A stretch of DNA of 64,000 bases from Actibacterium atlanticum (GTDB lineage: Bacteria > Pseudomonadota > Alphaproteobacteria > Rhodobacterales > Rhodobacteraceae): the NCBI RefSeq assembly GCF_000671395.1, contig NZ_AQQY01000001.1:434001-498000 (forward strand). Reading direction: 5' to 3'. The notes beneath the pieces were generated by a model. It saw nothing but the letters and a program-made list of their open reading frames with translations, searched no databases and was not told the origin of the DNA. Below, in pieces: positions 1 to 64,000 of this stretch. The translations under genes were made by a program, and so were the position numbers. Positions within the stretch are counted from its first letter, which is position 1, and each line of letters opens with the position of its first letter.

Positions 1-933
1 GTTGACGGTATCGGCATCAAAGCTGCCCCAGCTTTGCACCAGCTCGGACGGCGCGGTGCCCGGTGCGACGGGGTATTCATAGTTGATTTCGGCATAGATG
101 TTCTGGGCTTCGGGTGAGACCAGGAATTCCATCAGCTGCACGGCTTCGTCGCGGTTGGGGGCGGCTTTGGTCAGTGCCACGCCAGACACGTTTACATGGG
201 TGCCGGTGCCTTCAAAGGTGGGGAAGGTCACGTTGACCGCGTTGGCCCAGTCCTGCTGCTCTTCGTTGCTGAGCATTTTGCCCATGTAATAGGTGTTGCC
301 CAGCGAGATGTCGCATTCACCGGCCCAGATCGCCTTGACCTGTGCGCGGTCATTGCCTTGCGGTTTGCGGGCGAGGTTGGCTTTGACGCCTTCCAGCCAG
401 GTCTTAGTTTCTGCTTCGCCGTGGTGGTGCAGCATGCCGGCAACCAGCGCCAGCGTATAGGCATGGGTGCCCGAGCGGGTGCAGATGCGGCCCTGCCACT
501 TGGGATCGGCCAGATCTTCGTAGGTGGTTACTTCGCCCTCGGCCACGCGGTCTTTGCTGGCGTAAACGATGCGGGCGCGGCTGGTGACGCCGAACCATTC
601 ATTGCCCGGATCACGCAGCTCTGCCGGAATGTTGGCGGCCAGAACGTCGCTTTCCACCGGCTGGGTGACGCCAGCGGCCACAGCGCCCGACAGGCGCGAG
701 ATATCGGTGGTCAGGATCAGGTCGGCGGGCGAGCGATCACCTTCGGATTGCAGGCGTTCAATCAGGCCTTTGTTCAGGAACACGACGTTGGTCTTGATTC
801 CGGTTTGCTCGGTGAACTGATCCAGGATCGGCTCGACCAGTTCGGGCTGGCGGTACGAGTAAATATTGACATCAGCCAGCGCGGGCAGGGCGGTGGTGGC
901 GGCCAGCGCGGCCAGACAAAGCGAACGGATCAT
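1..933 (-). CDS. Fe(3+) ABC transporter substrate-binding protein (3' end outside window)
   Basis: Periplasmic iron-binding component of a ferric-ion ABC importer, resembling the FbpA/FutA/AfuA group. The N-terminus is a signal peptide (MIRSLCLAALAATTALPALA) followed by VNIYSYRQPELVEPIL, the usual start of the mature protein in this family. Later segments (ADLILTTDISRL, GNTYYMGKM, and VNVSGVALTKAAPN leading into a conserved C-terminal lobe) fit a two-lobed type 2 binding protein. About 311 residues are visible and the gene runs off the window at base 1, so the permease and ATPase would lie to the left. A putative iron-responsive palindrome sits just upstream at 971-989. Family call is firm; the exact iron ligand type is inference. 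Confidence 0.9.
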   Translation of the reverse strand, partial: MIRSLCLAALAATTALPALADVNIYSYRQPELVEPILDQFTEQTGIKTNVVFLNKGLIERLQSEGDRSPADLILTTDISRLSGAVAAGVTQPVESDVLAANIPAELRDPGNEWFGVTSRARIVYASKDRVAEGEVTTYEDLADPKWQGRICTRSGTHAYTLALVAGMLHHHGEAETKTWLEGVKANLARKPQGNDRAQVKAIWAGECDISLGNTYYMGKMLSNEEQQDWANAVNVTFPTFEGTGTHVNVSGVALTKAAPNRDEAVQLMEFLVSPEAQNIYAEINYEYPVAPGTAPSELVQSWGSFDADTVN

Positions 934-970
934 TTCGGCGTCTCCAGTAAAATGTTCTGGGCGCCTTAAA

Positions 971-989
971 CCTGACTAAATTTATCAGG
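971..989 (-). promoter_or_regulatory. Putative Iron-Rhodo-box (iron-responsive operator)
   Basis: The 19-bp imperfect palindrome CCTGACTAAATTTATCAGG lies 38 bases upstream of the iron transporter start codon. Arms CCTGA/TCAGG are perfect, and the AT-rich centre is nearly symmetrical. This resembles the Iron-Rhodo-box described in Rhodobacterales and attributed to an IscR-type regulator. A second half-site (CTAATCAGG, 1005-1013) follows. Repression when iron is plentiful is inference from position and family knowledge. Confidence 0.65.
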
Positions 990-1005
990 TCAATACCCAA
1001 TTAAA

Positions 1006-1833
1006 CTAATCAGGTATTTTCTCGTCGGCTTTCACGGCGTCCCAAAGCGCGTCCATTTCGGCCAGATCGCTTTGCGCGGGGGTCTTGCCGCGTTCGGCCA
1101 GACGGGCCTCGACGCCTTCAAACCGGCGGATGAATTTGGCATTGGCGGCGCGCAGGGCCTCTTCGGGGTCGATTTTCAGGTGGCGCGCCAGATTGGCCAT
1201 AACAAAGAGCATATCGCCGAACTCTTCGGTGATGTGATCGGGGTCTGTGGCTTCGCGCAGCTCTCCGGCCTCTTCGATGATCTTGTCCAGCACCTCATCC
1301 GTGCTGGGCCAGTCAAACCCGACCCGCGCGGCGCGCTTTTGCAGTTTCACCGCGCGCAAAAGGGAGGGCAGGCCAACGGCAACCCCATCCAGCGTGCCAC
1401 CCTGTTCTTTGCCCGCGCGCTCGGCGGCTTTGATCTTTTCCCAATCGGCGGTCTGTTGTTCAGCGGATTTATCGCGGTTTTCATCGCCAAACACATGCGG
1501 ATGCCGCGCGACCATTTTGTCGGACATGGTGTTGGCGACGTCATCAAAATTGAACAAGCCCTTGTCCGTCGCCATTTGCGCGTGGAACACTGATTGGAAC
1601 AGCAAATCGCCCAGCTCGCCCTTCAGCTCGTCCCAGGCCTCGCGTTCAATGGCATCGGCGACCTCATAGGCCTCCTCAATCGTATAGGGGGCGATGGTGG
1701 CGAAATCCTGTTCGATATCCCACGGGCAGCCGGTTTCAGGGTCGCGCAGGCGGCGCATGATTTCCAGTAGCCGGGGCATCCCGCCCTTGGGGTCATGTAC
1801 GATTGCATCGCTGTCGGATTTTGCCATTGTCAT
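1006..1833 (-). CDS. mazG: Nucleoside triphosphate pyrophosphohydrolase MazG
   Basis: Hydrolyses (d)NTPs to NMP and pyrophosphate, cleaning the nucleotide pool. The 275-residue protein has two MazG folds. The first holds IEEAYEVADAI followed by GELGDLLFQSVFHA, giving the EExxE...ExxD metal site; the second holds IIEEAGELREA followed by EEFGDMLFVM. Length is typical of the two-domain enzyme. I chose the ATG at 1833 because GGAG lies 8 bases before it; a GTG at 1851 would lie upstream of that ribosome site and an ATG at 1827 is also possible. The gene is divergent from the M20 amidohydrolase. Confidence 0.93.
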   Translation of the reverse strand: MTMAKSDSDAIVHDPKGGMPRLLEIMRRLRDPETGCPWDIEQDFATIAPYTIEEAYEVADAIEREAWDELKGELGDLLFQSVFHAQMATDKGLFNFDDVANTMSDKMVARHPHVFGDENRDKSAEQQTADWEKIKAAERAGKEQGGTLDGVAVGLPSLLRAVKLQKRAARVGFDWPSTDEVLDKIIEEAGELREATDPDHITEEFGDMLFVMANLARHLKIDPEEALRAANAKFIRRFEGVEARLAERGKTPAQSDLAEMDALWDAVKADEKIPD

Positions 1834-1891
1834 TGCCGCTGCTCCTGTCACACTTGGGCGCAGTTAGACAGGTTCACAGGCCGGAGTCCAC

Positions 1892-3043
1892 ATGCCCCCG
1901 ATCAACCGGATTGCCGAGTTCAGCGACGATATGAAAACATGGCGCCGGTGGCTGCATCAGCACCCCGAATTGGGGTTTGAATTGCATGAAACCGCGGCCT
2001 TTGTTGCGGATCGCTTGCGTGAAATCGGGGTGGATGAACTGCACGAGGGGATCGCGACAACCGGGATGGTAGCGATTATCCAAGGGCAGGGCGCGGGGCA
2101 GACGATTGGCCTGCGCGCTGACATGGATGCCTTGCCGATTTTTGAGGAAACCGGGCTGGACTATGCCTCGGCCAAGCCCGGTGTGATGCACGCGTGTGGC
2201 CATGACGGGCACACCACGATGCTGTTGGGCGCGGCGAAATATCTGGCTGAAACGCGCCGGTTTCGCGGTCGTGTTGCGTTGATCTTTCAACCCGCCGAGG
2301 AAGAGGGCGGCGGCGGCGGTGTGATGTGCGACGAGGGCATTTTCAAACGGTTCGACATCTCGCAGGTCTACGGTATTCACAACATTCCCAATCTGGATGC
2401 CGGGCAGATGCAGCTGTGTGCCGGGCCGATGCTGGCGGCGGTCGATGACTTTGATATTACCATCACCGGGCGTGGCGGGCATGCGGCGCATCCTGACACC
2501 TGCATCGACCCGATCCCGCCTGCCGTGGCGCTGGTGCAAGGGTTGCAAAGCGTGGTGGCGCGCAATGCGGATCCGCTGCACGGGCTTGTGCTTTCGGTCA
2601 CGCAGATACAGGCGGGCAGCACCACCAATGTGATCCCCGAAACCGCTTTGGTCGCCGGGACCATCCGCACCTATGACTCCCAGATGCGGGCGATGGCGGC
2701 GCAGCGTTTGCGGGCGCTGTGCGATGGGGTGGCGCAGGCTTATAGCGTTGAAATTGCGATTGATTTCAGAGAAGGCTACCCGGCGACGGTGAATGACGAA
2801 ACCTGCACCGACTTTGCCCGCGCCGTCGCCTTAGATGTGGCTGGCACTGTCACCGAGGCCACCCCTTCGATGGGGGCCGAGGATTTCTCTTTTATGCTGG
2901 AACGATGCCCCGGCACCTATGCCTATCTGGGCACCGGCGCGGGCGCGGCGTTGCATCACCCCGCCTATGATTTCAACGACGAGGTCGCCCATATCGGGGC
3001 CTCGTACTTTGCGCGTCTGGTGGAACGCGCGCAGCCGATCTGA
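1892..3043 (+). CDS. M20 family amidohydrolase (hippurate hydrolase-like)
   Basis: Cytoplasmic metallo-amidohydrolase of the M20/carboxypeptidase Ss1 type, likely cleaving N-acyl amino acids; substrate not determinable. Metal and catalytic signatures appear in order: [37 protein letters not shown], a dimerisation-domain GRGGHAAHP, and a C-terminal LHHPAYDF. Length of 383 residues is normal. GGAG at 1883-1886 precedes the ATG by 5 bases. The SnoaL-like gene follows after 7 bases, so the two are probably co-transcribed. Confidence 0.9.
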
Positions 3044-3050
3044 GGGGGCA

Positions 3051-3437
3051 ATGGAACACGACACTGAGCAAAACAAGGCCAATGCGATCGCCTTTTACGA
3101 TTTGATGTTCAATCAATGCCAGCCGCGCGCGGCGATCGAGCGCTATGTCGGTGATGTCTATATCCAACACAACCCGCATGTGGCCGACGGCAAAGAGGCG
3201 TTCATTGCCTATTTCGAGCGTATGGCCGCCGAATACCCCGGCAAGGTCACCCATTTCAAACGCGCCATCGCCGAGGGCGATCTGGTGGTGCTGCATTGCC
3301 ATCAGGAATGGCCGGGCAGTGATGACTATGCCGGGATGGATATTTTCCGGTTCGACGACAACGGCAAGATCGTTGAGCACTGGGATGTGCTGCAGGTGAT
3401 CTCGGGCACCTCGGCCAATGACAACGGGCTATTTTGA
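3051..3437 (+). CDS. SnoaL-like / NTF2-fold protein
   Basis: A 128-residue protein of the SnoaL-like polyketide cyclase / nuclear transport factor 2 fold. Visible hallmarks are the helical start ([14 protein letters not shown]-like region), [21 protein letters not shown], and the closing strands [19 protein letters not shown]. This subgroup is widespread as predicted ester cyclases of unknown substrate. A strong ribosome site (GAGGGGG at 3042-3048) decides the ATG at 3051. It follows the amidohydrolase closely, suggesting a shared transcript. Specific function unknown. Confidence 0.82.
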
Positions 3438-3447
3438 ACGGCGTTCT

Positions 3448-4227
3448 TTAAAGGTCCAGTTCAACCCAGACCGGCACGTGGTCTGACGGTTTTTCGCGGC
3501 CGCGGATGTCTTTGTCGATCTGACAGTCCAACAGCAGGTCAGCGGCTTGCGGCGTCAGCAGGAGGTGGTCAATGCGGATGCCGTCGTCGCGTTGCCAGCT
3601 GCCCGCCTGATAATCCCAGAAACTGTATTGTCCGGGGGAGGGGTTGCGGGCGCGGAAAGCCTCGGTAAAGCCAAGGTTCACGATGCGGCGAAAAGCGGCG
3701 CGGCTTTCGGGCAGGGCCAGCGCATCCTTTTGCCAGGCTTCGGGGCGCGCGGCGTCTTCGTCCTGCGGGATGATGTTGTAATCCCCGGCCATCAGCGCGA
3801 CCTCTTCGGAGGCCATCAGCGCGGCGGCGCGGGCATGCAGGCGCTCCATCCACGCCAGTTTGTAATCGTATTTCGGCCCCGGCGTGGGGTTGCCGTTGGG
3901 CAGGTACAGGCCACACAGGCGGATCGCCTGTTTGCCCACAACGGTCGCTTCGATCCAGCGCGCCTGTTCATCGCTGTCATCACCGGGCAGGCCGCGGGTG
4001 ACGTCTTCGAGCGGGAGTTTCGACAGGATCGCCACGCCGTTGAACGACTTTTGTCCATGGGTTTCAACGTTATAGCCGCGTTCTTCGAACAGTTCGCGCG
4101 GGAAATTCTCATCCACCGATTTGATTTCCTGCAACAACGCGACATCGGGTTGGGCCTCGTCCAGCCAATCCAACAGCGCGTTGATCCGCGCCTTGATGCC
4201 GTTGATGTTGAACGTCGCGATTTTCAT
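3448..4227 (-). CDS. xthA: Exodeoxyribonuclease III
   Basis: AP endonuclease and 3'-5' exonuclease for base excision repair. The 259-residue protein has the complete exonuclease III motif set: MKIATFNINGIKARI at the start, LLQEIKSVDENFP (metal-binding Glu), GDYNI, and the C-terminal IRIDHLLLT and SDHVPVWVELDL with the catalytic Asp-His. It lies 46 bases downstream of sqdC on the same strand and could be read through from that operon, though the functions are unrelated. Confidence 0.94.
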   Translation of the reverse strand: MKIATFNINGIKARINALLDWLDEAQPDVALLQEIKSVDENFPRELFEERGYNVETHGQKSFNGVAILSKLPLEDVTRGLPGDDSDEQARWIEATVVGKQAIRLCGLYLPNGNPTPGPKYDYKLAWMERLHARAAALMASEEVALMAGDYNIIPQDEDAARPEAWQKDALALPESRAAFRRIVNLGFTEAFRARNPSPGQYSFWDYQAGSWQRDDGIRIDHLLLTPQAADLLLDCQIDKDIRGREKPSDHVPVWVELDL

Positions 4228-4273
4228 GGCTGCCCCCGTTTTGGCGCACTATCCCGGCGCGGGCGGGGTTTGT

Positions 4274-5128
4274 CTAGAGCATCTTGGGCAGATCAGCGTG
4301 CAGCTTTGCCAACCCGCCGGGCTGCCAGCCTAATGCGCGGATGCGGTCGGTGGTCATCACGTTGACGTCGCCTTCGGCGCGGGCGGGCAGGGGGTGGGTG
4401 CAGCCGGTCAGTTTGGCGACCTCGGCCAGCAGATCGTGGCGATCCAGCACGAAGTCCGACAGGTTATAGGGGCCGGGCTTTGCATCCATCAGGGTATAGA
4501 TCGCGCTGGCCAGATCATCACCGTGCACTTCTGTGCCTTTGCGGGGTTTGATGGCGCGGCCTTGGGTGAAGTCGGCGAACAGATCGGCCCATTTGTGCAA
4601 TTGCCCCGGCCCGGCAGGGCCGTAGATGCCGGTCGCGCGCAGCGCGTAGCCGTGAAACCGATCATCAGACAGCGCGGCAAGCTCCTGTTCGGCCAGATGT
4701 TTTACCTCGCCATAAAGCGTGGTGGGGCGCGGTTCCATGTTTTCGGACAGGGGGGTGCCATCGGAAAAGTTGCCATAGACCGCGCGCGAGGACAGAAAGA
4801 ACATCCGGTTCACACCGCAGGCCTTGGCCGCCCCAAACAGGCGCACGGTGCCATCGAGGTTCTTGCGGGCAAAGCCTTGCGGATCGTCGCCTTCGCCGCC
4901 GCGATACCGGCCCGGCACGTGGGAAAAGGCGCAATGCACCACCGCGTCAAACCCGCTGAGGTCGGGCGCATCGCCAAGGGCATATGGACAATGTTCAACA
5001 GGGCCCGAGAAGAACCCGTCTGCGGGCAGGCGACGGCCCAGATGACAGACCTGATCGCCCCGCGCCAGCGCGGCTTCGACAACGAAACGGCCCACCAGCC
5101 CGCCGCCGCCGGTGATGGCGATCTTCAT
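4274..5128 (-). CDS. sqdC: NAD(P)-dependent epimerase/reductase, probable sulfolipid protein SqdC
   Basis: Short-chain NAD(P)-binding protein of 284 residues beginning MKIAITGGGGLVGRF, a Rossmann GxxGxxG motif. ATTLYGEVKHLAE-type YxxxK context is visible as TLYGEVKHLAE. It is the third gene after sqdB and sqdD with start-stop overlaps of 4 bases, matching the sqdBDC operon known from Rhodobacter sphaeroides, where loss of sqdC leads to an aberrant sulfoquinovosyl product. The symbol rests mainly on operon position, so function as SqdC is inference; a generic sugar epimerase is the alternative. Confidence 0.7.
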   Translation of the reverse strand: MKIAITGGGGLVGRFVVEAALARGDQVCHLGRRLPADGFFSGPVEHCPYALGDAPDLSGFDAVVHCAFSHVPGRYRGGEGDDPQGFARKNLDGTVRLFGAAKACGVNRMFFLSSRAVYGNFSDGTPLSENMEPRPTTLYGEVKHLAEQELAALSDDRFHGYALRATGIYGPAGPGQLHKWADLFADFTQGRAIKPRKGTEVHGDDLASAIYTLMDAKPGPYNLSDFVLDRHDLLAEVAKLTGCTHPLPARAEGDVNVMTTDRIRALGWQPGGLAKLHADLPKML

Positions 5129-5928
5129 GCGCCGGGTCCGGGTAGGGCGGTTAGATCAGGTAGGGGGCCATCGCCGGCATAGGCCTTCCACAGATCAATC
5201 AGCACCGACAGCTTGTCGGCCTTGTCGTGATCCTGCCACGGCTTTTCATACTGAAAATGCACGATATGGATATCCTCCCATGCCCAAAGCTCGGGCATGT
5301 TAAACCACACATATTGCAGCATATTATAGAAAACCGGCAATCCATGCCAGTTGGGGAAGAAGTCCTGCAGGAAGGTTTGATCGGTGCGACGCCAGAAGGC
5401 GTCGGGTTGATCCAGCCGCGCCAGCATCGCGTCAAAGGTCTTTTGCGAGGGTCGGGCGGTAAACACGCCCGAGTTCATCCGGTGAAAGTCAGCGATGGAT
5501 TCATAAACATTCGGCGCGGCGCAAAATTCGGGATAGTCAAACAGCGTGTCGCAGTTCTTCAGTACCAGCGTGTCAGCATCCAGAAACACCACCCGGTCAT
5601 AGTTCAACTGCCACAGGCGCAGCTTGGCGAAATTGTCCAACGGCGTGTGAAAGGCCGGTTTGGTCCCCTTGGTGAAGGGCGCGGCGGTGTGCAGGTTCTT
5701 GCGGGCGTGGCGGGTGTTGAACGCTTCCGAGGTGGGCAGCAGATCGACCTCGACCAACAAGGCGCCCAGCACCGACAAGGGCGCCAAATCTGCGGCGCCA
5801 ACGCCGCCCGTGTGCATCACCACGATGTCAGCCTGCGTGCCGGTCGCCTTGAGCGATCGGACTAAGGCCTTGGCGCCCAACGCAAAATCCGCGTTGGTGA
5901 CCAGCGTGACATAGGCGTTTTGGCTCAT
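5125..5928 (-). CDS. sqdD: GT8-family glycosyltransferase, probable SqdD
   Basis: Glycogenin-like GT8 glycosyltransferase of 267 residues. The start AYVTLVTNADFALGAKAL, the DxD nucleotide-sugar motif in VVFLDADTLVLKNCD, and the C-terminal HIVHFQYEKPWQ histidine are typical of the family. Sandwiched between sqdB and sqdC with 4-base overlaps on both sides, it is best read as SqdD, thought to transfer sulfoquinovose from UDP-sulfoquinovose to make the sulfolipid SQDG at the membrane. Family membership is seen directly; the acceptor is inferred from context. Confidence 0.82.
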   Translation of the reverse strand: MSQNAYVTLVTNADFALGAKALVRSLKATGTQADIVVMHTGGVGAADLAPLSVLGALLVEVDLLPTSEAFNTRHARKNLHTAAPFTKGTKPAFHTPLDNFAKLRLWQLNYDRVVFLDADTLVLKNCDTLFDYPEFCAAPNVYESIADFHRMNSGVFTARPSQKTFDAMLARLDQPDAFWRRTDQTFLQDFFPNWHGLPVFYNMLQYVWFNMPELWAWEDIHIVHFQYEKPWQDHDKADKLSVLIDLWKAYAGDGPLPDLTALPGPGA

Positions 5929-7145
5929 GAGACCGATTTCAGACGCTTTCCTTCGGGGTCGGTTTCGATCCGACCGGCGATGTCTTTGGTCCAGGCGCTG
6001 ACGCAGGGCACGCGCGAACGATCCACGCGGTGGGCGTATTTCTTGGAGACCTCGACGACCTCGTCCAGCAGGCCTTCGGCCAGAGTAATCGGGCTCAGGC
6101 CCAGATCGCGGAAGCCATCGTTCTTGACGATCAGGTCGTTTTCAGCGGCTTCTTTACGCGGGTTCGGCAGATAGGCGATTTTGGCGCCGGTCATTTTCGA
6201 CACCATCTCGGCCAGATCGCGGACGCGGTGGGTTTCGGTCATCTGGTTGAAGATTTTGACGCGGTCGCCCGCTTTGGGTGCGTCTTTCAGGGCCAGTTCG
6301 ACACAGCGCACGGTGTCTTGCAGGTGGATGAAGGCGCGGGTCTGGCCGCCGGTGCCATGCACCGTCAGCGGGTAATCAATTGCCGCCTGAATAAGGAAAC
6401 GGTTCAGCACGGTGCCGTAGTCGCCGTCATAATCAAAGCGGTTGATCAGCTGTTCATGGCGTTTGGTTTGTTCGGTGTGCGTGCCCCAGACGATGCCCTG
6501 ATGCAGATCGGTGATGCGCACGCCGTCGTTCTGGGCGTAGAACTGAAACAGGATCTGATCCAGCGACTTGGTCATGTGATAAACCGAGCCGGGCTTGGTG
6601 GGATAGAGGATCTCCATCCCTTTCTTTTCGCCCTGAAGGTTTTCAATTTCGACGTCCAGATAGCCTTCGGGGATGGCGGCGCCGACCGACGAGTAACCAT
6701 AAACGCCCATCGTCCCCAGATGCACCAGATGCGCGTCGATCCCGGTTTCGACCATAGCGGTCAGCAGGTTATGCGTCGCGTTGACGTTATTGTTGACGGT
6801 GTAAACCTTGTGGCGGTCGGTTTTCATCGAATAGGGCGCGGCGCGCTGTTCGGCGAAATGGATGATCGCGTCGGGCTTTTCTTCGGCCAGCCACTGGCGC
6901 AGGCGTTCGTATTCGGTGGCAAGGTCCAGCAGGTGGAAATGCAGCGCCTGCCCGGTCAGGTCTTTCCAGATACGGCAGCGTTCCTGAATGCTGTCCATCG
7001 GGGTCAGCGACTGTACGCCAAGTTCGGTGTCGATCCAGCGGCGCGACAGGTTGTCGACGATGTGAACCTCGTGGCCCTGATCGGACAGGTGAAGTGATGT
7101 GGGCCAGCCGCAAAAGCCGTCTCCGCCCAGAACTGCTATTTTCAT
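5925..7145 (-). CDS. sqdB: UDP-sulfoquinovose synthase
   Basis: Makes UDP-sulfoquinovose from UDP-glucose and sulfite, the committed step of sulfolipid synthesis. The 406-residue SDR protein starts KIAVLGGDGFCGWPTSLHLS, continues with VDNLSRRWIDTELG, and has the YxxxK pair in VYHMTKSLDQ, all closely like plant SQD1 and bacterial SqdB. It is the first gene of sqdB-sqdD-sqdC, so the promoter should lie in the 203-base gap at 7146-7348, where I see no clear element. SQDG partly substitutes for phospholipids under phosphate limitation in related bacteria. Confidence 0.92.
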   Translation of the reverse strand: MKIAVLGGDGFCGWPTSLHLSDQGHEVHIVDNLSRRWIDTELGVQSLTPMDSIQERCRIWKDLTGQALHFHLLDLATEYERLRQWLAEEKPDAIIHFAEQRAAPYSMKTDRHKVYTVNNNVNATHNLLTAMVETGIDAHLVHLGTMGVYGYSSVGAAIPEGYLDVEIENLQGEKKGMEILYPTKPGSVYHMTKSLDQILFQFYAQNDGVRITDLHQGIVWGTHTEQTKRHEQLINRFDYDGDYGTVLNRFLIQAAIDYPLTVHGTGGQTRAFIHLQDTVRCVELALKDAPKAGDRVKIFNQMTETHRVRDLAEMVSKMTGAKIAYLPNPRKEAAENDLIVKNDGFRDLGLSPITLAEGLLDEVVEVSKKYAHRVDRSRVPCVSAWTKDIAGRIETDPEGKRLKSVS

Positions 7146-7290
7146 CTCAATCTCCTTTTCAGGTGGCGCGCGCGCTTGGCTTTTGGCCTTGATTGATCCC
7201 TCCGATAAGGATGCAGCATGTAAATGTCATTTGAAAGTTTTGTGTCAGTCCCGGCCAAAGCGGCGGATCGCCGCCGGTGCGCAGAAAGGC

Positions 7291-7321
7291 GCAAAACAAA
7301 AGCGCCGGCGAAACCGGCGCT
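7291..7321 (-). terminator. Intrinsic terminator of the DUF882 gene
   Basis: Read on the minus strand: AGCGCCGG, a 5-base loop, CCGGCGCT (8-bp stem, 7301-7321), then TTTTGTTTTGC. It lies 28 bases after the stop codon of the gene at 7349-7912, so it ends that transcript before sqdB. Confidence 0.85.
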
Positions 7322-7348
7322 TGGTGAAAGCCTTGAATTTAGAGGGGG

Positions 7349-7912
7349 TTAGCTGCCCCAGCTGCGCACGATGCCACAATCCATGTGAACAAAGTTCGAG
7401 CGCGAGTATTTGCCAACACCGCCTGCACCACAGGATTTGGCGGCCTTGAAAATCTGACCGACCGAACGTGAATTCAGGCGCAGATCGTTGGCCTGACCCT
7501 TCATGTGCAGCGACTTTTTGGCGACCCCGCCCGAGCGCGAACGCAGCATGGCGTTGGTTTGCGGCGTACGATAGCCCGACAACAGCATGTAGGGTTCATC
7601 GGTGTCCATCAGACGGTGTGCGGCGGCGGCGATATCGACGGTGCGCAGGTCCATGTTGGTGGATTTGTCCTGACGCCAGTCGCGCATGAAATAGTTGATC
7701 TCTTTGGCGGCTTCTTTGATGTATTCGCCTTCGATCCAGTAGATCGTGTCGATGCTTTCGCCGGTGCGGCCGGAATACATCTTGATGCGACGATAATCCC
7801 CGGCACCGCGCAGCAGACCAAACGCATTGGAATAGGTCGGTGCGGCTGCAACTGTGGTTGCGGCGAATGCACCAAGCAGTCCCCGCCGGGTAAAGGAGGT
7901 CGTCGTTGTCAT
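7349..7912 (-). CDS. DUF882 / YcbK-like peptidase M15-fold protein
   Basis: A 187-residue exported protein. The N-terminus (TRRGLLGAFAATTVAAAP) has twin arginines and a hydrophobic stretch, suggesting Tat export. The body holds the DUF882 hallmarks: SGYRTPQTNAML, KKSLHMKGQANDLRL (His and Asp of the M15-type zinc site) and FVHMDCG. Such proteins are predicted murein-active carboxypeptidases in the periplasm. The divergent neighbour is an L,D-transpeptidase, which supports a cell-wall role. Substrate is inference. Confidence 0.87.
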   Translation of the reverse strand: MTTTTSFTRRGLLGAFAATTVAAAPTYSNAFGLLRGAGDYRRIKMYSGRTGESIDTIYWIEGEYIKEAAKEINYFMRDWRQDKSTNMDLRTVDIAAAAHRLMDTDEPYMLLSGYRTPQTNAMLRSRSGGVAKKSLHMKGQANDLRLNSRSVGQIFKAAKSCGAGGVGKYSRSNFVHMDCGIVRSWGS

Positions 7913-8231
7913 TGCCCTAATGCTGCCCCATCTCGATCCGCCATTCAGCGGTTTTGTTGCAAATCTTCCCCAAGTGCAGGCGCTTTATGCCACAGATCGA
8001 ATCGTCGGCCAAGTGCCGAGCGGGGCTAAGGTGCCGTATGACAAGGGGAATCGGCAGAAAATTGCCCAGTACCTCTTTTTCGCGGGATTTTGTTAAAAAC
8101 TGGCGAAGACGTGCAACACCTTTAGGTTGGGATTCCAATTCTAGCGGCATTGTGAGTGGACAGCACATCTAAAACCCGGGAAAAATAGGGCAAACGGCGG
8201 CTGGGATCCGCCAAAACTAGGGACTTTGAAT
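7913..8231. other. Divergent intergenic region (319 bases)
   Basis: Lies between two divergent cell-wall genes and should hold both promoters. No open frame with a ribosome site, terminator or recognisable operator is evident. Two GANTC sites (in cagatcGAATCg and ggGATTCc) are potential CcrM methylation sites but could be chance. Confidence 0.5.
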
Positions 8232-9842
8232 ATGACTTCCGTAGTAACACGTAGCTTCTTGATCCGGTCTTTTCTGGCACTTGCTGCTTTTTTAATCGCT
8301 TCCTTTGTTTTTTCTGAACAGAGTTCGGCTCAGGTCACCGCGTTTAAACAGGCCATTGCGGAATCCGCATCGCGCGACAAAGCGCTGGCCGAGTTTTACA
8401 AGTCCCGCAACTATGAGCCGATCTGGATTTCAAAGAAGGATGGCCAACGGCGTAAGGCCTTTTTGACCGCTCTGAAGAAAGGCTCGAACCACGGGCTGCC
8501 GATGGAGCGCTATGATGCCAAAGCCCTTGAGACATTGTTCCGCAGCGCGAAGTCCCCGCGTGATCAGGGCCGGGTTGAGGTCGAGGCCAGCCGGATGTTC
8601 CTGCAATATGCGCAGGATTTGCAGTCTGGCATCCTGACCCCGAGCCGTGTTGAGGAAGGTATCAAACGCAGCGCGCCGCGCCGTGATCGTCTTGCGCAGC
8701 TTGTGGCGTTTTCCAAGTCCAGTCCGCGCGCATATTTCAAATCGCTGGCCCCCAAGACTCAGGAATACACCCGCCTGATGGCCGAGAAGCTGCGTCTGGA
8801 GCGTCTGCTGGGCAAAGGCGGTTGGGGGGCGACTGTAACTGCAAAGTCGCTGAAGCCGGGCACAAGCGGGCCGCAGGTGGTGGCGCTGCGCGACCGTCTG
8901 GTGCGTATGGGTTATATGAAACGGTCGGCCTCGCAGGGGTATGACGCCAACCTGCAGCGTGCGGTACAGATGTTCCAGCTGGATCATGGCCTTGCCGCTG
9001 ACGGTGTTGCCGGGGCAGGGACCATCGCCGAGATCAACGTGCAGGTCGAAAAGCGTCTGCAGTCCGTGATTGTCGCGATGGAGCGGGAGCGTTGGCTGGG
9101 CACTGACCGTGGCAAACGCCATGTGCTGGTCAACATCACCGACTTCCACGCGCGGATCGTCGAAAACGATAAGGTGGCGTTCAAGACGCGGTCTGTTGTT
9201 GGCAAGAACACCTCGGATCGCCGCACGCCAGAGTTTTCCGATACGATGGATCACATGGTGATCAACCCGACGTGGAACGTGCCGCGCTCGATCGCGACCA
9301 AAGAATACCTGCCGATGATGAAGAAGAACCCCAATGCAGCGGGCCATTTGCGTCTGGTCGATGGGCGGGGTCGTACCGTCAGCCGCGCCAATGTGGATTT
9401 CAGCCAGTATTCAGCAAAGAACTTCCCGTTTGATATGAAACAGCCGCCCAGCAACCGGAATGCCTTGGGTCTGGTGAAGTTCATGTTCCCCAACCAGTAC
9501 AACATCTATCTGCATGACACGCCGCAAAAGGCGCTGTTTGCCCGCGAGAGCCGCGCCTATAGCCATGGGTGTGTGCGTTTGAACGACCCGTTCGACTTTG
9601 CCTATGAGCTGCTGAGCAAGCAGGAATCCAACCCGGAAGGCTATTTCCAGTCGGTTCTGAAAACCGGCCGCGAAAAGCGGGTAGATCTGAAGCAACCGCT
9701 GCCGGTGCATATCATTTATCGCACCGCCTTTACCCAAGCTAAGGGCAAGACCCAGTTCAGACGTGACGTCTATGGCCGGGATGCCAAGATTTTTGCCGCG
9801 CTTGCAAAGGCCGGGGTAGCGTTGCGCGCGGTTCAGGGCTAA
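8232..9842 (+). CDS. L,D-transpeptidase (YcbB/LdtD type) with peptidoglycan-binding domain
   Basis: Periplasmic enzyme forming 3-3 crosslinks, or attaching proteins to peptidoglycan, through a catalytic cysteine. The 536-residue protein has an N-terminal signal/anchor (FLIRSFLALAAFLIASFVF), an LdtD scaffold domain, a PG_binding_1 domain (about residues 213-275, PGTSGPQVVALRDRL), and a YkuD domain ending with YSHGCVRLND, placing the catalytic Cys near residue 447. I took the ATG at 8232; a TTG at 8226 is also in frame. Divergent from the DUF882 gene, pointing to shared cell-wall function. Confidence 0.93.
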   Translation: MTSVVTRSFLIRSFLALAAFLIASFVFSEQSSAQVTAFKQAIAESASRDKALAEFYKSRNYEPIWISKKDGQRRKAFLTALKKGSNHGLPMERYDAKALETLFRSAKSPRDQGRVEVEASRMFLQYAQDLQSGILTPSRVEEGIKRSAPRRDRLAQLVAFSKSSPRAYFKSLAPKTQEYTRLMAEKLRLERLLGKGGWGATVTAKSLKPGTSGPQVVALRDRLVRMGYMKRSASQGYDANLQRAVQMFQLDHGLAADGVAGAGTIAEINVQVEKRLQSVIVAMERERWLGTDRGKRHVLVNITDFHARIVENDKVAFKTRSVVGKNTSDRRTPEFSDTMDHMVINPTWNVPRSIATKEYLPMMKKNPNAAGHLRLVDGRGRTVSRANVDFSQYSAKNFPFDMKQPPSNRNALGLVKFMFPNQYNIYLHDTPQKALFARESRAYSHGCVRLNDPFDFAYELLSKQESNPEGYFQSVLKTGREKRVDLKQPLPVHIIYRTAFTQAKGKTQFRRDVYGRDAKIFAALAKAGVALRAVQG

Positions 9843-9902
9843 AGCTTTTCTTCCAGGGATGTGGGTGCCATGGGCGCCTGCACCCAGACAGGAAGGAACA
9901 GC

Positions 9903-10991
9903 ATGGCCCATACCATAGAGCAGATCGCAACCGCCCTGGGCGCCAAAGCTGAGGGTCGGCTTGATCTGACCTTTTCCCGCATTTCGGAACCGGCAGATGC
10001 CGATAAGGATGCCTTGGCTCTGGCCATGGCGCCGAAGTATGCCGAGGACCTGCCCAAAGGTGGCGCGCGTGCCGCCGTTTTGTGGGAGGGGGCCGACTGG
10101 CAGGCGATGGGGCTTGAGGCCGCGATTTTCGCGCCGCGCCCCCGGTATGCGATGGCGGGGCTGACCAAGGTTCTGGACCCGGGCCCCGAGATCGCGGCGG
10201 GCATCCACCCCACAGCGGTAATTGATGACACTGCCCAGATCGGTGCAGGCGCGGCCATTGGCCCGTTTGTGGTGATCGGGCCGCGCGCCCGGATCGGCGA
10301 AAACGTTCGGCTGGCGGCGCATGTCAGCGTGGCGGAAGACGCGGTTTTGGGCGATGACTGTCTTTTGATGCAAGGCGTTGTGGTGGCTGCACGGGTGCGC
10401 ATTGGCGACCGTTTCATTGCCCATCCCGGCGCCTGTGTCGGGGCCGATGGCATGTCATTTGTGACACCGGAAAAATCGACCGTAGAACAGGTGCGCGAAA
10501 ATCTGGGACAGACCGTGGCAGTGGAACAAAGCTGGGTGCGGATCCACTCGCTTGGCTCGGTGCAGATCGGCAATGATGTGGAACTGGGGGCCAACTCGGC
10601 GATTGATAAGGGCACGATCCGCGATACGCAGGTGGGCGATGGCACCAAGATCGACAATCTGGTGCATCTGGCCCACAATGTTGTGGTGGGGCGTGACTGC
10701 CTGTTTGCCGCACAAGTTGGGATTGCCGGCTCGACCACATTGGGGGACCGTGTCGTGTTGGGCGGCAAGGTGGGTGTGTCGGACAATGTGAAGATCGGCA
10801 GTGATGTGGTCGCCGGGGGCGGCACGAATATCTTGTCGAACGTGCCTGCCGGGCGGGCGGTCATGGGCTATCCGGCCACCAAGATGGAGACCCACATCGA
10901 AATGTATAAAGGGTTGCGCCGTTTGCCGAGGCTGCTATCTCAAGTTGCGGACCTGCAGAAAGCTGTTTCCAAGTTGTCCGAGAAAGATTAA
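9903..10991 (+). CDS. lpxD: UDP-3-O-(3-hydroxyacyl)glucosamine N-acyltransferase
   Basis: Adds the N-linked hydroxyacyl chain in lipid A synthesis, using acyl-ACP as donor. The 362-residue protein has the N-terminal uridine-binding domain, a left-handed beta-helix of hexapeptide repeats, and the HLAHN motif (His255, His258) holding the predicted catalytic base. Ribosome site GGAAGGA precedes the ATG. It is the first gene of a trio with an acyl carrier protein and a ketoacyl synthase, away from the bamA-lpxA-lpxB cluster where lpxD usually sits. A 7-bp stem hairpin (TGGGTGC/GCACCCA, 9862-9886) lies in the leader. Confidence 0.93.
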   Translation: MAHTIEQIATALGAKAEGRLDLTFSRISEPADADKDALALAMAPKYAEDLPKGGARAAVLWEGADWQAMGLEAAIFAPRPRYAMAGLTKVLDPGPEIAAGIHPTAVIDDTAQIGAGAAIGPFVVIGPRARIGENVRLAAHVSVAEDAVLGDDCLLMQGVVVAARVRIGDRFIAHPGACVGADGMSFVTPEKSTVEQVRENLGQTVAVEQSWVRIHSLGSVQIGNDVELGANSAIDKGTIRDTQVGDGTKIDNLVHLAHNVVVGRDCLFAAQVGIAGSTTLGDRVVLGGKVGVSDNVKIGSDVVAGGGTNILSNVPAGRAVMGYPATKMETHIEMYKGLRRLPRLLSQVADLQKAVSKLSEKD

Positions 10992-11022
10992 GTGAGCGAT
11001 AAGCGCATTTCAGGGGAATACC

Positions 11023-11289
11023 ATGTCGCAGGATGTGAAAGAGACGGTTATTCAGATCATCGCTGAGCAAGCGGTTCTGGATGTTTCGGACGTAACAATG
11101 GCAAGCACATTGGACGATCTGGGGATCGACAGTCTTGGGCTGGTTGAATCCATTTTCGCCATCGAAGAGGCCTTTGATATTCAGGTGCCCTTTAATGCCA
11201 ATGAGCCTACCGAGTCGGATTTTGATATCTCGTCGATTGCAGCCATTGTGAAGGCTGTCGAAGGTCTGGTGGCTGATCAAAGCGCATGA
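11023..11289 (+). CDS. Acyl carrier protein (specialised, lipid A-linked)
   Basis: An 88-residue carrier protein with the phosphopantetheine attachment motif GIDSLGLVES; the modified serine is Ser37. It is too divergent from the housekeeping AcpP motif (DSLD/DSLDTVE) to be assumed the main carrier. Placement between lpxD and a condensing enzyme suggests it carries acyl chains for lipid A or another special lipid, comparable in idea to rhizobial AcpXL. That role is inference. Its stop overlaps the start of the next gene by 4 bases. Confidence 0.9.
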   Translation: MSQDVKETVIQIIAEQAVLDVSDVTMASTLDDLGIDSLGLVESIFAIEEAFDIQVPFNANEPTESDFDISSIAAIVKAVEGLVADQSA

Positions 11290-12494
11290 AACGGGTCGTC
11301 ATCACCGGGCAGGGGGCGATCAACGCCCTGGGCCACTCGGCCAGTGCCACGACGCGCGCCATGGCCGAAGGTGTTTGCGGGATTGGCCCGCTGGAAATTC
11401 GGGATGTCGAGCGACTGGCGATCAAGATTGCCGGTCAGATCAAAGGCTATGCTGCCGAGGATCATTTCAACCGTCAACAAATCGCCCTGTATGACCGGTT
11501 CACCCAGCTGGCGCTTTTGGCTGCACGCGAGGCGATTTCGCAATCCGGTCTGAATTTCACCGATGCTTTGGCGGAGCGCTCTGGCGTGATCCTTGGCACC
11601 TCGGGGGGCGGGTTGAACACGCAGGATGAAAATTACCGCGTGGTCTATGAGGAAGGGAAGAACCGGGTTCATCCTTTCACCGTGCCCAAGCTGATGAACA
11701 ACGCCGCGACCAGCCATGTCTCGATGGAGCACAATCTGATGGGGCCGTCGTTCACCGTGGCCACGGCCTGTGCGTCATCAAACCATGCGATGGGGCAGGC
11801 GTTCAATCTGGTGCGCGCGGGCGTGGCGCCGGTGATGATCACCGGCGGGACGGAATCGATGCTGTGTTTTGGCGGCGTGAAGGCCTGGGAAGGGCTGCGC
11901 GTGATGTCCAAGGACGCCTGTCGCCCGTTCAGCGGCAACCGCAACGGTATGGTGCAGGGCGAGGGCGCGGCGGTGTTCGTGTTTGAAGATTACGATCTGG
12001 CCAAGGCGCGCGGCGCGGATATTCTGGCCGAGGTGATCGGTTTTGCCATGTCGTCAGACGCGGCTGACATTGTGATGCCCAGCAAGCAGGGCGCGGCGCG
12101 GGCGATTGCCGGGGCGCTGACCGACGCGATGATCAGCGCCGATGAGGTGGGCTATATCAATGCCCATGGCACGGGCACCGCAGCCAATGACAAAACCGAA
12201 TGCGCCGCCGTGTCTGATGTGTTCGGCGCGCATGCCGATAATCTGATGATTTCGTCCACCAAGTCGATGCACGGCCATTTGATTGGGGGCACCGGTGCGG
12301 TTGAACTGTTAGCCTGTATCATGGCGCTGCGCGAGGGCGTGATTGCACCGACGATCAACTATCAGGAGCCGGATCCAGAGTGTTCTTTGGATATTGTGCC
12401 CAATGAGGCGCGCCAGGCGGATGTGGATGTGGTGCTGTCGAACGCTTTTGCCTTTGGCGGGCTGAATGCTGTGCTGGCACTGCGCAAGATTTAA
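11286..12494 (+). CDS. Beta-ketoacyl-ACP synthase II-like condensing enzyme
   Basis: Condenses acyl-ACP with malonyl-ACP during fatty-acid elongation. The 402-residue protein has the thiolase-fold catalytic set: Cys162 in VATACASSNH, His294 in INAHGTGTAANDKTE, and Lys326/His331 in TKSMHGHLIGGTGA. Translation is coupled to the carrier protein through an ATGA overlap. With lpxD first in the operon, it probably elongates or tailors the acyl chain loaded on the neighbouring carrier. It is FabF-like, but I do not call it fabF because the housekeeping copy is normally beside acpP. Confidence 0.9.
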   Translation: MKRVVITGQGAINALGHSASATTRAMAEGVCGIGPLEIRDVERLAIKIAGQIKGYAAEDHFNRQQIALYDRFTQLALLAAREAISQSGLNFTDALAERSGVILGTSGGGLNTQDENYRVVYEEGKNRVHPFTVPKLMNNAATSHVSMEHNLMGPSFTVATACASSNHAMGQAFNLVRAGVAPVMITGGTESMLCFGGVKAWEGLRVMSKDACRPFSGNRNGMVQGEGAAVFVFEDYDLAKARGADILAEVIGFAMSSDAADIVMPSKQGAARAIAGALTDAMISADEVGYINAHGTGTAANDKTECAAVSDVFGAHADNLMISSTKSMHGHLIGGTGAVELLACIMALREGVIAPTINYQEPDPECSLDIVPNEARQADVDVVLSNAFAFGGLNAVLALRKI

Positions 12495-12520
12495 GGCTTT
12501 ATTCTTGTTATTAAAATGAA

Positions 12521-12545
12521 AACGCCGCCCGGAAGGGGCGGCGTT
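12521..12545. terminator. Bidirectional intrinsic terminator
   Basis: AACGCCGCCC, 5-base loop, GGGCGGCGTT: a 10-bp perfect stem between convergent genes. On the minus strand it is followed by TTCATTTTAAT, on the plus strand by TGCTGTTTATT, so it can end both the ketoacyl synthase operon and the IalB-like gene. Confidence 0.85.
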
Positions 12546-12565
12546 TGCTGTTTATTCTGGTGCTT

Positions 12566-13204
12566 TTACTGCCCGGTCACGTCTTTGATCAGCGCGTCAA
12601 AACCGGCGGTGAACCCGCTCAGCGAAACATCCAGCGCGACTTCGGTGTCGGGGGCTTGCAGCGGCACAATGGTGATGGTTGCCTTGGCACCGCGCTTAAG
12701 CGCGTTGATGTCTTCGGGCGAAAAGCCAAGGCGCGACATGCAGCTGTTGGGGGTACAGAACGCAAACGGGTAGCGTTTCTGGCTGCCACTATCGATGGCG
12801 AAGCGCAGCTGCGGGCTGAGCAGGGTTTCCAGCGGGGTCACAACGGTTGCGCCCGCGGCCTGACCCTGTTCGGAGGCAATGAAAAACACATTGATTTCCG
12901 AAACCGGGTTGCCGGTTGTGTCTTTGATCAGCTGATACAGCTGGCAAGGTTCTTTTTGACCTTCGGGCGCGCGGACGCAGCGCATCTCCCAGTCGCCGTG
13001 CGTTTCACGGGCATAGGGTTGGCCGACTTCATTTTTGACCTCGGTTCCCATCGAAATGGTCGGGTCGCTGGCCAGCGGGTTTTCAGCGGCGGGGGTTTCT
13101 GCCGGGGTCGGAGCCTCGGTCGGGGTTGTTTCTTGTGCCAGTGCGGCGGGGGCGCTTAGGGCCACAACGGACGCGCAGATCAGGCTGTTCAGGAAAGCAC
13201 GCAT
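12566..13204 (-). CDS. Invasion-associated locus B (IalB) family protein
   Basis: A 212-residue secreted protein. After a signal peptide (MRAFLNSLICASVVALSAPA...) comes a Pro/Thr/Ala/Glu-rich linker (about residues 26-44), then the IalB domain with ETHGDWEMRCVR and PFAFCTPNSCMSRLGF; the conserved cysteines suit disulfides in the periplasm. IalB was named for Bartonella erythrocyte invasion, but the family is common in free-living alphaproteobacteria and its general function is unknown. Single gene, ended by the hairpin at 12521-12545. Confidence 0.88.
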   Translation of the reverse strand: MRAFLNSLICASVVALSAPAALAQETTPTEAPTPAETPAAENPLASDPTISMGTEVKNEVGQPYARETHGDWEMRCVRAPEGQKEPCQLYQLIKDTTGNPVSEINVFFIASEQGQAAGATVVTPLETLLSPQLRFAIDSGSQKRYPFAFCTPNSCMSRLGFSPEDINALKRGAKATITIVPLQAPDTEVALDVSLSGFTAGFDALIKDVTGQ

Positions 13205-13335
13205 AATGATCCTTTGTTTTCCATGAATTCTTGACGCATGGCCTTAGCACGCTGTGTCCGTTCTGTCAGGGCACAAATTGCTGTTTTGGCTTTGCAATAC
13301 AGGATGTTTGCGGGTTTTCGCTTGTCTGTGAACTG

Positions 13336-13411
13336 GGCAAGAAAAAAGGGCCGCCAAGCGACCCTTTTTCCCGTTTTTTCTCCCCGTCGGACTGGCCGAC
13401 TTAGTCATTGA
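13336..13411 (-). ncRNA. Predicted small RNA 2 (about 75 nt)
   Basis: On the minus strand a promoter-like TTGACG (13445-13440), 17-base spacer and TAGCGT (13422-13417) precede a short transcript containing hairpin GTCGG-loop-CCGAC (13386-13400), then an intrinsic terminator GGGTCGC-TTG-GCGGCCC (13348-13364) and six T. No open frame is present. The terminator pairs better on the minus strand (G-U wobble) than on the plus strand (C-A mismatch). Family unknown to me. Confidence 0.5.
13342..13369 (-). terminator. Intrinsic terminator of predicted small RNA 2
   Basis: Minus strand: A-rich tract, GGGTCGC, TTG loop, GCGGCCC, then TTTTTTC. 7 bp GC stem with one G-U wobble, extendable by A-T pairs. 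Confidence 0.75.
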
Positions 13412-13496
13412 GAGGCACGCTAAGGTCTTTGTATCCCCTCGTCAACAAAGAATTTTGTTAGAATCTTTCCACCTTACGTGGGGTCAATCTTTGCCC

Positions 13497-13526
13497 AAAA
13501 AAAGACCGCGCCAAAGGGGCGCGGCC
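13497..13526 (-). terminator. Intrinsic terminator of predicted small RNA 1
   Basis: Minus strand GGCCGCGCC, loop CCTTT, GGCGCGGTC (9 bp with one G-U), followed by TTTTTTT. Very strong terminator with no protein gene upstream on that strand. Confidence 0.85.
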
Positions 13527-13572
13527 AGTCTGACAGGGAGGAAGTCATGCCCCACAGTCGGGAGGACTGCTT
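13497..13572 (-). ncRNA. Predicted small RNA 1 with CCUCCC anti-Shine-Dalgarno loops
   Basis: On the minus strand: hairpin CAGTC-CTCCC-GACTG (13555-13569), hairpin TGAC-TTCCTCCCT-GTCA (13531-13547), and a strong terminator ending in seven T. Loops exposing CUCCC and CCUCCC recall the alphaproteobacterial 'cuckoo' RNAs (CcsR in Rhodobacter, alpha-r14/NfeR in rhizobia), whose loops pair with ribosome-binding sites. The 5' end is uncertain: a TATAAG at 13575-13570 would, if the -10 element, start transcription inside the first loop. No protein frame fits. Confidence 0.6.
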
Positions 13573-13657
13573 ATAGGACGGATCAACACTGGCGCGAATA
13601 GGTTAAGAATGTATTTTGGGTGCGCACAGGCAGAAGATGAAATCAGGGAGTGGCCCA

Positions 13658-15196
13658 GTGAGTGAGCATATTTTTATCGGTGGCGGTGGTGAAGGCTATG
13701 CTGATCCGCAGCATCTGAAACTGGGGTACGCCAACCGACACGGGCTGATCGCCGGCGCGACAGGCACCGGCAAGACGGTGACGTTGCAAATTCTGGCCGA
13801 AGGGTTTTCTGCCGCCGGGGTGCCGGTGTTTTTGTCGGACGTGAAGGGGGATTTATCGGGCCTTGCGGCAGCCGGGTCGGAACAGTTCAAGCTGCATGGC
13901 GCCTTTAGCGAGCGCGCCCAGACCATCGGGCTTGATCTGTCCTATGAGGCCTTCCCGACGACGTTTTGGGACTTGTTCGGCGAGCAAGGCCATCCGATCC
14001 GCACCACCGTGGCCGAGATGGGGCCGTTGTTGATTTCACGCCTGCTGGAGCTGACCGAGGCGCAAGAGGGCATTCTGAACATCGCCTTTCGCGTGGCCGA
14101 TGAGCAGGGGCTGGCGCTCTTGGATCTGAAAGACCTGCAATCCATGCTGGTCTGGGTTGGCGAAAATCGCGCCGATCTGAGCCTGCGCTATGGCAATGTG
14201 TCGACCGCGTCGATCGGGGCGATTCAGCGCCGCTTGCTGGTGTTGGAAAACCAAGGAGGGGCCAAGCTGTTTGGCGAACCCGCGCTTGAGCTGTTCGATA
14301 TGATGCAGCTGGGCGCTGACGGGCGCGGGCGGATCAACATTCTGGCGGCGGACAAGCTGATGGGATCGCCGCGTCTCTATGCGACTTTCCTGCTGTGGAT
14401 GCTGTCTGAACTGTTTGAAACCCTGCCCGAGGTCGGTGATCCGGACAAACCCAAGCTGGTGTTCTTCTTCGACGAGGCACATCTGTTGTTTGACGATGCG
14501 CCCAAGGCACTGGTCGACAAGGTAGAGCAGGTGGCACGGTTGATCCGCTCCAAGGGGGTCGGCGTGTATTTTTGCACCCAGAACCCGGCGGATGTACCCG
14601 AAGACATTCTGGGCCAGTTGGGCAACCGGGTGCAGCATGCGTTACGCGCTTTCACCGCCAAGGATCGCAAGCAGTTGAAGATGGCCGCCGAAACCTATCG
14701 CGATAACCCCCGGTTCAGCACCGAAGAGGCGATCCGCGAGGTTGGCGTGGGCGAGGCGGTGACCTCGATGTTGCAAAAGAAGGGCGTGCCGGGGATCGTG
14801 GAGCGCACGTTGATCCGCCCGCCCAGCTCGCAACTGGGGCCGCTTTCAGAGGCCGAGCGCGCACGGGTGATCGCGGCATCGCCTTTGGCAGGCAAGTATG
14901 AAACCACGCTGGACCGCCATTCGGCCCATGAAATCCTGACCAAACGCGCAGAAGACGCCGCCACCGCAGCCGAGCAGGCCGAGCGTGAAGAGGAAGAAGC
15001 CGAAGCGGCCTTGCGTGAATACAAGGCCGGGCGGCGTTATTCGGGAACCCGTGTCAGCCGTTCGACCTCGCGCCGTTCAAGCCGGGATGACACCATTGGT
15101 TCAGCCATTGGCAAAGCGGTGATCAAAGAGCTGAAAGGCACCACCGGGCGGCGCATTGTGCGTGGCATTCTGGGCGGATTGTTCAAGGGCAGATAA
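13658..15196 (+). CDS. DUF853 HerA-like ATPase
   Basis: A 512-residue P-loop ATPase of the HerA/FtsK superfamily (DUF853, 'helicase HerA-like'). Walker A is GATGTGKT (about residues 33-40), Walker B is [12 protein letters not shown], and a sensor-like region [20 protein letters not shown] follows. The C-terminus has an Ala/Glu-rich coiled coil and a basic Ser/Arg tail before [22 protein letters not shown] chose the GTG at 13658 ([11 protein letters not shown]) because GGGAG at 13645-13649 precedes it by 8 bases; ATG at 13637 is also in frame but has a weak site. Cellular role unproven. Confidence 0.85.
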
Positions 15197-15203
15197 AAAT
15201 GTG

Positions 15204-15233
15204 ATCCGACTGGGCAGGGGGTGCGTATCCCCT
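15204..15233 (+). promoter_or_regulatory. Putative RpoE-type autoregulated promoter
   Basis: TGATCC (15204-15209), 18-base spacer, then TATCCC, located 84 bases before the rpoE start. TGATCC is the known -35 element of RpoE-dependent promoters in Rhodobacter sphaeroides, including the rpoE-chrR promoter itself. The -10 match is weaker. Confidence 0.6.
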
Positions 15234-15316
15234 TTATGATGACCCAGAGCGCACAAGTTATGGAAAGGGCCACCCGCATGCGGCGGGAGCCTGTCATTGT
15301 AAAAGGAGAAGCGGCT

Positions 15317-15880
15317 GTGTCAGGCGCTTCGGGGGCTGGGGCCCTGTCGGAACAGACGGTCTGGATGCTTGCGGTGCGCGATGCGCGCGACAAGCGGTCT
15401 TTTGGACTGTTGTTTGACCACTTTGCGCCGCGGCTGAAGGGCATGATCCTGAAGTCGGGGCTGGGCGATAATCAGGCCGAGGATCTGGTGCAAGAGGTCA
15501 TGTTGACCGTCTGGCGCAAGGCGGGCCAGTTTGACCCGGAACGCGCACAGGTTTCGGCCTGGATTTACCAGATCGCGCGCAACCGGCAGATCGACCTGCA
15601 CCGCAAAGAGAGCCGTCCCGTTCCTGAGGCGCTGAAACAGCCCGAGGAAGACTCACCAGACGCCGGACAGGCGCTGGCGATAGAACAAGAAACCGCCAAG
15701 CTGAAGGCGGCGCTGCAGCAGCTGCGCCCTGACCAGCGCGAAATGATTGAGAAAGCCTATCTGGGCGAGCTGTCGCACAGCGATATCAGCCGCCAGACCG
15801 GCGTGCCGCTGGGCACAATCAAGTCGCGTATCCGTCTGGGGCTGGAGCGCCTGCGCCACGAGCTAAAGGAAATACGTTGA
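15317..15880 (+). CDS. rpoE: RNA polymerase sigma factor RpoE (ECF, ChrR-controlled)
   Basis: Extracytoplasmic-function sigma factor of 187 residues. Region 2 holds SFGLLFDHFAPRLKGM, AEDLVQEVMLTVWRKAGQFD and AWIYQIARNRQIDLHRK; region 4 holds LRPDQREMIEKAYLGELSHSDIS and GVPLGTIKSRIRLGLERLRHEL. The chrR anti-sigma gene follows directly, so this is the singlet-oxygen-response type. AAGGAG followed 8 bases later by GTG at 15317 decides the start; upstream ATGs would add a long unmatched tail. A TGATCC element upstream suggests positive autoregulation. Confidence 0.93.
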   Translation: MSGASGAGALSEQTVWMLAVRDARDKRSFGLLFDHFAPRLKGMILKSGLGDNQAEDLVQEVMLTVWRKAGQFDPERAQVSAWIYQIARNRQIDLHRKESRPVPEALKQPEEDSPDAGQALAIEQETAKLKAALQQLRPDQREMIEKAYLGELSHSDISRQTGVPLGTIKSRIRLGLERLRHELKEIR

Positions 15881-15882
15881 TC

Positions 15883-16515
15883 ATGTCGAGTGTGACACAT
15901 CATATCCCGGACCACATTCTGACGGCCTATGCGGCTGGCAGTCTGTCGCATGTCTATTCCGTTGTGGTCGCCGCGCATATTTCGATGTGCGATGAATGCC
16001 GCGCGCGACTGGGGGCCCAAGAGGCGATGGGCGGTGTCGTGATGGAACAGCAAAGCGCCGACCTGTCGGCCGATCTGAAAGCCAGTGTTCTGGACATGCT
16101 GGATGATCCGGTGCCCGACACCCCCGTTTACGCCCGTCAGGGGGTTTTCCCCTCGCCTGTGATGGCCGAGCTGAAGGGCCAGAAACCCAAGTGGAAATCG
16201 CTGGGTTTGGGGGTGAAACAGTCAATCCTGCATTCGGGGCCGGAAGGTTCGGTGCGTTTGCTGTCGATCCCGCCCGGCCAAGCGGTGCCCGATCACAGCC
16301 ACGGCGGGTTGGAGCTGACGCTGGTGTTGCAAGGCAGTTTCAGCGACGAATCCGGCCGTTTTGGCGTGGGCGACGTCGAGGTCGCCGATGAGGATGTGGA
16401 TCACATCCCGATCGCGGGCGTCGAGGCAACCTGTATCTGTCTGGCTGCCACCGATGCACCCTTGCAGTTCAAGGGGCTGATGCCGCGCTTGTTGCAGCCG
16501 ATCTTCGATATCTGA
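15883..16515 (+). CDS. chrR: Zinc-dependent anti-sigma factor ChrR
   Basis: Holds RpoE inactive and releases it under singlet oxygen. The 210-residue protein has the two expected domains: an N-terminal anti-sigma domain with zinc motif H-x3-C-x2-C (His32, Cys36, Cys39 in AHISMCDECR) and a C-terminal cupin with DHSHGGLELTLVLQG and DVDHIP supplying further metal ligands. Starts 2 bases after the rpoE stop, so translation is likely coupled. Converges on the CNNM/CBS gene with only 19 bases between stops. Confidence 0.94.
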   Translation: MSSVTHHIPDHILTAYAAGSLSHVYSVVVAAHISMCDECRARLGAQEAMGGVVMEQQSADLSADLKASVLDMLDDPVPDTPVYARQGVFPSPVMAELKGQKPKWKSLGLGVKQSILHSGPEGSVRLLSIPPGQAVPDHSHGGLELTLVLQGSFSDESGRFGVGDVEVADEDVDHIPIAGVEATCICLAATDAPLQFKGLMPRLLQPIFDI

Positions 16516-16534
16516 ACCGGGTTCCGAACGCCGT

Positions 16535-17842
16535 TCAGAGCGGTCGGATCTTCAGCATCGTGATGCGGTTGTTCTCCCGCTCGCATACTTCAAACCGAAA
16601 GCCATGGAAGCTGAACACCTGACCCGGGTTAGGGATCAGCTGTGCTTCGTGGATGACCAGACCGGCGACGGTGTTGGCTTCTTCGTCGGGCAGGGCCCAA
16701 TCAGCGGCGCGGTTCAGATCGCGGATCGTGGTATCGCCTTCGACAAGGTAATGGCCATCGTCGGACTTTTGGAACGGAATGTCGGCCTCTTCGTCGAATT
16801 CATCGGTGATCTCGCCTACGATCTCTTCCAGAATGTCCTCAAGCGTGATCAACCCCCGCAGCGCGCCATATTCATCCACTACCAGCGCAAAGTGGGTGTG
16901 GCGGCGCAGAAACTCACGCATCTGATCGTCCAGAGACGTGGTTTCCGGCACGAAATACGGCTCTTTGACCACATCCATGATGTCAAACTTCGCCAGCGCC
17001 TCAGGGTCACCGCCCGAGCCGCGCACCTGTTTGTTGATGGCGCGCAACAAGTCTTTGGCGTGGATCACGCCGATAACGTTTTCCGGCTCGTCCCGAAACA
17101 CGGGCAGGCGGGTGTAGGGGCTGTCCAGACATTGCGACAACAGCTTTTCGGGGGACTCATCTGCGTCCAGCATTTCAATGTTGGAACGATGCAGCATGAT
17201 CTCTTCGACCGCGCGTTCGGCCAAATCCAGCGCGCCCAGAATCCGGTCGCGGTCTTCCTTTTCCACCACGCCTTCGGAATGGCCCAGTTGCAGGGCGCCG
17301 GCGATTTCCTCGCGCACGGCCAGAATGTGACTGTCCGGGTCAATCTTGACACCAAACACCCGCAGCAGCACGCGCACCAACGCGCGCACGGCGCTGACGA
17401 TGGGCGAAAAGGCCAGAATGATCAGCCGGATCACGGGCGACACCTTGGCGGCGGCGCTTTCCGAATTGGTGATGGCATAGGTTTTGGGCAGGACCTCGGC
17501 GAAAATCAGCACCAGAAAGGTCATCATCAATGTGGCCAGTGCCACGCCGCCTTCACCGAACAGGCGCGTAAAAAGTGCGGTCGCCAGCGACGCGGCCAGA
17601 ATGTTCACAAGGTTGTTGCCCAACAGGACCGAGCCGATCAGGCGTTCATTATCCTCGGTGATGTTCAGCGCGGTTTGCGCGCCCTTGGAGCCACGATCCG
17701 CCTGTGCGCGCAGTTTCCCGCGCGAGGCTGCCGTCAGCGCGGTTTCCGAGCCGGAAAAGAAGGCTGACAAAACCAGCAGCAAGATAATCGCCCCGGCCGT
17801 GAGCCAGAACGCTGTGTCGTAAAGAGTCGTCGCGGTGTCCAT
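16535..17842 (-). CDS. CNNM/CorC-HlyC family membrane protein with CBS domains
   Basis: Membrane protein of 435 residues with the usual order: DUF21/CNNM transmembrane domain (about 1-190, beginning WLTAGAIILLLVLSAFFSGSE), a CBS pair (about 215-340, with RLPVFRDEPENVIGVIHAKDLL and FALVVDEYGALRGLITLEDILEEIVGEI), and a C-terminal CorC_HlyC transporter-associated domain. Related proteins take part in magnesium or cobalt handling and in haemolysin-like activities; substrate here is not visible. Confidence 0.92.
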   Translation of the reverse strand: MDTATTLYDTAFWLTAGAIILLLVLSAFFSGSETALTAASRGKLRAQADRGSKGAQTALNITEDNERLIGSVLLGNNLVNILAASLATALFTRLFGEGGVALATLMMTFLVLIFAEVLPKTYAITNSESAAAKVSPVIRLIILAFSPIVSAVRALVRVLLRVFGVKIDPDSHILAVREEIAGALQLGHSEGVVEKEDRDRILGALDLAERAVEEIMLHRSNIEMLDADESPEKLLSQCLDSPYTRLPVFRDEPENVIGVIHAKDLLRAINKQVRGSGGDPEALAKFDIMDVVKEPYFVPETTSLDDQMREFLRRHTHFALVVDEYGALRGLITLEDILEEIVGEITDEFDEEADIPFQKSDDGHYLVEGDTTIRDLNRAADWALPDEEANTVAGLVIHEAQLIPNPGQVFSFHGFRFEVCERENNRITMLKIRPL

Positions 17843-17899
17843 CGCGTGGATAAGCCTTTGTGTTACCTGATCTTGTTATGGGGCGCGGGGGCGCGGCAA

Positions 17900-18823
17900 T
17901 CAAGTTTTGCTGGCCAGCGGATGGTGCTCTAACACCAAAGATTTCAGCCGTTCGTCCAGAACATGGGTATAGATCTCTGTGGTCGAGATATCGGCATGCC
18001 CCAGAAGGGTTTGAATTGCACGCAGGTCTGCGCCGCCTTCCAGCAGATGTGTGGCAAAGGCGTGGCGTAGTGTGTGGGGGGTGACTTTGTCAGGTGACAC
18101 CCCGCCTTCGACCGCCAGTTCCTTGATCAGCGCGTAAAACCGGTGCCGAGTCAGGTGGCCTTGTTTCGAGTTGGTCGGAAACAGAAACGGGCTGGGTTTG
18201 CCCCCTTTCTTTTGCGCTTTTTCCTGCGCGGCGTCGCGTTTTTCCAGCCAGTCGTGCAAGGCTGCGCGGGCAGGGGGTGACAACGGCACCATCCGTTCCT
18301 TGCCGCCTTTGCCGGTGATCAGCAACATGCGCGGATCGCCCCGGGTTGCGGCAACCGGAAGCGAGACCAGTTCGCTGACCCGCATGCCGGTGGCATAAAG
18401 CACCTGCATCAGGCAGGTGTTGCGCACCCGGTCGCGGCCGACCAGCGCGGCGTCTAGTAGGCGGTCGACCTCGTCCACGCTAAGTGTTTTGGGCAGGCGT
18501 TTGGTTTTGCCGGGGCCCTTGATTTCCATGGCGGGGTTATCAGTGCGCCAGCCTTCTTCATAGGCGAAGCGATAAAGCTGCTTGGCGGCAGACAGTCGGC
18601 GTGCGCGGGTGGCGGCAGACAGGCCCTGTGCCTCGCAGAAGATCAGATAGTCCTCTAATTGCGCGCGGGTCAGGGCGTCAAACGACAGCGATTTACGTGC
18701 CATCCACTCTGCCAGATCTTTCAGGTCGCGGGCATAGCCCAGCGTGGTGTTGCGCGCGGCGTTTTGTTCGGCTGCGTGGGCGTCCAGAAACGCGGTGATC
18801 CAGCGTTCGGCCTCAGGGGTCAT
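17900..18823 (-). CDS. xerD: Site-specific tyrosine recombinase XerD
   Basis: Resolves chromosome dimers at dif together with XerC. The 307-residue protein has the N-terminal SAM-like domain and a C-terminal catalytic domain with the tyrosine recombinase set: Arg in TGMRVSELVSL, HTLRHAFATHLL (His250, Arg253), LLGHADISTTEIYTHV (His near 276, Tyr near 285). Length and end of protein are typical. It overlaps the stop of the preceding periplasmic protein gene by 4 bases, so the three genes from 20461 downwards form one transcript. No integrase context suggests a mobile element. Confidence 0.94.
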   Translation of the reverse strand: MTPEAERWITAFLDAHAAEQNAARNTTLGYARDLKDLAEWMARKSLSFDALTRAQLEDYLIFCEAQGLSAATRARRLSAAKQLYRFAYEEGWRTDNPAMEIKGPGKTKRLPKTLSVDEVDRLLDAALVGRDRVRNTCLMQVLYATGMRVSELVSLPVAATRGDPRMLLITGKGGKERMVPLSPPARAALHDWLEKRDAAQEKAQKKGGKPSPFLFPTNSKQGHLTRHRFYALIKELAVEGGVSPDKVTPHTLRHAFATHLLEGGADLRAIQTLLGHADISTTEIYTHVLDERLKSLVLEHHPLASKT

Positions 18824-20337
18824 CCGCGGCGCTCCAGGATCAAAAGCTCAAGCGCGCTGCGCCGGGCGGTGTCTTCCAGCCCCAGATGGCGCAGGACGGC
18901 CAAAGCTTCGGATACATCAGACAGATCACCGCGCGACCCGTCGGTGATCAGGTCGATGGCCACAAGAATTGCTTCGCCCAGACGACCGTCGTTCAGGCGG
19001 GCCTGCATCGGCTCGCTGAGCGTGGGGGTGGAAAACCCATCCAATACGGCGCGGGCCAGATCGTTGGGCGGGGTCAGCCCGCCCAGATCGCCTTGGGCCA
19101 CGGCGCGCAGAAAGGTTTCCATCCGGTTTTGCGGTTCGTGGTTGCGGGCGATGGTTTCGTAGGTGTCTGACAGCAATCCCATACGAAAGGCGCGGGATTT
19201 TTGCGCCGGGGGCAGGTCCATTTGCGCCAGACGGGCACCATAGAGGCTGGCAAAGGGCACCTCGAGTTCGGCGGCCTGCATGGCTTGCCATGCGCCGGGC
19301 AGGGCCATGGCCACCTGCGCAGCATCCCCTGACAGGATCGCGACGTCCAGCTTTTGTACTGCGGCGACACGGTCCCACACCCCGCCCGAGGCCGCCGGGC
19401 GGCGTTCAGTGTAAATCCCCAAAAGGCGATTGGCCGGAATGGCGCCGCTGCGCCCTAAACGCTCGGCGGCTTCCAGCTGGGCTTTCCAGCCCGCAGTGGG
19501 GCGCAGATCAGCCTGCGCGAAGGCCAGCGGTGCGGTCGCGGTGGGCAGAGGCTCGCCAATGGCTTCAAACATCCGAAACACCAGCGGGCTGGGGCGATTG
19601 GGGATGGGCAGGGGCGTCGCGCCCTCGTCCAGTTCGGGCACCAGAAAGCGGGTCAGGATCGCGTCTTGCTGCGCGGTGATATAGCCCAGCGTGCGGCCTG
19701 TTTCCAAACTGAGCGCTGCGGCGTTCCAGTCACCGCCACGCGCCAGGCAGAAAATCCGTGCCTGAAACGTTGGGGCAATGTCGGGCGCGGCGCGCATGGC
19801 GGCGCAGGCCCGGTCTTCTTGCCCGGTCAGCAAAGACACATCAAACCAGCGGCGAAAAAGTTCGGGATGGGTGGGGCCTGCCCGTTCCAGCAGCGCCTGT
19901 GCCTGATCCAATGCCCCCAGCGCCAACAGTTTATCCAGACGGGCCAGTAGCAAGGTGCCATCCGCGCCCTCGCCCTGAGGCGGCGCCAGTTCGGCCAACA
20001 GCAACGTATAAAGCAGCGATTGAACGGCGGGCAGGGTGTCTGCGCGTTCCGAGCGGATCAGCGCCGCCAGATCGGCGCGGCTGCTGGAGCCCCAGAGGGT
20101 TTTGGGCAGACCGGTCATCGAAGGGGGCAACAGCCCCGCGGCATCCAGTACAGGGCCATCCAATGGCGCCACGGTGACCAGTTCAGGGGCGGCGCTTTCG
20201 GGGATGTCGGGCGCGGGCGCCACGACGGGCGGCGTCACAGAATCTGACAACCAGTCGATCGCCGAAAGCGGGCCGTCCTGCGCCAGTGCCCCGTGCGCGG
20301 CCCAGATCAATGCCAGTGTCAGCGCTTTACTGCGCAT
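18820..20337 (-). CDS. Conserved periplasmic protein of unknown function
   Basis: 505 residues with a signal peptide (MRSKALTLALIWAAHGALA) and a Pro/Ala-rich stretch (about 36-65), followed by an Ala/Leu-rich helical body that looks like TPR-type solenoid repeats (for example LARLDKLLALGALDQAQALLERAG). I recognise no catalytic motif. It sits between a 44-residue membrane protein gene and xerD with overlaps on both sides. Function unknown; export and a scaffold role are inferences. Confidence 0.75.
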   Translation of the reverse strand: MRSKALTLALIWAAHGALAQDGPLSAIDWLSDSVTPPVVAPAPDIPESAAPELVTVAPLDGPVLDAAGLLPPSMTGLPKTLWGSSSRADLAALIRSERADTLPAVQSLLYTLLLAELAPPQGEGADGTLLLARLDKLLALGALDQAQALLERAGPTHPELFRRWFDVSLLTGQEDRACAAMRAAPDIAPTFQARIFCLARGGDWNAAALSLETGRTLGYITAQQDAILTRFLVPELDEGATPLPIPNRPSPLVFRMFEAIGEPLPTATAPLAFAQADLRPTAGWKAQLEAAERLGRSGAIPANRLLGIYTERRPAASGGVWDRVAAVQKLDVAILSGDAAQVAMALPGAWQAMQAAELEVPFASLYGARLAQMDLPPAQKSRAFRMGLLSDTYETIARNHEPQNRMETFLRAVAQGDLGGLTPPNDLARAVLDGFSTPTLSEPMQARLNDGRLGEAILVAIDLITDGSRGDLSDVSEALAVLRHLGLEDTARRSALELLILERRG

Positions 20338-20461
20338 CCAGCGTCACCGGTTGCGTGATTTGCTGCACCGGCGCGGACATGTCGCCCAGATAGGCATAGC
20401 CCACCAGCCCGATGCCGCCCAATACGATCAAAAGAAGAAGCGCCTTAAAGATCCGCCCCAT
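20327..20461 (-). CDS. Small single-helix membrane protein (44 aa)
   Basis: A short gene starting ATG at 20461: MGRIFKALLLLIVLGGIGL leads into VGYAYLGDMSAPVQQITQ and a stop at 20327. It has one transmembrane helix (about residues 5-24) and a short polar tail, likely facing the periplasm. Its stop overlaps the start of the 505-residue periplasmic protein by 11 bases, implying coupled translation and joint function. AAAAGG a few bases before the ATG can serve as ribosome site. Function unknown. Confidence 0.7.
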   Translation of the reverse strand: MGRIFKALLLLIVLGGIGLVGYAYLGDMSAPVQQITQPVTLDAQ

Positions 20462-20593
20462 ATGCCTGCCTTTTCTTATCGGGGCCTTGCGACCCCCGGT
20501 TTGAATTTATCTGAGATTATATATGGCATTTTGTGCGAACTCACGCCATTGAAGGGATCGAAAAGTAAAAACATTGGCAGGAGGTTGCCCATC

Positions 20594-21139
20594 GTGGCCT
20601 GGCAGCTCAAGAAAACTGTGGTGATGGTCGGAATGATGGGCGCGGGCAAGACCGCCGTGGGCAAGGCGCTGGCGCAGGAACTGGGGGTTCAGTTTCTGGA
20701 CAGCGACGAGGAAATCGTCAAAGCCGCCAACATGTCGATTGCCGAAATCTTTGAACGCGATGGCGAACCGTTCTTTCGCGACAAGGAAACGCAGGTGATC
20801 GAACGCCTGCTCGAAGGCGAACGCTGCATCCTTTCGACCGGCGGTGGGGCCTTTTTATCCGACCGCAACCGTGAACTGATTTCGCAAAAGGGGGTCTCGG
20901 TTTGGCTGAACGCTGATCTGGAACTGCTCTGGAACCGCGTGAAACACAAAGACACCCGCCCGTTGCTGCGCACCGCCGATCCCCATGCCACCCTGCGAGA
21001 GCTTTATCGCGCCCGGGTTCCGTTTTATCGTCAGGCTGATCTGATGGTGGATACGCAGGCGGAGTTTTCCATCGAAGATACTGCAAACGCCGTGGTGCAG
21101 GCACTTACAAGCCGCCCTGATGCGTTGATCCAAGACTAA
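20594..21139 (+). CDS. aroK: Shikimate kinase
   Basis: Phosphorylates shikimate in the chorismate pathway. The 181-residue protein has the P-loop GMMGAGKT (residues 13-20), the shikimate-binding DSDEEIV and FFRDKETQV, the STGGGAF loop and the RPLLRT lid. AGGAGG at 20579-20584 with a 9-base spacer selects the GTG at 20594. aroB follows 9 bases later, forming the common aroK-aroB operon. Divergent from the 44-residue membrane protein gene. Confidence 0.95.
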   Translation: MAWQLKKTVVMVGMMGAGKTAVGKALAQELGVQFLDSDEEIVKAANMSIAEIFERDGEPFFRDKETQVIERLLEGERCILSTGGGAFLSDRNRELISQKGVSVWLNADLELLWNRVKHKDTRPLLRTADPHATLRELYRARVPFYRQADLMVDTQAEFSIEDTANAVVQALTSRPDALIQD

Positions 21140-21148
21140 GAGGCGACC

Positions 21149-22258
21149 ATGGAAACCGTTCACGTTGGGCTGGAAGGCCGGGAATACGATATTCACATCG
21201 GGCAGGGGCTGTTGGCCCGGGCGGGAGAATTCATCGCGCCTTTGCTTCGCCGCCCTTTTGTGGCCGTTGTCACGGATGAAAACGTCGCGGCGCTGCATCT
21301 GGACAATCTGCGTGCTGGCTTGGCGGATGCGGGCATTGAAATGGTCGCCCTGACCCTGCCCGCAGGCGAGGCCACAAAAAGCTGGCCCCATTTTACCCGC
21401 ACTGTGGAATGGCTTTTAGAGCAGAAAGTCGAGCGCAACGGAATCGTTGTGGCGCTTGGTGGCGGGGTGATCGGTGATCTGGTCGGCTTTGCGGCGGCGG
21501 TGCTGCGCCGGGGCGTGCGCTTTGTGCAAGTGCCGACATCCTTGTTGGCACAGGTCGACAGCTCGGTTGGCGGCAAGACCGGGATCAACTCGCCGCTTGG
21601 CAAGAACCTGATCGGCGCCTTTCACCAGCCCAGCCTTGTGCTGGCGGATATTGATGTGCTGGGCACGCTGACCCCGCGCGATTTTCTGGCGGGCTATGGC
21701 GAGGTGGTGAAATACGGGTTGCTGGGCGATGCCAAGTTCTTTGACTGGCTGGAGGCCGAGGGGCCCGCGCTGGCGGCAGGTGACGTTGGCGCGCGCATCC
21801 GCGCTGTGCGCCGCAGCTGTGAGATGAAGGCTGAAATCGTGCTGCGCGATGAAACCGAACAGGGTGATCGCGCCTTGCTGAATCTTGGCCACACCTTTGG
21901 TCACGCGCTTGAGGCCGCGACGGGCTATTCCGACCGTCTGCTGCACGGTGAAGGGGTGGCCGTGGGCTGCGCTTTGGCGTTTGAATTGTCGCAACGTATG
22001 GGGCTGTGTTCGCAGGAAGAGCCTTCGCGCATTCGCGCCCATCTGGATGCGATGGGGATGATGAAAGATCTGGCCGACATACCCGGTGATCTGCCCGATG
22101 CCGACGGGCTGCTGCAGCTGATGGGGCAGGACAAAAAGGTGCTGGATGGCAAGCTGCGTTTCATTCTGGCGCGCGGTATCGGCACCAGCTTCGTCACCGC
22201 CGATGTGGATCGCGATGTGGTGCGCAGCGTGCTGGTTGACGCTTTGGCGCAACGTTAA
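21149..22258 (+). CDS. aroB: 3-Dehydroquinate synthase
   Basis: Second step of the shikimate pathway, converting DAHP to 3-dehydroquinate with NAD and a metal. Of 369 residues, diagnostic segments are AGEATKSWPHF, GGGVIGDLVGFAAAVLRRGVRFVQVPTSLLAQVDSS (NAD and substrate region), GGKTGINSPLGKN, and metal ligands in RALLNLGHTFGHALEA and LLHGEGVAVG. Length is normal. The stop overlaps the stop of the convergent site-2 protease gene by 4 bases. Confidence 0.96.
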   Translation: METVHVGLEGREYDIHIGQGLLARAGEFIAPLLRRPFVAVVTDENVAALHLDNLRAGLADAGIEMVALTLPAGEATKSWPHFTRTVEWLLEQKVERNGIVVALGGGVIGDLVGFAAAVLRRGVRFVQVPTSLLAQVDSSVGGKTGINSPLGKNLIGAFHQPSLVLADIDVLGTLTPRDFLAGYGEVVKYGLLGDAKFFDWLEAEGPALAAGDVGARIRAVRRSCEMKAEIVLRDETEQGDRALLNLGHTFGHALEAATGYSDRLLHGEGVAVGCALAFELSQRMGLCSQEEPSRIRAHLDAMGMMKDLADIPGDLPDADGLLQLMGQDKKVLDGKLRFILARGIGTSFVTADVDRDVVRSVLVDALAQR

Positions 22259-23331
22259 CGCTTGGCGCGGATCGCGAACAGCTCGCCGATGTTTTCGCGG
22301 GTGATATAGCCGATCATGTGACCTTCTGGGGCGGTGATGGCCACGGCGGGCGCACCTTGTTGATAGAGCGCATTTAGCACGCTCTCCAGCGGGTCATTCA
22401 GAGCGCGGACAGGTACATCGTTCAGCATATGGTCCGAGACAGGCTGCATCGCGTGCTCGTTGTGCAGGGCCGCAAAGATAGCCTGACGCGTCAGGAAGCC
22501 CTGCAAATGCCCGTCTGCGGTAAGCACCGGAAATTCGTGCTGGGTGGTGCGGATCACCGCCGCCGCCGCGGCCTGCATGCTGTCGCTGCTGGACAGGCTT
22601 TCAAACTGGGTGATCATCGCATCGCGCGCCAGCAGGTTGCGGGCAACCGCATGCAGCGACACATCGTTTGATTCCGCCGCCGCCGCCATAAAGATAAACA
22701 CAGCGATCAACAGCAGGATCGGATTGCCCGAGGTCAGCCCCAGATAGCCAAAGCCAAATGCCACCACCTGACCGGCGCCCGCGGCCACCCGTGTGGCCCG
22801 TTCGCGCGGCATGAACAGCGCCAGCACGGCGCGAAACACCCGTCCGCCATCCATCGGAAAGGCCGGGATCATGTTGAACACCGCCAAAAACAGGTTCACC
22901 GCCGCCAGCCGGGCCAGAAAGCCTGACGTGGTGTTTTCCATCTGCAAAAGTTCGGAAATGCCACCCTGATAGCCCAACACCAAGGCCAACACGGCCCAAA
23001 TCACCACATTCACTGCCGGGCCAGCCAACGCGACGATGATTTCTTGGCCGGGGTCTTCGGGCATGCGCTCAAGCCGGGCCATGCCGCCAATGGGCAAAAG
23101 GGTGATGTCGGGCGTTTTGATGCCATAGCGGCGCGCGGTCAGGGCATGGCCGAACTCGTGCGCGACAACGCAGGCAAAAAGCACCAGGATGAACAGCACG
23201 TTTTCCAGCGCCGCCGCAGGGCCCTTATCAGCCCAGGCGGCAGCCCCGATCCAGATCAGCAGAAGAAAGAAAGTGGCGTGTACGCGCAGCTGTGAGCCAA
23301 AGAGCCGACCGAGAGGGAAGGACCAGCTCAT
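22255..23331 (-). CDS. Site-2 protease family (M50) membrane protein with CBS domains
   Basis: Intramembrane zinc metalloprotease of 358 residues. The HEFGH zinc motif (58-62) lies in a transmembrane helix and the third ligand region is MIPAFPMDGGRVFRA (about 160-175). After four to six helices, two CBS domains (about 230-355) close the protein, probably sensing adenosyl nucleotides. This is the Rv2869/SpoIVFB-like CBS subclass, distinct from the PDZ-bearing RseP at 29.6 kb. Substrate unknown. Confidence 0.9.
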   Translation of the reverse strand: MSWSFPLGRLFGSQLRVHATFFLLLIWIGAAAWADKGPAAALENVLFILVLFACVVAHEFGHALTARRYGIKTPDITLLPIGGMARLERMPEDPGQEIIVALAGPAVNVVIWAVLALVLGYQGGISELLQMENTTSGFLARLAAVNLFLAVFNMIPAFPMDGGRVFRAVLALFMPRERATRVAAGAGQVVAFGFGYLGLTSGNPILLLIAVFIFMAAAAESNDVSLHAVARNLLARDAMITQFESLSSSDSMQAAAAAVIRTTQHEFPVLTADGHLQGFLTRQAIFAALHNEHAMQPVSDHMLNDVPVRALNDPLESVLNALYQQGAPAVAITAPEGHMIGYITRENIGELFAIRAKR

Positions 23332-23346
23332 GGTGCGCCCCGCCCC

Positions 23347-23856
23347 TTAGAACGGGATTTCGTCGTCGAGGTCGCCAGCCGGGCCGGGGCCTCCGGCACC
23401 GCCACCCGAGCCGCCATAACCCCCGCCCTGATCGCCGCCACCATAGCCGCCACCGCCACCACCGTAGCCGCCGCCTTGGCCGCCACCGCCGCCTTCACCG
23501 CCGCTGCGGCCGTCCAGCATGGTCAACGTGCCGCCCATGCCCTGAATCACCACTTCGGTTGAATAACGATCCGCGCCGGACTGATCCTGCCATTTGCGGG
23601 TTTGCAGCTTGCCTTCGATATATACTTTCGACCCTTTGCGCAGGTACTGTTCACAGACCCGCACCAAGCCTTCGCTGAAGATCGCAACCGAGTGCCATTC
23701 GGTCTTTTCGCGGCGTTCGCCGGTGTTGCGATCTTTCCATGTTTCCGATGTGGCGATGCGCAGGTTGCAAACCTTGCCGCCATTCTGGAAGCTGCGCACC
23801 TCGGGGTCGCGGCCCAGATTGCCCACCAAAATTACTTTGTTTACTGAACCGGCCAT
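23347..23856 (-). CDS. ssb: Single-stranded DNA-binding protein
   Basis: Coats single-stranded DNA in replication, repair and recombination. The 169-residue protein has the OB-fold start [18 protein letters not shown], then [18 protein letters not shown], a Gly-rich flexible linker (about 125-160) and the acidic C-terminal tip DLDDEIPF that recruits partner proteins. The Gly-rich run is low-complexity coding sequence, not a DNA repeat element. No LexA box is evident upstream. Confidence 0.96.
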
Positions 23857-24048
23857 GCGCCTCGCTCCCGTCGAATCTTATTTCTTGTTGCCCACGTTTA
23901 CACCATCCCGGCGCGGTTAATGGAAGCGCTATCTGTGCCCGCACCTGGACAGCGGCTTCAGATGAAATCCGCTTATAATTTCAGCAGGGCTGGTGAAATC
24001 GGTAAAATTCGCTATATATGCCCGAGTTCAAGAACGTGGGACACGCGC

Positions 24049-24639
24049 ATGCGGGTAAAGGTGATGATGGCCGTTTTGGCCGCGACGACCATGGCGGCAG
24101 GGGCTGTTGGGGCCGAGCCTTGGGCCTCGTCCAAGTCGCGTGCATTGATCTTCAAATCGCAGACCAAAATTCTCGATAACCGGGCGGCGTCGCAGTATAA
24201 AAACTCCGTTCGGTTGCAGCCTGCACCGGTGGTCACGCCGTCGATGTATAACAGCCCGGCTTTCAACGGAAAGTATCGCGGCCCTTATCTGGAAATGGCG
24301 AGAACCGCCGCGCGGCGCCATGGTGTTCCCGAAGACCTGTTCTTGCGTTTGGTGCAGCAGGAAAGCGGCTGGAATGCCAAGGCCGTCAGCCACAAGGGTG
24401 CCATTGGTCTGGCGCAGTTGATGCCGGGCACGGCGCGTGCCCTGGGCGTTGATCCGAATGTGCCAAGCCAGAATCTGGATGGGGGCGCACGTTATCTGCG
24501 TACGCAGTTCGAGGAGTTCGGGTCCTGGCGCCTGGCTTTGGCGGCCTATAATGCCGGTCCGGGGGCGGTCGAGAAATACGGTGGCGTTCCGCCGTATAAA
24601 GAGACTAAGAACTACGTCAAGAAAATCTGGGGCAGTTAA
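24049..24639 (+). CDS. Lytic transglycosylase (SLT domain)
   Basis: Periplasmic murein hydrolase of 196 residues. A signal peptide ([21 protein letters not shown]) precedes a short linker and an SLT domain with [19 protein letters not shown] (catalytic Glu), [15 protein letters not shown], and [15 protein letters not shown] took the ATG at 24049 since it begins the signal peptide. Its stop overlaps the stop of the convergent AraC-type gene by 3 bases. Confidence 0.9.
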
Positions 24640-25457
24640 GATACTTTAACTGTGCCGTTTTGAGCCTTGATATTGCTTGATTTTCTGAAATTCATCGGGG
24701 TATTTCCCGCGCGCGTTTGAAAGGCGCGGGTGAAATAGGCCGCCGATGCAAACCCCAATCCTTCGGCGATTTTCTTGATCGGCATTCTGGTGTCGGCCAG
24801 CAGGCGTTGGGCCTCGGCGATTTTGCGGTCGGCCAGAAAATCCGAGGCGGTGCGTCCACAGCTTTCTTTGCAAACACGCGTCAGATGGGTCGGCGTGACC
24901 CCCAGCTGAGCGGCGTAGTCCGACACCGATTCATGCAGGTGAAACCGCTGTTCCACCATGTCCGAATACCGTCGCGCCAACCGGCGCGCTGCGGTTTTTT
25001 CCGCCAGCGCGTCTTCGTGGTTCAGCATCTGGCGCTCTAGCCAGACGGTCAGCAGACCTGCGTGGTAGCCAGCGGCACGCAGGCGGGCGGGGTGGTCGCC
25101 TTCGACCTCGCGCTGAAGGTTGTCCAGAATCAGCGTCAGTTCGGCCTGATCAGCTGCGTCGCGGATGCGCAGGTGGCAGGGGTGATCTGGAAAGGGCAGG
25201 TCATGATCGGGCGCCATGAAGACCGCGGTGCCAAATACATTCGCGGTGAGTTCAAAACTGTGCATCGTGCCTGCCGGAATATACACCGCATTATGGGCAC
25301 CATAGCCGCGCGTCAGCCCGCCGACTGTCAGCCGGCCCTGACCACGGGTGAACCAAATCAATTGATCGACGGAATAACTGCGCATGGCCTCGACGCGCCA
25401 ACGGCTGCCCTTGAACAGAGCATGGAGCGGAATAACGCGGAGGTCAGCGGAGGACAT
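24636..25457 (-). CDS. AraC family transcriptional regulator
   Basis: A 273-residue regulator with an N-terminal cupin-like sensor domain ([27 protein letters not shown]) and a C-terminal pair of helix-turn-helices ([20 protein letters not shown] and [32 protein letters not shown]). Such proteins usually control a neighbouring metabolic or transport gene, but no obvious target sits next to it. GGAAAAGCC before the ATG at 25457 supports that start. Inducer unknown. Confidence 0.88.
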
Positions 25458-25565
25458 GGCTTTTCCAAAATTTGATTGCAATAATCCAAGGTTAGGAGCG
25501 AACTCGCCCCGAATCAACGGTTATGTTTGTTCGATTAGTGCAATTTTGGAAACGGAGTGTGCGGA

Positions 25566-26438
25566 TTATCCAAGCGCGATGGGATGCCAGTCCTTCATGC
25601 GTGCCCGAAACCAGGTGCGCTGCCGCTTGGCATATTGGCGCGAGGCGATTTTCGCCGCGTCGATGGCGTCTTCAAGGCTCAGCTCGCCTTTCAGATGCGC
25701 AATCAGCTCGGGTGCGCCAATCGCCCGCGAGGACAACAGTGCGGGGTCCCACGTTGCAAGATTTGCCCGGGCTTCGTCAAGCGCGCCGTGTTCAATCATC
25801 AGATCAAAGCGGCGATCAATGCGGTCTGCCAGCCAGTCGCGCTCGGCGTCCAGCAACAGTGCATGGGCGTCTTGAACCGCCAACAGGGGCGCAGGCGTGT
25901 CGTCCTGCCATGCGGCCAGGCCACGACCCGTGGTTTGCTGAACTTCCCAGGCGCGTTGCACGCGCATCGGGTTCAGCCCGTCGATCCGGCTTTGGGTTTC
26001 GGGGTCCAGTTCGGCCAGCATGCCAGCATGGCCTTCACCCTTGCGGCGGGCGTCCGCGGTTTGGCGAATTCCGGATGGCGTTGGGGGAATTTCGGCCAGC
26101 CCTTCGGTCAGGGCCTTAAAATACAGTCCCGTGCCGCCAACGATGATCGGGCGTGCGCCGTTCAGAAAGGGGGTGACCTCGCGCAGCCAGTGTCCCACCG
26201 AATAGTCACCATCATAGGGCACGTGCCCATAAAGGTGGTGAGGGGCTTGGGACTCTTCGTGCTTGGAGGGGCGGGCTGTCAAAACCCGCCAGTTGCCATA
26301 AATCTGCAAAGCATCCGCATTCACGATCACCCCGCCATGGCGCGCTGCAATCTTAAGCGCCAGCGCAGATTTTCCGCTTGCTGTGGGTCCGGCAATCAAA
26401 ACCGGGCGGTCGGTCGAAATTTCAGGCAGTTTTGACAC
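25566..26438 (-). CDS. miaA: tRNA dimethylallyltransferase
   Basis: Transfers a dimethylallyl group to A37 of tRNAs reading UNN codons. The 290-residue protein has the P-loop [13 protein letters not shown], the [19 protein letters not shown] substrate motif, [12 protein letters not shown], and MRVQRAWEV. Start is GTG at 26438. It consumes DMAPP, so the organism must make isoprenoid precursors although dxr is not in this window. Divergent from pyrH. Confidence 0.94.
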
Positions 26439-26523
26439 GCGGTTTTCCGGTTTTCACATTGATCCCAGCCGTCTTTTCCGACATTTTGCCCGCAACGCCA
26501 AGACAAGTTGTAAGGGGCAAGTA

Positions 26524-27261
26524 ATGAGCGACGGAACTGAAACCCAGCCGACGCCGACGTATCGTCGTGTCATGTTGAAGATTTCCGGCGAGGCCCTGAT
26601 GGGGGATCAGGGCTTTGGCCTGCATCCGCCAACGGTCGAGCGCATCGCCAAGGAAGTGAAGAAGTGCCATGATCTGGGTGTCGAGATTTGCATGGTCATC
26701 GGTGGCGGCAACATCTTTCGCGGGCTGCAGGGCAGCGCGCAAGGCATGGAACGTACCACCGCCGATTACATGGGCATGCTGGCGACCGTGATGAACGCGC
26801 TGGGGATGCAATCCGCGCTGGAGGCACAAGGCGTGCACAGCCGGGTGATCACCGCGATCCGCATGGATGAGGTGGCCGAGCCCTACATCCGGCGCCGCGC
26901 CGTGCGCCACCTCGAAAAGAAACGGGTTTGTATTTTTGCTGCCGGCACGGGCAACCCCTATTTCACCACCGACACTGCCGCCACCCTGCGCGCCAATGAG
27001 ATGAACTGCGAAGCGATCTTTAAGGGCACCAAGGTGGATGGGGTCTATGACAAAGATCCGGTCAAGTTTGACGATGCGGTGCGCTATGAAGACATCACCT
27101 ATGATGATGTACTGCAAAAGCATCTTGGCGTTATGGATGCTTCGGCGATTGCTCTGGCGCGTGACAATGACCTGCCGATCATTGTGTTCTCTCTGGATGA
27201 GCCGGGTGGGTTTGAAACCATTCTGGCCGGGGATGGCACCTATACAATCGTGCATGGATAA
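26524..27261 (+). CDS. pyrH: UMP kinase
   Basis: Phosphorylates UMP to UDP, the gateway to pyrimidine nucleotides. The 245-residue hexameric-type kinase has [37 protein letters not shown] and [13 protein letters not shown]. The usual alphaproteobacterial order pyrH-frr-uppS-cdsA follows, so this starts the long envelope operon. The ATG at 26524 is preceded by AAGGGGCAAGTA, a good ribosome site. Confidence 0.95.
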
Positions 27262-27317
27262 GGCATAGCTGGTGGGCCGAAACTGGCCCCAAGAGCCAAG
27301 AAAAGAAAGGGATGGGC

Positions 27318-27884
27318 ATGTCTGAGGACGAGTTTGAGATTGATCTGGACGATCTGGAGCGCCGCATGGATGGCGCGCTGGCTGCCCTGAAGCAGGAATT
27401 TTCCTCGCTTCGCACCGGCCGGGCTTCGGCCGCGATGGTCGAGCCGATCAACGTCGATGCTTATGGGTCGATGACGCCGCTTAATCAGGTGGGCACCGTC
27501 AATGTTCCCGAACCGCGCATGGTCACCATCAATGTGTGGGACAAGTCGCTGGTGGCCAAGGTGGAAAAGGCGATCATGGAATCGGGACTGGGGATCAACC
27601 CGCAGACCAACGGTACCATCGTCATGCTGCCTATTCCCGAGCTGAACGAAGAACGCCGCCGTGAACTGACCAAGGTTGCTGCGCAATACGCTGAAAATGC
27701 GCGCGTTGCGGTGCGTAACGTGCGCCGTGATGGCATGGATCAGCTGAAAAAAGCCAAGAACGACGGCATGAGCGAAGATGATCACAAAATCTGGCATGAT
27801 GAAGTGCAAGAGCTGACCGACGCGCATATCGCCAAGGTCGATGCCGCACTTGAGAACAAGCAACAGGAGATCATGCAGGTATAA
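27318..27884 (+). CDS. frr: Ribosome recycling factor
   Basis: Splits post-termination ribosomes with EF-G. The 188-residue protein shows [51 protein letters not shown] and [10 protein letters not shown], all standard. AAAGG with 7 bases to the ATG at 27318 favours it over the ATG at 27312, which would have no room for a ribosome site. Between pyrH and uppS as expected. Confidence 0.95.
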
Positions 27885-27912
27885 CCGCCTGCGTGACCTG
27901 GAAAGGGGCCCA

Positions 27913-28638
27913 TTGGCCGCAAAATCGCAAAATGAGAACGGGCCTCAGCACGTCGCTATCATTATGGATGGCAATGGTCGCTGGGCCCAGAATCGCGGGC
28001 GCCCGCGGTTGTTTGGCCATCAGGCAGGCGCCAAGCGTGTGCGCGACATCGTCAAAGCCTGCCCGGATCTGGGCATAAAATACCTGACGATCTTTGCCTT
28101 TTCGACCGAGAATTGGAAACGCACCCAGACCGAAGTTGCCGGGCTGATGACGCTGTTTCGCCGCTATATCCAGTCCGAGGCCAAGGCCTTGCTGAAGGCG
28201 GGGGTGCGGGTTCGGTTCATTGGCGATCGCGACCGGTTGGAAGCCAATCTGGTTTCGTTGATGAACGAGTTGGAAGAGATGACCGCGCATAATGATGCGG
28301 TGCATCTGACCATCGCCATCAATTATGGTGGCCGCGATGAAGTCGCCCGCGCCACCAAACGTCTGGCACGCGAAGTCGCGGCAGGGCGTCTGGACCCCGA
28401 AGACGTGAATGACGAAACTCTGGCAAGTTTCCTGGATACGTGCCTGTTGCCCGACCCTGATCTGGTCATTCGCACCAGTGGCGAGGCGCGGATTTCCAAT
28501 TTTCTGCTGTGGCAGTCCGCTTACGCCGAGTATGAATTCACGCCGGTCCTGTGGCCCGACTTCACGCCCAAGGTTTTTGGCGAAATTATCGACAAATATG
28601 CGCTGCGTGATCGCCGCTATGGCGGGGTGAAGGCCTGA
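27913..28638 (+). CDS. uppS: Isoprenyl transferase (undecaprenyl diphosphate synthase)
   Basis: Makes the C55 carrier lipid for peptidoglycan and lipopolysaccharide from IPP and FPP. The 241-residue cis-prenyltransferase has HVAIIMDGNGRWA (catalytic Asp19), LTIFAFSTENWKR, and the C-terminal LVIRTSGEARISNFLLWQSAYAE. A TTG at 27913 with AAAGG 6 bases ahead is the probable start; an upstream frame overlapping frr lacks homology. Overlaps the cdsA start by 1 base. Confidence 0.93.
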   Translation: MAAKSQNENGPQHVAIIMDGNGRWAQNRGRPRLFGHQAGAKRVRDIVKACPDLGIKYLTIFAFSTENWKRTQTEVAGLMTLFRRYIQSEAKALLKAGVRVRFIGDRDRLEANLVSLMNELEEMTAHNDAVHLTIAINYGGRDEVARATKRLAREVAAGRLDPEDVNDETLASFLDTCLLPDPDLVIRTSGEARISNFLLWQSAYAEYEFTPVLWPDFTPKVFGEIIDKYALRDRRYGGVKA

Positions 28639-29423
28639 TGGCCGCGCAATGGGAAGACCTGAAGCCGCGCCTCATGACGGCGGCGGTGATGGCCGTGGTC
28701 GGGATCGGGGCGATCTGGCTGGGCGGGGTCTGGTTTCTGGCGCTGGTCGCCGTGGCCAGTGGCGTGATGATCTGGGAACTGGCCCGGATGATTGCGCCTG
28801 AAAAGCCCGCCAAGGCGATTCAGTTGGGCGTTTTGGGCGCCGTTACGGTGATCCTGGCGCGGTTTTTACCCATCTTCTATGTGTTCCCCGTGCTGGCGGC
28901 GCCGGGGTTGGTGGGGATGTCTTTGCTGAAGCGCCACCCGGTGATGATCGCGCTTTATGGTTTTGCGATCTTGCTGTGCGGCTATGTATTGATTGAATTT
29001 CGCCACTCGGGCGGGGTTGGGACGATCCTGTGGATGGTGCTGGTGGTGATTGCCAGCGATGTGGCTGGGTATTTCGCCGGGCGCAGTTTGGGCGGCCCGA
29101 AATTCTGGCCGGCAATCAGCCCCAAGAAAACCTGGTCGGGTACGGTCGCGGGCTGGGTTGGCGCTGCGGCGGTCGGGCTGGCTTTTGCACCTTTTGTCAG
29201 CGGGGTAGGGGCGCTTGTCCTGATTTCAGTGCTGGTGGCCTTCGCGGCGCAGATGGGTGATATCGCCGAGAGTGCGATCAAACGAAAACTTGGCGTGAAA
29301 GACAGTTCAAACATCCTGCCCGGGCATGGCGGTTTGATGGACCGGTTTGACGGGCTGATCGGCGCAGCACTTTGTCTGATGGTTGTGGCGCATGTTCTGC
29401 CAATGCCCGTATTCACCTTTTGA
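28638..29423 (+). CDS. cdsA: Phosphatidate cytidylyltransferase
   Basis: Forms CDP-diacylglycerol, precursor of membrane phospholipids. The 261-residue polytopic protein begins cytosolic, then has about seven hydrophobic helices, and ends with the CTP-transferase signature region: SPKKTWSGTVAGWVGAA and SAIKRKLGVKDSSNILPGHGGLMDRFDGLI. In most alphaproteobacteria dxr comes next; here rseP follows after 155 bases with no dxr remnant. Confidence 0.94.
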   Translation: MAAQWEDLKPRLMTAAVMAVVGIGAIWLGGVWFLALVAVASGVMIWELARMIAPEKPAKAIQLGVLGAVTVILARFLPIFYVFPVLAAPGLVGMSLLKRHPVMIALYGFAILLCGYVLIEFRHSGGVGTILWMVLVVIASDVAGYFAGRSLGGPKFWPAISPKKTWSGTVAGWVGAAAVGLAFAPFVSGVGALVLISVLVAFAAQMGDIAESAIKRKLGVKDSSNILPGHGGLMDRFDGLIGAALCLMVVAHVLPMPVFTF

Positions 29424-29578
29424 CACAGACAATTTTTCCTTGAGCCCCCAGTAAAACACGAAAATCGCCGTAAATTTGGCTTCTTTCGCCGCAAGGGTGC
29501 ATTTGAACTGGACCAAAGTCGAACAATTCGGCAAATAAGGCCCGAAGTTTTAGAGCAGTCGCCAGCAAGGTAGTTTTA

Positions 29579-30916
29579 ATGGACATTATCGGTCTTATTC
29601 CGTCGTTCGGGAATGTACTCTATACGCTGGGCGCTTTTGTTCTGGCGCTAAGCGTGATCGTTACCGTGCATGAATACGGCCACTATATTGTTGGCCGGAT
29701 GTGCGGCATTCATGCCGAGGTGTTTTCGATTGGCTTTGGTCCCAAGCTGCTTTCGCGAGAGGATCAATGGGGCACCCGTTGGCAGATCGCGGCCTTGCCC
29801 TTTGGCGGCTATGTTAAGTTTCTGGGCGATGCCGGCGTGGCCAGTGACCGTGCCAGCGATGATCTGGCCGAGATGGATGCCGAAACCCTGCGCCATACCA
29901 TGCATGGCGCGCCGCTTTGGGCGCGCGCGGCGACGGTGGCGGCGGGGCCGTTCTTCAACTTTGTCTTGTCGATTTTCGTCTTTGCCGGCGTGATTATGTT
30001 TGAGGGAGAGGCCGTTGAGCCTCCGACCATCGCCGAGCTGCAATCGCTGCCGACCGAGCTGGGCGATTTGCGACCCGGGGATGTGATCGCAGCGATCGAT
30101 GGGCGCGAAACACCTGATTTTGCCGCGTTTTATGATGTTGTATCGCAGGTCCCGGTTGAACCCGTCCTGCCCTATACCGTGACCCGCGATGGGCAATTGA
30201 TCGAGGTCCCGGGCCCGTATCCTTTCCCACCGCTGGTGGCTGGGGTTCAGCCGCAATCGGCGGCGATTGAGGCCGGGTTGAAGGTGGGCGATGTGATCAC
30301 CGCGATTGACGGGGCTCCGTTGGCCTCGTTCAGCAGCCTGCAAGAGATTGTTACCGGATCAGACGGTCGTGACCTGGTGCTGACCATCTGGCGCGAGGGG
30401 GCCAGCCAAGAGATCACGCTTGCCCCCAAACGGGTGGATATGCCGCAGCCTGATGGCGGGTTTGAAACCCGCTGGCTGATCGGGATGACGGGCGGGCTGT
30501 TCTTTACGCCGCAAACCCAGACACCGGGCATTGGTACCGCTTTGGGCTATGGCGCGGATCAGACCTGGATGGTTGTGACACAGTCGCTTTCAGGGCTGTA
30601 TCATATGGTTTCGGGCGCGATCAGCTCGTGCAACCTGCGTGGCCCGCTGGGCATCGCTGAAACCTCGGGCGCGGCGGCCAGCCAAGGGCTGAGCAGCTTC
30701 ATCTGGTTCATCGCCGTACTGTCAACTGCGGTCGGCCTGTTGAACCTGTTCCCGATTCCGGTGCTGGATGGCGGGCATCTGGTATTTCACACCTATGAAG
30801 CCTTGGTGGGCAAGCCGCCGTCGGATCGTGCGTTGAATGCGTTGATGACTTTGGGTCTGACCTTCCTGTTGGGCATGATGTTGTTTGCCATCAGCAACGA
30901 TCTGTTCTGCCCGTAA
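29579..30916 (+). CDS. rseP: RseP-type site-2 intramembrane metalloprotease
   Basis: Inner-membrane zinc protease cutting transmembrane anti-sigma factors or signal-peptide remnants. The 445-residue protein has HEYGH (31-35) in the first helix, two PDZ domains (about 125-290, ...GDLRPGDVIAAIDGRETPDF and GLKVGDVITAIDGAPL), and the C-terminal NLFPIPVLDGGHLVF (Asp near 397). It sits before bamA, as in most proteobacteria. A promoter may lie in the preceding 155-base gap. Confidence 0.93.
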   Translation: MDIIGLIPSFGNVLYTLGAFVLALSVIVTVHEYGHYIVGRMCGIHAEVFSIGFGPKLLSREDQWGTRWQIAALPFGGYVKFLGDAGVASDRASDDLAEMDAETLRHTMHGAPLWARAATVAAGPFFNFVLSIFVFAGVIMFEGEAVEPPTIAELQSLPTELGDLRPGDVIAAIDGRETPDFAAFYDVVSQVPVEPVLPYTVTRDGQLIEVPGPYPFPPLVAGVQPQSAAIEAGLKVGDVITAIDGAPLASFSSLQEIVTGSDGRDLVLTIWREGASQEITLAPKRVDMPQPDGGFETRWLIGMTGGLFFTPQTQTPGIGTALGYGADQTWMVVTQSLSGLYHMVSGAISSCNLRGPLGIAETSGAAASQGLSSFIWFIAVLSTAVGLLNLFPIPVLDGGHLVFHTYEALVGKPPSDRALNALMTLGLTFLLGMMLFAISNDLFCP

Positions 30917-31003
30917 CAGGGCACATCCGCGCCCCATTCCTGCCATAATATCCCGATAGACAGGCTGCACAAGCAACGCCTGTAAAAGAAGGAGGGCGCA
31001 AAA

Positions 31004-31132
31004 ATGGATACCATCGCAGAGGGTTACAATGGCCTGCGCGTCCTGTTCACCGTGAACTGGGATCGCCTGTTCTATTTCGCCGCGATTTTCGGGGCTCTGA
31101 CCGGTGGCGCGTTCTTGGGCTCGCTGCTCTGA
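31004..31132 (+). CDS. Small hydrophobic protein (42 aa) between rseP and bamA
   Basis: A 42-residue frame starting ATG at 31004 behind an exceptionally strong ribosome site (AAGAAGGAGG, 30987-30996). The protein runs MDTIAEGYNGLRVLFTVNWD and ends in a hydrophobic helix RLFYFAAIFGALTGGAFLG, so it is probably inner-membrane. A terminator follows 27 bases after the stop. The ribosome site and own terminator argue for a real gene; function unknown. Confidence 0.7.
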   Translation: MDTIAEGYNGLRVLFTVNWDRLFYFAAIFGALTGGAFLGSLL

Positions 31133-31158
31133 ACACCACAACGATCTGAATTATTTGC

Positions 31159-31192
31159 AAGCGCCCCGCCATTTGGTGATAGGGCGCTTTTT
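31159..31192 (+). terminator. Intrinsic terminator after the rseP transcript
   Basis: AAGCGCCC (31159-31166), 15-base loop, GGGCGCTT (31182-31189), then a run of T. It would separate rseP and the 42-residue gene from bamA, implying bamA has its own promoter at 31193-31270. Confidence 0.8.
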
Positions 31193-31270
31193 GCGTTTGG
31201 TGCCTTTTGACATGTCTGGGCTTTCCAGCTAGTCAGGACGCAATGAACTGCGTCACCACGGGACAAACCG

Positions 31271-33607
31271 ATGACCACTAAATTTGGCGGTATTCTCGGG
31301 GCTCTGCCAAGCCCCGCAGCAGGCCTTTGCAAGCTTGCGCTTTTGTTTTTTCTTTCTTTTTCAACGGTTTCCCTGGTCAAACCAGACATCGCCGAAGCGC
31401 AAAGCTATCGCTTCACTACGGTTGAAATCGTCGGTAACCAACGCGTCGATGGCGCCACCATCCTATCCTATGCGGGAATCGGTCGGGGCCAGACGGTCAG
31501 CGCAGGGCAGCTGAACACCGCCTATCAGGCGATTGTGGATTCGGGCTTGTTTGAGCAGGTCACCGTGACGCCGCGTGGGTCCAAACTGGTGATTGAAGTG
31601 GTCGAGTACCCGACCATCAACATCATCAATTTTGAAGGCAACAAGCTGCTTAAAGATGAAGAGCTTGCAACCATCATCCGATCGCAATCGCGCCGGGTGT
31701 ACAGCCCGTCAGCGGCCGAAGCGGATGCCGCCGAGATTGTCACCGCCTATGAAGTTCAGGGCCGCGTCGCTGCCACCGTAACCCCACGCATCATTCGCCG
31801 CAGCGACAACCGCGTCGATCTGGTGTTCGAAGTCACCGAAGGCAAAGTGGTTGAAATCAACCGGATTTCCTTTGTTGGCAACCGCGAGTTTTCGGGCCGC
31901 CGCCTGCGCCGCGTGCTTGAAACCAAACAGGCAGGTATTTTCCGTTCGATCCTGCGTTCGGACACTTTCGTTGCCGACCGGATCGATTTCGACAAACAGG
32001 TGCTGCAGGATTTCTATCTGTCGCGCGGCTACATTGATTTTCAGGTTCTGTCGGTCACGCCCGAGCTGACCCGAAACCGTGACAGCTTTGTCATCACGTT
32101 CAACCTGCGCGAAGGCCAGCAGTTCCGTGTGGGTGAAGTCACAGCGATCAGCGATCTGGCTGAGATCGACCCCGAGGTCTATCAGGAAGCGCTGGCGCTG
32201 CGTTCTGGCGTTGTCTATTCGCCCAGTCTGGTTGAAAATAATGTTCAGCGGCTCGAGGCTCTGGCTCTGCGACAAGGGCTGGATTTCATCCGTGTCTCCC
32301 CGCGCATCACCCGCAATGATCGCGATTTGACGCTGGATGTGGACTTTGTGATCGAAAAAGGACCGCGTGTGTTCGTGGAACGCATCGACATCGAAGGCAA
32401 CGCGACCACTCTGGACAACGTCATTCGTCGTCAATTCGATACGGTTGAAGGTGATCCGTTCAATCCGCGCGCCATCCGCGATTCCGCGGAACGTATTCGT
32501 GCGTTGGGCTTCTTTTCCAATGCCGAGGTCAACGCGCGCGAAGGCACTTCTACCGATCAGGTGATCGTGGATGTCGATGTCGAAGAACAACCCACCGGGT
32601 CTTTGGCCTTTGGTCTGAGCTATTCAACCGACGACGGGACCGGTGCGAACGTAAGCTTCACCGAGCGCAACTTTCTGGGGCGCGGACAGACCATCGGCCT
32701 ATCCTTCGATACGTCTTCGGAGTCGCGCAGCCTGAGTTTTAACTTTGTAGAACCCTCTTTCCTGGGTCGTAAGTCAGGCTTTGGTTTGAATGCGTATTAC
32801 TCCAAGACCGACAACCAGTTCAGCAATGCCTATGACACCACCCGTGTTGGCTTCTCGCCCTCAATCATCTTCCCGATCAGTGAATTCAGCCGCCTTGGGC
32901 TGCAGTACACGATCGAAGAAGAGGATATGACGAACTACACCGGTGACTCGGCGATCATCACGTTTGAGACGGCGCAGGGGCCGCAGATCACCAGCTCGAT
33001 CGGCTATACCTATTCGATGGACACGCGCGATGTTGGTCTTGACCCCAATGCCGGTGTTCTGTTCCGCCTGAGTCAGGAATTGGCCGGGCTGGGTGGCGAT
33101 ACAGAGTATCTTGAAACCAACATTCTGGTGGCCGCTGAAAAACGCATCTTCAACGAAGACGTCACCCTGCGCGCCGAGTTTGAAGGCGGCTTGCTGCAGA
33201 TGATCAGTGGCTCCAGCCGGGCAATTGACCGGTTCTTTGCCAGCGGCAAGATCCGTGGCTTCCAGTCCGCAGGGATTGGCCCCCGTGATCTGGCATCGTC
33301 AAATGAGCAGGCTCTGGGGGGGAACACCTTTGCTGTTGCCCGCTTCGAAGCCGAATTCCCGTTGGGGATTGACGAAGAAATCGGCATTACCGGCGGTGTA
33401 TTCGCAGATTTTGGCGCGGTTTGGGGTCTCAATTATGATAATAGCTGGGGTGTAGATGACGGTTTCCACCTGCGCTCGGCGGTAGGGGTCTCGATTTTCT
33501 GGGATACGGTTCTTGGGCCGCTGCGGTTCAACTTTGCCAAACCGCTGGAAAAACGCCCCTATGACCGTACGCAAGAGTTCGAACTGACTGTTTCGACGCG
33601 GTTCTGA
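31271..33607 (+). CDS. bamA: Outer membrane protein assembly factor BamA
   Basis: Central component inserting beta-barrel proteins into the outer membrane. The 778-residue protein has a signal sequence (LALLFFLSFSTVSLV region, processed near AEAQ), five POTRA repeats (about 45-420, opening RFTTVEIVGNQRVDGATIL) and a C-terminal barrel with the lid motif region KIRGFQSAGIGPRDL and a terminal aromatic (TVSTRF). Its last base overlaps the skp-like gene. Part of the bamA-skp-fabZ-lpxA-lpxI-lpxB block. Confidence 0.96.
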   Translation: MTTKFGGILGALPSPAAGLCKLALLFFLSFSTVSLVKPDIAEAQSYRFTTVEIVGNQRVDGATILSYAGIGRGQTVSAGQLNTAYQAIVDSGLFEQVTVTPRGSKLVIEVVEYPTINIINFEGNKLLKDEELATIIRSQSRRVYSPSAAEADAAEIVTAYEVQGRVAATVTPRIIRRSDNRVDLVFEVTEGKVVEINRISFVGNREFSGRRLRRVLETKQAGIFRSILRSDTFVADRIDFDKQVLQDFYLSRGYIDFQVLSVTPELTRNRDSFVITFNLREGQQFRVGEVTAISDLAEIDPEVYQEALALRSGVVYSPSLVENNVQRLEALALRQGLDFIRVSPRITRNDRDLTLDVDFVIEKGPRVFVERIDIEGNATTLDNVIRRQFDTVEGDPFNPRAIRDSAERIRALGFFSNAEVNAREGTSTDQVIVDVDVEEQPTGSLAFGLSYSTDDGTGANVSFTERNFLGRGQTIGLSFDTSSESRSLSFNFVEPSFLGRKSGFGLNAYYSKTDNQFSNAYDTTRVGFSPSIIFPISEFSRLGLQYTIEEEDMTNYTGDSAIITFETAQGPQITSSIGYTYSMDTRDVGLDPNAGVLFRLSQELAGLGGDTEYLETNILVAAEKRIFNEDVTLRAEFEGGLLQMISGSSRAIDRFFASGKIRGFQSAGIGPRDLASSNEQALGGNTFAVARFEAEFPLGIDEEIGITGGVFADFGAVWGLNYDNSWGVDDGFHLRSAVGVSIFWDTVLGPLRFNFAKPLEKRPYDRTQEFELTVSTRF

Positions 33608-34188
33608 TGCGCTTTTCCGGTGCTTTGATCTTCTCGGCCCTGCTGGCGACAGCGGGGCCTTGCCTTGCGCAGGATGCACCTGCGCCGGTGTTGCGCTCTC
33701 CGGTGCTGACGGTGGATCAAGAGCAACTTTTCAACGACTCCGCCTATGGCAAGGCGATGTTGGCGGCGCTTGAAGACGAGCGCGAAGCTCTAACGATGGA
33801 AAACCGCCGGATTGAGGCCGATCTGATTGCCGAAGAGCAAGATCTGACAGAAGAACGCCCTCAGATGACACCCGAGGGATTTCGCGAGAAGGCTGCGGCT
33901 TTTGATGCGCGGGTGGTGGAAATCCGGCAGGCTCAGGACAGCAAGTTGCGCGCTTTGAATGAGCGCCGTGACGAAGCGCAAAAACAGTTCTATGCCGCCG
34001 CGCTTCCCATCGTTGCCGAACTGGTGCGCGAACGCGGTGCGGTACTGGTGCTGGAAAGCCAGTCGGTGATCCTGTCGGCCCAACAAATTGACATCACCCA
34101 AGAGGTTATTGCCCGGCTTGACCAGCGCCTGATGTCCGGTGACGAAGACAGTACATCGGCGCCCGAAACCCCCTCACAAGAGCAGTGA
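33607..34188 (+). CDS. skp: OmpH/Skp family periplasmic chaperone
   Basis: Exported 193-residue protein with a signal peptide (RFSGALIFSALLATAGPCLA) and a long charged coiled-coil region (about 60-135, EREALTMENRRIEADLIAEE) typical of the Skp jellyfish tentacles. Skp holds unfolded outer-membrane proteins for BamA. It takes the place where lpxD usually stands between bamA and fabZ. Overlaps bamA by 1 base. Confidence 0.85.
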   Translation: MRFSGALIFSALLATAGPCLAQDAPAPVLRSPVLTVDQEQLFNDSAYGKAMLAALEDEREALTMENRRIEADLIAEEQDLTEERPQMTPEGFREKAAAFDARVVEIRQAQDSKLRALNERRDEAQKQFYAAALPIVAELVRERGAVLVLESQSVILSAQQIDITQEVIARLDQRLMSGDEDSTSAPETPSQEQ

Positions 34189-34260
34189 CGCTTGTGCCCG
34201 GCGCAGTCAGTTGCTAGGCCATGAACGCAAACAAGGTAACTTGTGCAAAGGACAGACACC

Positions 34261-34728
34261 ATGACTGAGCAGCCCATCCCGACTGTAGATATCGATCATA
34301 TCAAACGCTTGATCCCGCATCGCTACCCGTTCTTGCTGGTTGATCGCGTACGTGACGTGGTGGCGAATACATCGGCTGTCGGTATCAAATGCGTTTCGAT
34401 GAACGAGCCGCATTTTCAGGGCCACTTTCCCGCGACACCGATTATGCCCGGCGTGACAATCGTCGAGGCCTTGGCCCAGACTGCGGCGGTGATGGTTGGC
34501 GTGTCCAATGGCATGGAAGATAAGGACCTGCTGGTCTATTTCATGTCGGTCGACAACTGCAAATTCCGCCGCAAGGTTGTGCCCGGCGACGTGCTAGAGT
34601 TGAAGATCACCACCCTGCGCGGCAAGCCCGGCGCCAAGGTCTGGAAGTTTGCAGGCGAAGCCAGCGTCGAAGGTGAACTGGCCTGCCAGTGCGACTTTGC
34701 CGCCATGATCGACCTGCCTGCGGAATAA
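34261..34728 (+). CDS. fabZ: 3-Hydroxyacyl-ACP dehydratase FabZ
   Basis: Dehydrates 3-hydroxyacyl-ACP in fatty-acid elongation and competes with LpxA/LpxD for hydroxyacyl-ACP. The 155-residue hot-dog protein has [14 protein letters not shown] and the catalytic stretch [20 protein letters not shown] with His55 and Glu69. AAAGGA 8 bases before the ATG at 34261 decides the start over an in-frame GTG 18 bases earlier. Four bases separate it from lpxA. Confidence 0.95.
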
Positions 34729-34732
34729 AATC

Positions 34733-35530
34733 ATGGCGATTGACCCTAGCGCAAAGATTCACGCCTCGGCGGTGATCGAAGAGGGGGCGGTGATTGGCCC
34801 TGATGTCACCGTGGGCGCCTTCAGCCTGATCGGCCCGGATGTGACGCTGGCCCGCGGTGTTGAGGTAAAAAGCCATGTGGTTGTTACCGGTCTGACCTCG
34901 GTGGGTGAAGACACGGTGATCTTCCCCTTTGCGGTGATTGGAGAAATTCCGCAGGACCTGAAATTTGACGGCGAAAAAACCAGCCTGAACATCGGCAAAC
35001 GCAACCGGATCCGCGAACATGTTACGATGAACACTGGGACCGCCGGGGGGGGCGGTGAAACCCGTGTGGGCGACGATGGGCTGTTTATGGCGGGCTGTCA
35101 CATTGCCCATGATGTGATTGTGGGCGACCGGGTCATTGTGGTGAATAATTCGGCTGTGGCCGGGCATTGCGTGATTTCGGATGATGTGATCATCGGCGGT
35201 TTGTCTGGCATTCATCAATGGGTGCGGATCGGACAGGGGGCGATCATCGGTGCGCTGAGCATGGTCACCAATGACGTGATCCCGCATGGGTTGGTTCAGG
35301 GGCCGCGCGGCGTGCTGGATGGGCTGAACCTTGTTGGATTGAAACGCAAAGGCGTCAGCCGGGCCGATATCACCGCGCTGCGCGCAGCGTTTCAGGCACT
35401 TGCCCAAGGCGAAGGCACCTTTCAGGAACGGGCCAAACGCCTGTCCGATGAAACCGACAGTGACTACGTGCGCGAGGTTGTCGATTTCGTCCTTGGCGAA
35501 ACTGACCGTTCCTATCTGACTCCGAGCTAA
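34733..35530 (+). CDS. lpxA: UDP-N-acetylglucosamine O-acyltransferase
   Basis: First step of lipid A synthesis, adding a 3-hydroxyacyl group to UDP-GlcNAc. The 265-residue protein is a left-handed beta-helix of hexapeptide repeats with EIPQDLKFDGE, RIREHVTMNTGT, and GCHIAHDVIVG (catalytic His126), plus a C-terminal helical domain. Sits between fabZ and lpxI as usual. Confidence 0.96.
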   Translation: MAIDPSAKIHASAVIEEGAVIGPDVTVGAFSLIGPDVTLARGVEVKSHVVVTGLTSVGEDTVIFPFAVIGEIPQDLKFDGEKTSLNIGKRNRIREHVTMNTGTAGGGGETRVGDDGLFMAGCHIAHDVIVGDRVIVVNNSAVAGHCVISDDVIIGGLSGIHQWVRIGQGAIIGALSMVTNDVIPHGLVQGPRGVLDGLNLVGLKRKGVSRADITALRAAFQALAQGEGTFQERAKRLSDETDSDYVREVVDFVLGETDRSYLTPS

Positions 35531-35533
35531 GCC

Positions 35534-36346
35534 ATGACCAAAACAGCGATTATTGCCGGGGCAGGTGGGCTGCCTGCACTTTTGGCCCGGGCGATGGGGG
35601 CACAGGGATCTGACTTTGCCATTTATCAGGTGGCGGGGTTCTCGATGGACAACCCTGACGGGCTGCCTGTTGAAGAGTTCATGATTGAACGTCTGGCGAT
35701 GCTGTTTCAGCGCATGGGGCAGGATGGGATTGATCAGGTGGTTTTTGCCGGGGCCATCACCCGCCCCAATCTGAACCCGGAGATGATCGACCCGCAGACC
35801 GCACAACAAGTCTTGCCGCATTTGTTGCCCCTGTTTCAGCAGGGCGACGATGCGCTTTTGCGCGGGGTGATTGCGGTGTTTGAAGAGTTTGACTTCAAAG
35901 TCGTCGGGGCCTCGGACGTGGTGCCGGGCCTGTTGCCTGCGCCGGGGGCTTTGACGGGGGCCGCGCCCGAGGGGCGCGATGCCGCTGATTTGGCCCGGGC
36001 GCAAGAGATTTTGGCTACGCTTGGTCCGCTGGACCTAGGGCAGGGCGTCGTGGTGGCCGCGGGGCAATGTCTGGCGATTGAAACCCTGCCGGGTACCCGC
36101 GCGATGCTGGACTTCGTCGCCCAAACCCGAACCGGGCAGGGCGGCGTGTTTGTAAAGGCGCCCAAAGCCGGTCAGGATCGTCGGATCGACCTGCCCGCAA
36201 TCGGCCCCGATACGGTTGATCAAGTCGCCAAGGCGGGCCTGTCGGGCATCGTTCTGGAAAGCGGTGGGGTCATGGTTTTGAACCGGGCAGCGGTGCAAGA
36301 GGCCGCTGAAAAGGCCGGAATTTTCATCTGGGTGCAAGAACCGTGA
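35534..36346 (+). CDS. lpxI: UDP-2,3-diacylglucosamine pyrophosphatase LpxI
   Basis: Hydrolyses UDP-2,3-diacylglucosamine to lipid X, the alphaproteobacterial replacement for LpxH. The 270-residue protein (formerly DUF1009) starts KTAIIAGAGGLPALLARAM and has FAGAITRPN, SDVVPGLLPAPGALTGA and the C-terminal DRRIDLPAIGPDTVDQVA with GIVLESGGVMVLNR. It overlaps lpxB by 4 bases. Context between lpxA and lpxB fits perfectly. Confidence 0.95.
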   Translation: MTKTAIIAGAGGLPALLARAMGAQGSDFAIYQVAGFSMDNPDGLPVEEFMIERLAMLFQRMGQDGIDQVVFAGAITRPNLNPEMIDPQTAQQVLPHLLPLFQQGDDALLRGVIAVFEEFDFKVVGASDVVPGLLPAPGALTGAAPEGRDAADLARAQEILATLGPLDLGQGVVVAAGQCLAIETLPGTRAMLDFVAQTRTGQGGVFVKAPKAGQDRRIDLPAIGPDTVDQVAKAGLSGIVLESGGVMVLNRAAVQEAAEKAGIFIWVQEP

Positions 36347-37515
36347 AACGCTTCTTTCTGATCGCCGGTGAACCCTCAGGCGATGCCTTGGGTGGTGCTT
36401 TGATGGCCGGCCTGCGCGCCGAGCTGGGCGATCAGGTTGAATTCATGGGGGTTGGTGGCCCCTTGATGCAAGCGCAGGGGCTGCAAAGCCTGTTCCCGAT
36501 GGAGGAGCTCTCGGTGATGGGCATCGTTGAAGTGCTGCCCAAGTACAACGCTTTGATGCGCCGGATCAACCAATGTGCCGATATGGTCGTGGCTGAAAAG
36601 CCCGATGCGCTGATCACCATAGATGCGCCCGATTTCAGCCTGCGCGTGGCCAAACGGGTCAAAGCGGCCAGCGATGTGCGCACGGTGCATTATGTCGCCC
36701 CCACGGTCTGGGCATGGCGCGCGGGCCGGGCCCGCAAGATGGCGCCGATCATTGATCATGTGCTGGCACTGTTCCCTTTCGAGCCGCCGTATATGGAGGC
36801 AGAGGGGATGCAATGTGACTTTGTCGGCCATCCTGTGGCCGCTGTGGAACAGCCCTCGGACGCGGATATCGCCCAGCTGCGAAGCGAATTGGGCTTTCCA
36901 CCCGAAAGTAAAATTCTGTTGGTGCTGCCCGGGTCTCGCAAGGCCGAGGTTGGCCGTCTGGCGCCGATTTTTGGCGAGGCCCTAAAACCGGTTCTGGCCC
37001 GTCATCCGTCATTGCGGGTGTTGGTGCCTGCCGCGCCTTCGGTGATTGATGCTGTCAAAGCTGCTGCCGCCACATGGCCCGGTGCCCCGGTGGTGCTGGA
37101 CCCAAGCGGGTTGACTGCAGATCAGGCCGAAGCGCGCAAGCGCACGGCCTTTGCCGCCGGCTCGGTAGCGCTGGCTGCCTCGGGCACGGTCAGTCTGGAG
37201 CTGGCCGCGGCAGGGGTGCCCATGGTTGTGGCCTATGACATGAACTGGATCAGCCGCAAGATTATCGAAAGCCTGGCCAAGATTGATACGGTGACCCTGA
37301 CCAATATCATCACTGGCGAAAAAGCTGTGCCTGAATGTATCGGCGCACGCTGTAAGCCCGATCTGATTTCTGGCGCCTTGCTGGAGCTGTTGGATGACCC
37401 TCAGGCGCGTGCAACGCAGGTGGCCGCTGCCGCCGAAGCGATGCATTTGCTGGGCAAAGGCGGCGATGCCCCCGGCCTGCGCGCGGCGCGCGCAGTTCTG
37501 GCCGGGATTTCATAG
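36343..37515 (+). CDS. lpxB: Lipid-A-disaccharide synthase
   Basis: GT19 glycosyltransferase joining lipid X and UDP-diacylglucosamine. The 390-residue protein begins with GTG and has FLIAGEPSGDALGGALM, FMGVGGPLMQAQGLQSLFPM, ELSVMGIVEVLPK, IDAPDFSLRVAK, HYVAPTVWAWR and ASGTVSLELAAAGVPMVVAY. Last gene of the lipid A block. The next gene is convergent. Confidence 0.96.
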   Translation: MKRFFLIAGEPSGDALGGALMAGLRAELGDQVEFMGVGGPLMQAQGLQSLFPMEELSVMGIVEVLPKYNALMRRINQCADMVVAEKPDALITIDAPDFSLRVAKRVKAASDVRTVHYVAPTVWAWRAGRARKMAPIIDHVLALFPFEPPYMEAEGMQCDFVGHPVAAVEQPSDADIAQLRSELGFPPESKILLVLPGSRKAEVGRLAPIFGEALKPVLARHPSLRVLVPAAPSVIDAVKAAAATWPGAPVVLDPSGLTADQAEARKRTAFAAGSVALAASGTVSLELAAAGVPMVVAYDMNWISRKIIESLAKIDTVTLTNIITGEKAVPECIGARCKPDLISGALLELLDDPQARATQVAAAAEAMHLLGKGGDAPGLRAARAVLAGIS

Positions 37516-37518
37516 GCC

Positions 37519-38655
37519 TTATCCGCGTAATTCCAGAAACTTGGTGACATAGTCGCGCACGTATTCCCCAAGAATACCCGGTCCCAAATCATTAAACATC
37601 GGAACCGAGAAGAATAGGATACACAAACCAATCAGCACGAAATTAGTGCGCCGTTTCTCTATCTCGTTTTCTTTCAGGTCCGTTAGGACATCAATCGCGT
37701 CCGAGAAATCGCCTTCGGTGTAATAAGGGGCATCCGCGTCATTCGAACTGCTCGCTACATTGCTTAGGACACAGCAGTAGATATTGCCAAACCGCAGAAT
37801 TTCAGTTGCTTTCTGAATGGCGCGCAGGGTTCGGTTTCGCCGGATCAAGACGATCGACAGCATCAGCCAGACCAGCACGACCAAGCATACAATGCTGATG
37901 TTGTCGAAATAGTCTGTGACCGTACGTTGAATGTCTTCGTTCGTTAGGCCGCCTTCGGTGTGCTCATTGGCGTAAGAACTGCGCGCATAGTGCCAAAACG
38001 CAAGCAAACAGGCATATAGCACGACGCCGACCACCGGGGCGTGCCACGTGTAAAGCCGGAAAGGCAGTCCAAGACGGCGGGCGAGCGAGGGGCGATAGTC
38101 GCGCAAGACGTCCCGAACTTCGTACCCTTTTTCGAAGATATCCGAGAACCGCCTGCGATAGTGAAAAAGCGCTAGGGGCTCTGACAAAAGGGTCTTGCCC
38201 GCTGGGATAGAGCGAAGTTTGGACAACCGCGCGTCATCCGAAAGAACCTCTTGTACGTTTTCGGGGGTTAACTCGTTCGCATCGGCAAGTTTGATGGGGC
38301 GCAAAGAGATTGTCGGCCAATCCTGTGATCGCCATTTGGACAGCAGGTTGCACGATGTAAGGCTTTTGGGGCGTATGCCGAGTTTGATTTTGATCTCTGT
38401 TGCGGCGAGCCCTGCTAGTTTGATGCAGTCGGTATTCGAAAGCAGAGCTGACCCAAGGCTGTTGTTTTCATCAAATATTATGTTGAAAACAAACAATCCA
38501 TCCATGCGGCGCCAGTAGCGCACAACCGGAGGCAAATATTCGGAGTTTTCGATCTCATCAAAACCGGTGAGCGTCACAGAGCCACCGAAGGTGTCGATCA
38601 TTCTTGCAGCGGTCGGGTAGGGGGCCCAATCAAAGAACCAGCAGTTTTGTTTCAT
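37519..38655 (-). CDS. Unrecognised three-helix membrane protein
   Basis: 378 residues with no family I recognise. The first 200 residues are soluble with mixed charge (aromatic-rich start KQNCWFFDWAPYP), followed by three hydrophobic helices (about 206-223, 253-272, 338-354) separated by hydrophilic loops, one of them highly charged (DLKENEIEKRRTN). Codon use is noticeably less GC-biased than neighbours (many AAT, TTT, ATA-rich stretches on the coding strand), suggesting transfer. No good ribosome site precedes the ATG at 38655. It lies alone between lpxB and mnmA. Function unknown. Confidence 0.65.
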   Translation of the reverse strand: MKQNCWFFDWAPYPTAARMIDTFGGSVTLTGFDEIENSEYLPPVVRYWRRMDGLFVFNIIFDENNSLGSALLSNTDCIKLAGLAATEIKIKLGIRPKSLTSCNLLSKWRSQDWPTISLRPIKLADANELTPENVQEVLSDDARLSKLRSIPAGKTLLSEPLALFHYRRRFSDIFEKGYEVRDVLRDYRPSLARRLGLPFRLYTWHAPVVGVVLYACLLAFWHYARSSYANEHTEGGLTNEDIQRTVTDYFDNISIVCLVVLVWLMLSIVLIRRNRTLRAIQKATEILRFGNIYCCVLSNVASSSNDADAPYYTEGDFSDAIDVLTDLKENEIEKRRTNFVLIGLCILFFSVPMFNDLGPGILGEYVRDYVTKFLELRG

Positions 38656-38904
38656 TCGAACTGTGCGGCGAATTAAGCGCTTATACCGCGGACGAATGCA
38701 GCGGCGAGTATTACGGCCAAAGACAGAAAAGCAATTTTGTCGGACCGAGACGGCTTGACCGACGGGTCCGTCGAGAGCTGATCGCCGCTATCGATAATCG
38801 ATGTTTTTTTCAAAAGGTCACCTTTAAACAAGATTAATTGTTTTTACGGGGCGCACGGGAACGTCGCAAGCCTTATTTTTATAGCCCATTGTCCTACGAA
38901 AACC

Positions 38905-40038
38905 TTAGCCCCGCCATATCCAGCCACCACCGAAAATGCGCGAGCCTTCATTGGCGTAGAACACACAAGCCTGGCCCGGGCTGACGCCTTCTTCGGCGGT
39001 CAGCAGCTCGACTTCGGCTTCTGTGTCGCTGATCGGGCGCAAGATCGCCGGGCGCGGTGGGCGGGTCGAGCGCACACGCACGCTGATTTCCCATTCTGGC
39101 CGCGAGGTCATCGCTTCGTCTCCAAGCCAGTTGATCTCGCGTACGGGGATGGTGCGGGTGGCCAGCATCTCTTTGGGGCCGACGATCACCTGTTTGGCGT
39201 CCACATCCAGCTTCACCACGTAAAGCGGCTCGGTTAGTCCGCCGATGCCAAGCCCGCGCCGCTGGCCAATGGTGTAATGGATCACCCCGTTGTGGGTGCC
39301 AAGAACGCGACCATCCGCATGGACGATCTCGCCGGGTTCAGCGGCGCCCGGGCGCAGCTTTTCGATCACCGATGCATAATCGCCATTGGGTACGAAACAG
39401 ATATCCTGACTGTCGGGCTTGTCCGCCACGGCCAGCCCGTATTTCGAGGCCAACTCGCGCGTCGCATCCTTGGACGGCAGATGCCCCAGCGGAAATCGCA
39501 GATACTCCAGCTGCTCTGGCGTGGTCGAGAACAGGAAATAGCTTTGATCGCGGTTGGTATCGGCGGCGGAGTGCAGCTCGGGCCCGAAATCGCCCGTCTT
39601 GCGCTGGATGTAATGGCCGGTGGCCATGCAGTCGGCTTCAAGGTCGCGGGCGGTTTCCAACAGGTCCTTGAACTTCACCCGCTCATTGCAGCGGATGCAG
39701 GGCACCGGAGTTGCACCGCCCAGATAGCTGTCGGCGAACTCATCAATCACCGCATCCTTAAAAATGTTCTCATAATCCAGCACGTAATGCGGAAAGCCCA
39801 TTTCCTCGGCCACGCGGCGCGCATCGTGGATGTCGATCCCGGCACAACAAGCGCCTTTCTTGGCCAATGCAGCCCCGTGATCATACAGCTGCAGGGTGAC
39901 GCCGACGACGTCATAGCCCTCTTCTTTCAGCTGTGCGGCCACAACCGAGCTGTCCACGCCGCCAGACATCGCCACCACGACGCGGGTTTCGGAGGGGGGC
40001 TTTGCGAAGCCCAAAGAGTTCAGCGTTGCGCTGGTCAT
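38905..40038 (-). CDS. mnmA: tRNA-specific 2-thiouridylase MnmA
   Basis: Thiolates U34 of tRNAs for Lys, Glu and Gln. The 377-residue enzyme has the PP-loop [18 protein letters not shown], the first catalytic Cys in [21 protein letters not shown], and the second in [13 protein letters not shown]-terminal barrel residues include [13 protein letters not shown]. The gene is divergent from sciP. The preceding 249-base gap on its 3' side (38656-38904) shows no gene or clear terminator. Confidence 0.95.
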
Positions 40039-40165
40039 GTGCGGTTACCTTTCCGGAAGTCCGACGCAATATATGAAAATGCAAGATAGTCTCAAGACCC
40101 GGCTTCATCGCCCGTTAAGGCACGGGCGCGAAATTCACCCTATCACGAAGCCAGGAACTGATCCC

Positions 40166-40444
40166 ATGTATATCAAACGCATTGATGGGCCGCGCTCTGT
40201 CACTTTGCCCGACGGATCCACGATGAGTCGCGCTGATCTGCCACCGGTGGATACCAAGCGTTGGGTGGCCCGGCGCAAAGCCGCCGTGGTTAAGGCTGTC
40301 GCCGCCGGACTTATCTCGGAGGAGGAGGCTTTGGCACGTTACAGCCTGTCTGTTGAAGAATTAGACAGCTGGCGCAAGGCGATTTCTTCGCACGGAATCA
40401 AAGCTTTAAAGGCCACGAAGTTGCAGCGCTATAGACAACCTTAA
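40166..40444 (+). CDS. sciP: CtrA inhibitor SciP (DUF1153)
   Basis: A 92-residue helix-turn-helix protein of the DUF1153 family. In Caulobacter SciP binds CtrA and blocks its transcriptional activation during part of the cell cycle. Recognisable segments are KRIDGPRSVTLPDGSTMSRADLP, KRWVARRKAAVVKAV and LISEEEALARYSLSVEELDSW. It is directly upstream of ctrA, 94 bases away, so inhibitor and target may be co-regulated. Family call is firm; regulatory behaviour here is inferred. Confidence 0.92.
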   Translation: MYIKRIDGPRSVTLPDGSTMSRADLPPVDTKRWVARRKAAVVKAVAAGLISEEEALARYSLSVEELDSWRKAISSHGIKALKATKLQRYRQP

Positions 40445-40481
40445 ATTGTATGGCTAATCTGTTTACATTAGTAACGTGCAA

Positions 40482-40489
40482 TTAACCAT
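40482..40489 (+). promoter_or_regulatory. Possible CtrA half-site in the ctrA promoter region
   Basis: TTAACCAT here is repeated at 40533-40540, overlapping the ctrA start codon, 51 bases apart. TTAA-type half-sites are CtrA recognition elements, so autoregulation is plausible. Neither is the full TTAA-N7-TTAA palindrome. Confidence 0.4.
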
Positions 40490-40538
40490 TAATATCCACA
40501 GTTGGGGAAAGAGCGATCTATTAGCGGAGATTTTAACC

Positions 40539-41258
40539 ATGCGTATCCTCCTGGTCGAAGACGATCCCACGACGTCAAAGAGCATCGAAATGATGCTGAC
40601 CCACGCCAATCTGAACGTGTATTGCACCGATTTGGGTGAGGAAGGGATCGATCTGGCGAAACTTTATGACTACGATTTGATCCTTTTGGATCTTAACCTT
40701 CCGGACATGAATGGGCACGAAGTGCTGCGTCAGCTGCGTCTGGCCCGCGTCGAAACACCGATCCTGATCCTATCGGGGGCAGATGACACGGAAAACAAGA
40801 TCAAGGGATTCGGTTTTGGGGCAGATGACTATCTGACGAAACCGTTCCATCGGGAAGAATTGGTCGCCCGCATCCACGCGATCATCCGCCGTTCCAAGGG
40901 TCATGCCCAAAGCCTGATCCGCACCGGCCGTATCACCGTTAACCTTGATGCCAAAACAGTGGATGTTGATAGCAAGACGGTGCATCTGACGGGTAAAGAA
41001 TACCAGATGCTGGAGCTTCTGAGCCTGCGTAAGGGCACCACCCTGACCAAAGAGATGTTCTTGAACCATCTTTATGGCGGCATGGATGAGCCAGAGCTGA
41101 AAATCATCGACGTCTTTATCTGCAAGCTGCGTAAGAAGCTAAGTCAGGCCACGGGCGGCGAAAACTATATCGAAACCGTCTGGGGCCGCGGCTATGTGCT
41201 GCGCGATCCGTCGCCGGTTTCCGATGACATTCAGGATCAAATCGCGATCGGCGCTTAA
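40539..41258 (+). CDS. ctrA: Response regulator CtrA
   Basis: Cell-cycle and motility master regulator of alphaproteobacteria; in Rhodobacterales mainly controls motility, gene transfer agent and quorum-linked genes. The 239-residue OmpR-type protein has [20 protein letters not shown], phospho-acceptor Asp51 in [13 protein letters not shown], the conserved [15 protein letters not shown], and a winged-helix DNA-binding domain (about 125-225) with [14 protein letters not shown] and [16 protein letters not shown]. The ATG at 40539 gives the canonical N-terminus; an upstream frame is non-homologous. Confidence 0.96.
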
Positions 41259-41276
41259 TTGGGTTCCCCTGAATAG

Positions 41277-45712
<4,436 letters not shown>

Positions 45713-45719
45713 CGGGTTT

Positions 45720-45768
45720 GTTCCTGTTTGTTCGCAAATGTTCTCAAAAAGTTCTTTACAAACTGTTC
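45720..45768 (+). promoter_or_regulatory. LexA (SOS) box within a row of five GTTC half-sites
   Basis: GTTC occurs at 45720, 45730, 45740, 45751 and 45765. The pair at 45740-45754 is GTTCTCAAAAAGTTC, an exact GTTC-N7-GTTC LexA box of alphaproteobacteria. The other neighbours are spaced N6, N6 and N10. The box centre is about 75 bases before the start of the 40-residue membrane protein gene. Confidence 0.75.
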
Positions 45769-45821
45769 CCAATTTGAGAACAAAGGGGCAACAAGACTGG
45801 TTAACGCAAGGAATGCCCGCC

Positions 45822-45944
45822 ATGTTGAACGATGTGAAAACTGTACTGCGCCGCTCGCCCGCAACCCTGTTGCAAGACGCTGTTGGTGCCGTTGCATTGA
45901 TCGTGATGCTGATGGCCAGCCTGCACTTGCCGTCGCTGGTCTGA
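45822..45944 (+). CDS. Probable SOS-induced small membrane protein (40 aa)
   Basis: A 40-residue frame: a basic N-terminal part MLNDVKTVLRRSPATLLQDA then one transmembrane helix VGAVALIVMLMASLHL and a short tail. AAGGA at 45808-45812 with 9 bases to the ATG at 45822 is a good ribosome site. A LexA box lies upstream and a terminator downstream (46078-46114), making a self-contained unit. By analogy with Caulobacter SidA, an SOS-induced inner-membrane division inhibitor of similar size, or TisB-like toxins, it may halt division or depolarise the membrane. Sequence similarity to either is not evident; function is inference. Confidence 0.7.
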   Translation: MLNDVKTVLRRSPATLLQDAVGAVALIVMLMASLHLPSLV

Positions 45945-46077
45945 GTTACCCTTTTCTGCCTGCGGATTTAGCCCGGGGTCTGCATCATTTGTCCCCAACG
46001 CCTGATGCGACACTGCCTGTCACCTTGGCAAAGCGTGCCTCTTGCTTTGCCCACCCCGGCCCCCGATCTGCGACTTG

Positions 46078-46114
46078 CCGCCGCCTCCTTCCCCAGGAGA
46101 GCGGCGGTTTTTTT
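46078..46114 (+). terminator. Intrinsic terminator downstream of the SOS small gene
   Basis: CCGCCGC with inner TCCT, loop, AGGA and GCGGCGG, then seven T (46108-46114). Located 134 bases after the 40-residue gene, so that transcript has a long 3' untranslated tail. It overlaps the stop codon of the convergent nifU-like gene. Confidence 0.85.
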
Positions 46115-46565
46115 AGGCGCAGGCGGCGTTCTGGGCCTGATCAAAGGCATCCAATGTGGCGTCCAGCGACAGCAAAATCGATCCATGCCGGTTGCCGTAT
46201 TCGCGTGCAGGGATCAAAACCTCAAGCTCGTCAAAGGGGGCATCCGGCACGGGGCCGTTGTCTTTGAGCATCGCTGCCAGTTGATCGCGCGCCTGCTGCA
46301 ATTGCGCGCGGCTCGCGCCAATCACGTGGCTGCCAACCACAGAAGCGGCCGCCTGACCCAAAGCACAGGCCTTCACATCCTGGGCAAAGTCTGCGACCCG
46401 CCCGTCAGCCAGGGTCAAATCCACCCGCACGGTCGAGCCACACAAAGGCGCGCGTTTGCTGGACTGGCCCATGGGCGTTTCCAGCGTTCCGATATGCGGA
46501 ATATCCGCCGCCAGCGCCAAGATTCGCGCAGAATAGAGTTTGATCAGATCGCTGTCGTCGCTCAT
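46113..46565 (-). CDS. NifU/IscU-like iron-sulfur scaffold protein
   Basis: A 150-residue protein resembling the IscU N-terminal fold: start [29 protein letters not shown] (first conserved Cys), and [20 protein letters not shown] (second conserved Cys). A third Cys is not placed as in canonical IscU, the last one being at the C-terminal tip. It may assist iron-sulfur assembly or repair. AAGGGA before the ATG at 46565 supports the start. Divergent from hisI. Confidence 0.82.
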
Positions 46566-46630
46566 GGCTTTCCCTTCTTGCGGCGTTTCTCTACATAGCG
46601 GGGCAGGTTGCAAATGCAAAGGATGCCCCG

Positions 46631-46987
46631 ATGGCTTTCGATCCCGCCTCGCTTAAATATGATGACAAGGGTCTGATCCCGGCCATCGCCCAATCGCCCG
46701 AGGGCGAAGTGCTGATGATGGCTTGGATGAACGCTGAGGCCGTGGCGCGCACGTTAGAGACCGGCAAGGTCACCTATTGGTCGCGCTCGCGCAAGTCGTT
46801 TTGGGTTAAGGGCGAAACCTCGGGCCATACCCAAAAGCTGATTGACCTGCGGATTGACTGTGACCGTGATTGCATTCTGGTGATTTGCGAACAGGAAGGT
46901 GCGGCGTGCCACACGATGCGACGCAACTGTTTTTACACATCAGTGATCTCGGGTGACGAGGTCGAACTGATGAAGCCGATGGTCTGA
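46631..46987 (+). CDS. hisI: Phosphoribosyl-AMP cyclohydrolase
   Basis: Third step of histidine biosynthesis. The 118-residue monofunctional enzyme has [52 protein letters not shown], and the metal site [20 protein letters not shown] with NCFY. No HisE fusion. The ABC-F gene starts 1 base after its stop region. Confidence 0.95.
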
Positions 46988-46988
46988 C

Positions 46989-48794
46989 ATGGCGCCAGCT
47001 CCGCTTCTGCAACTATCAGATATTTCGCTGACTTTCGGCGGCAATCCGGTGTTTGACGGCTTGTCTTTGGTGGTGCAGCCGGGCGACCGCGTGGCCTTGG
47101 TTGGGCGCAACGGCTCGGGCAAGTCGACCTTGATGAAAGTCATGGCCGGGCTTGTTGATGCTGACAGGGGTGACAGAGTGATCCCGGCTGGGGTCTCGGT
47201 CGGCTATATGGAGCAAGACCCTGATTTGTCGGGCTTTGCCACCTTGGGCGATTTCGCGGCATCCAATCTGCCCGCAGGGGAAGAATACCGCGTGGATATG
47301 GTGGCCGAGGGTTTAAAGTTCAAACCAGAGACACCGGTCGAAACCGCGTCTGGCGGAGAACGTCGCCGCGCGGCTTTGGCGAAATTGTTGGCCGAAGCGC
47401 CCGAGCTGATGCTGCTGGACGAGCCGACCAACCATCTGGACATCGAAGCCATCGCCTGGCTTGAGGACCAATTGAAATCGACCCGCGCGGGGTTCGTATT
47501 GATCAGCCACGACCGGGCGTTTTTGCGCGCGCTGACCCGTGCCACCCTGTGGATTGATCGTGGCGCGGTGCGGCGCCAGGAAAAGGGCTTTGAGGCCTTT
47601 GAGGCCTGGCGCGACAAGACCTGGGACGAAGAGGACACCGCCCGCCACAAGCTGGACCGCAAGATCAAGGCCGAGGCCCGTTGGGCCGTCGAAGGGATCA
47701 GTGCGCGGCGCAAGCGTAATCAGGGCCGGGTGCGTGCGTTGCAGGGCCTGCGCGAACAGCGTGCCAACATGATCCGCCGTCAGGGTGCTGCCGAGATGGC
47801 GCTGGAAGGGGGGCAGAAGTCCGGTCGCCGGGTCATCGAGGCCAAAGGAATCGCCAAGGCATTTGACGGTAAAGCGATCCTGAAACCGTTTGATTTACGG
47901 GTCATGCGCGGGGATCGCGTGGCCTTTGTTGGCCCCAATGGCGCGGGCAAGACGACTCTGTTGAAGATGCTGATCGGGCAGATGCCCCCGGACGAGGGCA
48001 CCGTGACCCTTGGCACCAATCTGCATATGGCGGTGTTCGACCAGAACCGCGATCAGTTGGATGGCGACATGACCCTGTGGGACAGCCTAACCAGCGATCC
48101 CGGGATGCAAGTGTCAGGCAAGGCGGATCAGGTGATGGTGCGCGGCAACCCTAAGCACGTTGTCGGCTATCTGAAAGAGTTCCTGTTCGACGAGGCGCAG
48201 GCGCGTGCGCCGGTGCGCTCGCTTTCAGGCGGGGAAAAGGCGCGGCTGTTGCTGGCCAAGATCATGGCGCGTGAAAGCAATCTGTTGGTGCTGGACGAAC
48301 CGACCAACGATCTGGATGTCGAAACGCTGGACCTGTTGCAGGAGCTGCTGGGCGACTATGACGGCACGGTTTTGCTGGTCAGCCACGACCGGGATTTTCT
48401 GGATCGTGTGGCCTCAACCACCATCGCGATGGAGGGCGACGGGCGCGCCATCACCTATGCGGGCGGCTGGAGCGATTACCGCGAGCAGAGACGCGAAGAA
48501 ATCAAAGAAAATAAAGCAAAAACAAAGCCTAAAGTGGCGAAGGTAAAGCAGGACGTGAAGCCCGAGCCAGAGGGGCTGAGCTACACCGAAAAGCACCGTC
48601 TTGAAAAGCTGCCGGCCGTTATCGAACGACTGGAGGCCGAGATTGCCAAGCTGGAACAGTTCATGTCGGATCCGGACTTGTTCACCAAAGAACCGGTGAA
48701 GTTTCAGAAGGCTACCGAAGCACTGGTTGAACGCCAAACCGCGCTGGCTGAGGCCGAAGAAGAATGGCTGACGCTGGAGGAAAAGGCCGGATAG
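46989..48794 (+). CDS. ABC-F family ATPase (Uup-like)
   Basis: Soluble tandem ATPase of 601 residues acting on ribosomes or, for Uup, on DNA structures. First cassette: Walker A GRNGSGKSTL, signature SGGERRRAAL, Walker B LMLLDEPTNHLD. Second: GPNGAGKTTL, SGGEKARLLL, NLLVLDEPTNDLD. Between them is the ABC-F linker with many Arg residues. A C-terminal coiled coil (about 535-600, rich in Glu/Lys) is the Uup-type DNA-binding extension. No transmembrane segments. Confidence 0.92.
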   Translation: MAPAPLLQLSDISLTFGGNPVFDGLSLVVQPGDRVALVGRNGSGKSTLMKVMAGLVDADRGDRVIPAGVSVGYMEQDPDLSGFATLGDFAASNLPAGEEYRVDMVAEGLKFKPETPVETASGGERRRAALAKLLAEAPELMLLDEPTNHLDIEAIAWLEDQLKSTRAGFVLISHDRAFLRALTRATLWIDRGAVRRQEKGFEAFEAWRDKTWDEEDTARHKLDRKIKAEARWAVEGISARRKRNQGRVRALQGLREQRANMIRRQGAAEMALEGGQKSGRRVIEAKGIAKAFDGKAILKPFDLRVMRGDRVAFVGPNGAGKTTLLKMLIGQMPPDEGTVTLGTNLHMAVFDQNRDQLDGDMTLWDSLTSDPGMQVSGKADQVMVRGNPKHVVGYLKEFLFDEAQARAPVRSLSGGEKARLLLAKIMARESNLLVLDEPTNDLDVETLDLLQELLGDYDGTVLLVSHDRDFLDRVASTTIAMEGDGRAITYAGGWSDYREQRREEIKENKAKTKPKVAKVKQDVKPEPEGLSYTEKHRLEKLPAVIERLEAEIAKLEQFMSDPDLFTKEPVKFQKATEALVERQTALAEAEEEWLTLEEKAG

Positions 48795-48797
48795 GCC

Positions 48798-49622
48798 TTA
48801 CCACCGCCCCGAGGCCCCACCGCCCGAAGACCGCCCGCCGCCTGACGAAGATGACCGGGAGGAAAGGCGGCGGATCGTGTACGGGGTCACATCCCGATAG
48901 TCGCATTTACGACACCGCGTGACGCGATCACCGCGGCCCTCGGCCGTGCGGCTGGCCTTGCTCAGGATATTGCGGGACCGGCGCAATCCGCGATTGCCGC
49001 AGTTGGGACAGGGTTTCAGACTTGTGCCAAGGTCGCCCAGTTTCTGACGGAACTTCAGCAGCAGAGTTGATGCAGCGAAAAGCGCAAAGATGATCCAGCT
49101 GTTGTCGGCGTCGGGCTCGGGTGCGGGGGCGCCTTGGGCAAAGGGCCGGGCGATATCGCGGATCGCGGCGTTGGTGCCGCGCTCGATCCCTTCGGCGTAA
49201 CGGTCATCACGAAAGTAGGGCAGGAAGTTTGAATCGATCACGTCGCGGGCGAAATGGTTCCAGTCACTGCCAAAACCGCTGCCCAGTTCGATCCGCATTT
49301 CACGATCCGAGCGGGCAACATAGATCAGGATGCCGTCATTGCGGTCCGCATCGCCAATGCCCCAGTGGTTGAACAGGTTGGTGGCAAAGGCCTCCATCGT
49401 GGGGGCCGCGGCATAGGGCGTACGGCTATCGAGCGTCAGGAGCAGCAGCTCAACACCGGTTTCTTCGCGCAGAGAGGTGATCTGCGCGCTGAGTCGGGCC
49501 TCAGCGTCCTCTGGCAACAGGTCGGCCAGATCGCTGATCGGTTGACTTGGGCGCGCGGGATAGTCCTGCGCAAAGGCGGGCAGGGCGAAAAGAGCGGCCA
49601 GAAAGGCGAAGCGATAAAACAT
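48798..49622 (-). CDS. TPM domain (YgcG/DUF477) membrane-associated protein
   Basis: 274 residues with signal peptide (MFYRFAFLAALFALPAFA), a TPM domain (about 25-165: ISDLADLLPEDAEARL, LLLLTLDSRTPY, NHWGIGDADRNDGILIYVA, RIELGSGF), one transmembrane helix (about 178-192), a four-Cys zinc ribbon (CPNCGNRG...CRKC) and a Ser/Gly tail SGGGRSSGGGASGRW. TPM proteins take part in envelope or photosystem maintenance; role here unknown. Tail-to-tail with the ABC-F gene. Confidence 0.88.
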   Translation of the reverse strand: MFYRFAFLAALFALPAFAQDYPARPSQPISDLADLLPEDAEARLSAQITSLREETGVELLLLTLDSRTPYAAAPTMEAFATNLFNHWGIGDADRNDGILIYVARSDREMRIELGSGFGSDWNHFARDVIDSNFLPYFRDDRYAEGIERGTNAAIRDIARPFAQGAPAPEPDADNSWIIFALFAASTLLLKFRQKLGDLGTSLKPCPNCGNRGLRRSRNILSKASRTAEGRGDRVTRCRKCDYRDVTPYTIRRLSSRSSSSGGGRSSGGGASGRW

Positions 49623-49924
49623 ACCGCATGCAAACCCGATCCTGTTGTCCCGAGCAAGGGGAAAGCAGCGGATTGTCGCCCCTTTGATCGCGCCCTGTCA
49701 CGTTCGCTTGAGACCCCGGTTTGGGGGGCTTGACGGCGGAAAATGGCGCATGCCCCAACGTCAAAAAAGCGAAATAATGCAAAGGTTTGGATGACATTTC
49801 ATTCACGAAAACGTGCCCCTCTTGCGCGCTGAGACCAGACATCCTTTGTGACAGTGAGGGGCGTGGCAACCGAGGTCGCGTCTCCGAGCAAGAGAACACT
49901 CCAACAAGGTTAAGGAACTTCCCT
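49623..49924. other. Intergenic region (302 bases) with leader hairpin
   Basis: Divergent promoter space between the TPM gene and an outer-membrane barrel gene. A long inverted repeat GCCCCTC (49815-49821) / GAGGGGC (49856-49862) lies 63 bases before the barrel start and may shape its mRNA leader. No other gene seen. Confidence 0.5.
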
Positions 49925-50512
49925 ATGAAAACGATGATTACTGCTGCGGCGCTCTCCCTCGCCGCGCTTCCTGCTGTTGCTGGCAGCGCCGATCCGGCGC
50001 CCGCTGACCCCGCCGTAACCCAAGCCGCGCCCGCTTTTGGCGCTGGCGGTGACTGGACCGGTGCCTACGGTGGTTTGTCGCTGGGCTATGGCGATTTTGA
50101 CGGTGCTGCCGGTCAGAATGCTGATGGCACGGTGGGCGGCATTTTTGCCGGTTATGACTGGGATCTGGGTGACTGGGTCGTTGGTGGTGCGCTGGAATAC
50201 AGCGCCTCAGACGCGAACTTCCCCGGCACCACTGGCGTGGACGCCATCGGCCGCCTGAAGCTGCGTGCCGGTTATGATCTGGGCAAGACCCTGGTCTATG
50301 GTACCGTGGGTGCGGCCCGCGCCAATATTGATCTGGGCGGCGGTGACGCTTGGGACAATGGCTATTTCGTCGGCTTTGGTGCTGAACATTTTCTGACAGA
50401 ATCCGTGACCGTTGGCGGCGAACTGACCTATGACCGGTTCGACAACTTTGCCAACACCACCACGGACGTAGATGGTCTGAGCGCAACCGCCCGCGTGGCA
50501 CTGCGTTTTTAG
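49925..50512 (+). CDS. Outer membrane beta-barrel protein (OmpA/Omp25-like)
   Basis: 195 residues: signal peptide (MKTMITAAALSLAALPAVAG), an Ala/Pro-rich linker, then alternating strands DWTGAYGGLSLGYGDF, GGIFAGYDWDLGDWVVGGALEY, LKLRAGYDLGKTLVYGTVG and a final LSATARVALRF ending in Phe, the BamA recognition signature. Eight-stranded porin-fold proteins of this kind are abundant surface proteins in alphaproteobacteria. Pore activity unknown. A hairpin terminator follows. Confidence 0.87.
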   Translation: MKTMITAAALSLAALPAVAGSADPAPADPAVTQAAPAFGAGGDWTGAYGGLSLGYGDFDGAAGQNADGTVGGIFAGYDWDLGDWVVGGALEYSASDANFPGTTGVDAIGRLKLRAGYDLGKTLVYGTVGAARANIDLGGGDAWDNGYFVGFGAEHFLTESVTVGGELTYDRFDNFANTTTDVDGLSATARVALRF

Positions 50513-50525
50513 ATCTCTCCAGGCC

Positions 50526-50551
50526 AGGGGCGGGGCTTCGGCCTCGCCCCT
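50526..50551 (+). terminator. Terminator-like hairpin with UUCG tetraloop
   Basis: 11-bp stem (50526-50536 / 50541-50551) with one G-U pair closed by TTCG, 14 bases after the barrel stop. The following T-run is poor (gcttttgctt further on), but position and stability suit termination or mRNA protection. Confidence 0.65.
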
Positions 50552-50733
50552 GTGCGTACAGCTTTTGCTTGTCAGTGCGCGCAGGCTGGCGTAACAATCC
50601 CCTCATGAAGACCCGTGCCATCATTATTTGCTGCATTATTACCTGCTGACATCGTCAGGCGGGTTGGTTCTTCTTTTCCTTACAGGTTCAAGTTGCTAAG
50701 CCCGCCGCGGGAGACGCGCGCGAAGGAAGAGAC

Positions 50734-52335
50734 ATGACCAAGATCAAGCTGCACAACACCCTGACCCGGCGCAAAGAGGATTTCGCGCCGATCGAGCCGG
50801 ACAATGTGCGGATGTATGTCTGTGGGCCGACGGTTTATGACCGCGCCCATCTTGGCAACGCGCGCCCCGTGGTGGTGTTTGACGTGCTGTACCGGCTGTT
50901 GCGCCATGTCTATGGGCCTGATCACGTCACCTATGTGCGCAATTTCACCGACGTGGATGACAAGATCAACGCGCGGGCGCTGGAAAACGTGGGCGAGGGC
51001 GGTGATGTCAACGCCGAGATCGCTCGGCTGACCGGCATGACCACCCAGTGGTTTTTGGACGATATGCAGGCGCTTGGCGCGCTGGACCCAAGCCAGATGC
51101 CGCGCGCCACGCAATACATCCCGCAGATGATTGCGATGATCGAAAAGCTGATCGCCGAGGGCTATGCCTATGCCAAGGACGGTCATGCGCTGTTTCGGGT
51201 GCGCAAATATGCCGAGTACGGCAAGCTGTCGGGGCGGTCTGTCGATGATATGATCGCCGGCGCGCGGGTAGAGGTTGCGCCCTATAAAGAAGACCCGATG
51301 GATTTTGTGCTGTGGAAGCCGTCCAGCGATGATCTGCCGGGGTGGGACAGCCCTTGGGGCCGCGGGCGTCCGGGCTGGCATATTGAGTGCTCGGCCATGT
51401 CCTATGAGCTTTTGGGGGCGGAGTTTGACATTCACGGTGGCGGCAATGACCTGATGTTCCCGCATCATGAAAATGAGATGGCGCAAAGCTGCTGCGCCCA
51501 TCCTGAGGGTGGATTTGCAAAATTCTGGCTGCACAATGAGATGTTGCAGGTTGAAGGCAAGAAGATGTCCAAGTCTTTGGGCAATTTCTTCACGGTGCAT
51601 GATTTGCTGGAGGGCCATGATGGCCAACCCGGTGTGCCGGGCGAGGTGATCCGGTTTGTGTTCCTGTCGACCCATTACCGAAAGCCGATGGACTGGACCG
51701 CCGAGAAGGCGCGCGAGGCCGAGGCGACGTTGCGCAAGTGGCGGGGGCTTGTCGCGGGCATCGAGCCCGCACCAAGCCCGGCCCCCGAAGTGACGCATGC
51801 GCTTGCCGATGACCTGAATACTGCGGGGGCCATTGCGGCGTTGCATAAGCTGGCGGCCGAAGGCGATGCGGCAGGGTTAAAGGCGTCCGCCGCGCTGGTT
51901 GGGCTGCTGGGGGATGACTTGGGCGATTGGGCGAATGCTTCGGGCTATGATGATGATCTTGTTGACTTGGTTGCACAATTATTAGCCGCCCGAGCAGAGG
52001 CGCGTAAAAATAAAGAGTGGAGCAAGGCTGACTTGATTAGGGATGGTTTCAAAGAGGCCGGAATTAAAGTGAAAGATTCACCAGAAGGAACAACTTGGTC
52101 AATAGAACGCGATGAAATCGACTCGCTACCATTTTTCCATTCCGTACGTCATGCTTTTCAGGCCGGTGACCAGCGCAAACTAGAAGAAGCACTCGAAGTG
52201 GCAAGGCAGGCTGGAATTGTTTTTTCAGATCGACAGTCTCTTGATGTTGCTCCAGCTTGGCGAAGCGAGCCAGAGCCCGAGTATGTGAAATCCAAATTGG
52301 TCAGTCTTATTCATGAATTAAATGAGATAAGATAA
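50734..52335 (+). CDS. cysS: Cysteinyl-tRNA synthetase with atypical C-terminal extension
   Basis: Charges tRNA-Cys. The 533-residue class I synthetase has [16 protein letters not shown] (HIGH-type HLGN), zinc ligands in GWHIECSAM and [14 protein letters not shown], and KKMSKSLGN. It is about 70 residues longer than usual: after the normal end ([14 protein letters not shown], near residue 458) an unmatched tail from [10 protein letters not shown] to the stop follows. From about base 51955 the DNA turns AT-rich with unlike codon use, so the 3' end looks imported. Core identity is certain; the tail is unexplained. Confidence 0.95.
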
Positions 52336-52375
52336 TGCAAAATATAGAAAATTTTGTACCAGTTGATCTGTGGTC
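51955..52375. other. AT-rich, foreign-looking segment over the cysS 3' end
   Basis: Codon use shifts abruptly to AT-rich (for example gcgtaaaaataaagagtgg, tttttccattccg) after a GC-rich upstream half, and returns to GC-rich at about 52375 before cimA. The segment encodes a still-plausible CysS end plus a 70-residue extension. Such composition can mark the scar of an integrative element that rebuilt the gene end. Confidence 0.6.
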
Positions 52376-52430
52376 GGGGGCGAACCGTGACGCAAGCGTC
52401 CCGGGCGAAACTGAAGGGGCGCGGACATGA
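52335..52430 (+). CDS. Possible 31-residue ORF coupled to cysS and cimA
   Basis: TAATG overlap with the cysS stop and ATGA overlap with the cimA start frame a 31-codon ORF beginning [20 protein letters not shown]. It straddles the AT-rich to GC-rich junction. The double coupling is suggestive, but the ORF may simply be the remains of an earlier gene end. Function unknown. Confidence 0.3.
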   Translation: MQNIENFVPVDLWSGANRDASVPGETEGART

Positions 52431-54046
52431 CCAAAGAAAAGCTCTATCTTTACGACACCACGCTGCGCGACGGCCAGCAGACGCAGGGCGTGCAGTTTTC
52501 GACCGACGAAAAGCTGACCATCGCCCGCACGCTGGATGCTTTGGGCGTGGATTACATCGAAGGCGGTTGGCCCGGCGCCAATCCCACCGACAGCGCTTTT
52601 TTCGACGTCGCCCCCAACACCCGCGCCACCATGACGGCCTTTGGCATGACCAAACGCACCGGGCGCAGCGCCGAAAACGACGATGTGCTGGCGGGGGTGA
52701 TGAATGCGAACACGCCCTCGGTCTGTTTGGTGGGGAAAAGCCATGATTTCCACGTGACCACCGCGCTGGGGATCACGCTGGACGAGAACCTTGAAAACAT
52801 CCGCGCGTCGATCGCGCATATTGTCGCCTCGGGGCGCGAAGCCTTGTTTGACGCCGAGCATTTCTTTGATGGCTACAAAGCGAATCCGGAATATGCGGTG
52901 CAGTGCTGTAAGGCCGCCTACGATGCCGGCGCGCGCTGGGTGGTCTTGTGCGATACCAATGGCGGAACCCTGCCGCATGAGGTTGGTCAGATCACCTCGG
53001 CCGTGATCGACGCGGGCATACCGGGCGCCCATCTGGGCATTCACACCCACAATGACACGGGCAACGCGGTGGCAGCGTCTTTGGCGGCGGTGGACGCGGG
53101 CGCGCGCCAGATTCAGGGTACGCTGAACGGGCTGGGCGAGCGCTGTGGCAACGCCAACCTGTGCACGCTGATCCCGACGCTTTTGTGCAAAGAACCGTAT
53201 GTCAGCACGCTTGAAACCGGTGTCACCAAAGAAGCGCTGGCGGCGCTGACCCGGGCTTCGCGCCTGCTTGATGATATTTTGAACCGGGTGCCGGTGAAAT
53301 CGGCGCCCTATGTCGGGGCCTCGGCCTTTGCGCATAAGGCGGGGCTGCATGCCAGTGCGATCCTGAAGGACCCAACCACTTATGAACACATCCCGCCAGA
53401 AACGGTGGGCAATGAACGCATCATTCCGATGTCGAACCAGGCGGGGCAGTCGAACCTGCGCAAACGTCTGGCCGAGGCCGGGCTTGAGGTGGAAAAGGGC
53501 GATCCGGCGCTGACGGTCATTCTGGATGAGATCAAACAGCGCGAGGCCCAAGGCTATACCTATGACACGGCGCAGGCGAGTTTCGAGCTGCTGGCGCGGC
53601 GCGCGCTGGGCCTGTTGCCCGAGTATTTCGAGGTTAAACGCTATAAGGTGACCGTAGAGCGCCGCAAGAACCGCTATGACAAGATGATCAGCCTGTCCGA
53701 GGCCGTGGTCGTGGTGAAAATCGGCGATGAAAAGAAATTGTCGGTATCAGAAAGTCTGGATGGCGGCGGCAATGATCGTGGTCCGGTAAACGCGCTTTGG
53801 CGGGCGCTGGCCAAGGATCTGGGCCGCTATCAGCATCATATTGATGACATGAAACTGGTCGACTTCAAGGTGCGCATCACCCATGGCGGAACCGAGGCCG
53901 TGACCCGCGTGATCATCGACTCTGAGGACGCGCAGGGGCGGCGCTGGGCCACCGTGGGTGTCTCTCCGAACATAGTCGACGCATCGTTCGAGGCCTTGTT
54001 GGAAGCAGTACAGTGGAAACTGGCCCGCGACGGGGCGCGCCCATGA
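52427..54046 (+). CDS. cimA: Citramalate synthase
   Basis: Condenses pyruvate and acetyl-CoA to (R)-citramalate, giving isoleucine without threonine deaminase. The 539-residue protein has the HMGL-like barrel LYDTTLRDGQQTQGVQFS, DYIEGGWPGANPTD, the metal region LGIHTHNDTGNAVAAS, NGLGERCGNANL, SAFAHKAGLHASAI, and a C-terminal allosteric LeuA-dimer domain (about 410-535). Length and domain order fit CimA rather than LeuA. Next gene overlaps by 4 bases. Confidence 0.92.
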   Translation: MTKEKLYLYDTTLRDGQQTQGVQFSTDEKLTIARTLDALGVDYIEGGWPGANPTDSAFFDVAPNTRATMTAFGMTKRTGRSAENDDVLAGVMNANTPSVCLVGKSHDFHVTTALGITLDENLENIRASIAHIVASGREALFDAEHFFDGYKANPEYAVQCCKAAYDAGARWVVLCDTNGGTLPHEVGQITSAVIDAGIPGAHLGIHTHNDTGNAVAASLAAVDAGARQIQGTLNGLGERCGNANLCTLIPTLLCKEPYVSTLETGVTKEALAALTRASRLLDDILNRVPVKSAPYVGASAFAHKAGLHASAILKDPTTYEHIPPETVGNERIIPMSNQAGQSNLRKRLAEAGLEVEKGDPALTVILDEIKQREAQGYTYDTAQASFELLARRALGLLPEYFEVKRYKVTVERRKNRYDKMISLSEAVVVVKIGDEKKLSVSESLDGGGNDRGPVNALWRALAKDLGRYQHHIDDMKLVDFKVRITHGGTEAVTRVIIDSEDAQGRRWATVGVSPNIVDASFEALLEAVQWKLARDGARP

Positions 54047-54786
54047 GCCTTGAGGCCTGCGCCGGGTTGGTCGGACGAGGCGACCCTGATCGCTTTGCCG
54101 CTGTCGTGGCCGCGCCAGCAGATGCGCGGGCCGTGCTCTTGCCGCTCTATGCGTTTAACGTCGAGGTCTCGCGTGCGCCTTGGGTCACGGCCGAGCCGAT
54201 GATCGCCGAGATGCGGCTGCAATGGTGGCGCGACGCCTTGGAAGAGATCGGGCAGGGCGGGCCGGTGCGCAGGCATGAGGTCGTGGATGCCTTGGCCCCG
54301 GTTCTGGACGCGGCGGCCGCCGAGGAGCTGGACCAACTGGTCGCCGCGCGGCGTTGGGATTGTTACCGCGACCCGTTTGACGATGCCGCGGCGTTTGAAG
54401 CGTATATCAACGCCACCTCGGGCAATCTGACCTGGGTCGCCGCGCGGGCATTAGGCGCGACGGACGAACAGGCGGTGCGCGACGTGGGCTATGCCATTGG
54501 CGTGGCCAACTGGCTGCGCGCCATTCCGCAATTGGAAGCTTTGGGCCGGGTGCCTTTGGTGGATGGTCGGACCGAGGCCGTGGCCGCCCTGGCGCAAGGT
54601 GCCTTGGCACGGCTGACCCGCGTGTCAAAACCCGCGCGGCCCGCCGTTCTGTCCGGATGGCAGGCGCGCGGCATCCTGAAACTGGCTGCCAAAGACCCGG
54701 CTGCGGTCGCCCAAGGGGGCTTGGTTCCGTCAGAATTCGCGCGCCGGGGGGGCTTGCTGAAAGCGGCGCTGACAGGGCGGATTTAA
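54043..54786 (+). CDS. Squalene/phytoene synthase family protein
   Basis: 247-residue all-helical protein of the trans-isoprenyl diphosphate synthase fold: RAVLLPLYAFNVEVSRAPW, MRLQWWRDALEEI, and INATSGNLTWVAARALG. The canonical DxxxD metal motifs are weak, as in the NDUFAF6-like subgroup linked to complex I assembly rather than carotenoids. No carotenoid genes are nearby, favouring that reading. Coupled to cimA by ATGA overlap, and its stop overlaps the MFS gene stop. Confidence 0.78.
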   Translation: MSLEACAGLVGRGDPDRFAAVVAAPADARAVLLPLYAFNVEVSRAPWVTAEPMIAEMRLQWWRDALEEIGQGGPVRRHEVVDALAPVLDAAAAEELDQLVAARRWDCYRDPFDDAAAFEAYINATSGNLTWVAARALGATDEQAVRDVGYAIGVANWLRAIPQLEALGRVPLVDGRTEAVAALAQGALARLTRVSKPARPAVLSGWQARGILKLAAKDPAAVAQGGLVPSEFARRGGLLKAALTGRI

Positions 54787-56003
54787 ACCGCCTCTTTGGG
54801 GCGCAGCGTCAGCCAGATCAGCGCGCCGCCTGCCAGCATCAGGAACGGGATCATCGCCAGGTTGACCGAGGCCCAGCCCTGTTCGACCGACCCGCCCGAG
54901 CAGTTCATCAAACCGCCAGACGCCAGCGATGCCAATGTTACCCCGCCAAAGACGATCAGATCGTTCATGCCCTGCACCTTGCCGCGTTCATGCGGCTCAT
55001 GCGCGCCGGCCAGCATCGCGGTGGCACCGATAAAGCCAAAGTTCCAACCCACGCCCAGCAGGACCAGGGCGATGAAGAAATGCTCGATGTCTACGCCGCT
55101 CAGCGCCACGGCTCCGGCACCGGCCAGAATGACCAACCCGGTGGCGATAATCTTTTCCACGCCGAACTTGGCTATCAGATGGCCGGTAAAGAAAGACGGC
55201 ACGAACATCGCCAGCACGTGGGCGGATACCACATTGGCGGCGTCATCGGTTTCAAACCCGCAGCCGACGACCGCCAGTGGGGTGGAGGTCATCACAAGGT
55301 TCATCAGCGCGTAAGAGACCAGCGCGCAGATGATCGCCACGGCGATGGTGGGGGTGCGTAGCAGTTCAAGCCGCGAGCGGCCCTGCGGGGCATCTGCGGC
55401 GGGGGCGGCCGGTTTGGGAATGTCCAGAAATACGAACAGGAAAGACCCGATGACGTTGATCGCGATCACCGCCGCATAGGTGCCCAGAAACGGTACAACC
55501 ATGCTGGTCGAGGTCAGTTTTACAAGCTGCGGCCCAAGTATGGCCGAGGCCAGACCGCCCGCCAGAACGTAAGAGATCGCTTTGGGCCGGAAATCCTCGG
55601 ACGCGGTGTCGGCGGCGGCAAAGCGATAGAACCCCTGCGCCGACATGTAGATGCCGGTGAAGAACGAGCCGACTAAGAACAGCGTGAAACTGTTCTGCAT
55701 CAAGGCGTAGGCGCAAACTGCGGCTCCGATTGCCCCCCCCGCGCCTCCGGCAAAGAACCCTGCACGCCGTCCGGCCTTTTGCATGAAGCTGGACAAAGGC
55801 GTTGCCGTCAGCATGGATCCCAACACGATCATCGAAATCGGCAAGGTGGCGAAACAGGCGTTTGGCGCAAGCGATTGCCCGGCCAGCCCGCCGACCGTAA
55901 AGATCATTGCCATTTGCGAGCCAAGCAGCGCCTGCGCAAGCACAAGCACAGTGACATTGCGGCGGGCCCGGGCGGGATCGTATGGTGCGGTGGCTTGGGT
56001 CAT
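54783..56003 (-). CDS. Major facilitator superfamily transporter
   Basis: 406-residue protein with about 12 hydrophobic helices (first VTVLVLAQALLGSQMAMIF; last MIPFLMLAGGALIWLTL). Small conserved patches include FMQKAGRRAGFFAGGAGG after helix 2-3 and HEPHERGKVQGMNDL in the second half, typical of a conserved alphaproteobacterial MFS group. Substrate unknown. I chose ATG at 56003 (MTQATAPYDPARARRN); longer frames upstream have no membrane character. Divergent from the glycosylase gene. Confidence 0.88.
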   Translation of the reverse strand: MTQATAPYDPARARRNVTVLVLAQALLGSQMAMIFTVGGLAGQSLAPNACFATLPISMIVLGSMLTATPLSSFMQKAGRRAGFFAGGAGGAIGAAVCAYALMQNSFTLFLVGSFFTGIYMSAQGFYRFAAADTASEDFRPKAISYVLAGGLASAILGPQLVKLTSTSMVVPFLGTYAAVIAINVIGSFLFVFLDIPKPAAPAADAPQGRSRLELLRTPTIAVAIICALVSYALMNLVMTSTPLAVVGCGFETDDAANVVSAHVLAMFVPSFFTGHLIAKFGVEKIIATGLVILAGAGAVALSGVDIEHFFIALVLLGVGWNFGFIGATAMLAGAHEPHERGKVQGMNDLIVFGGVTLASLASGGLMNCSGGSVEQGWASVNLAMIPFLMLAGGALIWLTLRPKEAV

Positions 56004-56079
56004 GAAACCTGCCTTATCGGGGCGGCGCGGGCTTGGGAAGTGTTGAAAAGCGCACAGGGGTCTGTGCAGGCAGGAAAAT

Positions 56080-56709
56080 ATGGTCGGGCGTATCATAGAA
56101 ACATCGGAATGTGTTGCCGAGGGCGCAGCGCATCTGTGCGCGGTCGAGCCGCGATTCGGCCCCGCGCTGGCCTTGACCGGGCCTTTGCCTTTGCGTCGTC
56201 GCAAGGATGGGTTCGCGGCGCTGTTGGATGCGATTGTCAGCCAGCAGGTGTCGGTCGCGGCGGTCAATGCGATCTGGGGGCGGCTGAAAGACGCCAAGCT
56301 GACCGGCCCGCGCAAGGTGATGTGGGCGTCAGCCGAAGACCTGCGCGCCTGCGGGCTGAGCCGCCAGAAGATCCGCTATGCCAAGGCCCTGTCGGAAGCG
56401 CGGATTGATTACAAAGCGCTGCGCGACGCGCCAACGGATGATGTCATCGCGACGTTGATCGAGGTCCCCGGTATCGGTCGCTGGACGGCCGAGATCTACG
56501 CGATGTTTTCACTGGGGCGGGCCGACGTTTTTGCCCCCGGTGATCTGGCGCTGCAGGAATCTGCCAAAATTCTGTTCGATCTGCCTGAACGGCCCACGGA
56601 AAAGGCCCTGCGCAGCATGGCCGAACCCTGGGCGCCTTGGCGGGCTGTTGCGGCGCGGGCACTTTGGGCCTACTACCGTGTGGCAAAAGAGCGGGAAGGG
56701 ATCCGATGA
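56080..56709 (+). CDS. DNA-3-methyladenine glycosylase II (AlkA-like)
   Basis: Removes alkylated bases from DNA. The 209-residue HhH-GPD protein has LLDAIVSQQVSVAAVNAIWGR, the hairpin LIEVPGIGRWTAEIYAMFSLGR, the GRADVFAPGDLALQ segment with the catalytic Asp, and closing PWAPWRAVAARALWAYY. It lacks the N-terminal extension of E. coli AlkA. AGGA just ahead of the ATG at 56080 supports the start. Overlaps the esterase start by 4 bases. Confidence 0.9.
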   Translation: MVGRIIETSECVAEGAAHLCAVEPRFGPALALTGPLPLRRRKDGFAALLDAIVSQQVSVAAVNAIWGRLKDAKLTGPRKVMWASAEDLRACGLSRQKIRYAKALSEARIDYKALRDAPTDDVIATLIEVPGIGRWTAEIYAMFSLGRADVFAPGDLALQESAKILFDLPERPTEKALRSMAEPWAPWRAVAARALWAYYRVAKEREGIR

Positions 56710-57386
56710 CACGTGTTTTGAAATCCAGTCGGCGCGGCGCGCCTAAGGGCGAAGCGACCTCGATGGTGGTGTTTCTGCACGGCTATGGCGCCAATGGCGC
56801 GGATTTGCTGGGCCTTGCCGAACCGTTGGAAGAACATATGCCCGGGACCGCTTTTGTGGCACCCGACGCGCCTGAAACGATCCCCGGCATGCCGGGGGGC
56901 TATCAGTGGTTCCCGATCCCCTGGATTGATGGTTCATCGCAGGAAGAATCCGAATCTGGGATGATGCGGGCCACCGAAGATCTGAATGCCTATCTTGATG
57001 CGCTTTTGGTCGACGAAGACATGCTGCCCGAACAGGTGATCCTGTTTGGCTTTAGCCAAGGCACCATGATGACCCTGCATGTGGCGCCACGGCGCGAAGA
57101 TTCCTTTGCCGGGTTGGTCTGTTTTTCGGGCCGCCTGCTGATGCCCGAATCCCTTGCCGAGGAAGCGATCACCAAAACGCCGATCTTGCTGGTGCACGGG
57201 GATGCCGATGACGTTGTCCCGCCTCAGTCCTTGCCTGAAGCGGCTGAAGCCCTGCAAGAAGCCGGGTTCGAGGATGTCTATGCCCATGTCATGAAAGGCA
57301 CAGCCCACGGCATTGCGCCCGATGGTCTGAGCGTTGCGCTGGCCTTTATGCGCGCCCATCTGGGGATGGAGCGCCGCGGCGGTTAA
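56706..57386 (+). CDS. Alpha/beta hydrolase, carboxylesterase/phospholipase type
   Basis: 226-residue esterase of the YpfH/acyl-protein thioesterase group. Features: VVFLHGYGANGADLLGL (oxyanion region), nucleophile elbow LFGFSQGTMM (Ser), ILLVHGDADDVVPP (Asp) and KGTAHGIAPDGL (His). Cytoplasmic, no signal peptide. Translationally coupled to the DNA glycosylase although functions are unrelated. Substrate unknown. Confidence 0.88.
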   Translation: MTRVLKSSRRGAPKGEATSMVVFLHGYGANGADLLGLAEPLEEHMPGTAFVAPDAPETIPGMPGGYQWFPIPWIDGSSQEESESGMMRATEDLNAYLDALLVDEDMLPEQVILFGFSQGTMMTLHVAPRREDSFAGLVCFSGRLLMPESLAEEAITKTPILLVHGDADDVVPPQSLPEAAEALQEAGFEDVYAHVMKGTAHGIAPDGLSVALAFMRAHLGMERRGG

Positions 57387-57484
57387 ACTCTGCCCAATTC
57401 TTGGGCGCCCCTGTGGATAAACGTCACATCGCCGACATCGAATCGCGCTAAGTCACATTGTGGCGGTACCGCATATTGCGGGGC

Positions 57485-57512
57485 TTGCCCTATGGCGAAC
57501 GCCATATATAGT
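57485..57512 (+). promoter_or_regulatory. Putative promoter with palindromic spacer, HNH gene
   Basis: TTGCCC (57485-57490), 16-base spacer, TATAGT (57507-57512). The spacer is exactly TATGGCG-AA-CGCCATA, a 16-bp palindrome with 7-bp arms, the position where a repressor or activator would act. A further hairpin GGGAC/GTCCC (57524-57538) follows in the leader. Confidence 0.45.
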
Positions 57513-57583
57513 AAAGATGTGCTGGGACGGGGTGTCCCGTCTTGGGGCCAATACAGGCAGACCGGGCGGAGACGGAGTCAGAC

Positions 57584-58168
57584 ATGGACGGCGATTTCAG
57601 GACAAGTTTTGTACGCGAACCGAGTGCGGTGAAGCATCACCCGGCGCTCGTTCTAAACGCGGATTATCGCCCGCTGTCCTATTATCCTTTGTCCCTGTGG
57701 CCTTGGCAGGAAGCAGTCAAAGCCGCCTATCTGGACCGGGTCGATATTGTGGCCGAGTATGATCAGGTTGTCCGAAGTCCCACGACCGAGATCAAGATCC
57801 CCTCGGTCGTTGTATTGAAAGATTATGTCAAACCTCAAAAGCGCGTGGCCTTCACGCGCTTTAATTTATTTCTGAGGGATGAATTCTCCTGTCAGTACTG
57901 TGGTGCCAAGGGCGATCTGACTTTTGATCATGTGGTGCCGCGCGCCAGCGGCGGGGTCACCAGTTGGGAAAACGTCGTTGCGTCTTGTTCGCGCTGCAAC
58001 CTGCGCAAAGGTTCCAAGAGCCTGCGTCAGATCGGCATGCATTTACGCAAACCCCCGCGTCAGCCCACAGCAGAGCAACTGCGCAATACCGGGCGGAAAT
58101 TTCCCCCGAATTATCTGCATGATAGCTGGGTAGACTACCTTTACTGGGATGCCGAACTGGATGCATAA
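57584..58168 (+). CDS. HNH endonuclease family protein
   Basis: 194-residue protein with an HNH domain: two CxxC knuckles (CQYCGAK and CSRCNLRKGSKS) around LTFDHVVPRASGG, the metal-dependent nuclease core. The N-terminal LVLNADYRPLSYYPLSLWPWQEAV is the conserved lead of a stand-alone HNH group common in alphaproteobacteria and unlinked to mobile elements. CGGAG with 6 bases to ATG 57584 sets the start. Biological role unknown; a restriction-like or repair role is speculation. Confidence 0.87.
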   Translation: MDGDFRTSFVREPSAVKHHPALVLNADYRPLSYYPLSLWPWQEAVKAAYLDRVDIVAEYDQVVRSPTTEIKIPSVVVLKDYVKPQKRVAFTRFNLFLRDEFSCQYCGAKGDLTFDHVVPRASGGVTSWENVVASCSRCNLRKGSKSLRQIGMHLRKPPRQPTAEQLRNTGRKFPPNYLHDSWVDYLYWDAELDA

Positions 58169-58220
58169 TTCATCTGGTCACGGGGTGGCGCATTCGCTGG
58201 CCGCAGATAAATAAACTAGG

Positions 58221-58249
58221 TAGACTTATTTCGACGGCGACTGTATAGA
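58221..58249 (+). promoter_or_regulatory. Putative zwf promoter
   Basis: TAGACT (58221-58226), 17-base spacer, TATAGA (58244-58249), 35 bases ahead of the zwf ATG. Matches sigma-70 consensus at 4 of 6 and 5 of 6 positions. Confidence 0.45.
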
Positions 58250-58283
58250 AGGCCGTGTTTGCGCTAACAGGGAGCGGGCAAAG

Positions 58284-59738
58284 ATGGTTTCGCGTGTCAT
58301 TCCGGTTGAACAGTTTGACTTGATCATTTTCGGGGGGACCGGGGATCTGGCAAAGCGCAAGATTTTGCCGGGTCTGTATCGACGGTTTCTGTCAGGTCAA
58401 ATTCCTGAAGGTTCTCGTATCATCGGGGCGGCGCGCTCTGAACATGGGGTCGAAGAGTTTCGCGATATCGTGCGCAGTGCGATTGCGGAACATGTCGCCC
58501 CGGACAAGCACGACGATGACGCCATCAGCGGATTTCTGAACAGCCTAGAATATGTCACCATCGACGCGCTCGGCACCGGCGGTTGGAAAGAGCTTGCCGC
58601 CCTGATGCGCCCCAGCGTGGTGCGGGCGTTTTACTTCTCGGTCGGGCCCAGCCTGTTTGGCGCCATCGCGGAACGTCTGAAAAAGTACAAAGTTACCGAC
58701 GATGAAAGCCGTATCGTGGTGGAAAAGCCGTTTGGCCATGATCTGCCCACGGCCAAAGCGTTGAACGAGACCCTTTCGCGGCATTTTACCGAACAGCAAA
58801 TCTATCGTATCGACCATTATCTGGGCAAAGAGACAGTTCAAAACCTGATGGCGGTTCGTTTTGCCAACATGCTGTTTGAACCCCTGTGGAACGCCCGCAA
58901 TATCGACCACATTCAGATCACCGTGGCGGAAACCGTTGGCGTCGGCGGGCGTGGTGAGTATTACGACAAATCAGGCGCGATCCGCGACATGGTGCAAAAC
59001 CACCTGATGCAGTTGCTTTGCCTGATCGCGATGGAGCCACCCTATGCGTTTGATCCGGATGCGCTGCGCGATGAAAAGCTAAAGGTTATCCGCGCCTTAG
59101 AACCTGTTGAGCCAGATGATATCGTACGCGGTCAGTACTTGGGCGATGACGAAGGCCCCAGCTATCTTGAAGATTGCGGCAACCCCAGCAGCTTGACCGA
59201 AAGCTATGTGGCGCTGAAAGTGCGGGTATCGAACTGGCGCTGGAAGGGGGCACCGTTTTACCTGCGGACCGGCAAGCGGATGCGGGCGCGCAGTTCCGAG
59301 ATCGCCATTGTGTTCAAAGACCCGCCGCATTCGATCTTTGGCGATCAGGCCGGGCAGAATCCGAACGTTCTGGTGATCCGCCTGCAGCCCAACGAAGGTA
59401 TGAACCTGACCGTCACCATTAAAGAGCCGGGGCCCGGCGGAATTCGCCTGATCGAGGTGCCTCTGGATATGACATTCAAAGAGGCCTTAGGCGCAGAAGC
59501 TGATGATATTCCAGATGCGTACGAGCGGCTGATCATGGATGTGATCCGCGGCAACCAAACGCTGTTTATGCGCGGGGACGAAGTCGAAGCCGCCTGGGCC
59601 TGGACCGATCCGATCATCGCGCAGGTCGAAGATCGTGCCAACCGACCCAAACCCTATGAACCGGGCAGTTCGGGGCCTGAAGAGTCCCTGATCCTGATGC
59701 ACCGTGATGGGCGCCGCTGGCGCGAGGTAAAGGTATGA
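58284..59738 (+). CDS. zwf: Glucose-6-phosphate dehydrogenase
   Basis: Oxidises glucose-6-phosphate to the lactone, producing NADPH; entry to the Entner-Doudoroff and pentose phosphate routes. The 484-residue protein has IIFGGTGDLAKRKILPGLY (nucleotide binding), RIVVEKPFGHDL, and the active-site RIDHYLGKETVQNL. First gene of zwf-pgl-pgi with a 4-base overlap to pgl. Confidence 0.97.
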   Translation: MVSRVIPVEQFDLIIFGGTGDLAKRKILPGLYRRFLSGQIPEGSRIIGAARSEHGVEEFRDIVRSAIAEHVAPDKHDDDAISGFLNSLEYVTIDALGTGGWKELAALMRPSVVRAFYFSVGPSLFGAIAERLKKYKVTDDESRIVVEKPFGHDLPTAKALNETLSRHFTEQQIYRIDHYLGKETVQNLMAVRFANMLFEPLWNARNIDHIQITVAETVGVGGRGEYYDKSGAIRDMVQNHLMQLLCLIAMEPPYAFDPDALRDEKLKVIRALEPVEPDDIVRGQYLGDDEGPSYLEDCGNPSSLTESYVALKVRVSNWRWKGAPFYLRTGKRMRARSSEIAIVFKDPPHSIFGDQAGQNPNVLVIRLQPNEGMNLTVTIKEPGPGGIRLIEVPLDMTFKEALGAEADDIPDAYERLIMDVIRGNQTLFMRGDEVEAAWAWTDPIIAQVEDRANRPKPYEPGSSGPEESLILMHRDGRRWREVKV

Positions 59739-60406
59739 GCCTGATCGAATACCCAAGCCGCGCGGCCATGTTTTCCGCTTTGGCTGATATTCTGGCCGAC
59801 GAACTTCGCGCGGCGTTGGAAACGGGGCCGGCCACATTGGTTGTACCCGGTGGCACCACGCCCGGACCGGTGTTTGACCAGCTCTCGCAGGCTGATCTGG
59901 ATTGGTCGCAGGTGCGGGTGATGCTCTCGGATGAGCGCTGGGTGCCGGAAAGTTCGGACCGCTCCAACACGCGGCTTTTGCGCGAACGGTTGTTGGTGGG
60001 CAATGCGGCCGCCGCGCAGTTGGTGCCGTTCTACGCCCCTGCAGATCAGCCCGAAGACCAGCTGGCAACGCTTTCAGGCCCGATAGAGGCCGCGTTGCCT
60101 ATAACCTCGCTGCTTCTGGGCATGGGCGAAGACATGCATACCGCATCGCTGTTTCCCGGCGCCGACTTGTTAGAGCAGGCCCTTGCGGACGACGCGCCGG
60201 TTTTGTTGCCCATGCGCGCGCCCGGAGCACCCGAGCCACGCCTGACACTGACCGCCCCGGTTTTGCGCGCCGCGCGCAACACACACATTGTGCTGACTGG
60301 CGCTGGTAAACGCACCGCTGTTGAAGCCGCGCGACACCTCGATGATCCGCAGGCTGCGCCGGTGTGCATCGTTCTGAAAGACGCAACCATTCACTGGGCT
60401 GATTGA
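59735..60406 (+). CDS. pgl: 6-Phosphogluconolactonase
   Basis: Hydrolyses 6-phosphogluconolactone made by Zwf. The 223-residue DevB-type protein has [37 protein letters not shown], and [17 protein letters not shown], all in the expected order. ATGA overlap with zwf ensures coupled expression; pgi starts 4 bases after its stop. Confidence 0.95.
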
Positions 60407-60410
60407 CCTT

Positions 60411-62027
60411 ATGAGCATTAAAAACACTCTGGAAGCCTTTGCTTTAGAAGCGAATACTTTAAAAATAAAGGATATGTTTGGCGGCGGGGATCGCGCCAAA
60501 ACCTTTTCAACACAATTTGACGGTTTGCTTTTCGACTATGCAAAAACCACCCTGCGCGAAGATATTCTGGCCGCGTTGATACAGCTGGCCGAAGAGGCGC
60601 AGGTGGCACAGCGGCGCGACGCGATGTTCGCCGGGGAAAAGATTAACGAAACCGAAGGCCGCGCGGTGCTGCACACGGCTTTGCGACGCTCAGGAACGGG
60701 CGTTTTTGTCGATGGCGAAGACGTCATGCCCGGTATCCACGCGACGCTCGATCGGATGGAGGCGTTTGCCAACGAGGTGCGCAGCGGTGCTTTTCAGGGG
60801 GCTGGCGGCAAGATCACCGATGTGATGAATATTGGCATTGGCGGGTCGGACCTTGGCCCGGCGATGGCGGTGTTGGCGATGGATAGCTATGCCGACGGGC
60901 CGCGCGCGCATTTTGTTTCTAACGTTGATGGTGCGCAAATTGCGCAGGTGATGCGCGGGCTGGACCTGAGCACCACTTTGATCATCGTTGCCTCCAAGAC
61001 GTTCACCACGATTGAAACCATGACCAATGCCAACACGGCGCGCGAAATGATGGCGCAGGTGGTGGATGACCCCGCTGCGCAGTTCGCAGCGCTGTCGACC
61101 GCGGCGGACCTGACGGCGGACTTTGGCATCGCGCCCGAGCGGGTGTTTGGTTTTGAGGATTGGGTCGGTGGGCGCTATTCCATGTGGGGGCCGATCGGGT
61201 TGAGCCTGATGCTGGCCATCGGACCGGATAATTTCCGCGCCTTCCTGCGCGGCGGCGAGGCGATGGATCAACATTTCCAAACCGCGCCTTTTGCAGAAAA
61301 CCTGCCAGTTTTGCTGGCTCTGGTCGGCATGTGGCACCACCAGTTCTGCGGCTTTGGCAGTCGTGCGGTGTTGCCTTATGACCAGCAATTGTCGCGTCTT
61401 CCGGCCTATCTGCAGCAGCTTGAAATGGAAAGCAACGGCAAGCGCGTTGCCATGGATGGCTCGGACTTACCCGATCAGGCCGGTCCGATTGTCTGGGGCG
61501 AGCCGGGCACCAACGGCCAACACGCGTTTTACCAGCTGATTCATCAGGGCACGCAGGTGGTGCCGTGCGAATTTCTTGTCGCCGCCGAAGGGAATGAGCT
61601 GGGCCGTTCCGTTCATCACCGTCTGCTGGTGGCCAACTGTCTGGCACAGTCGCAAGCCTTGATGGTGGGGCGTACCTTGGACGAGGCCCGCGCGCTGATG
61701 CAGGATGCCGGTTTTGAGGGCGATGAACTGGAACGTCAGGCGCGCCACCGGGTGTTCCCGGGCAACCGGCCGTCGACCACTTTGATATATCCGCGGCTGA
61801 CGCCCTATGTGTTGGGCCAGATCATCGCGCTCTATGAGCACCGCGTGTTTGTCGAAGGGGTGATCCTGGGGATCAACTCGTTCGATCAATGGGGTGTAGA
61901 GCTGGGCAAGGTGCTGGCGAAAGAGGTTGAAAAGCTGATCCTGGAGGGGCCGGTTGACGGCACCGACGGTTCTACCGCGCAGCTTGTGAACTTCGTTCGA
62001 AATTCGGTGGATGCGTGGCAAAGTTAA
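60411..62027 (+). CDS. pgi: Glucose-6-phosphate isomerase
   Basis: Interconverts glucose-6-phosphate and fructose-6-phosphate. The 538-residue enzyme has [58 protein letters not shown] and the C-terminal [25 protein letters not shown] signature. Third gene of the operon. Its stop codon lies inside a 10-bp perfect AT-rich inverted repeat (62020-62044). Confidence 0.97.
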
Positions 62028-62044
62028 AGTAACGCTTTAACTTT
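62020..62044. repeat. AT-rich inverted repeat across the pgi stop codon
   Basis: AAAGTTAAAG (62020-62029), loop TAACG, CTTTAACTTT (62035-62044): perfect 10-bp stem containing the stop codon. May contribute to transcript ending together with the next hairpin. Confidence 0.6.
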
Positions 62045-62059
62045 AATACGATAGCTTTG

Positions 62060-62085
62060 AGCCCTAAGATCTTGATCTTGGGGCT
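62060..62085. terminator. Bidirectional terminator hairpin between pgi and a convergent gene
   Basis: AGCCCTAAGAT, loop CTTG, ATCTTGGGGCT: 11-bp stem with one G-U pair. Followed on the plus strand by TAATTATT. It touches the stop codon of the convergent gene at 62085. Confidence 0.7.
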
Positions 62086-62651
62086 TAATTATTGCGGGCG
62101 CGTTCCATCATCATCATGTGCACCGCATGCATGCCCTGTTCGGCCATGGCCGTGACTTCAGCGGCATGAATGTGAAGCGCGGCGACCAATTCAGGATCGT
62201 CAGAGGTTTGCGTGACGACAACCCCTTCCTCGGTGATCTCAACCTCGGATGTCAGGGCGTCACGCCGTTCAAAGAAGATATCCAGCGTCGGGCTTTGGAT
62301 GAAAATCTTTGGGTCATCCCCGGCCTCCACCCGTTCGATCATGCCCACAACATGGCTGACCAGCGCGTCGTGTACCTTAGGGTTCGAAGAACTTGTGACG
62401 GTACGAATCCCGTTGGGTAGGTTTTCCACCGTCCGCGACATAGTTTGAAAGCCCCGAAACATAAGCGCCAGTTCGGCGCTTTCCTCGGGGCTGGCGTTTT
62501 CACCGCGCAGGCCGGGCATGTTGACCATGTCATGGCCGGTGCCATCGGCGCCGTGATGATGCCCCGCACCGCCCCCATGCATCTGCGCGGTGGCGGAGTT
62601 TACGGTAATCAAAGCCATCAAAATCGCAGATTTCAGGATATTATAAGGCAT
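62085..62651 (-). CDS. Secreted His/Met-rich protein of unknown function
   Basis: 188 residues with a signal peptide (PYNILKSAILMALITVNSATA), then a metal-ligand-rich patch QMHGGGAGHHHGADGTGHDM and a helical body with HIHAAEVTAMAEQGMHAVHMMMMER at the end. Histidine and methionine richness suggests binding of copper or another soft metal in the periplasm. The neighbour at 62719 is a GDCCxFCSYG protein often found beside metal-handling genes, supporting that. No family name recognised; metal binding is inference. Confidence 0.65.
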   Translation of the reverse strand: MPYNILKSAILMALITVNSATAQMHGGGAGHHHGADGTGHDMVNMPGLRGENASPEESAELALMFRGFQTMSRTVENLPNGIRTVTSSSNPKVHDALVSHVVGMIERVEAGDDPKIFIQSPTLDIFFERRDALTSEVEITEEGVVVTQTSDDPELVAALHIHAAEVTAMAEQGMHAVHMMMMERARNN

Positions 62652-62718
62652 TTGGCACCGTTCTTTTTTAAGGGTGGAGCAACATTTAATAATATGTGAA
62701 TGCCTCCGATGGGTCAAC

Positions 62719-62931
62719 TTAACTGCAGCAGGATGATCCAAGTTGCACGGGTGGGCATGGGTTCGTGCCATACGAGCAAAACACGCAGCAATCCCCTGGT
62801 TTCGGGCGCAAAACCGTTCGGCAGTTGGGGCACTCAAAGAACCATTGGCACGAGTCTGTCGGCATCTGGGCCTGGGTTTCATGCCTGCATTCAGGGCAGG
62901 TGAGAATACTGAGAAGGACGGGATCGGACAT
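62719..62931 (-). CDS. GDCCxFCSYG motif protein
   Basis: A 70-residue zinc-ribbon-like protein: CxxC pairs at Cys12/15 and Cys34/37, then the signature GDCCVFCSYGTNPCPP (residues 47-61). This small conserved family is common near heavy-metal resistance genes, but its function is unknown. Nine further cysteines imply metal binding. Same strand as the His-rich gene 67 bases downstream. Confidence 0.85.
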   Translation of the reverse strand: MSDPVLLSILTCPECRHETQAQMPTDSCQWFFECPNCRTVLRPKPGDCCVFCSYGTNPCPPVQLGSSCCS

Positions 62932-62989
62932 GCAAAAACCTCTGCTGTCTACCCTGACATCAATTGATGTGCCGTGCGATCACAATGTC

Positions 62990-63063
62990 TGGAGCGGGTA
63001 ACGGGAATCGAACCCGTAACTAAAGCTTGGGAAGCTGCCGTGATACCTTTTCACCATACCCGC
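62990..63063 (-). tRNA. tRNA-Gly(CCC)
   Basis: 74-base cloverleaf read on the minus strand: acceptor GCGGGTA/TACCCGC, D arm GTGA...TCAC, anticodon loop TTCCCAA (anticodon CCC), T arm ACGGG-TTCGATT-CCCGT, and encoded CCA end (TCCA). One mismatch in the anticodon stem. CCC reads GGG glycine codons. Confidence 0.93.
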
Positions 63064-63107
63064 GCCGGAGTTTTCAGATAAGCGCTGCGCGCAGGGCGGT
63101 CAAGCGC

Positions 63108-64000
63108 TTAGCCGCGTCTGCGCCGCCTGCGCCCGGTGTTTTCACCACCGGTGTTAAAGCTGACCTGCGGCAGGGGCGCGACCTTGGCCAGCTCAGGGAA
63201 CGGGTCTGTGGCGTGGGGCAGGGCGTTTGCGGCGACGAAATGCTCTTGGAAGCGCGGTTCAATCGCGGTTTCGACCTTGTCGATCTGGCGGACCAGCTGT
63301 TCGACCTCGGCTCGTGCGGCGCGGTTGCATAGGGCGATCCGCGCGCCGGTGCCCGCAGCGTTCCCGGCGCTGGTGACGTGATCCAGTGGCGCATCCGGGA
63401 TCATGCCCAGAACCATCGCGTGTTTGGGGCTGATATGGGCGCCAAACGCCCCGGCCAGCACAACGCGGTCCACGCTGTCGACGCCGAACTCATCCATCAA
63501 TAGGCGCGCACCGGCATAGAGCGCGGACTTGGCCAGCTGGATCGCGCGGATGTCGCCTTGGGTGACGGTGATCCGCGCGCCGCCCTCGGGCGTTGCATCA
63601 TGGATCACGTATTCATGGGTGCGCCCGTCAGGTTGGCAGCGCTGGGTGCCGGTTTGTTCGGCGGACCCGATCAAGCCAGACGGGTCAAGCAGACCGGCCA
63701 TGCGCATTTCGGCCACGGCCTCGATAATGCCCGACCCGCAGATGCCGGTGATACCTGTCGTGGCGGTGGCCAGATCAAACCCGTCCTCATCCGACCATAG
63801 ATCGCAGCCGATCACCCGAAAGCGGGGTTCCTTGGTGTCGGGGTTGATCTCAAGGCGTTCAATCGCGCCGGGTGCGGCGCGTTGGCCCGAGCTAATCTGT
63901 GCCCCCTCGAACGCGGGGCCAGTGGGGGACGAGCACGCCAGAACGCGGGCTTTATTGCCCAGCAGAATCTCGGCATTGGTGCCAACGTCGACAACCAACA
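63108..64000 (-). CDS. ASKHA-domain corrinoid activation protein, DUF4445 (5' end outside window)
   Basis: At least 297 residues of the C-terminal ASKHA (actin-like ATPase) part of a RamA/RACo-type activator, which uses ATP to drive reduction of inactive cob(II)amide corrinoid proteins. Motifs: VDVGTNAEI, SPTGPAFEGAQISSG, TGICGSGIIEAVAEM, TQGDIRAIQLAKSALYAGARLL, VVLAGAFGAHISPKHA and GNAAGTGARIAL. The tail is a run of Arg/Gly. In roseobacters a relative is linked to B12 reactivation of a split methionine synthase, a plausible role here. The ferredoxin domain, if present, lies beyond the window. Confidence 0.9.
   Translation of the reverse strand, partial: LVVDVGTNAEILLGNKARVLACSSPTGPAFEGAQISSGQRAAPGAIERLEINPDTKEPRFRVIGCDLWSDEDGFDLATATTGITGICGSGIIEAVAEMRMAGLLDPSGLIGSAEQTGTQRCQPDGRTHEYVIHDATPEGGARITVTQGDIRAIQLAKSALYAGARLLMDEFGVDSVDRVVLAGAFGAHISPKHAMVLGMIPDAPLDHVTSAGNAAGTGARIALCNRAARAEVEQLVRQIDKVETAIEPRFQEHFVAANALPHATDPFPELAKVAPLPQVSFNTGGENTGRRRRRRG

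Follow-up and report, generated by a model that had tools for sequence, protein, structure and literature searches.

SulA is the textbook division inhibitor of the SOS response. A late step of division can also be blocked, through FtsW, by membrane proteins that the SOS response induces, as described for SidA of Caulobacter, a division inhibitor of 29 amino acids that binds FtsW (PMC4211646), and for YneA of Bacillus (PMC13396833). GTTC-N7-GTTC is the published LexA motif both in Caulobacter (PMC12700426) and, more widely, in alphaproteobacteria (PMC3323433). A study that covers Rhodobacter sphaeroides and Paracoccus denitrificans describes sites upstream of recG and states that LexA appears to regulate this gene in some alphaproteobacteria (PMC3323433). 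The main text of an in silico LexA study of Dinoroseobacter shibae makes no mention of recG (PMC6473078).

Two kinds of small RNA are also relevant. The sX13 RNA of Xanthomonas is described as a repressor of mRNAs that acts, via its C-rich loops, on G-rich sites close to the mRNA starts; it comes from the polA locus and is noncoding, and the account of it that is cited here leaves LexA control unmentioned (PMC3771888). UCCC loops have likewise been reported in RNAs of Staphylococcus aureus such as RNAIII (PMC3771888). Pos19 of R. sphaeroides is a stress-induced coding sRNA, 219 nt long, whose translated ORF measures 135-150 nt (PMC5036791). It is encoded between cxp and fadB on chromosome 2, is transcribed from an RpoE promoter and, according to the same source, has been reported only from R. 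sphaeroides strains (PMC5036791).

The gene described here lies in the chromosome of Actibacterium atlanticum (Rhodobacteraceae), in a window of 64,000 nucleotides, which is the whole stretch of DNA that was analysed. It resembles sidA in that it encodes a tiny inner-membrane protein of an alphaproteobacterium, a likeness drawn from descriptions and not from sequence comparison, and in its apparent LexA control, the operator, known here from the sequence, having the Caulobacter motif GTTC-N7-GTTC (PMC12700426). Unlike SidA, with its 29 amino acids, the protein has 40, its gene is fixed behind recG and a conserved 3' RNA is attached. The likeness of this RNA to sX13 lies in three hairpins with C-rich apical loops (PMC3771888). 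With Pos19 the gene would share a short stress-induced RNA carrying a small translated ORF in the same family; the two differ in locus and regulon (PMC5036791). What is new is the combination of a small membrane protein, very probably belonging to the SOS response, with a C-rich-loop RNA on what is predicted to be one transcript. RNAIII of S. aureus also encodes a small membrane-active peptide and thus joins such a peptide to C-rich regulatory hairpins on one transcript; it is much longer than the transcript considered here and is under quorum-sensing and not LexA control, and its relationship to the present gene is one of layout only. Literature searches, mainly of open-access papers, yielded no paper recognised as describing the small-ORF/RNA gene. 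The word 'recG' is missing from the main texts of sRNA surveys of Ruegeria pomeroyi (PMC4809877) and P. denitrificans (PMC5107571), whose supplements may list such RNAs by coordinates or locus numbers.

A small membrane protein encoded behind recG

The gene follows directly on the 3' side of recG (43622-45712, forward strand; NCBIfam equivalog, 1115.8 bits), with 109 bases between the two frames. Its ORF of 40 codons (protein P0001) occupies 45822-45944 on the forward strand, starts with ATG at 45822 and is preceded by a ribosome-binding site, AAGGAA, at 45808-45813; the sequence-only reading had called this site good, and it is graded fair here. On the other side lie a SufU/NifU-like gene on the opposite strand (46113-46619) and, after it on the forward strand, the gene for phosphoribosyl-AMP cyclohydrolase (hisI), both assigned by profile matches. 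A single search with the 40-residue protein gave one match per genome in 221 of 295 Rhodobacteraceae genomes. The loci taken for comparison number 110, made up of the 30 best (L009-L038) and 80 others from named genomes, and 103 of them are distinct. In all 103, recG lies directly upstream of the ORF, at a distance of 93-620 bases (median 112).

The frame is a real coding gene. In each of the 325 pairs formed by 26 sequences pN is lower than pS (mean pN 0.28, mean pS 0.66), these sequences being the members of the 30 best loci that remain when four with a frame other than 120 bases are left out. Six residues (T15, D19, G22, L26, L34 and P37) are invariant in the 30-row alignment. The product belongs to the small single-pass membrane type: among 93 distinct proteins the best 19-residue hydropathy is at least 1.57 (rounded minimum) in every one, and the mean for the best hydrophobic stretch is 2.1 (Kyte-Doolittle scale). 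The first 14 residues carry a net positive charge in 87 of the 93, which suggests an orientation with the N-terminus in the cytoplasm. Structure prediction with AlphaFold2 added little beyond the helix; the single-sequence model (mean pLDDT 84.5) has helices at residues 2-11 and 13-39. The 40-codon frame with one transmembrane helix that had been proposed from the sequence is thus a real gene with one hydrophobic helix.

The protein has no named relatives. Scans of 30 members found no family match in Pfam or PADLOC, and by Pfam the protein shows no homology to SulA. In the same scans NCBIfam gave merely three unrelated single-member matches at chance level (E 0.055-0.075) and PHROGs one weak single-member match (phrog_15880, E 0.0029). 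No relative was found among solved structures. The length of only 40 residues is probably the reason why no named family is matched.

Convincing matches were obtained in 4 of 289 sampled genomes of the class Alphaproteobacteria, all four of them Rhodobacteraceae; two weak matches from this sample were dropped, since the frames around them are 290 and 330 codons long. The first pass left 74 family genomes without a match, and 20 of them were inspected. A profile search recovered the ORF in seven of the 20 (E 0.005 or better, always behind recG), a diverged short hydrophobic ORF behind recG was recognised by eye in six more (L300-L303, L308 and L309), recG is present without the small ORF in four (L304-L307), and no recG match was found in three. 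Among the 15 weaker first-pass loci (L233-L247), recG is upstream in 14; in L247 the fetched stretch contains no recG, yet GTTC-N7-GTTC is kept. A mobile origin was also considered. Plasmids, phages and viral contigs contained no homolog of the small ORF, and the gene therefore looks chromosomal and vertically inherited. In L309 (G033:C34), an AT-rich stretch, the diverged short hydrophobic ORF behind recG is accompanied by a LexA-type box in reversed form (GAACATATAAGGAAC).

A LexA-type operator and its promoter

Five GTTC half-sites follow recG on the forward strand, at 45720, 45730, 45740, 45751 and 45765 (spacings N6, N6, N7 and N10), as the sequence-only reading had noted together with the one exact dyad among them. 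Three form the operator GTTC-N6-GTTC-N7-GTTC at 45730-45754, which contains this dyad, GTTC-N7-GTTC, at 45740-45754. The half-site N6 upstream of the triple (45720-45723) is kept in part of the loci, and the fifth GTTC (45765-45768) is found at the same place only in L009 and L010 among 30 loci. The last half-site of the triple abuts TTTACA (45755-45760), the likely -35 element, and 17 bases after it GAACAA (45778-45783), conserved as TGAGAACAAA, is the likely -10 region; the GAAC inside this block is a reverse half-site. The promoter is strictly conserved as GTTC(A/G)CAAATGTTCT(C/T)AAAAAGTTC. The expected transcript start, at 45782-45793 of the window (AAAGRGGCAACA or AAAAGGTCAACA), is conserved across loci as well.

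The box alone is no evidence for an operator, since the dyad is common by chance: GTTC-N7-GTTC occurs three times in the window against 1.56 expected, and genome-wide the dyad has 100 places and the reversed control 101, which is no enrichment. The genome-wide count was therefore rejected as evidence, and position and conservation were used instead. All 103 distinct homologous loci have the dyad, 98 have the triple GTTC-N6-GTTC-N7-GTTC, and 102 have GTTC-N7-GTTC-TT(T/G)A. Counted in either orientation, the N7 dyad is present in 30 of the 30 best loci (0.17 expected from dinucleotide shuffles) and in 28 of 29 divergent loci (0.19 expected), and in both sets the half-site spacings N6 and N7 are prominent. 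A GAAC-N7-GAAC box occurs in 10 of the 29 divergent loci and stands in for the usual dyad in L251, L303 and L309; judged by eye, T or C, as usual in recA and uvrA boxes, stands before GTTC in most of the GAAC-N7-GAAC boxes. Frame and boxes were thus looked for together in relatives, and both are kept behind recG in most of the family genomes examined.

Comparison with established SOS genes extends this picture. Across the same set of 30 genomes, GTTC-N7-GTTC stands ahead of every lexA and every recA (30 of 30 each) and ahead of 25 of 29 uvrA genes found. The triple has 66 places in these genomes, with 28 at the small-ORF promoter, 7 at lexA and 31 elsewhere, against 32 for the reversed control. 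One lexA site belongs to the A. atlanticum genome itself (G000:C1:327512-327536), and six of the lexA triple sites were confirmed next to lexA; the exact triple is present in only 7 of 30 lexA promoters. When 11 loci with a triple outside the small-ORF and lexA set were inspected, L198 turned out to be the lexA site of G063 and the other ten to lie within open frames. A triple that recurs in L200 and L208 (and, by its letters, in G231:C5) was discarded as an operator, being inside a conserved coding frame (..FFGVLAMFGAIAVMALAPW). The lexA operator of the family, for its part, shows GAAC-N7-GAAC in 30 of 30 promoters (L270-L299), between a TTGACA-like -35 element and the start codon; the third half-site, at N6, reads GAAC in 7 of 30 and AAAC in 15 of 30.

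The spacer of the small-ORF dyad is atypical. It is A-rich (TCAAAAA in 52 of 110 loci) and ends in A, and with a matrix built on recA and uvrA boxes it scores -5.7, against 4.2 for those boxes themselves and -4.7 for random spacers. The last spacer base is T in 45 of 55 recA/uvrA boxes and also in 29 of 30 lexA boxes; one uvrA box (L180) has the same spacer ending as the small-ORF dyad. A typical LexA-box spacer is a usual feature and not a strict requirement, and the A-tract may reflect a promoter constraint next to TTTACA, namely an upstream promoter element. The unit is very probably under LexA control, with LexA binding and induction by DNA damage predicted from the operator. The SOS control that had been claimed from the sequence is well supported by the comparison with lexA, recA and uvrA, though the dyad spacer is atypical.

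Further N7 boxes were seen elsewhere in the A. atlanticum genome. In L039 (G000:C1:642000-645000) an ORF (MSSLEHHIPAERRKG..) has such a box at its start (867-881; GTTCTATTTATGTTC); we take the ORF product to be radical-SAM-like, and the gene may be another member of the SOS response. The box at 1436-1450 of L044 (G000:C3:252000-255000; GTTCGAAAAAAGTTC) has an A-rich spacer like that of the small-ORF dyad and lies ahead of an ORF with MVKTIGNPLSW near its start, possibly by chance. N7 boxes in L043 and L047 precede an ImuB-like ORF (GTTCCTGATTTGTTC) and a UvrD-like helicase (GTTCTGCAATTGTTC), respectively, both named by eye.

A conserved structured RNA 3' of the reading frame

What had been read as a 3' tail of 134 bases is a conserved structured RNA, which occupies 45956-46114 on the forward strand and includes the terminator. 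Alignments of the 3' region give a closing helix around three hairpins, followed by the terminator. In the window the closing helix spans 45961-46072 (45961-45968 with 46065-46072, and 45973-45979 with 46053-46059) in the MFE fold, and corresponds to covarying helices 1-3. Hairpin H1 (45982-46008) has a loop with UGUCCCC, H2 (46009-46021), which has only four pairs in the window, has the loop CUGCC as part of a conserved CUGCCUGUC, and H3 (46027-46051) has a loop with UGCCUC; all three are backed by the fold, by covariation and by loop conservation. Across the loci the C-rich loops read UGUCCC (H1), CUGCCUGUC (H2) and UGCCUC (H3). The intrinsic terminator, CCGCCGCC..GGCGG followed by T7, occupies 46077-46114 and is supported by the covariation of helix 7. 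A simple consensus scan detected neither this terminator nor a promoter at the small ORF, though the terminator proposed from the sequence alone is backed by folding and conservation.

An RNA model (R1) built from 14 sequences, with the window excluded, finds the window element at 45956-46114 with 62 bits (E 5e-15). By coordinates, a model match lies behind the ORF in 67 of 70 sources, 55 of them at E 1e-9 or better; it is absent in L247, L252 and L253, and in L087, L233 and L245 it spans merely 55-80 bases. At E 0.01 the model matches the A. atlanticum genome once, behind the ORF, with 145 of 1319 first-look candidates scored. In a 55-row alignment 92.2% of cells pair, and both-side changes occur in 36 of 43 pairs, against 27.5 in shuffles and 22-26 with slid partners. 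The covariation score is 0.456, against 0.155 in shuffles (sd 0.006, 0 of 500) and 0.04-0.09 with slid partners, in an alignment (A5) that was fitted to the model, has 7 of its 55 rows in the seed and consists of related sequences. For this reason the test of folding energy matters. Computed without the terminator for 48 rows outside the seed, the core has a mean z of -3.2, with 42 of the 48 below -2; the window core has a z of -4.1 without the terminator, and the whole window element -5.6. Thus a conserved RNA fold lies 3' of the ORF.

Conservation is not confined to the stems. In H2 conservation is higher in the loop (1.06 bits) than in the stem (about 0.3 bits), and so it is in H3 (0.95 and about 0.4 bits). 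The whole loop of H1 does not rise above its stem (0.88 against 0.77-0.85), and here only the UCCC core is more conserved. Conserved apical C-rich loops on covarying stems are therefore clear for H2 and H3, and for H1 in the UCCC core only. The RNA half of the gene is conserved in ways that a mere stabiliser would not need. Nothing in Rfam reached threshold for the 3' element; the best sub-threshold match was sX13 (RF02232) at 45997-46113, and with 25.3 bits (E 0.012) the element falls short of that family's gathering score, which is 50. A test of whether the conserved 5' end of the transcript pairs with the 3' element gave no support: 8-10 bp can form in single species, yet without covariation. 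The mean energy of the 5'/3' duplexes is the same as with partners swapped (2566 of 5000 permutations reach a value as low), and a slight excess in the longest match, equalled or exceeded in 176 of 5000 permutations, was given no weight. The description of the locus as a self-contained unit encoding a small protein covers only half of the gene, since the conserved RNA structure had been missed.

A proposed transcript with two outputs

The sX13-like loops, taken with the SidA and YneA type of membrane protein, suggest a damage-induced transcript with two outputs. We consider it probable that the gene is a LexA-repressed unit of this kind, which yields an inner-membrane SOS effector and an RNA that pairs with G-rich sites. 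At rest, LexA would occupy the GTTC-N7-GTTC dyad and the third half-site at N6, abutting the -35 element, and transcription would be blocked. DNA damage would lead to cleavage of LexA and hence to a short transcript of about 320-340 nt. From the 5' part of this transcript the 40-residue protein would be made, with its N-terminus in the cytoplasm and one helix in the inner membrane. The 3' part would fold into the closing helix, the three hairpins with C-rich loops and the terminator, and would act as, or be processed into, a small RNA that pairs in trans with G-rich (Shine-Dalgarno-like) sites. That the RNA works by base pairing is a prediction toward which the balance tips slightly. The protein would serve as an SOS membrane effector, with delayed cell division as the favoured target, a prediction that we put forward tentatively. 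A role as a division block or a membrane toxin is plausible, being compatible with the size and topology of the protein and with a genome in which the SulA profile (PF03846) has no match at E 0.1.

The protein could instead be the sole product, an SOS division inhibitor or membrane toxin, and the 3' structure could merely stabilise the mRNA and shield its end. This would agree with the strong coding constraint, with a small single-pass membrane protein of the SidA kind (PMC4211646) and with the single model match in the genome, behind the ORF, among the 145 of 1319 candidates that were scored. A stabiliser needs stems, however, yet in H2 and H3 the loop, and in H1 its UCCC core, is more conserved than the stem that carries it, and this reading seems rather unlikely. 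In type I toxin-antitoxin systems of the TisB kind, a membrane peptide depolarises the membrane and is restrained by an antisense RNA or by the fold of its mRNA. A small hydrophobic peptide, a LexA-type operator and a structured mRNA would all fit such a system here; but the conserved fold follows the ORF and does not cover its start, no covariation backs a pairing between the 5' end and the 3' element, and the gene is matched once per genome at a constant site in the chromosome, with no homolog in the plasmid and phage collections searched, all of which makes a system of this kind improbable.

A further alternative concerns the regulator. If a protein other than LexA bound the GTTC repeats, the unit would stand outside the SOS response, and both the atypical spacer and the conservation of GTTC(A/G)CAAATGTTCT(C/T)AAAAAGTTC, which exceeds the needs of the half-sites, could be read in this way. 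Against this, the half-sites and their N7 spacing do not differ from those at lexA, recA and uvrA, 7 of 30 lexA promoters carry the triple too, and most of the GAAC-N7-GAAC boxes in 10 of 29 divergent loci, read by eye on the other strand, have the usual T or C before the second GTTC; the A-rich spacer, moreover, may be an upstream promoter element. A regulator other than LexA is therefore very improbable.

A LexA-repressed transcript that gives both a membrane protein and a pairing RNA remains the preferred reading. In its widest form, which is possible though doubtful, the gene would be a family-wide SOS dual-function RNA with an RNAIII-like layout, in which a division-halting peptide is joined to a C-rich-loop RNA that reprograms mRNA translation after damage. 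For the Rhodobacteraceae, the gene provides a candidate SOS effector at a fixed place in most of the examined genomes of one large family, and the attached RNA, parts of whose loops are conserved along with the stems, suggests a post-transcriptional arm of the family's SOS response as well.
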